Below, piece by piece: positions 1 through 35,708 of a stretch of 35,708 nt of DNA. The translations under genes were made by a program, and so were the position numbers. Source of the stretch: Spirochaeta cellobiosiphila DSM 17781 (GTDB lineage: Bacteria; Spirochaetota; Spirochaetia; DSM-17781); NCBI RefSeq assembly GCF_000426705.1, contig NZ_AUFW01000021.1, positions 1-35,708 of the forward strand, read 5' to 3'. Positions within the stretch are counted from its first letter, which is position 1. The number at the start of each line of letters is the position of its first letter. The notes below the pieces were generated by a model, which saw only the letters and a program-made list of their open reading frames with translations, was not told the origin of the DNA and searched no databases.

Positions 1-241
1 TCACAATTTCTTTTTTGAGTTTCTCTTCTGCATACATTTTTTTAAGTAACGCATTTTCTCTTTCTAATTCTTTTAATCGCTTAACCATTGAGGTATCCAT
101 ACCACCATACTTGGATCTCCATCTGTAAAACATAGCAGTACTTACACCGTTATCTCGGCAAATATCTTGTATCGGGATACCGCTTTCAGCCTGTTTAAGC
201 ATGGCCATAATTTGACTGTCTGTAAATTTTGATTTTCTCAT
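1..241 (-). CDS. IS3-family transposase OrfA (partial, cut by window edge)
   Basis: Reading leftward from an ATG at 241, the frame stays open to the window edge (80 codons). The product starts MRKSKFTDSQIMAMLKQAE, passes through a helix-turn-helix (ICRDNGVSTAMFYRWRSKYGG, residues about 27-47) and enters a Lys/Glu/Leu-rich leucine-zipper helix. That is the standard OrfA of the IS407-like group of IS3 elements, which binds the terminal repeats and supplies the N-terminal part of the OrfAB transposase made by frameshifting. A GGAG ribosome site lies just upstream of the ATG. The frame is intact as far as it can be seen; the OrfA end and OrfB lie outside the window. Confidence 0.9.
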   Translation of the reverse strand, partial: MRKSKFTDSQIMAMLKQAESGIPIQDICRDNGVSTAMFYRWRSKYGGMDTSMVKRLKELERENALLKKMYAEEKLKKEIV

Positions 242-299
242 GTAGAATCTCCATTCATATATTATTTGAATTTTCTACAAATATCGACTCTTAATTTTT

Positions 300-311
300 G
301 GGGGGATTACA
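300..311 (-). repeat. IS terminal inverted repeat (left copy)
   Basis: GGGGGGATTACA on the plus strand is the exact complement of TGTAATCCCCCC at 35347-35358. Similarity continues inward in an imperfect way: both ends carry TTTGTAGAA about 30 bases inside. The TG at the outer tip fits IS3-family ends. Confidence 0.85.
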
Positions 312-1145
312 GCCCGACTAGCCTTATTTATCACCACTTTTTTTTGGGGTGCTACTTTTTTGATAACTCAAAATATATTGAACCAAATAACTGCTCTTCA
401 AATAATAATGTATCGCTTTGGTATTGCTACATTATTACTATTACCTTTTGTTAAATTTAAAAAGGTAATTTTTATGATTAAAAAAACCTCTATACTGGGA
501 TTTTTAATATTCATTAGTTATTATCTACAAACACTAGGCTTAAAATATACAACAACAGGACGTTCTGGTTTCTTTACCTTTTTATTCGCTATATTTATTC
601 CATTCCTACAATATTTCCTAATTAAAGAAAAAATAAAAAAACATCATTTCATATCTCTAGTTATCGTATTAGTTGGAATGTTGTTCCTCACAAAACCAGG
701 TTATAGTAATATAAATATTGGGGATGTTCTCACTATAATCTGTGCTTTTGCCACTGCCTTGCAAATAGTCTTATTGAATATTTATAGCAGTAAACATGAA
801 TCTACAACTCTGGCCTTTAGTCAATTCTTGGTTGTTACTATATTAGCAGGTACAATTAGTATTTATCAAAATGAAGCTATTTTGTTTCCGGTAAAAGACT
901 GGATAGGAATTCTATACTTAGCCGTTCCTGCTACTGCATGGGGAATTTTATCACAAAACCTATATCAAAGGTACATTAGTGCAACTGAAGCAGCTCTTAT
1001 CTACGCATTAGAACCAATAATAGCCCTATTATTAGGGGTAGTATTTTTAAAAGAATCCTTTGGATTTATTGATTTCATTGGGTTCTTATTTGTTCTATTA
1101 GGAGTCATGTATTCAGAATTACCAATAAAGAGTAAAACTAATTGA
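312..1145 (+). CDS. DMT superfamily (EamA) permease, N-terminus removed by IS insertion
   Basis: This is an inner-membrane transporter of the drug/metabolite family with about ten hydrophobic helices in two EamA repeats; the substrate is unknown. The frame is open from the IS boundary. Residues encoded from 312 read ARLALFITTFFWGATF, the usual first-helix motif with WG-tF, and continue without a break into ITQNILNQITALQIIMYRFG. The first ordinary start codon is a TTG at 360, which would drop half of helix 1. No ATG, GTG or TTG lies between the upstream in-frame stop at 267 (inside the IS) and 360, so the native start and a few codons appear to have been lost to the insertion. About 277 residues remain of a family that is usually 280-300. 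The gene is probably inactive or expressed poorly. Family assignment is firm; functional status is inferred. Confidence 0.8.
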   Translation, partial: ARLALFITTFFWGATFLITQNILNQITALQIIMYRFGIATLLLLPFVKFKKVIFMIKKTSILGFLIFISYYLQTLGLKYTTTGRSGFFTFLFAIFIPFLQYFLIKEKIKKHHFISLVIVLVGMLFLTKPGYSNINIGDVLTIICAFATALQIVLLNIYSSKHESTTLAFSQFLVVTILAGTISIYQNEAILFPVKDWIGILYLAVPATAWGILSQNLYQRYISATEAALIYALEPIIALLLGVVFLKESFGFIDFIGFLFVLLGVMYSELPIKSKTN

Positions 1146-1170
1146 CAGGAATATTCAGAGGGACTAGGTT
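1142..1170 (+). promoter_or_regulatory. possible promoter for nfeD-SPFH operon
   Basis: TTGACA at 1142-1147 overlaps the permease stop codon and is followed 17 bases later by TAGGTT (1165-1170). The -35 is perfect and the -10 weak, so this is a tentative call. Confidence 0.35.
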
Positions 1171-1227
1171 TTTAATTAAAAAAAGAGGTATCTTTAAGTT
1201 CAATAGAGCAACTTAATGGGAGGATAT

Positions 1228-1680
1228 ATGAATTTAGCTTCCATACTATGGTTATTATTTGGAATAGTTTTAGTAGGCGCAGAGTTTCTGATACCTGGAT
1301 TAATAATTATTTTCTTCGCAGGAGGAGCATTTATTCTAGGTCTACTCCTCTTAATATTTCCTTTTTTAGGAGTAACCAACTTAATAGTTGCACAAGTAAT
1401 CGCTTGGTTAGGAATATCTATTGGTGGATTATTTTTTCTTCGGAGAAAATTCTCTAAAGTATTTAAAGGTGAAGAAATTATTGATGATCATCTACAATAT
1501 GTTGGTCAAGAAGTTGAAGTCACAGAAAGAATAACCCCCGGTCACAGAGGACGTATTAAATTTCAAGGAACTACCTGGGATGCTCTAAGTAATGGAGAAA
1601 CCTTTGAAAAAGGATCAGTGGTTCAAATTTTGGAACGTGTCGATCTACATTTTATTGTCACAAAATCATTAACGGAATAA
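1228..1680 (+). CDS. NfeD-family membrane protein, short form
   Basis: This 150-residue protein has an extended membrane segment (residues about 3-75, at least two helices with a charged RRK stop) followed by a soluble beta-rich domain (about 85-150; GQEVEVTERITPGHRGRIKF..TWDA) of the NfeD OB-fold type. It lacks the ClpP-like protease domain of long NfeD proteins. Short NfeD proteins are regularly encoded beside SPFH/stomatin genes and are thought to work with them in membrane microdomains; the two genes that follow are exactly such proteins. I chose ATG 1228 over ATG 1216 because GGGAGG (1218-1223) sits four bases before it and would be part of the coding sequence if 1216 were used. Neighbour spacing to the next gene is 41 bases. 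Confidence 0.85.
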   Translation: MNLASILWLLFGIVLVGAEFLIPGLIIIFFAGGAFILGLLLLIFPFLGVTNLIVAQVIAWLGISIGGLFFLRRKFSKVFKGEEIIDDHLQYVGQEVEVTERITPGHRGRIKFQGTTWDALSNGETFEKGSVVQILERVDLHFIVTKSLTE

Positions 1681-1721
1681 AGCTATATTATATAGCAAAT
1701 TAATAAAAAGAGGAGAAGTAA

Positions 1722-2642
1722 ATGCAGTTATTTGCAGGGATAATATTTATCCTGTTCATCTTGTATCTATTTACGAGACTTGTACGTATTGTACCTGAGC
1801 AAGAAGCTTGGATTGTGGAAGAGTTTGGTAAATTTAAGAAAACACTAGGACCAGGATTTCACCTTTTAGTACCTATATTACAAAAGGTAGCTTATAAGCA
1901 AAATACAAAAGAAGAGATCATTGATGTCCCACCACAGACATGTGTTACACAGGATAATGTTCAAATTCAAGTGGATGGTGTTTTATATCTTAAAATTACA
2001 GACCCCTATAAATCTAGTTATGGTATTGATAATTATCATTATGCAACAGCACAGATAGCGCAAACAACTATGCGTTCAGAAATCGGAAAAATTGAACTTG
2101 ATAGGACTTTTTCTGAAAGAGAAAGCATCAATAATGCTGTTGTTAAAGCTGTTGATGAAGCCTCTGATCCTTGGGGTATCAAAGTAACCCGTTATGAAAT
2201 TAAGGACTTAGTCCCACCTCGATCTGTATTGGAAGCTATGGAAAGCCAAATGCGGGCTGAAAGAGAAAAGCGGGCTGAAATACTTGAATCAGAAGGAGAT
2301 AGGGAATCACGAGTTAATTTTTCTATCGGAGAAAAAGAAGAATCAATAAATATTTCTAAAGGTGAGAGACAGAGAAGAATTAATGAGGCTGAAGGGAAAG
2401 CAAAAGCAATTGCTATCACTTCTAATGCTACAGCTCAAGGTATAAAGATGATAGCCCAAGCCATTAACAAGCCAGGTGGTAAAACAGCAATGTCAATGCA
2501 GTTAGCCGAACAATACATCAAACAAGTAGGAGAAATTCTACATTCTTCTGACACTTCTGTACTTCCAATGGAAGCAGCACAACTTAAAGGATTAATCGGT
2601 AGCATACTTCCCGGTTTAAACTTAAAAGGAGGGAATAAATAG
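1722..2642 (+). CDS. SPFH/band-7 (stomatin-like) membrane protein 1
   Basis: 306 residues. An N-terminal hydrophobic anchor (about 1-20) is followed by a band-7 domain (VRIVPEQEAWIVEEFGKF at about 22-39; PGFHLLVPILQKV; DNVQIQVDGVLYLKITDP) and then by a long charged coiled coil rich in E, R and A (about 170-250; AEREKRAEILESEGDRES). It resembles QmcA/paraslipin-type proteins that oligomerise on the inner membrane. The product of the next gene is a clear paralogue with the same domain order and length, so this is a tandem duplication within the nfeD operon. AGGAG lies upstream of the ATG with normal spacing. The cellular role (membrane organisation or quality control with NfeD) is inferred from the family. 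Confidence 0.88.
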   Translation: MQLFAGIIFILFILYLFTRLVRIVPEQEAWIVEEFGKFKKTLGPGFHLLVPILQKVAYKQNTKEEIIDVPPQTCVTQDNVQIQVDGVLYLKITDPYKSSYGIDNYHYATAQIAQTTMRSEIGKIELDRTFSERESINNAVVKAVDEASDPWGIKVTRYEIKDLVPPRSVLEAMESQMRAEREKRAEILESEGDRESRVNFSIGEKEESINISKGERQRRINEAEGKAKAIAITSNATAQGIKMIAQAINKPGGKTAMSMQLAEQYIKQVGEILHSSDTSVLPMEAAQLKGLIGSILPGLNLKGGNK

Positions 2643-3565
2643 TGGATTTCCTATATTTTCTTTTAAAAGGAATTGGAATTGTTATAGCAGCCGCTATTGT
2701 TATAGGTATAGCAAGAAGTATCCGAATCGTTCCAGCACGTACAGCCATGATTGTAGAAAGATTAGGTAAATATCATGGAACTCTTGAAGCCGGATTTCAT
2801 TTTCTGATACCGTTTTTCGATAAAGTTAGATACACACATAGCTTAAAAGAACAAGCAATTGACGTACCAAGTCAACCTTGCTTTACTAGAGACAATGTAA
2901 AAGTAGATGTGGATGGAGTTTTATATTATACAGTTTTTGATCCACAGAAAGCCAGTTATGGAATTACTAATCACAGATTAGGAACAATACAACTTGCCCA
3001 AACAATGATGCGATCTGCCATAGGATTGCTTGATCTTGATAAAACCTTTGAAGAACGTCAGCAAATCAATGCCGAAGTTGTTAAAAACTTAGATGAAGCT
3101 ACTGATCCTTGGGGGGTAAAAGTAACCAGATATGAAATTCAAAATATAAAAGTTCCACCTTCTATTTTAGATTCAATGGAATACCAAGTGAAAGCAGAAC
3201 GTGAACGTCGTGCTGTTATTGCCAAATCATTAGGTGAAAAGGAATCTAAAATTAATAGATCACGTGGTTTATTTGAAGAAGCTGTTAATAAGTCCGAAGG
3301 GATGAAAGAACGACTCATTAATGAAGCAGAAGGACAAGCCCAAGAGATCCTTGCTATAAGTAAAGCTACTGCCCTTTCCATTGAAAAAATTGCTGAAGCA
3401 ATAAGTGAATCGGGCGGTGAAGAGGCATTAGAACTAAAGCTAGCTGAGCAATATATTGAACAACTTAAGAACATTGCTAATAAAAATACACAAATTGTCC
3501 TTCCAATGGATTTGACGGATCTTAAGTCAGTCACAAATTCAGTATCGAAAATTCTACAAAAATAA
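2642..3565 (+). CDS. SPFH/band-7 (stomatin-like) membrane protein 2
   Basis: 307 residues with the same layout as its upstream neighbour: membrane anchor (about 3-25), band-7 domain (SIRIVPARTAMIVERLGKYH onward) and a C-terminal coiled coil (about 170-260). The GTG start shares its first base with the TAG stop of the previous gene, and the preceding AGGAGGG at 2627-2633 serves as ribosome site, so the two are translationally coupled. The pair probably forms a hetero-oligomer, as HflK/HflC do, but these sequences are of the stomatin/QmcA style, not HflK/HflC. A terminator hairpin follows directly and closes the operon. Confidence 0.88.
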   Translation: MDFLYFLLKGIGIVIAAAIVIGIARSIRIVPARTAMIVERLGKYHGTLEAGFHFLIPFFDKVRYTHSLKEQAIDVPSQPCFTRDNVKVDVDGVLYYTVFDPQKASYGITNHRLGTIQLAQTMMRSAIGLLDLDKTFEERQQINAEVVKNLDEATDPWGVKVTRYEIQNIKVPPSILDSMEYQVKAERERRAVIAKSLGEKESKINRSRGLFEEAVNKSEGMKERLINEAEGQAQEILAISKATALSIEKIAEAISESGGEEALELKLAEQYIEQLKNIANKNTQIVLPMDLTDLKSVTNSVSKILQK

Positions 3566-3570
3566 AACTT

Positions 3571-3607
3571 AAAAGGTATCAGTTAATACTTCTGATACCT
3601 TTTATTA
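3571..3607 (+). terminator. intrinsic terminator after SPFH operon
   Basis: A perfect 12-bp stem, AAAAGGTATCAG (3571-3582) with CTGATACCTTTT (3592-3603), has a 9-base loop and is followed by a T-rich tail. Confidence 0.85.
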
Positions 3608-3685
3608 TCTAATTACCTTGACTCTTTATATTAACACATATAACTTCATTTAGTTCGATTTCTAACTAATATAGGGAGGTTTAGT

Positions 3686-4135
3686 ATTCAAGTCGCTATT
3701 GAAGTATTAAGTGAAATTCACAATCTGATAAGAAATCTATCACATGATTTTGTTAATCCTGATCCAGATTTAAATAAAACTCATGCCAAAACTTTGGTGA
3801 ATATTTGGCGTCACCCACAATTACCAATGAAAGATTTATGTAATAGGGTGGGAATAGAGAAAGGGTCCTTCTCTACAGTAGCGGATCACCTCATTAAATT
3901 AGGATATATTCAGGTAATAAAAGATCCAACTGATAGAAGGAAGAACCTATTACAACTAACCCAAAGTGGTGAAAATAAAGCAATATATATTGAAAGAGCG
4001 TTTGAAAAATATTTAGCTACTAAATTAACAAAACTAACTTCGAATGAAGAAATAAAATTAGAAGAGATACTTAATTACATACGTACCATTAACTTAAAAC
4101 TAAGAGAAGGAGCTTCTTTCAATGGAAAACGCTAA
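3686..4135 (+). CDS. MarR-family transcriptional regulator (apparent ATT start)
   Basis: The winged helix-turn-helix is clear (PMKDLCNRVGIEKGSFSTVADHLIKLGYI, then the wing with DPTDRRKNLLQLTQSG). The first ordinary start is TTG 3794, which yields only 113 residues and lacks the N-terminal dimerisation helix every MarR needs. The frame is open upstream, and the 36 extra residues (AIEVLSEIHNLIRNLSHDF..) look like that helix. GGGAGG at 3674-3679 is followed six bases later by ATT at 3686, with no ATG, GTG or TTG between the upstream stop (3641-3643) and 3794. Starting there gives 149 residues, a typical MarR length. Either ATT is used as a rare start or an ATG has mutated. It overlaps the MATE gene by 14 bases, the usual arrangement of a local repressor of an exporter (compare mepR-mepA). 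Family certain; start inferred. Confidence 0.8.
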   Translation: MQVAIEVLSEIHNLIRNLSHDFVNPDPDLNKTHAKTLVNIWRHPQLPMKDLCNRVGIEKGSFSTVADHLIKLGYIQVIKDPTDRRKNLLQLTQSGENKAIYIERAFEKYLATKLTKLTSNEEIKLEEILNYIRTINLKLREGASFNGKR

Positions 4136-5480
4136 GAATCACCAAGAGTTTCTGGGCTCAGAACCGATTGGTCGATTACTGTTAAAGTTATCAGTACCAG
4201 CTACTGTAGCCATGTTGGTCAATGCTCTATACAACTTGGTAGATACAATTTTCTTAGGTAGAGGAGTTGGCTCAAATGCTATCGGCGGTTTATCCATAAG
4301 TTTGCCTGCACAAATGATTATCATGGCCTTTGGTATATCTATAGGAACAGGATCTGCCTCTATTATTTCACGTAATCTCGGCGCTCATAACTATGATAGA
4401 GCTAATCAGGCAGCTGGTAATGCCTTTGCCATGGCTATAGTTTTTGGAGCATTAACAACCCTATTGGGCATCTTATTTATAAAACCCTTATTATTGCTTA
4501 TGGGTGCCAGTGAAACCCTTTACCATTATGCCTATGATTATTTAAGCATTATATTATTGGGGGCACCCTTCATTGCATTTGCTATGGTTTCTAATAATAT
4601 CTTAAGAGCTGAAGGAAATGCCCGCATGGCTATGAGTTCTATGCTCTTAGGTACAATTACTAATATAATTCTTGATCCGATTTTTATCTTTCCTTTAAAC
4701 ATGGGTATAAAAGGAGCGGCATTAGCAACGATTATTGGTCAGTTTTTAAGTTTTATATATGTCTTACATCATTTTGCATCAGGCAAAAGCTCAATACATT
4801 TTAATATAAAATTCATGAAGCCAGACAAGAGTATACTAAAAGAAACATTCATTCTAGGAATACCTACTTTTGCACGTCAAAGTGGACAATCTATTGTAAC
4901 AATATTAGTTAATAATTTGTTAAATCGCTATGGAGGCGATATCTACATATCTGGAATGGGTATTATAAATCGAATAGTAATGTTCTTGTTCATGCCATTA
5001 TTTGGTATGGTTCAAGGTTTTCAACCTATCGCTGGCTATAATTATGGAGCACAAAACTACAAGCGAGTTTTACAAAGTCTACGTTTAGCAATCATCATAG
5101 CAACTATATACACAAGTATTGGTTTTATACTAATACAGCTATTCCCTAGTTTCCTAACTTCTATATTTACTTATGATCAAGAATTGGTTGAAGTTTCCTC
5201 TCATATTATCCGCTTATTTACTTTGGTATTACCATTCCTAGGATTTCAAATCATAGGGGCCTCTTACTTTCAAAGTGCGGGCAAAGGGGGGCCTAGTATG
5301 ATTCTAAATCTAAGTAGACAATTCTTATTTCTAATACCTCTTATTTTGATATTACCCTTATTATTTCAATTGAATGGTATTATTCTTGCTTTTCCAATTG
5401 CAGATGCACTGGCAACGATAGTGACAATGTTTTGGTTAAGTTGGGAAGTTACCCACCTAAAAAGTACTCCTGAAAAATAA
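4122..5480 (+). CDS. MATE-family multidrug/cation antiporter
   Basis: 452 residues with about 12 membrane helices in two MATE halves; the first half opens GRLLLKLSVPATVAMLVNALYNLVDTIFLGRGVG and the second LGIPTFARQSGQSIVTILVNN. These exporters drive drugs or metabolites out with a Na+ or H+ gradient. The style is that of the DinF/MepA branch. The ATG lies inside the end of the MarR gene, preceded by GAAGGAG, so the two are translationally coupled and the MarR product probably represses the pair. A bidirectional terminator follows at once. The substrate cannot be read from sequence. Confidence 0.9.
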   Translation: MENAKNHQEFLGSEPIGRLLLKLSVPATVAMLVNALYNLVDTIFLGRGVGSNAIGGLSISLPAQMIIMAFGISIGTGSASIISRNLGAHNYDRANQAAGNAFAMAIVFGALTTLLGILFIKPLLLLMGASETLYHYAYDYLSIILLGAPFIAFAMVSNNILRAEGNARMAMSSMLLGTITNIILDPIFIFPLNMGIKGAALATIIGQFLSFIYVLHHFASGKSSIHFNIKFMKPDKSILKETFILGIPTFARQSGQSIVTILVNNLLNRYGGDIYISGMGIINRIVMFLFMPLFGMVQGFQPIAGYNYGAQNYKRVLQSLRLAIIIATIYTSIGFILIQLFPSFLTSIFTYDQELVEVSSHIIRLFTLVLPFLGFQIIGASYFQSAGKGGPSMILNLSRQFLFLIPLILILPLLFQLNGIILAFPIADALATIVTMFWLSWEVTHLKSTPEK

Positions 5481-5511
5481 AAAAGGCCCTGTAATAAGGG
5501 CCCATTTTATA
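5481..5511. terminator. bidirectional terminator between MATE gene and aspS
   Basis: GGCCCT (5485-5490) pairs with AGGGCC (5497-5502) around the loop GTAATA, with an A run before and a T-rich stretch after. It separates two convergent genes. Confidence 0.75.
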
Positions 5512-5512
5512 G

Positions 5513-6784
5513 TTATGGTTTAACTCGTTTTCGATCCCTTGGAAATGGCGATGCTTCCTTGACATTGGAAAGCCCTAATATCTTTTGAGTTAGTCTTTCA
5601 ACACCAATGGCAAAACCACCATGTGGTGGACAACCAAATTTAAATATATCCATGTAGTCACCTAATCCTTCAGGGGTCATTCCAAACCTAGGAAGAGTTT
5701 CAAGCATCATGTTATATTCATTAATACGTCGCCCTCCTGTAGTAATTTCTAACCCTCTGAAGATGCAATCAAAACTCATTGTCTTTAATCCATCAGGAAA
5801 TGTGTAGAATGGTCTTTTCTTACGAGGAAAGGCATTAATAAAAACGGCTTCTACGCCATACTCTCGTTTAGCCCATTCACAGATAACACGCTCACCTTCT
5901 GGATTAATTTCAAAGACACGATGACCAACTTCCTTTGAGATAATCTTTTTAGCTTCTGAATGTTCTATAATAGGAAATTTATCCACTTCATCAGCCGTTG
6001 GGAGATATGTGTCAAACTTTTCTAAAATATGAGAACAATTAGCTCTTAACTCTTCAAAAACATGTTTCAATATCCCTTTTTCAAAATCAATAAGATCTTT
6101 TTCTGTTTCAATAAAAGCCATTTCAACATCAAAAGAGACATATTCATTTAAGTGACGGGGTGTTTCATGTTTTTCAGCTCGATAAGCATGACTAATCTCA
6201 AAAACACGTTCTAAACCACTGGAAACCATGGCCTGTTTATAAAATTGTGGAGATTGAGCTAAGAAAACTTTCTCATCAAAGTATTCAACAGAAAAGAGTC
6301 CAGTTCCTCCCTCTGTACCACTACCAATCAATTTACTGGTTTTAATTTCACTAAAGTCTTGACTATGCATATAACTAGATAAAGCTTTAAGTATATTAGA
6401 CTGAATCAGAAATATATCCCTAATTTTTGTGTTTCTAAGGGATATCATTCTATTATCTAATATGGCATCTAGACTTAATTTATCAAGATTTTGATTTACT
6501 GATATTGGTAAATTAGGAGCTGCTGGAGCTAAAAGTGTTAAATCTTTACACTCTATTTCCACTCCACCTGGTGATTTTTCATTGATAATTACATTACCCT
6601 CAATTTTAATCACAGATTCCAATGATAATTCAGGATTGTTATCAAGTACGATTTGAACTTCACCAGATCTATCCCTTAATACTATAAAAACGACTTGGCC
6701 TAAATCACGAATCCTATGAATCCAGCCCTTAACTTCTATAGTTTCACCAACATGTTTATTTGCTTCACTAGCTAATACTCTCAT
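5513..6784 (-). CDS. aspS: archaeal-type aspartyl-tRNA synthetase, probably nondiscriminating
   Basis: 423 residues, class II synthetase: an OB-fold anticodon domain (about 1-100, GWIHRIRDLG at 20-29) and a catalytic domain with motif 2 (YRAEKHETPRHLNEY) and motif 3 (GGFAIGVERLTQKIL), ending FPRDRKRVKP. Ordinary bacterial AspRS is near 590 residues with a GAD insertion; this one lacks it and matches the archaeal form that some bacteria carry. His23 and Pro72 occupy the two anticodon-recognition positions where, from memory of archaeal-type enzymes, His and Pro go with relaxed recognition (Trp and Lys with strict tRNA-Asp recognition). It would therefore charge both tRNA-Asp and tRNA-Asn. Placement as last gene of gatCAB fits, since GatCAB amidates Asp-tRNA-Asn. 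ATG 6784 lies four bases after the gatB stop with GGGA before it; I prefer it to GTG 6805. Confidence 0.88.
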   Translation of the reverse strand: MRVLASEANKHVGETIEVKGWIHRIRDLGQVVFIVLRDRSGEVQIVLDNNPELSLESVIKIEGNVIINEKSPGGVEIECKDLTLLAPAAPNLPISVNQNLDKLSLDAILDNRMISLRNTKIRDIFLIQSNILKALSSYMHSQDFSEIKTSKLIGSGTEGGTGLFSVEYFDEKVFLAQSPQFYKQAMVSSGLERVFEISHAYRAEKHETPRHLNEYVSFDVEMAFIETEKDLIDFEKGILKHVFEELRANCSHILEKFDTYLPTADEVDKFPIIEHSEAKKIISKEVGHRVFEINPEGERVICEWAKREYGVEAVFINAFPRKKRPFYTFPDGLKTMSFDCIFRGLEITTGGRRINEYNMMLETLPRFGMTPEGLGDYMDIFKFGCPPHGGFAIGVERLTQKILGLSNVKEASPFPRDRKRVKP

Positions 6785-6788
6785 ATAT

Positions 6789-8204
6789 TTATCCCAACTT
6801 CTCACTTAGTACTTTTTGGGCAATTTGAGGATTAATTCTTCCATTAGTTTTTTTCATTATCTGCCCCATAAGGTAACCTCGTTGTCTATCATCACCACTT
6901 TTAATAGCATCAACGACACTTTGATTATCTGCCAATACTTGTTCAATTAATGTTTGAACTTGATCAGCATTCGATATCTGTTCCCATCCCTTTTCAGCGA
7001 TAATATCTCCAGGAGATTTGTTTTCGTCGAACACAGCTGATAATGTTTGTTTTGCTAATTTACCATGTATTCTATCTTCATCAAGGTATTTTAATAATTC
7101 AGCAAAGCGTTCTGGAGACAGAGGACTTTCTAAAAGTTTCATATTGTTCTTATTTAATTCTTTTTGAACATCACCTGACAACCAGGTAGCTACCATATCT
7201 GTTGGTACTCCTAAAGATATAACCTGCTCAAAATAATCAGCGACAGCTTTATCATCTATTATGAATTCAGTTTGGTCTTCTGTTAATTGATATTCCTTGA
7301 TAAACCTATCTTTGCGATAGAGGGGCAATTCAACTTGTCTATCTTTTACTTTTTGTAAAAAATCATCTGAAGGGCAGAAAGGCGGTAAATCTGGTTCAGG
7401 AAAATATCTATAATCTAAAGCTTGCTCTTTAGATCGCATAACAGTCGTTATGTCTCTATTTTCATTCCATAATCTCGTTTCCTGGGAAACAATCTTCCCT
7501 TCGTCTAATAGAAGGCTTTGTCGATCTATCTCATAATTTAAAGCCAATTTTACAAATCTGGAAGAGTTCAGATTTTTAATTTCAACTTTTCTTCCTAGAC
7601 CTTGACCTTCAAGGTTGATGGAAACATTAGCATCACATCGCAATGATCCTTCTTCCATATTTCCATCAGATACACCTAAATATCTAACTAATCTCTGGAA
7701 ATTTTTAAGATATATTTCAGCATCTTCACCTCGTACTAAATCGGGTTCAGTGACAATTTCTAATAGAGGATATCCTGCTCGATTGTAATCAATTAGCGAA
7801 ACATCTCCAGCATGTATCATTTTTCCAGCATCTTCTTCAAGGTGAACATCGTGAATTCGGATTTTTTTCTTTTCTCCATTCACTTCAATTTCCACCCACC
7901 CGTTTTTACCAACAGGATGCTCGAATTGGCTAATTTGATAATTCTTAGGCATGTCAGGATAAAAGTAATTTTTACGTTCAAAAGTAGTTCTAGGACTCAA
8001 TTCACAATTCAAAGCTTCTGCAACAGTGTAGGCTAATTCTAGTGCTTTTTCATTTGCAGTTGGTAAAACCCCTGGATAACCAAGACATACGGGACATACA
8101 TTCGTATTCTCTTCATCACCATATTGAGCTTTGCAAGAACAAAACATTTTACTATCAGCTAATAGATGGATGTGAATTTCTAATCCAACAAACGATTCAT
8201 ACAT
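6789..8204 (-). CDS. gatB: Asp/Glu-tRNA amidotransferase subunit B
   Basis: 471 residues. GatB binds the mischarged tRNA and activates the amino acid side chain for amidation by ammonia from GatA. The start MYESFVGLEIHIHL and the zinc-type cysteines in MFCSCKAQYGDEENTNVCPVCLGYPG are family hallmarks; a GatB kinase-like core is followed by a YqeY-like C-terminal tail (last 140 residues, ending KTNGRINPQIAQKVL). ATG 8204 is preceded by GGAG six bases away and lies two bases after the gatA stop; a TTG 12 bases further up is in frame but less likely. Third gene of gatC-gatA-gatB-aspS. Confidence 0.95.
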   Translation of the reverse strand: MYESFVGLEIHIHLLADSKMFCSCKAQYGDEENTNVCPVCLGYPGVLPTANEKALELAYTVAEALNCELSPRTTFERKNYFYPDMPKNYQISQFEHPVGKNGWVEIEVNGEKKKIRIHDVHLEEDAGKMIHAGDVSLIDYNRAGYPLLEIVTEPDLVRGEDAEIYLKNFQRLVRYLGVSDGNMEEGSLRCDANVSINLEGQGLGRKVEIKNLNSSRFVKLALNYEIDRQSLLLDEGKIVSQETRLWNENRDITTVMRSKEQALDYRYFPEPDLPPFCPSDDFLQKVKDRQVELPLYRKDRFIKEYQLTEDQTEFIIDDKAVADYFEQVISLGVPTDMVATWLSGDVQKELNKNNMKLLESPLSPERFAELLKYLDEDRIHGKLAKQTLSAVFDENKSPGDIIAEKGWEQISNADQVQTLIEQVLADNQSVVDAIKSGDDRQRGYLMGQIMKKTNGRINPQIAQKVLSEKLG

Positions 8205-8206
8205 AA

Positions 8207-9589
8207 TTAACTCCAATCCTCTGAATAACCAGGGACATCTTGTATAGGAAATACATCTTTTAAAGATCTGGCTATTTCGAACAATCTTGGTTCTTCAAAT
8301 ACAGGGGCAATAAATTGCATACCGACAGGTAAGTTATTTTCAACTATAGTAGGAACATTTAAAGCAGGAACTCCAGCTAAGTTAGCTGTACAAGTAAATT
8401 TATCTGCAACTTTTTGTTGAAATTGAGTTAAAGACTTTTCATCCCTACTAAAGGCAGGTGTCGGAAAAGTTGGTGTCATCAACATATCAACATCTTTAAA
8501 GATACGATCCAAATCATTACGAATCGCTGTACGTATTTTTTGGGCTCTATGATAATACTGATCTTGAAAACCAGATCTTAATACATAAGTACCCAACAAT
8601 ATTCTAAGTTTAACTTCATCACCGAAACCTTCACTTCTTGATTTTTGAACTAAATCATCTGGATTTTCTGAATAAAGAGGTTGAAGACCATATCGTATAC
8701 CAGTATAACGAGCTAGATTGGCACTTGCCTCAGCAGTGGCGATTGTATAATAAGCAGGAACTACATATTCAAGTGTTGGCAATTGAACTTTCACAACCGT
8801 ATGACCCAAAGCTTCTAATGAAACTATTGTTTTATCATAAGCTTTTTGTACAAGAGGATCCAAATCAGATATGTTATCTAATACTGCAATGGTGAATGGC
8901 CCTTTTGTTTTAGTTGGAACCTCTGGCTTTATAGAGGTCTGGTCTTTGGGATCTTCTCCCTTTATTGTATTATATACTTGTTCTGTCAGATCAATATCTT
9001 TTGATAAAACACCGATTACTTCTAAGCTAGAAGCATAGGCTGTCAAACCGAATCTACTAACAGTACCATAAGTAGGCTTTAAACCATATACACCACAAAA
9101 ACTGGCTGGTTGTCTAACAGAACCACCTGTATCTGTACCTAAAGCAAATGGAACGAGTCCAGCAGCAACAGCGGCAGCAGAACCTCCACTGGAACCACCA
9201 GATACTCTATTGATATCCCAAGGATTATTAGTTTGTTGCAACGCAGAATTATCAGTACTAGATCCCATACCGAATTCATCTAAATTAGTCTTTCCGACAA
9301 CATAAGCTCCAGCATCTATAAGCTTTTCTACAGCTGTCGCAGTGTAAGGGGATAGGAGATTTTCCAGCATCTTCGATCCACAGGTTACTTTAAAACCTCT
9401 AGTAGCAATATTATCCTTAACACCAAAAGGCAAACCTTTGAGCTTCCCCTCATTGTGGCTACTATTTTCAGAACGAAAATCGAGAAAAGATCCTATTTTC
9501 TTTTCCCAACTCTCCACATAAAGCCTATATCTCTTCCGGCCTACTTCTGTGGATAAATTTTCTACCCATTTCTTTGTAAATTGACTCAT
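8207..9589 (-). CDS. gatA: Asp/Glu-tRNA amidotransferase subunit A (glutaminase)
   Basis: 460 residues of the amidase-signature family. The Ser-cisSer-Lys triad is visible: Lys58 in GVKDN, the serines of SGGSSGGSA (133-134) and Ser157 in GTDTGGSVRQPASF. It releases ammonia from glutamine for the tRNA-dependent amidation carried out with GatB. It is slightly short at the N-terminus compared with many GatA proteins (about 485) but all core motifs are present. AAGGT lies before the ATG, and the gap to gatC is 10 bases. Confidence 0.95.
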   Translation of the reverse strand: MSQFTKKWVENLSTEVGRKRYRLYVESWEKKIGSFLDFRSENSSHNEGKLKGLPFGVKDNIATRGFKVTCGSKMLENLLSPYTATAVEKLIDAGAYVVGKTNLDEFGMGSSTDNSALQQTNNPWDINRVSGGSSGGSAAAVAAGLVPFALGTDTGGSVRQPASFCGVYGLKPTYGTVSRFGLTAYASSLEVIGVLSKDIDLTEQVYNTIKGEDPKDQTSIKPEVPTKTKGPFTIAVLDNISDLDPLVQKAYDKTIVSLEALGHTVVKVQLPTLEYVVPAYYTIATAEASANLARYTGIRYGLQPLYSENPDDLVQKSRSEGFGDEVKLRILLGTYVLRSGFQDQYYHRAQKIRTAIRNDLDRIFKDVDMLMTPTFPTPAFSRDEKSLTQFQQKVADKFTCTANLAGVPALNVPTIVENNLPVGMQFIAPVFEEPRLFEIARSLKDVFPIQDVPGYSEDWS

Positions 9590-9599
9590 AAATCTACCT

Positions 9600-9881
9600 T
9601 TATAGTACGTTAGGTATTACGATAAAACGATCTTCGATTTCAGGAGCATTCTCAATAAGCTCATCTGATAATGACTGATTGGTTTGGGGAATATCATCAC
9701 GGACACGATTATTTTTGAGAAGGGCATGGGTGGTAGGTTCTAATCCTTCAACATCAACTTCCATCATCTTGGCAAAGTAATCTAACATCGTGTTAACTTC
9801 ACCAGCCAGTCTATCAAAGTCCTCATCGGACAATCTTAACTGAGCAAGCTCTGCAGTAATCTCTAAATCTTCCTTTCTCAT
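9600..9881 (-). CDS. gatC: Asp/Glu-tRNA amidotransferase subunit C
   Basis: 93 residues, the small belt subunit that holds GatA and GatB together: MRKEDLEITAELAQLRLSDE at the N-terminus, then the NTMLDYFAKMMEVDVEGLEPTTHAL segment that wraps around the partner subunits. I place the start at ATG 9881 by alignment with the usual GatC N-terminus; ATG 9899, six codons upstream, is also possible and neither has a clear ribosome site. First gene of the operon and divergent from the glycosidase gene. Confidence 0.9.
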   Translation of the reverse strand: MRKEDLEITAELAQLRLSDEDFDRLAGEVNTMLDYFAKMMEVDVEGLEPTTHALLKNNRVRDDIPQTNQSLSDELIENAPEIEDRFIVIPNVL

Positions 9882-9980
9882 ATTTATGCACAATGCCATA
9901 CATATTTATAAGATGTCAAGTATAAGGCCGTTCCAAGATACTTTTCTTGATTTTATACATAACTTTAGTATTTTATTTGC

Positions 9981-10009
9981 TGTACATTGAGTGTCTAACT
10001 GAGTATAAT
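9981..10009 (+). promoter_or_regulatory. sigma-70-type promoter for the glycosidase gene
   Basis: TGTACA (9981-9986, four matches to the -35) and a perfect TATAAT (10004-10009) are separated by 17 bases. The predicted transcript start is about 70 bases before the GTG at 10088. Confidence 0.6.
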
Positions 10010-10087
10010 GACTGGTTTATATCAAAGTAAGATAAATAAATTAGGCATACTTTATAAGATAATTTTTGGAAAACTCGAGGAGTATCC

Positions 10088-11503
10088 GTGGCTAAAAAGA
10101 ACTTCCCTATAGTTCATTATTATGATCAAGATTTTGTTGATATTTATGACAAAACATGGGCCTGGCTAGAAGATTTCTGGGCCAAAGGTGATGAGAGTAT
10201 AGGTTTTGAAAAGAATTTTTTTCTTTATCCTGACTCTAATGAAATAAACCAGTATGAAAGTTGTTTCGCAACTTTCTTTCTTGTCTACTCTAATAGAATG
10301 TATTCTCCCATGCCACTATTAGACAATTTTTATAAGAGACAAGAAGAAAATGGTGCTATCCGTGGCAAATACAATGTAGAAACAGGTGAACCAGTTTTAA
10401 CAGCTGATAATCCGGAAGGTATTTTACCTCCTTTATTTTCCTGGGCTGAGTATAACTTGTATCACAAAGTAGGTCAGAAAAAGCGCCTAAAAGATATCAT
10501 GCCCATATTAGAAAAGTATTACATATGGATTGAAGAGACTTTTAAAGATGACTCAGGATTATATGCAATACCTGCTTCTGCGACTATGATGGAAAATAGT
10601 CCTAGAGATGGAATGAAATATCCCTTGGACTTCAATACTCAAATGGCCGTAAATGCCTTATATATGTCCGCATTGGGAGATATTTTAAATGATAAGGAAA
10701 TTAGTTTTAGATACAAACGAAGATACTTTTCATTAAAGACAAGAATCAATTCTCGAATGTGGAATGAAGAAGAAGGTTTTTACTTTGATTTAGACGAAAA
10801 CAATAATCAGCTTAAAAACAAAACAATCGCAGCTTATTGGACATTATTGGCAGAGATTCCAAATGAAGAGCGGTTTGAGACCCTTGTTGATCATCTCAAC
10901 AATCCCAAAACCTTTGGTCTCCCTAATCCTTTTCCTTCTTTAAGTGCTGATTCAAAAGACTTTGATCCCTCAGGTAATGGTTATTGTGGAGGTGTCTTTA
11001 CACCCCTAACTTTTATGGTAATAAAAGGATTAGAAAAATACGAGCGTTATGACTTTGCTAGAGAAGTAGCCATAAGACATCTTTATTATATTCTGGATAC
11101 ATTACATCCTGATGGTGAAACAAAAGGATCTCTGTGGGAAGCTTATAATCCTAATAAAGAAGGTCAAGCCAGCTGGAAAGAAAGAGATAACCGTTCCCAG
11201 TATTTGGGATATACAAGTTTAGCAACAATAACTTTGATGATAGAAAACATTGTTGGATTATACATAAGTCTACCAAGAAAAACTGTAGACTGGATCGTAC
11301 CCACTCTTGAACTAATGGGTATTGAAGATCTCGAATTAAAAAGAAACATGATAACTATTCAATCAAATAAAAGTGGTAGAGGTTGGGAGATTCGTTTGGA
11401 ATCAGAGAAATTATACTACTTTACTATAAATATATTGGGACAAAAAAAGAAAACCTTACCAATACCATCTGGTAAGTGTTCCATGTTGATAGATAAACTT
11501 TAA
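10088..11503 (+). CDS. trehalase-like (alpha/alpha)6 glycoside hydrolase, MGH/GH63/GH37-like
   Basis: 471 residues without signal peptide, so cytoplasmic. The sequence has the pattern of the trehalase-like toroid clan: GILPPLFSWAEYNLY (about 111-125), ENSPRDGMKYPLDFNTQM (169-186), NSRMWNEEEGFYFDLD (221-236), a GYCGGVFTPLTFMVIKGL segment (298-315) and WEAYNPNKEG (350-359). In mannosylglycerate hydrolase and GH63 enzymes the general acid is the Asp of a DNSPR motif and the base is a Glu before (N/Y)-P; here the equivalents look like Glu169 and Glu351. The substrate could be trehalose, mannosylglycerate or another small glucoside; I cannot choose. GTG start with GAGGA upstream. It is alone between its promoter and a strong terminator, so monocistronic. 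Confidence 0.7.
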   Translation: MAKKNFPIVHYYDQDFVDIYDKTWAWLEDFWAKGDESIGFEKNFFLYPDSNEINQYESCFATFFLVYSNRMYSPMPLLDNFYKRQEENGAIRGKYNVETGEPVLTADNPEGILPPLFSWAEYNLYHKVGQKKRLKDIMPILEKYYIWIEETFKDDSGLYAIPASATMMENSPRDGMKYPLDFNTQMAVNALYMSALGDILNDKEISFRYKRRYFSLKTRINSRMWNEEEGFYFDLDENNNQLKNKTIAAYWTLLAEIPNEERFETLVDHLNNPKTFGLPNPFPSLSADSKDFDPSGNGYCGGVFTPLTFMVIKGLEKYERYDFAREVAIRHLYYILDTLHPDGETKGSLWEAYNPNKEGQASWKERDNRSQYLGYTSLATITLMIENIVGLYISLPRKTVDWIVPTLELMGIEDLELKRNMITIQSNKSGRGWEIRLESEKLYYFTINILGQKKKTLPIPSGKCSMLIDKL

Positions 11504-11531
11504 TAAAAAGCCGCTTACTGCGGCTTTTTTT
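11504..11531. terminator. bidirectional terminator between glycosidase gene and recR
   Basis: AAGCCGC (11508-11514) pairs with GCGGCTT (11520-11526) over a five-base loop, with an A run on one side and a T run on the other. It overlaps the end of recR by two bases and can serve both convergent genes. Confidence 0.9.
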
Positions 11532-12123
11532 AAAAGGATATAGGACTTCTTGCTTTGAATGATCTTGCTATGGTCTGTTTATCTGCATATTCTAAATCAC
11601 CACCAACTGGTATTCCTGAAGCCAACCTTGTTATACTAACTCCAGTATCATTCAACATTCTGTAAACATACAGAGCTGTAGTATCACCTTCTATAGTTGG
11701 ATTAGTAGCTAATATTACTTCTTTAATATTTTCATTAATAACACGTTGTTTTAATAAAGCCAAACGAAGATCATCTGGTCCTATTCCATCAATAGGAGAA
11801 ATAACACCATTAAGAACAAAAAATAGTCCCCCATACTCTCCTGTAGAGTTAATAGTTATTAAATCTTGTGGATGTTCAACAACACATATGATATCACCAT
11901 CTCTTTTGGCACTTGAACAAATAGGACAAGGATCTACTTCTGTGTAATTACCACATTTTGAACAGCATTTAACTCTTTCTTTCAATAATTTTAATTGATC
12001 CCCAAGCTGATTTAAATAATTTGAATCAGCTCGTAATAAGTAATAAGTCATTCTCTGAGCACTTTTTTTCCCTATCCCTGGTAACTTACTAAGATTTGTA
12101 GTTAAGGCTTCTATCATATCCAT
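11530..12123 (-). CDS. recR: recombination mediator RecR
   Basis: 197 residues, the usual RecR length. A helix-hairpin-helix (LSKLPGIGKKSAQRMTYYLL) is followed by a four-cysteine zinc finger (CCSKCGNYTEVDPCPIC) and a Toprim domain (DIICVVEHPQDLITI; GVISPIDGIGPDDLRL; EVILATNPTIEGDTTALY). RecR works with RecF/RecO to load RecA at gaps. ATG 12123 lies one base after the ebfC stop; the frame is open 16 codons further up, but that would run into ebfC and precede the conserved N-terminus. Last gene of dnaX-ebfC-recR, a widely conserved trio. Confidence 0.93.
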   Translation of the reverse strand: MDMIEALTTNLSKLPGIGKKSAQRMTYYLLRADSNYLNQLGDQLKLLKERVKCCSKCGNYTEVDPCPICSSAKRDGDIICVVEHPQDLITINSTGEYGGLFFVLNGVISPIDGIGPDDLRLALLKQRVINENIKEVILATNPTIEGDTTALYVYRMLNDTGVSITRLASGIPVGGDLEYADKQTIARSFKARSPISF

Positions 12124-12124
12124 G

Positions 12125-12436
12125 TTATTGAGGAAATCCTCCTGGCATTCCAGGAATAGTACCCATTTCATTTTGAAGTTTATCTTTTATCTTATTCATA
12201 GCGTCTTTATGAGCTGCTTTAATGATATCTTGAAGCATTATTATTTCTCTATTATCAACACACTCAGGTGATAAGATTATATTGGTCATTTCCATTTTTC
12301 CGTTTAAAGTGACAGATACTAATCCCCCACCAGCAGTTCCTGTTACTTCAATAGTATCCAATTTTGATTGCATTTCCTTCATGGATGATTGAAGATTATT
12401 TAATTGTTTCATTAAGTCTGCAGGATTAAAATTCAT
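12125..12436 (-). CDS. ebfC: YbaB/EbfC nucleoid-associated protein
   Basis: 103 residues: N-terminal helix (MNFNPADLMKQLNNLQSSMKEMQSKL), a short beta sheet (IEVTGTAGGGLVSVTLNGKMEMTNI) and a C-terminal helix (LQDIIKAAHKDAMNKIKDKLQ), ending GMPGGFPQ. This is the standard tweezer-like DNA-binding dimer. The ATG lies inside the end of the dnaX tau reading frame (11-base overlap) with GGGAGG just upstream, so its translation should be coupled to that frame. One base separates it from recR. Confidence 0.93.
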   Translation of the reverse strand: MNFNPADLMKQLNNLQSSMKEMQSKLDTIEVTGTAGGGLVSVTLNGKMEMTNIILSPECVDNREIIMLQDIIKAAHKDAMNKIKDKLQNEMGTIPGMPGGFPQ

Positions 12437-12899
12437 TATTGCCTCCCTTTATTATATGTCCCCTAAATATCTGTTTAATCAAATTAATCTGCTCATCAAT
12501 TTGATTATTTGTTCCTAATTCCTCATCTGTTACTAATTCAGCTTTTACTTTTACAGCACTACCTTTCATGTCACTAGCCGTCTGACTCAAATATGTAGAT
12601 TCTTGCTTTATCATGTTAAGTATAAAAGGAGACGGCATTTTTAAAACTAGATCATTATCAATCCAGTTCCAACTAACTACTTTTTGGAGATTAATGGCTA
12701 AGGTCATTTTCTCTTTTTTTACTTTTAATGTGAGATTCTTCAAAAAGTTTTCAGGAGTCTCTTGTATTTTTGGACCAACATCGACTATTACAAGTTCTGT
12801 TTCAGACGATTCCTTCTTCTCAACCTTTGGTTCGACTGTAATTTGCTCTGATATTTTATCTCTAAAAACATTACTTAAAGATTTCTCAACTATTTTTTT
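12426..12899 (-). CDS. dnaX: dnaX tau-specific C-terminal region (reached by slippage)
   Basis: This frame is one base back from the DnaX frame and is open from the A11 run to a TAA at 12426. It reads KKIVEKSLSNVFRDKISEQI.. and then about 150 residues of basic/acidic linker and a compact tail (VKKEKMTLAINLQKVVSWNWID..LVLKMPSPFILNMIKQ..IKQIFRGHIIKGG). No good start codon with a ribosome site exists near its head; the first possible one is TTG 12743. Its end overlaps ebfC and carries the ebfC ribosome site. It is best read as the tau extension, the part that binds DnaB and Pol III alpha in other bacteria. A full tau read from 14068 would be 547 residues. Functional assignment rests on position and on the DnaX precedent. 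Confidence 0.75.
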   Translation of the reverse strand, partial: KKIVEKSLSNVFRDKISEQITVEPKVEKKESSETELVIVDVGPKIQETPENFLKNLTLKVKKEKMTLAINLQKVVSWNWIDNDLVLKMPSPFILNMIKQESTYLSQTASDMKGSAVKVKAELVTDEELGTNNQIDEQINLIKQIFRGHIIKGGNNEF

Positions 12900-14068
12900 T
12901 TTTGATCTACCTGGGAGACTGGATGAGATTGATTATTATCTTGCAGTTCCTTTATCTTATCGTATAACTCTCTTGATGTAAAAAAGTTGGTCAGTGAACA
13001 GAATTTTGTAAGTGTTAACTCTAATTCGTATCTTTGGTTAAGAGAATATCGTATATCCCTGTATAATTTTAGAAGATCCTCAATAGCTTTTTCTAATTGA
13101 GTTCTATTATATCCTTCGATAACTTTACCATTGAATCTATCAACCGAAAAACCTAAAAGACTTTCTCTATCAATTCCTGATTGTAAGAATAGAATGGATC
13201 GATAGTATTCTGTTAGATCTATTATAAACTGTTCTACGGAAACACCTTTGATTAAAATGTCTTCTACATAATTAAGAACACTCGATACATTACCTTCAAG
13301 AATATACTCACATAGCTGATTCATCTGATCCAAACCAACTAAGCCCAGTTTCTCTCTGATTTTTTCAAGAGTTATATGATCATCAGAAAAAGCAACCACC
13401 TGATCAAATAAGGTATAAGAATCACGCATTGATCCAGTACCTTCTTTTGCTATCCAAAAGAGTGCATCATCTTCATATCTCAAATTCATTTCATTACAAG
13501 CTTCTATAAGACGTTGTTTTACAGTATCTGCATCAATCAGTCTAAAATTAAATTGTTGACATCTACTTCTAATAGTTGCAGGTACTTTATGAATTTCCGT
13601 TGTAGCAAATATAAAAATAATGTACGGTGGTGGTTCTTCAATAGTTTTTAATAAAGCATTAAAGGCACTATTCGACAACATATGGACTTCATCAATGATA
13701 TATATTTTATATCTAGATGAACTTGGCGCAAATAATACTTCATCTTTAATTTCTCTAACATCATTGACTGATGTATTAGAAGCTCCATCAATCTCAATAA
13801 CATCCATACTGGATCCATTGGTTATTTCTTTACAGTTATTACATTTTCCGCAAGGTTCAGTGGTTGGACCAAGTTCACAATTTAAGGATTTGGCAAGTAT
13901 TCTGGCAGAGGAGGTCTTTCCCACTCCTCTAGGACCACTAAAAAGATAAGCATGAGCGATTCTCTCAGTTGTAATTGCATTTTCTAAAGTAGCGACAACA
14001 AATTCCTGACCAGCCATTTGATGGAAGTTTTGTGGTCTTTTTCTACTTGCAGTAATTTCGTATGACAT
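12890..14068 (-). CDS. dnaX: DNA polymerase III subunit gamma/tau (gamma form)
   Basis: 392 residues in the unshifted frame. Clamp-loader AAA+ ATPase: Walker A GPRGVGKTSS (about 45-54), four zinc cysteines in CELGPTTEPCGKCNNC, Walker B region IIDEVHML, sensor 1 IFATTE and arginine-finger region IRSRCQQF, followed by domain III. It ends in KKK just before the TAG, after the clamp-loader core, as gamma proteins do. I chose ATG 14068 (MSYEITASRKRPQNF), which matches the family N-terminus; ATG 14077, three codons up, is possible. No good ribosome site is visible for either. Head of dnaX-ebfC-recR and divergent from pfs. Confidence 0.93.
   Translation of the reverse strand: MSYEITASRKRPQNFHQMAGQEFVVATLENAITTERIAHAYLFSGPRGVGKTSSARILAKSLNCELGPTTEPCGKCNNCKEITNGSSMDVIEIDGASNTSVNDVREIKDEVLFAPSSSRYKIYIIDEVHMLSNSAFNALLKTIEEPPPYIIFIFATTEIHKVPATIRSRCQQFNFRLIDADTVKQRLIEACNEMNLRYEDDALFWIAKEGTGSMRDSYTLFDQVVAFSDDHITLEKIREKLGLVGLDQMNQLCEYILEGNVSSVLNYVEDILIKGVSVEQFIIDLTEYYRSILFLQSGIDRESLLGFSVDRFNGKVIEGYNRTQLEKAIEDLLKLYRDIRYSLNQRYELELTLTKFCSLTNFFTSRELYDKIKELQDNNQSHPVSQVDQKKK
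12893..12903 (-). promoter_or_regulatory. A11 slippage site in dnaX (gamma/tau switch)
   Basis: Eleven consecutive A on the coding strand read CAA-AAA-AAA-AAA and are followed directly by TAG in the DnaX frame. Gain of one A in the transcript, or a -1 ribosomal shift, avoids the TAG and enters the open tau frame. Thermus uses a similar A run for transcriptional slippage in dnaX. I see no strong downstream hairpin, which favours the transcriptional route. Confidence 0.75.
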
Positions 14069-14142
14069 CGCTTGCATTGTATTTCAAATCTTTTCCGCTT
14101 TCAAGCATTGTATAAATCATTATGGCCTTTTATATTTTTTAT

Positions 14143-14832
14143 ATGACAATAGGAATAATTGCAGCCATGCAAGAAGAAATGGTACAGATTAAGGCTACTT
14201 TGGAGTCTTTGAAGGAAGAAAAAGTAGAGCATTTAACACTATTCAGAGGAACAAGGCATAACCATACTCTTTTAGTTATGGAATCAGGAATAGGTAAAGT
14301 AAATGCAGCCATAGCTACCCAGATTCTAATATCTAAACATCATCCTGATTATATAATTAATACAGGTGTGGCAGGGGGATATGATAAGAGACTAGACTTA
14401 TTGGACATAACTATTGGTAGCCACATAGCCTATCATGATGTTGATGTTACTGCATTCGAGTATAAAAGAGGCCAACTGCCTAAACTTCCTCTATATTTTT
14501 CATCAAACCAAAACTTGTTAAATATATCAAGTAAAATAAATATTGATAAACAAAAAGTAATTATTGGAAATATATATTCAGGAGATATTTTTATCCATAC
14601 TGAGAAACAAGTGGATGAATTGAAAAAAAACTTTCCTGATGTAGTTGCAGTAGAAATGGAGGGAGCAGCCATAGCTCAAACATGTTATTTGAATAGTATA
14701 CCATTTTTAGTGATTCGTTCCATTTCCGATCTTGTTTTTACCAAAGACAGTCATACTACCTATAAGGATACAATGGAGCAAGCTGCTATCATATCATCCT
14801 GTTTTATTGATAAGATAATCAAAACGCTATAA
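14143..14832 (+). CDS. mtnN: 5'-methylthioadenosine/S-adenosylhomocysteine nucleosidase
   Basis: 229 residues. Splits S-adenosylhomocysteine into adenine and S-ribosylhomocysteine (the LuxS substrate) and also acts on methylthioadenosine. The family start TIGIIAAMQEEM, the NTGVAGG loop, the catalytic Glu in VEMEGAAIAQ and the Asp in RSISDL are all present. ATG 14143 fits the family N-terminus; an in-frame ATG at 14122 would add seven residues, and neither has a clear ribosome site. luxS follows 12 bases after the stop, so the two steps of the pathway are in one transcript. Confidence 0.93.
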   Translation: MTIGIIAAMQEEMVQIKATLESLKEEKVEHLTLFRGTRHNHTLLVMESGIGKVNAAIATQILISKHHPDYIINTGVAGGYDKRLDLLDITIGSHIAYHDVDVTAFEYKRGQLPKLPLYFSSNQNLLNISSKINIDKQKVIIGNIYSGDIFIHTEKQVDELKKNFPDVVAVEMEGAAIAQTCYLNSIPFLVIRSISDLVFTKDSHTTYKDTMEQAAIISSCFIDKIIKTL

Positions 14833-14844
14833 AGGAGAAACATA

Positions 14845-15324
14845 ATGGATAAAATCCCTAGTTTTACAATAGACCACAATAAATTGCTTAGGGGTATTTA
14901 TGTATCTAGAATAGACAACATAGGATCCGAACATATTACAACCTTTGATATTCGAATGAAAGAGCCTAATAGAGAGCCAGTAATTGATGTTCCAGCACTA
15001 CATACTATCGAACATCTAGGAGCTACCTTTTTAAGAAACCATAAAGTATGGGGTGAAAAATTAATCTATTTTGGACCTATGGGATGTAGGACCGGTAATT
15101 ACGCCTTGTTTAAAGGAGACTTAACTAGTAACGATGTACTTTCAGTTATTAAATCTATGTTTGAATTTATTATAGACTACCAAGAAAGCATACCTGGTAC
15201 CCATCCTGATGAGTGTGGTAATTATCTATCACATGATTTGAATATGGCCAAGTGGGAATCGAAAAAGTATCTTAATGAAGTACTATTAGTAGCTAAAGAC
15301 TGTAATTTAAAATATCCAAACTAA
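14845..15324 (+). CDS. luxS: S-ribosylhomocysteine lyase (AI-2 synthase)
   Basis: 159 residues, normal length. It converts S-ribosylhomocysteine into homocysteine and DPD, the precursor of autoinducer-2. Metal ligands are His53 and His57 in HTIEHLGATF and Cys124 in HPDECGNY; the catalytic Cys81 is in GPMGCRTG. AAAGGAG precedes the ATG. It works directly after the nucleosidase encoded upstream and completes recycling of SAH to homocysteine. Whether AI-2 is used as a signal here cannot be seen. A terminator follows. Confidence 0.96.
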   Translation: MDKIPSFTIDHNKLLRGIYVSRIDNIGSEHITTFDIRMKEPNREPVIDVPALHTIEHLGATFLRNHKVWGEKLIYFGPMGCRTGNYALFKGDLTSNDVLSVIKSMFEFIIDYQESIPGTHPDECGNYLSHDLNMAKWESKKYLNEVLLVAKDCNLKYPN

Positions 15325-15354
15325 ATGTACTATTAAACTAAACCTTAGTCTTTT

Positions 15355-15390
15355 AACTTTGAAAAGCCTATTGAAAGGCTTTTCAAAAGT
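15355..15390 (+). terminator. hairpin after luxS
   Basis: TTTGAAAAGCCT (15358-15369) and AGGCTTTTCAAA (15376-15387) form a perfect 12-bp stem over a six-base loop, extendable by AAC/GTT past one bulge, with a T-rich sequence after it. Confidence 0.8.
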
Positions 15391-15435
15391 TTTAACAAGT
15401 CTTCTTTATATAATCATCTGCAAAGAATTATAAAA

Positions 15436-15536
15436 AAAACCCCTAGCATTAAGTATTCCAAGTCACACAATCATAACACTTACCGTTGCTACCTTCCGGT
15501 CCTGGCGGAGTTAGGTGAATGATTGTTGCTAGGGAC
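15436..15536 (-). ncRNA. ffs: signal recognition particle RNA, small bacterial (4.5S) type
   Basis: On the minus strand the conserved apical hairpin reads GCCAGGACCGGAAGGTAGCA, the GGAA-tetraloop domain bound by Ffh. The ends pair (CCCTAGCA near 15534 with TGCTAGGG near 15441), AACAATCAT pairs with ATGATTGT further in, and an eight-T run (15432-15439) ends the transcript. About 100 nt, hence without an Alu domain. Ends are approximate. It lies 3' of four tRNA genes on the same strand and probably shares their transcript. Confidence 0.9.
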
Positions 15537-15552
15537 CTAATAACTAGGGGAA

Positions 15553-15637
<85 letters not shown>

Positions 15638-15667
15638 AGTAAAAGATCATATATGTTATTTTCTCAG

Positions 15668-15741
15668 TGTATCCAAGAGGATTCGAACCTCCGACCTTCA
15701 GATCCGCAATCTGATGCTCTATCCAGCTGAGCTATGGATAC
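15668..15741 (-). tRNA. tRNA-Arg(GCG)
   Basis: 74 bases: acceptor GTATCCA/TGGATAC, D stem GCTC/GAGC, anticodon stem TCAGA/TCTGA with loop TTGCGGA (anticodon GCG, codons CGC/CGU), T stem GGAGG/CCTCT, discriminator A, no encoded CCA. A G34 arginine tRNA is unusual because most bacteria use ACG converted to inosine. Confidence 0.93.
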
Positions 15742-15751
15742 GCAAAAAAAA

Positions 15752-15838
15752 CGGAGAGGGAGGGATTCGAACCCTCGGTACCCTCACGGATACAACTCCT
15801 TAGCAGGGAGCCCGATTCGACCGCTCTCGCACCTCTCC
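15752..15838 (-). tRNA. tRNA-Ser(GCT)
   Basis: Acceptor GGAGAGG/CCTCTCC, anticodon loop CTGCTAA (anticodon GCU, codons AGC/AGU), long variable arm, TTCGAAT T loop, discriminator G, no encoded CCA. Confidence 0.95.
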
Positions 15839-15864
15839 ATTGTCACAAAAAAGATAATTAAAAA

Positions 15865-15949
15865 CGGAGAAGGTGGGATTCGAACCCACGGTACATCACT
15901 GCACAACGGTTTTCAAGACCGCCTCCTTCGACCGCTCGGACACCTCTCC
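15865..15949 (-). tRNA. tRNA-Ser(TGA)
   Basis: Acceptor GGAGAGG/CTTCTCC with one G-U pair, anticodon loop CTTGAAA (anticodon UGA, codons UCA/UCG), long variable arm, TTCGAAT T loop, discriminator G. First gene of the stable-RNA operon. Confidence 0.95.
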
Positions 15950-15969
15950 ATTAATTATCGATAGTCGAT

Positions 15970-15998
15970 AAAGTATTGAAAAACCCATATTTTGTCAA
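15970..15998 (-). promoter_or_regulatory. promoter of the tRNA-SRP RNA operon
   Basis: On the minus strand a perfect TTGACA (15993-15998) is followed after 17 bases by TACTTT (15970-15975). The predicted start is about 14 bases before the first tRNA, as expected for a stable-RNA operon. Confidence 0.6.
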
Positions 15999-16018
15999 TA
16001 CCTAACTATAAACTATTA

Positions 16019-16906
16019 CTATTTCGATATTATATCCAAGATTCTCTCTAAATCATCCATAGAAAAATACGATATTTCAATTTTCCCCTTTCTAACTGTT
16101 CCTTTTAAAGAGACCTTTGTTCCTAAAAGATCAATGAATCTCTGCTCCATATCTTGTATATCAGGAGATTTTGATTTTGCTGTAGATTTTACACTATTTG
16201 ATGAAGAACTGGGCCGATTACCGTTATTAAGTGCAGAAGACATTGATTCTGTATCTCTTACATTTAAAGAGTTATCCACAACCCTTTTATACAGTATTCT
16301 TTGATCAGCTGGATTTACAACAGACAGTAGAGAACGTGCATGTCCTGCACTAATAATGCCTTGAGATAAAGCTGTGAGCATATCTTCAGGTAGTTTTAAT
16401 AAACGTAAAGAATTAGCTATAGTTGATCTATTTTTTCCTACACGTTTAGCGATATCTTCTTGTGATAAATCAAAAGATTTCATGAGATGTTGATACGCTT
16501 TAGCCTCTTCTACAGGGTTTAAATCTTCTCTTTGTATATTTTCGATAAGAGCAATTTCAAGAACTTCTTCCTCTGTAAAAGCCTTAACAATAACAGGTAT
16601 CTTTTTTAAACCAGCAATTTTCGATGCACGATATCGCCTTTCTCCTGCTATAATTATATAAGAATTAGGTTTATTACCTTTCTCAACAAGAATAGGTTGA
16701 ATAACACCTTTTTCCTTTATAGATTGTGACAACTCTAATAATTTATCTTCAGCAAACTCTTTTCGAGGTTGATTTGGATTAGCGGATATCTCATCGATGA
16801 GGACTTCAATAACAGTTGCTCCTTCAACTACTTTATTTATATCAACCTCATCTTCATTATCATCATTTAAAAGAGCTCCTAACCCTCTACCTAGAGCCTT
16901 AGACAC
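16019..16906 (-). CDS. parB: chromosome partitioning protein ParB (Spo0J)
   Basis: 295 residues: start MSKALGRGLGALL, then the ParB N-terminal CTPase domain with ENIQREDLNPVEEA and the GERRYRA box, a helix-turn-helix (LSQEDIAKRVGKNRSTIANSLRLLKLP) that reads parS, and a C-terminal dimer domain. Between about 222 and 240 is a Ser/Asn-rich linker. ParB loads on parS and spreads as a CTP-dependent clamp; two perfect parS sites lie 1.3 kb upstream of parA. The ATG overlaps the parA end by eight bases. A perfect DnaA-box match (TTATCCACA, 16272-16280) lies within the gene. Confidence 0.96.
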   Translation of the reverse strand: MSKALGRGLGALLNDDNEDEVDINKVVEGATVIEVLIDEISANPNQPRKEFAEDKLLELSQSIKEKGVIQPILVEKGNKPNSYIIIAGERRYRASKIAGLKKIPVIVKAFTEEEVLEIALIENIQREDLNPVEEAKAYQHLMKSFDLSQEDIAKRVGKNRSTIANSLRLLKLPEDMLTALSQGIISAGHARSLLSVVNPADQRILYKRVVDNSLNVRDTESMSSALNNGNRPSSSSNSVKSTAKSKSPDIQDMEQRFIDLLGTKVSLKGTVRKGKIEISYFSMDDLERILDIISK

Positions 16907-17654
16907 GTTCTAAAACCTCCTGAGCTAACTTTTCATAACTTTTAGCACCTATGCACTGTGGACTATACAAATTAATTGGGACAGAGTGAGAAGGAGCTTC
17001 ACTTAATCGTATATTTCTGGGAATAACAGTTTTGAAGACTTTATCCTTAAAATAACCAGAAACCTCTTGTACTACCTCATTAGCCAAATTAGTTCGAGAA
17101 TCGTACATAGTAAATACTATTCCACATATCTTGAGGTCTGAATTTATATTTTTTTGAACCTTCTTAATAGTCTGTAATAACAGACTTAAACCTTCCAAGG
17201 CAAAGTATTCACATTGTAAAGGAATTATAACAGAATCTGCTGCTGTTAACCCATTCAATGTTAAAACATCTAAACTAGGTGGTGAATCTATAAATATAAA
17301 ATCATAGTCATCTTTAACAGTAGCTAGTGACCTTTCTAGAAAATGTTCCCAGTCTTTGTATTCAACAAGCTCAACTCCTGCTCCGGATAAGTTAATATTT
17401 GAAGTAAGTATATCTAAATTTTTAACTACGGTATTTTGTATTGTATCTTTTACTTGAGCTTTACCAGACACAACTTCATAAATTCCATTTTTTGTCGAAT
17501 CAGCATTTACAGAACTAGACATATTCCCTTGAGGATCAAAATCCACTAAAAGAACTTTTTTTCCGCTTTCTGCAATATAAGATCCTAAATTAACAGATGT
17601 TGTAGTTTTACCTACACCACCTTTTTGATTAGCAAATACTATTGTTTTTCCCAT
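16899..17654 (-). CDS. parA: chromosome partitioning ATPase ParA (Soj)
   Basis: 251 residues, deviant Walker ATPase: MGKTIVFANQKGGVGKTTTSVNLG at the start (KGGVGKTT P-loop), FDPQGN, and FIDSPPSLDVLT. It lacks the N-terminal helix-turn-helix of plasmid ParA, so it is the chromosomal Soj type. It forms nucleoid gradients that move ParB-parS and in some bacteria regulates DnaA. First gene of parAB with its own predicted promoter upstream. Confidence 0.96.
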   Translation of the reverse strand: MGKTIVFANQKGGVGKTTTSVNLGSYIAESGKKVLLVDFDPQGNMSSSVNADSTKNGIYEVVSGKAQVKDTIQNTVVKNLDILTSNINLSGAGVELVEYKDWEHFLERSLATVKDDYDFIFIDSPPSLDVLTLNGLTAADSVIIPLQCEYFALEGLSLLLQTIKKVQKNINSDLKICGIVFTMYDSRTNLANEVVQEVSGYFKDKVFKTVIPRNIRLSEAPSHSVPINLYSPQCIGAKSYEKLAQEVLERV

Positions 17655-17686
17655 TTCATTCTCTATTACTATAAGATGTTTAACTT

Positions 17687-17715
17687 AGTATATAAGATAT
17701 ATAAGTAGCTGTCAT
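17687..17715 (-). promoter_or_regulatory. promoter of parAB
   Basis: On the minus strand ATGACA (17710-17715, five of six) and TATACT (17687-17692, five of six) are 17 bases apart, about 33 bases before the parA start. Confidence 0.65.
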
Positions 17716-17749
17716 GAGTTTATATATTCTTTTTTAACAATCTATAATA

Positions 17750-17778
17750 TTGACCCCTTGTTTTAAATTTTGGATAAT
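17750..17778 (+). promoter_or_regulatory. possible promoter of nfu
   Basis: TTGACC (17750-17755) and GATAAT (17773-17778), each five of six, are 17 bases apart. The leader would be very short. A second -10-like TATAAT at 17743-17748 without a good -35 is an alternative. Confidence 0.5.
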
Positions 17779-17795
17779 TTGACTAAGGAGTTTTT

Positions 17796-18023
17796 ATGAG
17801 AGAAAGAGTTGAAGCTGCTATCGAAGATGTCAGACCTTCCCTCCAGGCTGATGGTGGAGATGTGATTTTATTAGACGTTACAGATGATGGCATTGTAAAA
17901 GTACAATTGACTGGTGCCTGTAATGGTTGTCCAATGGCCACAGTTACTTTAAAACAGGGTATAGAACAGTATTTAAAGACAATTGTACCAGAAGTAATAA
18001 GTGTAGAAAATATTGATGCTTAA
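17796..18023 (+). CDS. NifU C-terminal-type Fe-S scaffold/carrier (Nfu)
   Basis: 75 residues, a single Nfu domain: RVEAAIEDVRPSLQADGGDVILL, then the cluster-binding Cys42 and Cys45 in GACNGCPMATVTLKQGIE. It carries a [4Fe-4S] cluster between subunits of a dimer and hands it to apo-proteins. TAAGGAG precedes the ATG. No other isc/suf genes are near; it is a single-gene unit divergent from parAB. Confidence 0.93.
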   Translation: MRERVEAAIEDVRPSLQADGGDVILLDVTDDGIVKVQLTGACNGCPMATVTLKQGIEQYLKTIVPEVISVENIDA

Positions 18024-18025
18024 GC

Positions 18026-18035
18026 TTGTGCACAA
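18026..18035. repeat. perfect palindrome just after nfu
   Basis: TTGTGCACAA is a perfect 10-bp palindrome starting two bases after the nfu stop, the first of several symmetric sites in this gap. Function unknown. Confidence 0.5.
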
Positions 18036-18071
18036 ACTGTTAGTAAGTTCACCATACATTAACTAGGTTGC

Positions 18072-18113
18072 ACTAATATTAGTCATTAAGTCCTTATAAT
18101 AACTAATATTAGT
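18072..18113. repeat. two identical 12-bp palindromes, possible operators
   Basis: ACTAATATTAGT occurs at 18072-18083 and 18102-18113. Each copy is perfectly symmetric and the centres are 30 bp apart, about three helical turns, so both face the same side. A TATAAT (18095-18100) lies between them on the plus strand, which puts one copy near -35 and one near +1 of a possible promoter. Both flanking genes end here, so neither is the obvious target. Confidence 0.65.
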
Positions 18114-18148
18114 ATTACACATATGATATTCTAAAAAAGGAATTAAAC

Positions 18149-18168
18149 TGTGGATAATTTGCGGATAA
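18149..18168 (-). other. tandem DnaA-box pair next to parS
   Basis: TGTGGATAA (18149-18157) is a perfect box on the minus strand. It is followed after two bases by TGCGGATAA (18160-18168), one mismatch away, in the same orientation. Confidence 0.55.
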
Positions 18169-18181
18169 AAAGAAAAGTGAT

Positions 18182-18197
18182 TGTTTCACGTGAAACA
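18182..18197. other. parS site 1
   Basis: TGTTTCACGTGAAACA, a perfect 16-bp match to the chromosomal parS bound by ParB. It lies between nfu and gyrA, about 0.5 kb from the parA start. Confidence 0.95.
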
Positions 18198-18222
18198 TAG
18201 TTTAATAAAAAAAGTGATCATA

Positions 18223-18238
18223 TGTTTCACGTGAAACA
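18223..18238. other. parS site 2
   Basis: A second perfect TGTTTCACGTGAAACA, 41 bp (about four helical turns) from the first and abutting the gyrA terminator. Confidence 0.95.
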
Positions 18239-18272
18239 AAAAAGGGAGATTTTAAAAATCTCCCTTTTTATT
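18236..18272. terminator. terminator of gyrBA (bidirectional)
   Basis: AAAAAGGGAGATTTT pairs with AAAATCTCCCTTTTT around 18239-18269, a long perfect stem with A and T tails on both sides. It ends gyrA (minus) and would also end any plus-strand transcript crossing parS. Confidence 0.9.
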
Positions 18273-18279
18273 ATTTTAG

Positions 18280-20730
18280 TTATTCTATTATGTTTTCTTC
18301 AGCGTCTTTTTCGGATTTTGCCAATCCAACAACTTTTTCACCATCTCCAGGAGTTACTATTTTAACACCAAAAGCAGTCTTCCCAAAAACAGATATACTC
18401 TGAGGATCTATTTTAATAGTTTTTCCAGAGTTGGTAATACACATTACATTCCAGTTTTCATCCACAGCAGTGACACCAATCACTTTACCTGATTTATCAT
18501 TTGTTTTATATGCACATTGTCCTTTAGTACCACGTCCATGGGGATTAAAATGATGATATTCTAATCGCTTACCATAACCATTTTCAGAAAGCAAAAACAT
18601 CTGCATGTCATCATTTACAATTGTTACACCAATTAAAGAATCATCATTTACAAGATTTATACCACGTACACCTCGTGTTACTCTTCCCATTGATCTGACA
18701 AGGTTTTCATTAAATCTTAAACCTAAACCATTCCTAGTAACCAGCATAACTTCATCATCACCATTCGTTAGTAATGCTGATACTAAAGTATCTCCATCAT
18801 CTAAAATGATAGCTCGAATACCTTTTTGCCTTGCATTTCTAAAATCATGTGTTTTAACACGTTTTGTTACACCATGTTTGGTTGCCATAAACAAATAGGT
18901 TTCTTCACTAAAATCTTTCAAGGAAACAACTGCGGTTATTTCTTCATTTTCTTCAAAATTCAATAAACCTTTTATATGTCGACCTTTTGAAGTCCGTGTA
19001 CCTTCTGGTAAATTATAGACTTTAGTCCAATAGGCATTACCTAAATTTGTTACAGACAAAATATAATCATGAGTATTGGCAACGAATATATCAGAAACAA
19101 AATCTTCATCCCGTAGATTGGCAGATTTAGATCCCTTTCCACCACGTCCCTGTAAATTATACAGTGAAACTGAGACTCTTTTGATAAAGCCGTCATTAGA
19201 CATGACTACAACCATATCTTCCTGTTGTATTAAGTCTTCAATATCAACATCATCTAATTCCTCATTACGGATCTCTGTTCTTCTATCATCACCATACTTA
19301 TTAGATATCTCAGTAGTCTCATCTTTGATTAAGTTGAATATTTTATATTCATTAGCTAACAAATCCTTACAGTATTCGATAAATGAAAGAACCTCTTGTA
19401 ATTCATCAATGATTTTCTTGGTCTCTAAACTTGTAAGTTTTTGTAATCTCATATCCAGAATAGCTTGAGATTGTTTTTCTGATAATTGAAACCTATCCAT
19501 TAGATTTAATCGAGCTTCAGAAACATTTCCAGACTTCTTTATTATTTCAACAACTTCATCAATATTCTCAAGAGCTATTTTCAACCCTTCTAATATATGA
19601 GCCCTTTCTTCTGCTTTGTTAAGATCATACTTAGTACGTCTTATAATAACATCTTTACGATGAGCAACAAAATAACGTATTTGATCTAAAAGATTTAATA
19701 ATTGAGGCTTACCATCAACAAGAGCTAAGTTATTAGCACTGAAATTACTTTGTAATGCTGTATGTGTATATAAAGTATTTAAGACAACATCAGATACGGT
19801 ACCTTTTTTTAATTCAATAACTACACGCATACCATTACGGTCTGATTCATCTCGTAAATCTGTAATACCTTCTACTTTTTTATCTTTTATCAAATCAGCT
19901 ATTCGCACTACTAAGTTTGCTTTATTAACCATATAGGGAAGCTCAGTTATAATGATAGCTTCTTTACCGCTTTTTATGACTTCGATATGATGTCTAGCAC
20001 GAACAACTATCTTACCACGACCATATCGATATGCATCATAAGTGCCCTTTTGACCAAATATAATGGCTCCAGTAGGAAAGTCCGGTCCTTTGATATATTC
20101 ACGCATCATATCTTCTATTGATATATCTGGATCATCAATATAAGCACAAATACCTGCACAGACTTCTCTTAAATTATGAGGGGCCATATTTGTAGCCATT
20201 CCTACTGCAATTCCACTAGCACCATTAACGATAAGATATGGTACACCAGTAGGCAATACTAAAGGCTCTAACAAACTATCATCATAGTTTGGACCAAAAT
20301 CGACTGTATCCTTTTTTATATCCTTCAGTATATCTTCAGTGATCTTATGCATTCTAGCTTCTGTATAACGCATTGCAGCTGGTGGATCACCGTCGACAGA
20401 ACCAAAATTACCCTGTCCGTTCACAACAGGATATCTCATACTAAAATCCTGGGCTAATCTAACCAAGGCATCATAGATACTAGCATCACCATGAGGGTGA
20501 TACTTTCCTAAAACATCTCCAACGATACGTCCACACTTTTTATACGCACGATCGGCTCTTAATCCCATTTCATGCATAGAATATAAAATACGCCTATGTA
20601 CAGGTTTTAATCCATCACGGACATCAGGAAGTGCTCTACTAACAATTACAGACATAGCGTAATTGAGATAAGAGGTCTTTACTTCATTTTCAATAGAAAC
20701 AGGTATAACTTTACCAGTTATTGGTTCCAC
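18280..20730 (-). CDS. gyrA: DNA gyrase subunit A
   Basis: 816 residues. Winged-helix breakage domain with the catalytic Tyr122 in AAMRYTEA, tower and coiled coil, then a C-terminal beta-pinwheel whose GyrA box reads QGRGGKG. Six repeats of the pinwheel pattern are visible (e.g. [40 protein letters not shown]), and the tail is acidic. The quinolone-determining region reads [17 protein letters not shown], and its numbering coincides with E. coli: Ala83 and Asp87. AGGAG precedes the ATG. It follows gyrB by 20 bases and ends at a shared terminator. Confidence 0.97.
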
Positions 20731-20750
20731 ATCTATCTCCTATATTTTGT

Positions 20751-22691
<1,941 letters not shown>

Positions 22692-22713
22692 TTATGTGCT
22701 TTAAGATTTGGGA

Positions 22714-22742
22714 AGTATAGAATTCTCCTTCAAAAAAGTAAA
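22714..22742 (-). promoter_or_regulatory. promoter of gyrBA
   Basis: On the minus strand TTTACT (22737-22742, four of six) and TATACT (22714-22719, five of six) are exactly 17 bases apart, about 44 bases before the gyrB start. Confidence 0.55.
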
Positions 22743-23084
22743 GGTTGGAAACTCCTTGTCAGAACGATCTTTTAGATGTACTATGGCCAACCTGTTAATA
22801 AGTTGTGGATAAATTCCAGTAAAATTCTGAATTTCAAGAGGATAACCCGAATTTTTATACTAATAAAGAATATAAATTCAGATAAATATTATTAAATAAA
22901 TAATTATATTTTTAAATCCTTATATAATAAATAAATATAAAAACAACTAAATTCATGATAAGTTAAATTTATGAGAATTTATGCAGAAAGATTTTGAATT
23001 TCTAGAGATATTAACATAGATTGGAGTATAATCTGCTTGTGGATAAACTGTTAAAAAGCTTAAAAAATGTAATAAGGAGGAAAT
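22743..23084. other. gyrB-dnaA intergenic region: strand switch, two DnaA boxes, AT-rich core
   Basis: The 414-bp gap between the divergent gyrB and dnaA genes contains no open frame worth calling. It holds perfect DnaA boxes TGTGGATAA at 22804-22812 and 23038-23046 (both minus-strand orientation), a very AT-rich stretch (about 22850-22985) that could serve as an unwinding element, and TATAAT at 23027-23032, the likely -10 of dnaA. The second box lies at or just after that promoter's start, as expected for autorepression by DnaA. Gene orientation diverges here, so this is the orientation-based oriC candidate. Confidence 0.6.
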
Positions 23085-24482
23085 ATGTCTAATCAAATTG
23101 ATTTAAGTCCATTTTGGAAAGAAGCTATTAATCAAATTCGTAAAGAATTATCCGAAGAAGAGATGCAGATATGGATAGATCAAACAAAATACCACTCCTC
23201 CTCTACATCAGAAATTATCTTGGAAGTACCATCCAAGTTTTTTATAGATCAATTAAAAAGAAGATATACCAATAAAATAGAACAAATACTTTACGAAATA
23301 TCCGGACGCAATATTAAATTAGGTTTTAATGTTGAAAAAAGAGAAGAAGCTCCACAAGTAATAGAGAAAGAAAAAATTGCTGAAGAATATCCTCTACCGG
23401 TTAACACAAAACATGATAGCAAACCTACAGTACTCAGGCATCATCCGAATCTTCGATCTGATTACACATTTGAGAGATTTGTTATTGGTGAAAACTCCAA
23501 CTTCGCAGCTAACGCCGCTATGGCAATAGCGAGAAACCCTGGAACTGCATATAACCCTTGTATGATATATGGTGGTGTAGGACTAGGTAAAACACATCTA
23601 ATGCAGTCCATAGGGAATTTCGCTTATAATGACAATACAAACTTAAAAATACATTACATAACTGCCGGAGACTTTATTGATGAGTTTGTTAATTGCATAC
23701 GTAATAAAAACATGCCTCACTTCAAAAATAAATATCGGAATGTAGATGTATTATTAATTGATGATATTCATGATCTACAAAACAAAAAGGAAACACAAGA
23801 AGAACTGTTTCACACTTTCAATGCCTTATATGATGCCAATAAACAAATGGTTTTTACTTGTGATAGACCGGTTTCGGAACTAAAAGATGTAACGGAAAGA
23901 TTAAGAAGTAGATTTGAGAGAGGTCTAAATGTAGATCTTCAAATTCCTAATTATGAAACACGTTTAGCAATATTGAAGAAAAAAATAGAAGACAAAGAAA
24001 ACATAAGCATAACTGATAATATTCTTGAGATTATAGCTAAAAATGTGACTACAAATGTCAGAGATCTTGAAGCTGCACTAGTAAAATTATCAGCCTATTC
24101 TGAATTAACAAATAAAACTGTCACTGTTGAGATAGCTCAAGATCAATTAAGGCATATTTTCAGTGGTCCAGTTCAGCAAAATATAACAATTGATTTAGTT
24201 CAACGTATTGTTTCTGATTATTTTAACCTAAGCCCTAATGATCTAAAGGGTAAAAAAAGAACAAAAGTCATAACTTTTCCAAGACAAATTGCCATGTATA
24301 TAGTTCGTGAAATTACTGAGTTCTCTACTACTGAAGTGGGATTAGAATTTGGAGGTAGAGATCATACAACAGTAATGCATGCCTGTACAAAAATTGAAGA
24401 TAGAATGATGCAGGACCCTACTTTGGAGTCTACGATCAATCAATTAATCCGTTCAGTAAGAGAATATGGTACAGGTTCTTAA
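23085..24482 (+). CDS. dnaA: chromosomal replication initiator DnaA
   Basis: 465 residues. Domain I (FWKEAINQIRKELSEEEMQIWI), a short linker, AAA+ domain III with Walker A GGVGLGKTHL (about 162-171), Walker B VLLIDDIH and the sensor/arginine-finger region RLRSRFERG, and DNA-binding domain IV with the signature GGRDHTTVMHACTKI. AAGGAGG precedes the ATG. It begins the plus-strand run that continues with dnaN-recF-dciA. One variation: DDIH where most DnaA proteins have DDIQ. Confidence 0.98.
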   Translation: MSNQIDLSPFWKEAINQIRKELSEEEMQIWIDQTKYHSSSTSEIILEVPSKFFIDQLKRRYTNKIEQILYEISGRNIKLGFNVEKREEAPQVIEKEKIAEEYPLPVNTKHDSKPTVLRHHPNLRSDYTFERFVIGENSNFAANAAMAIARNPGTAYNPCMIYGGVGLGKTHLMQSIGNFAYNDNTNLKIHYITAGDFIDEFVNCIRNKNMPHFKNKYRNVDVLLIDDIHDLQNKKETQEELFHTFNALYDANKQMVFTCDRPVSELKDVTERLRSRFERGLNVDLQIPNYETRLAILKKKIEDKENISITDNILEIIAKNVTTNVRDLEAALVKLSAYSELTNKTVTVEIAQDQLRHIFSGPVQQNITIDLVQRIVSDYFNLSPNDLKGKKRTKVITFPRQIAMYIVREITEFSTTEVGLEFGGRDHTTVMHACTKIEDRMMQDPTLESTINQLIRSVREYGTGS

Positions 24483-24487
24483 AAACT

Positions 24488-24496
24488 TGTGGAAAA
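24488..24496 (-). other. imperfect DnaA box in dnaA-dnaN gap
   Basis: TGTGGAAAA, one mismatch from TGTGGATAA, lies six bases after the dnaA stop. The rest of the 220-bp gap is AT-rich and shows no further box. Confidence 0.35.
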
Positions 24497-24701
24497 GTAA
24501 GCATACTAAGTGGAAAATCTTTTGATTATTGTTCATTATAAAAATAAATTCTGAATATGTGAATTTACTGTTATAGTTATACAGTAGTTTGTCTACAGAA
24601 TAAAATTTATTATGATAAGAGTTTATTAGGGTTTTACACATATCAACAGGCCCTATTACTACTACTACTTATAAATTATAAAATTCTTATAGGAGTAAGA
24701 T

Positions 24702-25808
24702 ATGCGATTTATCTGTGAAAAAAGCGTTATATTAAAAGAAATTTCAATTGCACAAGAGATAATTTCATCACGTAATGCTCTATCCATATTATCAAACGTA
24801 TTAATTGAAGCTGATAATAACACCCTCATCATAAAAGCAACCGATTTAAAGGTAGGTTTTGAAACAAGGATACCTGTTGAAGTAGAAACTCCTGGTACAA
24901 CTACGATTTTTTGTGACAAATTTTTAGGTATTTTACGATCTCTTCCTGAAGGTGAAGTAATCTTTGATCACACAGAAAATGGCAGATTAATCATAACTCC
25001 TCTAGAAAAGAAAATTGATTTCCAATTAAAGAGTATACCCAGTGATAAATTCCCCGAAATACAGGAAATACCTGATGATAATTACTTTGAAATTCCTCAA
25101 GAATTTTTAAATCAAATGGTTCAACAAACGATATTTGCTATCAGTGATGATGAAACACGATATTTTATGAATGGTGTTTATATGGAAAAGCAGGAAAACA
25201 AACTTGTAATGGTAGCCACTGATGGTAGAAGATTATCTTATATAGAAAAGGAAATCGAAACTCCTTTACCTGATTTTGCTGGAATAATCATACCTCCCAA
25301 AATTCTAACTTTAATCAAGAAATTATCTTCAGGCGAAGGTTCAATTGAGATTGCTATCAATGATAAGACTATATATACCAGATTTGATAATCTCAAAATA
25401 TCTTCAACTTTGATAGAAGGCCAATTTCCTAACTATTCAAGAGTTATTCCTGAATATCAAGAACACAATGTACTTGTTCAAAAATCTGTTTTAAATGATG
25501 CATTAAAGAGAGTTAGTCTATTAGCTGAACAAAAATCTAGAAGGATATACCTTACTGTTGGTCAAGGTATTATGACATTAAGTTCAGAAGAAAGTGAAAT
25601 TGGTCACGCCAAAGAAGAAATACCTTGTGAATATGAAGGCCAAGAATACACAATAGCTTTAAATTATGTTTATTTACAGGATCCTTTAAAGGTTGTTAAT
25701 TCAGAAGGATTAATATTCCAATTTACCGAACCAAGCCGTGCTGTTACTATAAGATCAAATCCTGAATCTGAGTATTTTCATATAGTTATGCCCATGCAAA
25801 TGGATTAA
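24702..25808 (+). CDS. dnaN: DNA polymerase III beta subunit (sliding clamp)
   Basis: 368 residues in three clamp folds: MRFICEKSVILKEISIAQEIISSRNALSIL, the ATDLKVGFETRI segment, MVATDGRRLSYIE in domain II and the C-terminal YFHIVMPMQM, the conserved end. Ring-shaped processivity factor for Pol III; the gamma/tau loader is encoded by dnaX in this window. TAGGAG precedes the ATG. The stop overlaps the recF ATG (TAATG). Confidence 0.97.
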   Translation: MRFICEKSVILKEISIAQEIISSRNALSILSNVLIEADNNTLIIKATDLKVGFETRIPVEVETPGTTTIFCDKFLGILRSLPEGEVIFDHTENGRLIITPLEKKIDFQLKSIPSDKFPEIQEIPDDNYFEIPQEFLNQMVQQTIFAISDDETRYFMNGVYMEKQENKLVMVATDGRRLSYIEKEIETPLPDFAGIIIPPKILTLIKKLSSGEGSIEIAINDKTIYTRFDNLKISSTLIEGQFPNYSRVIPEYQEHNVLVQKSVLNDALKRVSLLAEQKSRRIYLTVGQGIMTLSSEESEIGHAKEEIPCEYEGQEYTIALNYVYLQDPLKVVNSEGLIFQFTEPSRAVTIRSNPESEYFHIVMPMQMD

Positions 25809-26890
25809 TGCCTTTTAATAACATCAAATTATATAATTTTCGTAACCTTCTAGACAAAGAGATCTCCCTAAACGGTCGGGAGATCTTTCTTATAGGTGAA
25901 AATGGTCAAGGAAAAACAAATTTCTTGGAAGCAATATATGTTCTGTGTTATGGATCAAGTTTTAGAACAAAACAGGATAAGATTCTTATAAAAAATCAAA
26001 AAGACGATTTTTCTGCCATAGGACAATACTTTCAAGATGAAATGGAACATAAAATACACTTTAAACTACAAAAGGGTAAAAAAAGTATCCTGATTGATGA
26101 CAAACAATTACGGGATAGAAAAGAACTAATCTGGAAATTGCCATGTATTGTTTTTAGTCATGAGGATATTTTTCTTGTATCAGGAACACCAGAGGAAAGA
26201 AGAAACTTTTTTGATCAAACATTAAGTTTATATGATCCTGACTATATAGATTTACTAAGAGAATACAAAAAAATTTTGAAACATCGAAATATTGTATTAA
26301 AACGTAATGAGAAAGAATTGATAGATATACTAAATATCCAAATCGTTTCCAAAGGCTTGGAATTACGTAATTATAGATCTGCTATCACTAAAAAATTCAA
26401 CAAAGTATTTAGTCAATTGTTCAAATATGTTAGTCAGTTGGAATCAGACTTATTCATTGAATATAAACCTAGTTGGAAAGAGAATGACACTTCTGTGATT
26501 ATTAAAAACCTAGAAAGAAAATTTGAACAAGAGAACATATTAGGAATTACCACATCTGGTCCCCATAGGGATAACTATAGGTTTATTATGGAGGGAAAAG
26601 ATTTTTCTCAATTGGCATCAACAGGACAATCTCGACTGATTAGTTTAATTTTAAAAGTTGCACAAGGAGTGTTTTTCACACAAGAAACAGGAAAAAAACC
26701 AATTTTGCTTCTGGATGATGTTCTCTTAGAGTTAGATAGCAAAAAAAGAGCTCGTTTTCTTGAAGTAATTCCAGAATATGACCAAGCTTTTTTTACTTTT
26801 CTTCCTGATATGGCTAATTTAAGCTACAGGAAAGATGATACTATTGTATACTCAGTTGAATCAGGAGACTTTATTACATATGAAAAATGA
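25808..26890 (+). CDS. recF: recombination/gap-repair ATPase RecF
   Basis: 360 residues, SMC-like ABC ATPase: Walker A GENGQGKTNF (about 32-41), a signature region STGQSRLISLILKVAQG, and Walker B KPILLLDDVLLELD. It binds gapped DNA and acts with RecR, which is encoded elsewhere in this window. Start codon overlaps the dnaN stop by one base; its own end overlaps the next gene by 11 bases. Confidence 0.96.
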   Translation: MPFNNIKLYNFRNLLDKEISLNGREIFLIGENGQGKTNFLEAIYVLCYGSSFRTKQDKILIKNQKDDFSAIGQYFQDEMEHKIHFKLQKGKKSILIDDKQLRDRKELIWKLPCIVFSHEDIFLVSGTPEERRNFFDQTLSLYDPDYIDLLREYKKILKHRNIVLKRNEKELIDILNIQIVSKGLELRNYRSAITKKFNKVFSQLFKYVSQLESDLFIEYKPSWKENDTSVIIKNLERKFEQENILGITTSGPHRDNYRFIMEGKDFSQLASTGQSRLISLILKVAQGVFFTQETGKKPILLLDDVLLELDSKKRARFLEVIPEYDQAFFTFLPDMANLSYRKDDTIVYSVESGDFITYEK

Positions 26891-27383
26891 AAATTGGAGT
26901 AAAGCTTCTGATATTGTATCTAAATTAGAAGGATTGATTGGTAAAAAATCAGAAGATGCTCAAAAGTTTTATACTTTTTTTAGTACATGGGATAAATTGA
27001 TTTCTTCATTTCCTACTAGAAATAGAAAGTTTAAAGAAATAGGATATCATTCCAAAATACATGACATTTCAAATGGGGTTTTAATTGTAGATATTGATCA
27101 CCCTGGATGGATGCAAATATTTGATATGGAAAAACGTAATTTTTTAGATTATGTTGTTGCTAAATATCCTGATATTGAAATAAGGACTATTAGAACTAGA
27201 CTTGTGACTAATGATGAAAGTAGTACACTAAATGAAGAAAATCAGATCATTTATAATTTTGCTCCTACTGGTCAAATCGAGGGGGAAAAAGAGAAATCTT
27301 TCTATAAAGAGCTAGAAGATGGTGATTTTAAAGAATTATTAAAGAAATTAGGGCAAGCTATTGACCAAAAGGATAGAACCTAA
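26880..27383 (+). CDS. DUF721/DciA-family protein, probable replicative helicase loader
   Basis: 167 residues. The middle holds the DUF721 pattern: ISNGVLIVDIDHPGWMQIFDMEKRNFLDYVVAKYP (about 77-111). DciA proteins of this family load DnaB in bacteria that lack DnaC/DnaI, and no such loader occurs in this window. The N-terminal extension (NWSKASDIVSKLEGLIGK) and acidic C-terminal tail are outside the core. I start at ATG 26880 (11-base overlap with recF, AGGAG 12 bases upstream); the longer frame from 26835 lies inside recF and is unlikely. DciA function is inferred from family and position. Confidence 0.8.
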   Translation: MKNENWSKASDIVSKLEGLIGKKSEDAQKFYTFFSTWDKLISSFPTRNRKFKEIGYHSKIHDISNGVLIVDIDHPGWMQIFDMEKRNFLDYVVAKYPDIEIRTIRTRLVTNDESSTLNEENQIIYNFAPTGQIEGEKEKSFYKELEDGDFKELLKKLGQAIDQKDRT

Positions 27384-27385
27384 CA

Positions 27386-27415
27386 TTGACAAGAAAAACT
27401 TGAATTCTGTATATT
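27386..27415 (+). promoter_or_regulatory. promoter of rpmH-rnpA-yidD-yidC-jag
   Basis: A perfect TTGACA (27386-27391) and TATATT (27410-27415, five of six) are 18 bases apart, the best promoter match in the window, giving a leader of about 60 bases before rpmH. Confidence 0.75.
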
Positions 27416-27482
27416 ACCCTATCTGTGAACATGTCAATAAAGCTATTGCTTTTCCGATAGAAATTTGCAAGGAGGATAAGGC

Positions 27483-27638
27483 GTGAAGCGAACATACCAA
27501 CCAAGCCGAGTTAAAAGAAATAGAAAATTTGGTTTCAGAGCACGTATGGCAACCAAAAATGGTCGTCTAGTATTAAAAAGAAGACGCCAAAAGGGACGGA
27601 AAAAGCTATCCGTTGCGGATGAGAAGAAACCTTACTAA
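27483..27638 (+). CDS. rpmH: ribosomal protein bL34
   Basis: 51 residues starting from [24 protein letters not shown], then [23 protein letters not shown], the near-invariant bL34 core. A tail of ADEKKPY follows, so it is slightly longer than the usual 44-46. AAGGAGG lies seven bases before the GTG. Its last 20 bases overlap the start of rnpA. Confidence 0.97.
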
Positions 27639-27981
27639 GTCAGAAAGAATAAAAAAGCAGAAAGATATAAGGGGCATGTTTAAACATGCCCATTCTGTGA
27701 GTATTAAAGGAGCTAAACTATTCTTTAAAAGAAATGATTTAGCTCAAAGCCGTTTTACAGTCACTTTAGTAAGGAAATATGGGAAAGCTGTCCATAGAAA
27801 CCGAGCGAAAAGAGTTGTAAGAGAAATTTACAGGCTAAATAAAAACCAGATCAAATGTGGTTTTGATCTGGTTTTTATGCTGTTTCCTTCAAATAATGAT
27901 ATTTATTCGGAAAGGAAGAGTCAGATTATTGAACTATTGAGGAAAGCGGAAATTTTTGAGGATAATATTATTACCGATTAA
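27619..27981 (+). CDS. rnpA: ribonuclease P protein component
   Basis: 120 residues. It helps the RNase P RNA mature tRNA 5' ends. Family features: the [23 protein letters not shown] start, [28 protein letters not shown] with the RNR box ([10 protein letters not shown]), and [10 protein letters not shown] chose ATG 27619, which lies within the last codons of rpmH; TTG 27613 is in frame but less likely. Its end overlaps yidD by 26 bases, so rpmH, rnpA and yidD are all overlapped. Confidence 0.95.
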
Positions 27982-28186
27982 ATATTTCTTATTGGGTATT
28001 ATATGGATTTATAAGACCATGATTTCTCCTTGGCTACCAAGTAGTTGTCGCTTTAATCCCACATGTTCAACTTATGCGAGGGAAGCCATCAAAAAATATG
28101 GACCAATTAAAGGTGGATGGCTCTCTATAAAGCGAATTTCACGGTGTCATCCCTGGAATCCTGGAGGGAATGACCCTGTACCATAA
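27956..28186 (+). CDS. yidD: membrane protein insertion efficiency factor YidD
   Basis: 76 residues from a TTG inside rnpA. Signature residues: [33 protein letters not shown], then [24 protein letters not shown]. An amphipathic N-terminal segment would place it at the inner face of the membrane, where it helps YidC-dependent insertion. It stands between rnpA and yidC, as in most bacteria. Confidence 0.95.
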
Positions 28187-28207
28187 TATGTTGCAAAGGA
28201 GTTTATC

Positions 28208-29929
28208 GTGGATAAACGCACTCTATTAGCAGTTATCTTATCTGTTGTCATTGTTTCGGTAAGTTTTTTTATTCAAAACATTTTATGGCCACCTAAAGTA
28301 GTGAATGAAGAAGTGGCAAATCAGGAAACAGTTCAAAAAGAAGATATTCCTAATGTTGAGGTTCAATCACCATCAGAAGTCGTTGATTATTCTGATACTA
28401 CTTTTTCTGAAGAAAGTCTGGATTCTGCACCTGAACAAAAAATAATTGAAGAAAATGATATTTTTCGTATTGAATTTTTGTCGAAAGGCGCAGTTGTTAC
28501 TTCACTTAAACTGAAAAAACATACAGATGGTAACGATTATGTTGAAATGGTTAATAAAGGTGAAAGTGACTATTCTGCGTTTGGTATAACATTAGGTCAA
28601 AAATATGGAAGACCACTAGATGAAAATTTTGTTTACAGAAAAGTGTCTGATAATATATTTGAATTCAGACAAAGATTTAATGATAAATCAGGAATTCCTT
28701 TTGTTCTAAAAAAGACTTATCGATTTCTTCCCAATGAATATCTGATGGAATTGGCTATTACTATTGAAGGATCGAATAATCAAATACCTGATTTAGACTT
28801 CAATGGTTCTGCTTATAGATTAGAATATGGACCTCAAATTGGTCCCTACTTTGAAAAGTTAGACAATAGGAATGAATATAGAAATTACTATTATCATATT
28901 GATGATAAACGGAAAAAGCTAAAACTAAAGAATAATGAAGTTGAAGTAAATGATCATGTAGATTGGGTTGCTATTGATGGTAAATATTTTTCATTGATAG
29001 CGATCCCAGATGATACTAATTATGATATTACTGTAAGCAGCGTTCCTGTAAGAGGAATGGAAAAAACTAGTCGTTTGATTTTATCCAGACCTCTACTTAA
29101 GGCATCAAAATCTACAGATATCTTTCGTTTTTACATAGGACCTAAATCTGTTAGCACTTTATCTCAGTATAATAATGCTTCAGATAATGGGTATGGTGTT
29201 TCTAATCTAAATTTAGACGATCTTATTAAAAAGAATATTCTGTTAGGGGCCTTAGAGACAGTTCTTAAATTTTTCTTGGAAATGTTTTATAGTATAGTAC
29301 ATAACTATGGTGTCGCTATTATTCTACTAACGTTTTTGGTAAGATTAGTTTTATATCCAATTACCAGAAAATCATATCAGTCTACTGCAGCCATGCAGGC
29401 TGTTCAGCCAAAGATCACTGAAATACGGGAAAAGTTTAAAGATGATCCCAATAAAATGAATATGGCGATGGCTGATTTGTATAAAAAAGAAGGAGTAAAT
29501 CCTTTAGGTGGTTGTTTACCAATGGTACTACAACTTCCAATATTTTTTGCTTTATATAGATTATTAAACTCACACTTTGATCTGCGAGGTGCTGCTTTTA
29601 TATCACCTTGGATTTCAGATTTGTCAGCTCCTGAACATGTTTTTTCATGGTCTGGTGTAACGTTACCTGTTGTTGGAAATGATTTTAGAATACTTCCATT
29701 CTTGATGGTTATTACACAGATAGTTATGACCAAAATTACACAATCCCAAAACACAGGGGCTACAAGTGATAGTCAGATGAAAATGCTCACTTATGGGATG
29801 CCAATATTCTTTTTCTTCATAATGTATGATATGCCATCTGGATTATTATTATACTGGACAGTTACTAATGTCTTAAGTGCTGTTCAACAAATTGTAATAA
29901 ACAAAATGGTAAAGAAAAAGAAGGCTTAA
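28208..29929 (+). CDS. yidC: membrane protein insertase YidC
   Basis: 573 residues of Gram-negative type: TM1 (LLAVILSVVIVSVSFFIQNILW), an Asn/Glu-rich linker, a large periplasmic beta domain (about 75-325), then the conserved five-helix insertase core (ILLTFLVRLVLYPITRKSYQSTAAMQAVQPKI.. and GGCLPMVLQLPIFFALYRLL) and a short basic tail (VKKKKA). The big periplasmic domain shows that the cell has an outer membrane. The hydrophilic-groove Arg is the one in FLVRLVLYP. GTG start with AAGGAG upstream. Confidence 0.97.
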   Translation: MDKRTLLAVILSVVIVSVSFFIQNILWPPKVVNEEVANQETVQKEDIPNVEVQSPSEVVDYSDTTFSEESLDSAPEQKIIEENDIFRIEFLSKGAVVTSLKLKKHTDGNDYVEMVNKGESDYSAFGITLGQKYGRPLDENFVYRKVSDNIFEFRQRFNDKSGIPFVLKKTYRFLPNEYLMELAITIEGSNNQIPDLDFNGSAYRLEYGPQIGPYFEKLDNRNEYRNYYYHIDDKRKKLKLKNNEVEVNDHVDWVAIDGKYFSLIAIPDDTNYDITVSSVPVRGMEKTSRLILSRPLLKASKSTDIFRFYIGPKSVSTLSQYNNASDNGYGVSNLNLDDLIKKNILLGALETVLKFFLEMFYSIVHNYGVAIILLTFLVRLVLYPITRKSYQSTAAMQAVQPKITEIREKFKDDPNKMNMAMADLYKKEGVNPLGGCLPMVLQLPIFFALYRLLNSHFDLRGAAFISPWISDLSAPEHVFSWSGVTLPVVGNDFRILPFLMVITQIVMTKITQSQNTGATSDSQMKMLTYGMPIFFFFIMYDMPSGLLLYWTVTNVLSAVQQIVINKMVKKKKA

Positions 29930-29937
29930 TAGAAAGT

Positions 29938-29971
29938 GGGCTCCTGAATAAATCTAGAACAGGAGTTGCCC
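29938..29971 (+). promoter_or_regulatory. hairpin covering the jag ribosome site
   Basis: GGGCTCCTG (29938-29946) can pair with CAGGAG (29960-29965) and, past a two-base bulge, with GCCC (29968-29971). The paired CAGGAG is the only good ribosome site for jag (ATG 29973). It could restrain jag translation; it lacks a T run, so it is not an ordinary terminator. Confidence 0.45.
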
Positions 29972-29972
29972 T

Positions 29973-30635
29973 ATGGTAAAAGAGTTTGAAGGTAAAACTC
30001 AAAAAGAAGCTATTAGTAAGGCTGTAGAAGAACTTGGTTTAAATCAAGATGAATTCGATGTCGAAATTGTAGAAACAGAGAAGACAGGTTTTTTATTCAA
30101 AAAGGGTAAGGTTAAAATCAGAGTTCATATGGAAGAAGAATCAATTTCCAGTGAACTTGGTGCCCCTTTAGTTCCAAATGATATAGAAGAAAAGGTTATT
30201 TCTTTTATTAAGTCTTTGATTTCTAAGATGGGATTTCCTGGTTCTGTTTTTTTACATGATAGATCAGACAAAAAGTTTCATGTGGTCATAGAAAGTGAGC
30301 ACTCAGGTATTCTAATAGGAAAACGAGGAAAAAACTTAGATGCTATACAATTAGTGTCCAATGTATATCTTGGTAGACTGATACCCGAAACAAAAGAATA
30401 TCGTGTTGTTATTGATTCTGAAAATTATAGAGAACGACGTGAAGAGAGTCTTGTAAGAATGGCACATCGCGTAGCTTCCCAAGTAAAGAAGACGAAAAGA
30501 AGCCGGCTATTAGAACCTATGAATCCTTTTGAACGAAGGTTAATTCATACGGCTTTAGGTGAACTTGATCACATTGAAACGGAAAGTGAAGGTGAAGGTC
30601 TTTTGAAGCAGATTAGAGTGAAATACGTGGACTAA
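29973..30635 (+). CDS. jag: RNA-binding protein Jag/KhpB
   Basis: 220 residues: Jag-N domain (MVKEFEGKTQKEAISKAVEELGL with GFLFKKGKVKIRV, about 1-52), KH domain (about 75-150, with GKRGKN, the GxxG loop, at about 112-117) and R3H domain (RREESLVRMAHRVASQVKKTKRSRLLEPMNPFERRLIH, about 153-190). It binds small RNAs and mRNAs and usually follows yidC, as here. In many bacteria mnmE/mnmG come next; here an origin-like DnaA-box region follows. Confidence 0.95.
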   Translation: MVKEFEGKTQKEAISKAVEELGLNQDEFDVEIVETEKTGFLFKKGKVKIRVHMEEESISSELGAPLVPNDIEEKVISFIKSLISKMGFPGSVFLHDRSDKKFHVVIESEHSGILIGKRGKNLDAIQLVSNVYLGRLIPETKEYRVVIDSENYRERREESLVRMAHRVASQVKKTKRSRLLEPMNPFERRLIHTALGELDHIETESEGEGLLKQIRVKYVD

Positions 30636-30639
30636 AGGG

Positions 30640-30800
30640 TTGTAATGTGGATAAGTTGTGGACGAAAAATCAAAATTTTATAATTCCACTTATCCACAAC
30701 TTATCTATTCATATGTGGATATGGTCTATATAAATTCACTATTTTTGCGAATTTTAAGAAATATAAAATAATCATCCACAAGTTGTGGATAAAATGTTAA
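30640..30800. other. DnaA-box cluster, candidate oriC (or its second lobe)
   Basis: Within 150 bp lie TGTGGATAA (30646-30654), the degenerate TGTGGACGA (30657-30665), TTATCCACA (30690-30698), TGTGGATAT (30714-30722), TCATCCACA (30772-30780) and TGTGGATAA (30784-30792). Three are perfect and three carry one or two mismatches. Two form a head-to-head palindrome, ATCCACAAGTTGTGGAT (30774-30790). The spacer between 30723 and 30771 and the DNA after 30792 are very AT-rich. No other stretch of the window has so many boxes. No mechanism of activity can be proven from sequence. Confidence 0.75.
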
Positions 30801-31120
30801 TAATATATCTTCTAAGAATTATAATTGAAAATTAATTATACCTTAAGAAAATACATTATTTAGTATCAAAGACATTGATTATGCTTACTAGTTTTGTTTG
30901 AAACGTAATAGACAAAATTTATATTCTCTAGTATTGAAAATATGCTGTCTTGACATTAAAAGTACAAATAATAGCTTAATTTATATAAACAATTTATCCA
31001 TAATAGTAGAATCCATGTTTATGATCTTAATATTCCAAATAAATCTATGGACCACTCTAATTGATTTTGTTGCCATAGCATGCTAGGTTACTGGTATTAA
31101 TAATTCTGAAGGATAAGTAG
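30801..31120. other. AT-rich non-coding stretch between DnaA boxes and manC
   Basis: Strongly A/T-rich with no ribosome site and no recognisable protein. The only open frame (30898-31086, 62 residues) has no family resemblance. The first 100 bases could be the unwinding element of the neighbouring DnaA-box cluster, and the last 60 bases must hold the manC promoter; TTGCCA near 31069 with TATTAA 19 bases later is a weak candidate. Confidence 0.45.
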
Positions 31121-32488
31121 TTGGTTAATCTGATACTGTGTGGAGGTGTTGGTAGTAGATTATGGCCAATTAGCCGTAAGCTAATGCCTAAGCAATTTTA
31201 TCCCCTACTAGGAAACACAAGTCTCTTTGAAAGTACTGTTAAGCGAAATCTTTCTTTATGTGAAAAGATCCTTATAGCGGCTAATGAAGACCAAGCATTC
31301 CTCGCATTTGATCAACTTAAGAATTGTAATTATCTAATCGAAGAAGGATTAATTGAAACTGTTGGTCGAAATACTGCTCCTGCTATTGCATTATCTATAT
31401 TTGCTTTAGATCCAGAAACCTTAGTATTGGTTACACCTTCTGATCATCTTATAACTAAAGAACTAGCTTATAAAAAAGCAATTGAAAAAGCTCAAGTACT
31501 AGCAATGAGTGGTAATCTTGTAACTTTTGGTATAAAACCCAGTTATGCTGAAACAGGCTTTGGCTATATTAAAGCAAATGGTAATATAGTTGAGCAATTT
31601 TGTGAGAAACCAGATATAAAAACAGCAGAATCTTATTTAGCTGATGGTAGCTATTTATGGAATTCTGGAATGTTTCTCTTTAAAGCAGGTGTATTTTTAG
31701 AAGAATTGCAGCATCATAATCCACAAGTATATGAAGCATGTTTGACAGCCTATAATAATTGCACTGAAAGAAAACTTTTAAAACCACAACACTCAGATAT
31801 GGTTAATATTCCATCAATTTCCATTGATTATGGAGTTATGGAACCTTCTCAAAAAGTAGCTGTTGTACCATGCGATATTGGTTGGAGTGATCTGGGAAGC
31901 TTTGATAGTCTTTATGATGAGTGTTTTAATCCAAATATAGAAAATAGTTTGATAGGAATAGAAGATCCAATTTTAATTAATAGCAGAGGTAATCTATTAG
32001 TAGGACAAGAAAAAAAACTTGCTCTCATTGATGTTGAAGATCTAATGATTATTGATAGTCCTGATGCTTTACTTATTGCCAAGCGTGGTTCTGGGCAAGA
32101 TGTCAAAAAGGTTGTCGATAAATTAAAAGAGGAGAATTCTTCTTTATTGGATGCTCCAGTAAAGGTAAAAAGACCCTGGGGAGAGTATCGCACTTTAACC
32201 AAGACATCTAATTATATTGTAAGACATATTAGTATAAATCCAGGGGCTAACTTAAGTATTCATAAGCACTTTAATCGTCAGGAACATTGGCAGGTTGTTA
32301 AGGGACTTGCAAAAGTTAAGCTTGATGAAATTGAAAGTACTTTGGTAGTAGATCAAAAGATAACAATTCCTGCTGGCCTATTACATTCTGTGAGGAATAT
32401 TGGAGATGTTCAATTAGTGATTATTGAGATACAATCTGGTGAAGTTGTTGATCCTGAAGATATATTAAGGATTGGCTATGATTGGTGA
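31121..32488 (+). CDS. manC: mannose-1-phosphate guanylyltransferase / mannose-6-phosphate isomerase
   Basis: 455 residues. The N-terminal nucleotidyltransferase (LILCGGVGSRLWPISRKLMPKQF, residues 4-26) makes GDP-mannose from mannose-1-P and GTP. A C-terminal cupin (about 345-455; HISINPGANLSIHKHFNRQEHWQVVKG) is the type II phosphomannose isomerase domain, giving fructose-6-P to mannose-6-P conversion in the same chain. The TTG start is the first codon after an in-frame stop and has GAAGGA upstream. It heads a nucleotide-sugar run with rmlA, rmlC and rmlD for a surface polysaccharide. Confidence 0.93.
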   Translation: MVNLILCGGVGSRLWPISRKLMPKQFYPLLGNTSLFESTVKRNLSLCEKILIAANEDQAFLAFDQLKNCNYLIEEGLIETVGRNTAPAIALSIFALDPETLVLVTPSDHLITKELAYKKAIEKAQVLAMSGNLVTFGIKPSYAETGFGYIKANGNIVEQFCEKPDIKTAESYLADGSYLWNSGMFLFKAGVFLEELQHHNPQVYEACLTAYNNCTERKLLKPQHSDMVNIPSISIDYGVMEPSQKVAVVPCDIGWSDLGSFDSLYDECFNPNIENSLIGIEDPILINSRGNLLVGQEKKLALIDVEDLMIIDSPDALLIAKRGSGQDVKKVVDKLKEENSSLLDAPVKVKRPWGEYRTLTKTSNYIVRHISINPGANLSIHKHFNRQEHWQVVKGLAKVKLDEIESTLVVDQKITIPAGLLHSVRNIGDVQLVIIEIQSGEVVDPEDILRIGYDW

Positions 32489-32511
32489 CATAATAGTAAA
32501 TGGAGATATAA

Positions 32512-33381
32512 ATGAAAGGTATAATACTAGCTGGTGGATCCGGAACCAGGCTTTACCCAATTACAAAAGTAGTATGTAAGCAATTACTTCCAGTTTATGA
32601 TAAACCAATGATATATTATCCATTATCAATATTGATGTTGTCAGGTATAAAAGAAATCTTAATTATATCAACACCTGAAGATCTATCTAAATTTGAAAAT
32701 CTATTTGGTGATGGTCGTTTATATGGTTTGAATCTGAGTTACGCTGTTCAGGATGCCCCAAATGGTCTAGCAGAAGCTTTCATCATCGGAAAAGATTTTA
32801 TTGGATCTGATTCTGTAGCTTTGGTATTGGGTGATAATATATTTTATGGGCATCATTTATCAGATCGTTTACAATTAGCAGCTTCTAGAACAAGTGGGGC
32901 AACAGTTTTTGGTTACTATGTAAGTGATCCAGAGAGATATGGTGTTGTTGAATATGATAAAAATGGGAAGGTGTTGTCATTAGAGGAAAAACCTGAATTT
33001 CCTAAGTCTAATTACGCAGTTGTTGGTTTATATTATTATGATAATTCTGTTGTCGATATAGCCTGTAGTTTGAAACCAAGTCCTCGAGGAGAATTAGAGA
33101 TTACTGATGTTAATAAGATCTATCTACAGCAAGGAAAATTAAATGTGGAATTGATGGGACGTGGTTATGCATGGCTTGATACAGGAACACACGACAGTTT
33201 AGTTGATGCTACAAATTTTGTTAAAGCCATTGAGGATAGACAAGGTCTTAAAATTGCTTGTATTGAAGAAATAGCATATCGTATGGGGTATATCAATCAG
33301 GAGCAATTGCAAAAATTATCATTACCATTAAAAAAATCTGGCTATGGTGAATACTTATTAAGGCTTACAAGGAAGGAATAA
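32512..33381 (+). CDS. rmlA: glucose-1-phosphate thymidylyltransferase
   Basis: 289 residues, normal length. The first step of dTDP-L-rhamnose synthesis: glucose-1-P plus dTTP. Motifs: [34 protein letters not shown] at the start, [20 protein letters not shown] and [24 protein letters not shown] precedes the ATG, 23 bases after manC. The second pathway enzyme, RmlB, is not encoded in this window. Confidence 0.96.
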
Positions 33382-33382
33382 A

Positions 33383-33943
33383 GTGCCATTTGAGTTCGAA
33401 AAAACCCCAATTGAAGGACTATATGTTATTCATCCAAGAGTATTTCGTGATGATAGAGGTTGGTTTTTAGAAACATTTAAAATTTCTGATTTTAAAAATG
33501 CAGGTATTACTGAAGATTTTGTTCAAGATAATCATTCTTTTAGTTCTAGAGGTGTATTAAGAGGTATACATTTTCAAAAGGCACCTTTTTCTCAAGGAAA
33601 ATTGGTAAGAACAATTGACGGATGTGTTTGGGATGTTGCAGTAGATTTAAGGAAGGATTCAAATACTTTTGGTAAAGCATATGGTGTAAAGCTAGATTCA
33701 AAAAATGGTACCATGTTATACATTCCTCCTAGTTTTGGACATGGTTTTCTAGTATTATCTGACACTGTACATTTTTTGTATAAATGTACAAAAGAGTATC
33801 ATCCAAATGTTGATTGTGGTATAAGATGGAATGATCCAGATTTAAATATTCCATGGCCAATAGTTGATGGAATGAAATTAATTATCTCGAACAAAGACTG
33901 TCAACAGCCTTTGTTAAAAGAAATCAATAAGGATGATTTATGA
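33383..33943 (+). CDS. rmlC: dTDP-4-dehydrorhamnose 3,5-epimerase
   Basis: 186 residues, cupin fold. Catalytic His63 in RGVLRGIHFQ and the Tyr region FLYKCTKEYHP (about 131-141) are present; PSFGHGFLVLSD is the typical core strand. Third step of dTDP-L-rhamnose synthesis. GTG start one base after the rmlA stop with AAGGA upstream; its stop overlaps the rmlD start (ATGA). Confidence 0.96.
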   Translation: MPFEFEKTPIEGLYVIHPRVFRDDRGWFLETFKISDFKNAGITEDFVQDNHSFSSRGVLRGIHFQKAPFSQGKLVRTIDGCVWDVAVDLRKDSNTFGKAYGVKLDSKNGTMLYIPPSFGHGFLVLSDTVHFLYKCTKEYHPNVDCGIRWNDPDLNIPWPIVDGMKLIISNKDCQQPLLKEINKDDL

Positions 33944-34809
33944 TTTGGCTTATTGGTGCTGGAGGTATGTTAGGTCAAGAAGTTGCTGAAGCTCTTGAAT
34001 TATTAAGTTTTGAATTTATAAAGACTGATCGAGAAGTTGATATTACAAACTATAAATTATTAGAAAGATTTTGTAATAATTTGACTGTATCCTGGGTTAT
34101 TAATTGTGCTGCCTACACATCAGTTGATAACGCTGAAGATGAAGAATCATTAGCAATTACTATAAATGCAAAAGGTGCTGAAAATATTGCAAAAGTATGT
34201 AAGAAACTTAATGCAAAAATGATACATATATCAACTGACTATGTTTTTTCAGGAAATCAAGATAAAGCTTTAGTTCCTGAAGATACAACAAATCCTATAA
34301 ATGTCTATGGAAAAAGTAAACTTTTAGGTGAAAAGGCAATTCAGAATACTTTTAATAATTACTTCATTATTAGAACAGCTTGGTTGTATGGTTGGAAAGG
34401 TCCAAGTTTTTTACACACAATGGTACGGCTTATGAATAATAGTGATAGTATAAAGGTTGTAAATGATCAATGGGGAAGCCCAACATGGACAAAGGAATTT
34501 GCTTTTGGTATCATTTCTATTATAGCCATGGATTCTGATAATTTCGGAACATATCATTTTTCTGGTGAGGGAGAGTGTTCCTGGTATGATTTTGCAAAAG
34601 AAATATATAGAATTGGGCGAGATTACAAAATAATAAACAACAATTGTACAGTTAATCCTTGTACGAGTAATGAATTTGTAAGTAAAGCCAAAAGGCCTAG
34701 GTATAGTTTGTTAAATACAGATAAATTTAAAAAAAACTTTAATTATGAAATATCAAATTGGAAGGATTCTCTTGAAAAATATATATTAATACTTAGCAAT
34801 GAGCTTTAA
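33940..34809 (+). CDS. rmlD: dTDP-4-dehydrorhamnose reductase
   Basis: 289 residues, short-chain dehydrogenase fold. Nucleotide-binding GAGGMLG (6-12), INCAAYTSVDNAE (54-66), STDYVFSG (98-105) and the catalytic Tyr123-xxx-Lys127 in NVYGKSK. It reduces the last intermediate to dTDP-L-rhamnose. Coupled to rmlC through the ATGA overlap. Last gene before a 537-bp gap and the right-hand IS. Confidence 0.96.
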   Translation: MIWLIGAGGMLGQEVAEALELLSFEFIKTDREVDITNYKLLERFCNNLTVSWVINCAAYTSVDNAEDEESLAITINAKGAENIAKVCKKLNAKMIHISTDYVFSGNQDKALVPEDTTNPINVYGKSKLLGEKAIQNTFNNYFIIRTAWLYGWKGPSFLHTMVRLMNNSDSIKVVNDQWGSPTWTKEFAFGIISIIAMDSDNFGTYHFSGEGECSWYDFAKEIYRIGRDYKIINNNCTVNPCTSNEFVSKAKRPRYSLLNTDKFKKNFNYEISNWKDSLEKYILILSNEL

Positions 34810-35346
34810 AACAATGGTACTAATATGTGTTCATAATTGTTAGTATTAAAGAACTGTTCATTTATTACTAAGGTAAGTTTTTAATGAAAGTTATTTGTTT
34901 TTTAACCTTTTTCCACTCGTTTTTTTAATCCTTTTGCAGTGAATATTTGATATAAAGTATCTAAATGTAGAAAGTTAGGATAAAAGAAACTAGTATCGTT
35001 CCCTTTTAAATACGACTATCCATATTAACATAAAGCAGTAGTACTTATACCATTAGGAAAAGTAGAGAGACGAAACAATAAAGCAGAAAGTATAACTGAT
35101 TCTCCAGATTTTAATAATATGTATCGATTGTGGATTTCTTTTGAGAAAATGAAGTAATCTGAATTTAAGCTTTGTTTGATAATTTCTTGAAAGCTGTACC
35201 CTGTGAGTCAATATAGTTGAAGCATTTTCATTTTCAAAGGATCTTCAATTATAAGGTATAGTTTGACGTTCAAAGAATCATTAATCAAGAAGATATTGCC
35301 ACTTAAGAATCGGTCAGTCAAATTCGTACGACAAGGGAATAGGATG
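34810..35346. other. gene-free stretch between rmlD and the IS
   Basis: No open frame with a start, ribosome site and recognisable product on either strand. One plus-strand fragment at about 35032-35157 (KAVVLIPLGKVERRNNKAES.., ending at a TAA) is open for about 40 codons but starts at a stop and resembles nothing I know. No convincing terminator follows rmlD. Possibly degenerate DNA left by earlier insertions. Confidence 0.45.
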
Positions 35347-35358
35347 TGTAATCCCCCC
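35347..35358 (+). repeat. IS terminal inverted repeat (right copy)
   Basis: TGTAATCCCCCC, the exact complement of the left-copy end at 300-311, with TTTGTAGAA about 25 bases further in at both ends. Confidence 0.85.
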
Positions 35359-35362
35359 ATTA

Positions 35363-35708
35363 TTAATAGGAGTAATTTGTAGAATTATCTAAAACCATTC
35401 TAGGGGTAATGCCGCCCAAAGACGAATGAGGTCTTTCATTATTGTATATCCACATCCCTCTTGTCGCAAGTTCTTGTGCATGATAGATAGATTTGAAGAT
35501 ATTCAACTTTAGACATTCATGTCTAGCAGTTCTATTAAATCTTTCAATGTAAGCATTCTGTGTTGGCTTCCCTTTCTGGATAAAAGATAGTTCGATACAG
35601 TTTTTTCTACTCTAACTCTTAAGAGCATCACTAATGTATTCTGGTCCATTGTCACACCTTAGTCTTTGTGGTTTTCCTCTCCATTCTATTATTTGCTCAA
35701 GTGATCTA
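35363..35708 (-). pseudogene. IS3-family transposase OrfB, C-terminal part with in-frame stop
   Basis: Reading leftward from the edge the frame gives [24 protein letters not shown].., with the second catalytic Asp in CDNGPE, then ALKS, a TAG (35612-35614), SRKNCIEL and on through GKPTQNAYIERFNRT, where the Glu of the DDE triad lies, to YNNERPHSSLGGITP and a TAA at 35363-35365. In related OrfB proteins a Trp stands where this TAG is, so one TGG-to-TAG change explains it. The stop lies between the second Asp and the Glu, so this copy should not make active transposase alone. A sequencing error is possible. Confidence 0.8.

Follow-up and report, generated by a model that had tools for sequence, protein, structure and literature searches.

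Putative transcriptional slippage on a long A run in dnaX of Spirochaeta cellobiosiphila and the varying frame of its relatives in the Spirochaetia

In the genome of Spirochaeta cellobiosiphila DSM 17781 the dnaX frame closes directly after a long run of A, and a second open frame, one base back, continues from that run. Does this gene encode only gamma, or both the gamma and the tau subunit of the clamp loader and, if so, is the change of frame made in the RNA or on the ribosome? The window analysed here is a stretch of 35,708 nucleotides (contig NZ_AUFW01000021.1, positions 1 to 35,708), for which an earlier note had proposed that the unshifted product is gamma and that slippage gives tau. 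The frames, the homology of the tail and a comparison across the class make this the best-supported reading.

The dnaX locus and its reading frames

The genes dnaX, ebfC and a recR-like gene follow one another on the minus strand of the window. The gamma frame (12890..14077, minus strand), whose templated product ends KKK-TAG, matches NCBIfam NF005173 (E=4.5e-196), and homology to both the AAA+ ATPase and gamma domain III (Pfam, NCBIfam) identifies the product as a DnaX clamp-loader protein. Counted from the first ATG (14077) this open reading frame comprises 395 aa; since homologues begin at its residue 3-4, the ATG at 14068 is the more likely start, which would give a gamma of 392 aa and a tau of 547 aa. 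The A11 run (12893..12903, minus strand), with the codons CAA AAA AAA AAA, stands in the context ...GTAGATC-AAAAAAAAAAA-TAG, read GTA GAT CAA AAA AAA AAA TAG, and the gamma stop TAG (12890..12892, minus strand) lies directly 3' of it; the earlier note had given both the coordinates and the reading exactly. It had also counted about 155 open codons in the -1 frame. Indeed, 155 codons are open after the run, followed by TAA at 12426-12428, and the non-tau frames at the run close after 0 and 1 codons. Past the ATA codon the -1 frame holds 154 open codons; 5000 dinucleotide shuffles gave 11 on average and never more than 84, which excludes a chance open frame.

The predicted tau C-terminal tail (12426..12902, minus strand) comprises 158 aa from the run and ends ...INLIKQIFRGHIIKGGNNEF. 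A Pfam search of the tail gave no meaningful match and the NCBIfam match was weak (E = 0.0034); a class-specific tau profile was therefore built on 21 DnaX C-termini from other Spirochaetia. The window tail matches this profile with E = 1.9e-25; none of the other five frames of the segment was among the matches, and shuffled tails reached 0.016 at best. Furthermore, the tail is coding-like by the GC content of its codon positions (0.43/0.25/0.26) and resembles gamma (0.44/0.34/0.21). It terminates in IFRGHIIKGG, a motif found at most tau ends in Spirochaetia. Judged by this homology, the -1 tail is a genuine tau C-terminus and a true homologue of the others.

The neighbouring ebfC gene (YbaB/EbfC family; 12125..12436, minus strand; Pfam PF02575, E=3.2e-27) starts with the ATG at 12434-12436. 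As the earlier note had observed, the -1 frame ends inside this start: the overlap is 11 nt, and the ebfC ribosome site GGGAGG (12441..12446, minus strand) lies within the tau frame. Between 12426 and 12470, the sequence that encodes the conserved end of tau also holds the ribosome site of ebfC and runs into its start, and for this reason the translation of tau may be coupled to that of ebfC; ribosomes making only gamma would halt approximately 450 nt earlier.

Long A runs in the genome and in the class

The run in dnaX is the sole A11/T11 of the 3.95 Mb genome (29 contigs), where about 30 would be expected from the base composition of the window, and runs of A10 or more occur at 11 sites versus about 89 expected on the same basis. 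Long A runs are thus rarer than expected, in keeping with selection against slippage-prone runs as discussed by Baranov et al. (2005; PMC1088944). The ten other A10+ sites of the genome lie mostly outside genes or at gene ends; at L201 the A10 falls in the last codons of a frame, and at L207 it comes soon after a start codon. Apart from dnaX, such a run lies well within a gene at one site alone (position 1270 of L202; G000 C24, about 141669): this A10 is at codon 90 of an open frame of 517 codons, which by eye looks CheA/Hpt-like.

We compared 162 distinct dnaX loci of Spirochaetia belonging to 44 family codes, with no other member of the window genome's own family among them; the relatives that carry names are all Spirochaetales, Treponema and similar. 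Runs of at least nine A, whose lengths could be misjudged by one base in draft or MAG assemblies, are found 34 times in the gamma/tau linker (residues 375-440), once in 180 kb of gamma coding sequence and once in 62 kb of tail, so that their density in the linker is about 195 times that of gamma sequence. Such runs are present in 13 of the 44 family codes; approximately 70% of the sampled families do without, and the run is therefore, on this sampling, not essential in the class. The templated product of the 34 run-bearing genes is gamma in 14, as in the window, and tau in 20. Both off-frames close within 10 codons in 18 of the 20 tau-templated genes, and the median distance to the more remote stop is 4 codons, compared with 36 at linker controls of runless genes (p = 1.6e-11, a value that is optimistic because the sequences are related and not independent).

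The two exceptions, L172 and L173, come from related closed or near-closed genomes (G023, G044) and carry an A10 in the tau frame; one off-frame stays open for 33 codons, which would make one of the slipped products unusually long. At L131 (G020) gamma is templated on A10 and the -1 tail reaches 310 codons, is rich in P, Q, E and T, and has no usual FRGE end motif. In family f13 (L011, L112-L116, L018) slippage would lead to short tau tails of 54-121 codons, which match the class tau profile weakly; most of them still have [IV]F[KRQ]G at their end beside ebfC.

The templated frame varies even between near relatives. All seven members of the G056 family, from three genera, template gamma on A9 or A10 and have tau in the -1 frame. 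In genus g26 a run of A10-A12 stands at the same place in all six members, and the shift needed for tau is -1 in four of them, +1 in one and none in one. A quick LG+G4 tree implies at least 14 changes in the presence of the run and at least 7 in the layout. The same tree groups the window gene, with weak support (SH-aLRT 84), with L032, L033, L038 and L121, in which tau is in frame on A10 or A12. The earlier note had named a conserved run and a conserved tau frame among related species as support; the run does recur in the linker, in the 34 cases and 13 families counted above, and the templated frame varies.

Slippage in the RNA and its alternatives

We consider it likely that this dnaX gene yields two clamp-loader subunits through slippage of RNA polymerase on the A11 run. 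Where the transcript carries 11 A (or 11+3n), translation would end at KKK-stop and give the gamma of about 392 aa, whereas 12 A (or 9, 15 and further numbers of this series) would keep the ribosome in the tau frame and give the tau of about 547 aa with its C-terminal tail; in third-frame transcripts, a stop one codon later would leave a gamma-like product. From the sequence we infer the slippage in RNA, its ratio and the use of both products. Such a mixture of RNAs, differing in their number of A, would account for a run that persists although frame and direction change, and for the immediate closure of both other frames. By the criterion of Antonov et al. (2013; PMC3711429), a shift direction that varies between orthologues is a sign of transcriptional slippage. 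In addition, the genome has tRNA-Lys genes of both species, CUU and UUU, and the presence of two tRNA-Lys species has been connected with the use of slippage in Thermus (Atkins et al., 2016). Against slippage by the polymerase counts that ribosomes could also slide on codons so rich in A.

A ribosomal -1 frameshift on A AAA AAA inside the run, with the RNA a faithful copy, is the alternative that survives best, and we hold it to be unlikely. In its favour, A AAA AAA could serve as a slippery heptamer, the part that A AAA AAG plays in E. coli dnaX, and most gamma-templated relatives do require a -1 shift. However, the 25 nt that precede the run in the window contain no SD-like 4-mer, and the predicted hairpin of the window, a weak A/U-rich one of 9 bp that starts 10 nt after the run (12858..12882, minus strand), is no better than shuffled sequence (z = 0.02) and is probably not a stimulator, in agreement with the earlier remark that no obvious hairpin follows. 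Across the 34 run-bearing genes we found neither a shared hairpin (mean z -0.27, p = 0.10) nor a consistent SD-like element, and a hairpin or SD-like stimulator of a ribosomal shift was rejected. Furthermore, the runs exceed the length that a heptamer requires, and -1 shifting alone explains neither the +1 case in the close set of relatives nor the tau-templated genes with stops in both off-frames. With no shared stimulator and such tight off-frame stops, the preference of the earlier note for RNA polymerase slippage over a stimulated ribosomal shift is the one best supported.

An assembly or sequencing error, with a true run of A12 and a continuous tau frame from which slippage would make gamma, seems similarly improbable. 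Homopolymers are error-prone, and the nearest relatives on the tree have tau in frame on A10 or A12; however, the gamma-templated -1 layout is real in the class, since it is present throughout the G056 family and in four of six members of genus g26. Moreover, even A12 would leave a slippage run with immediate off-frame stops. A run of 12 A, which the earlier note had named as a refutation, would merely make tau the templated product, as in those relatives, and slippage would remain.

Variation at the DNA level, in which the length of the run changes in the population and cells switch between gamma only and tau, is very improbable. Homopolymers this long mutate often and run length does differ among relatives; however, tau organises the replicase, and a heritable tau-off state should therefore be lethal or costly. 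The nearness of both off-frame stops also suits a fixed mixture of products. No more credible is a tail made separately by reinitiation after the TAG or left as a decaying pseudogene remnant, for which a TTG start in the tau frame at 12743 and the short tails of family f13 could be cited, but which is at odds with the lack of a start codon near the run in that frame and with the retention of codon-position bias, profile homology and the FRGxI end motif.

A wider reading, to which we assign an even chance, is that selection in Spirochaetia preserves the long A run of dnaX and leaves the templated frame free to change. Since RNA polymerase slippage would supply every frame, single-base changes in run length could be close to neutral, and gamma-templated and tau-templated genes would therefore interconvert between sister species. 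If true, the dnaX genes of the class would form a natural series for the study of frame-neutral decoding.

Comparison with known systems

Both the mechanism (in Thermus) and the two-ORF layout are already published, so the suggestion of the earlier note that the layout may be undescribed does not stand. In the open-access literature, excluding subscription papers and the supplement of Antonov et al., we found no description of dnaX slippage in spirochaetes, and within that literature the class-wide flipping of the frame seems undescribed. A 2022 paper (PMC9879097) remarks that Borrelia dnaX seems to be without a frameshift element, so both states probably occur in the class. Our analysis adds a class to the bacteria that likely make gamma and tau from one gene. 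Gene callers would label the window dnaX as truncated and miss tau. Close relatives that differ only in run length and templated product make it possible to test whether slippage buffers changes of frame and whether bacteria other than E. coli need gamma.

According to the accessible text of Antonov et al. (2013; PMC3711429), GeneTack found two-ORF poly-A dnaX genes in 17 cases from 12 genera, 12 of the 17 with A7-A10, and transcriptional slippage was proposed for the genes with 10 A. As in that set, the window gene has gamma in the zero frame with its stop at the poly-A run, and tau reached by a -1 shift (+1 nt in RNA), with a tail of conserved coding character. It differs from what that text reports in its A11 and in its Spirochaetia-class genome; moreover, the cluster described there has one shift direction, whereas relatives of the window gene need -1, +1 or no shift.

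In Thermus thermophilus, as far as secondary accounts report, tau is templated on A9 and slippage gives gamma (Larsen et al., 2000, cited via PMC1088944 and PMC5009743). The window gene shares with it, on these accounts, a late A run of at least nine A between the gamma and tau parts, close stops in the non-tau frames, two tRNA-Lys and the putative origin of gamma and tau from one gene. In contrast to the tau zero frame on A9 of Thermus, gamma is templated here, on A11, and the window dnaX therefore belongs to the two-ORF variant. Escherichia coli likewise obtains the same two products from one gene, with A AAA AAG flanked by an SD-like element upstream and a hairpin downstream. Neither stimulator has support here, and the roles of the zero-frame and shifted products are reversed between E. 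coli dnaX and the window dnaX.
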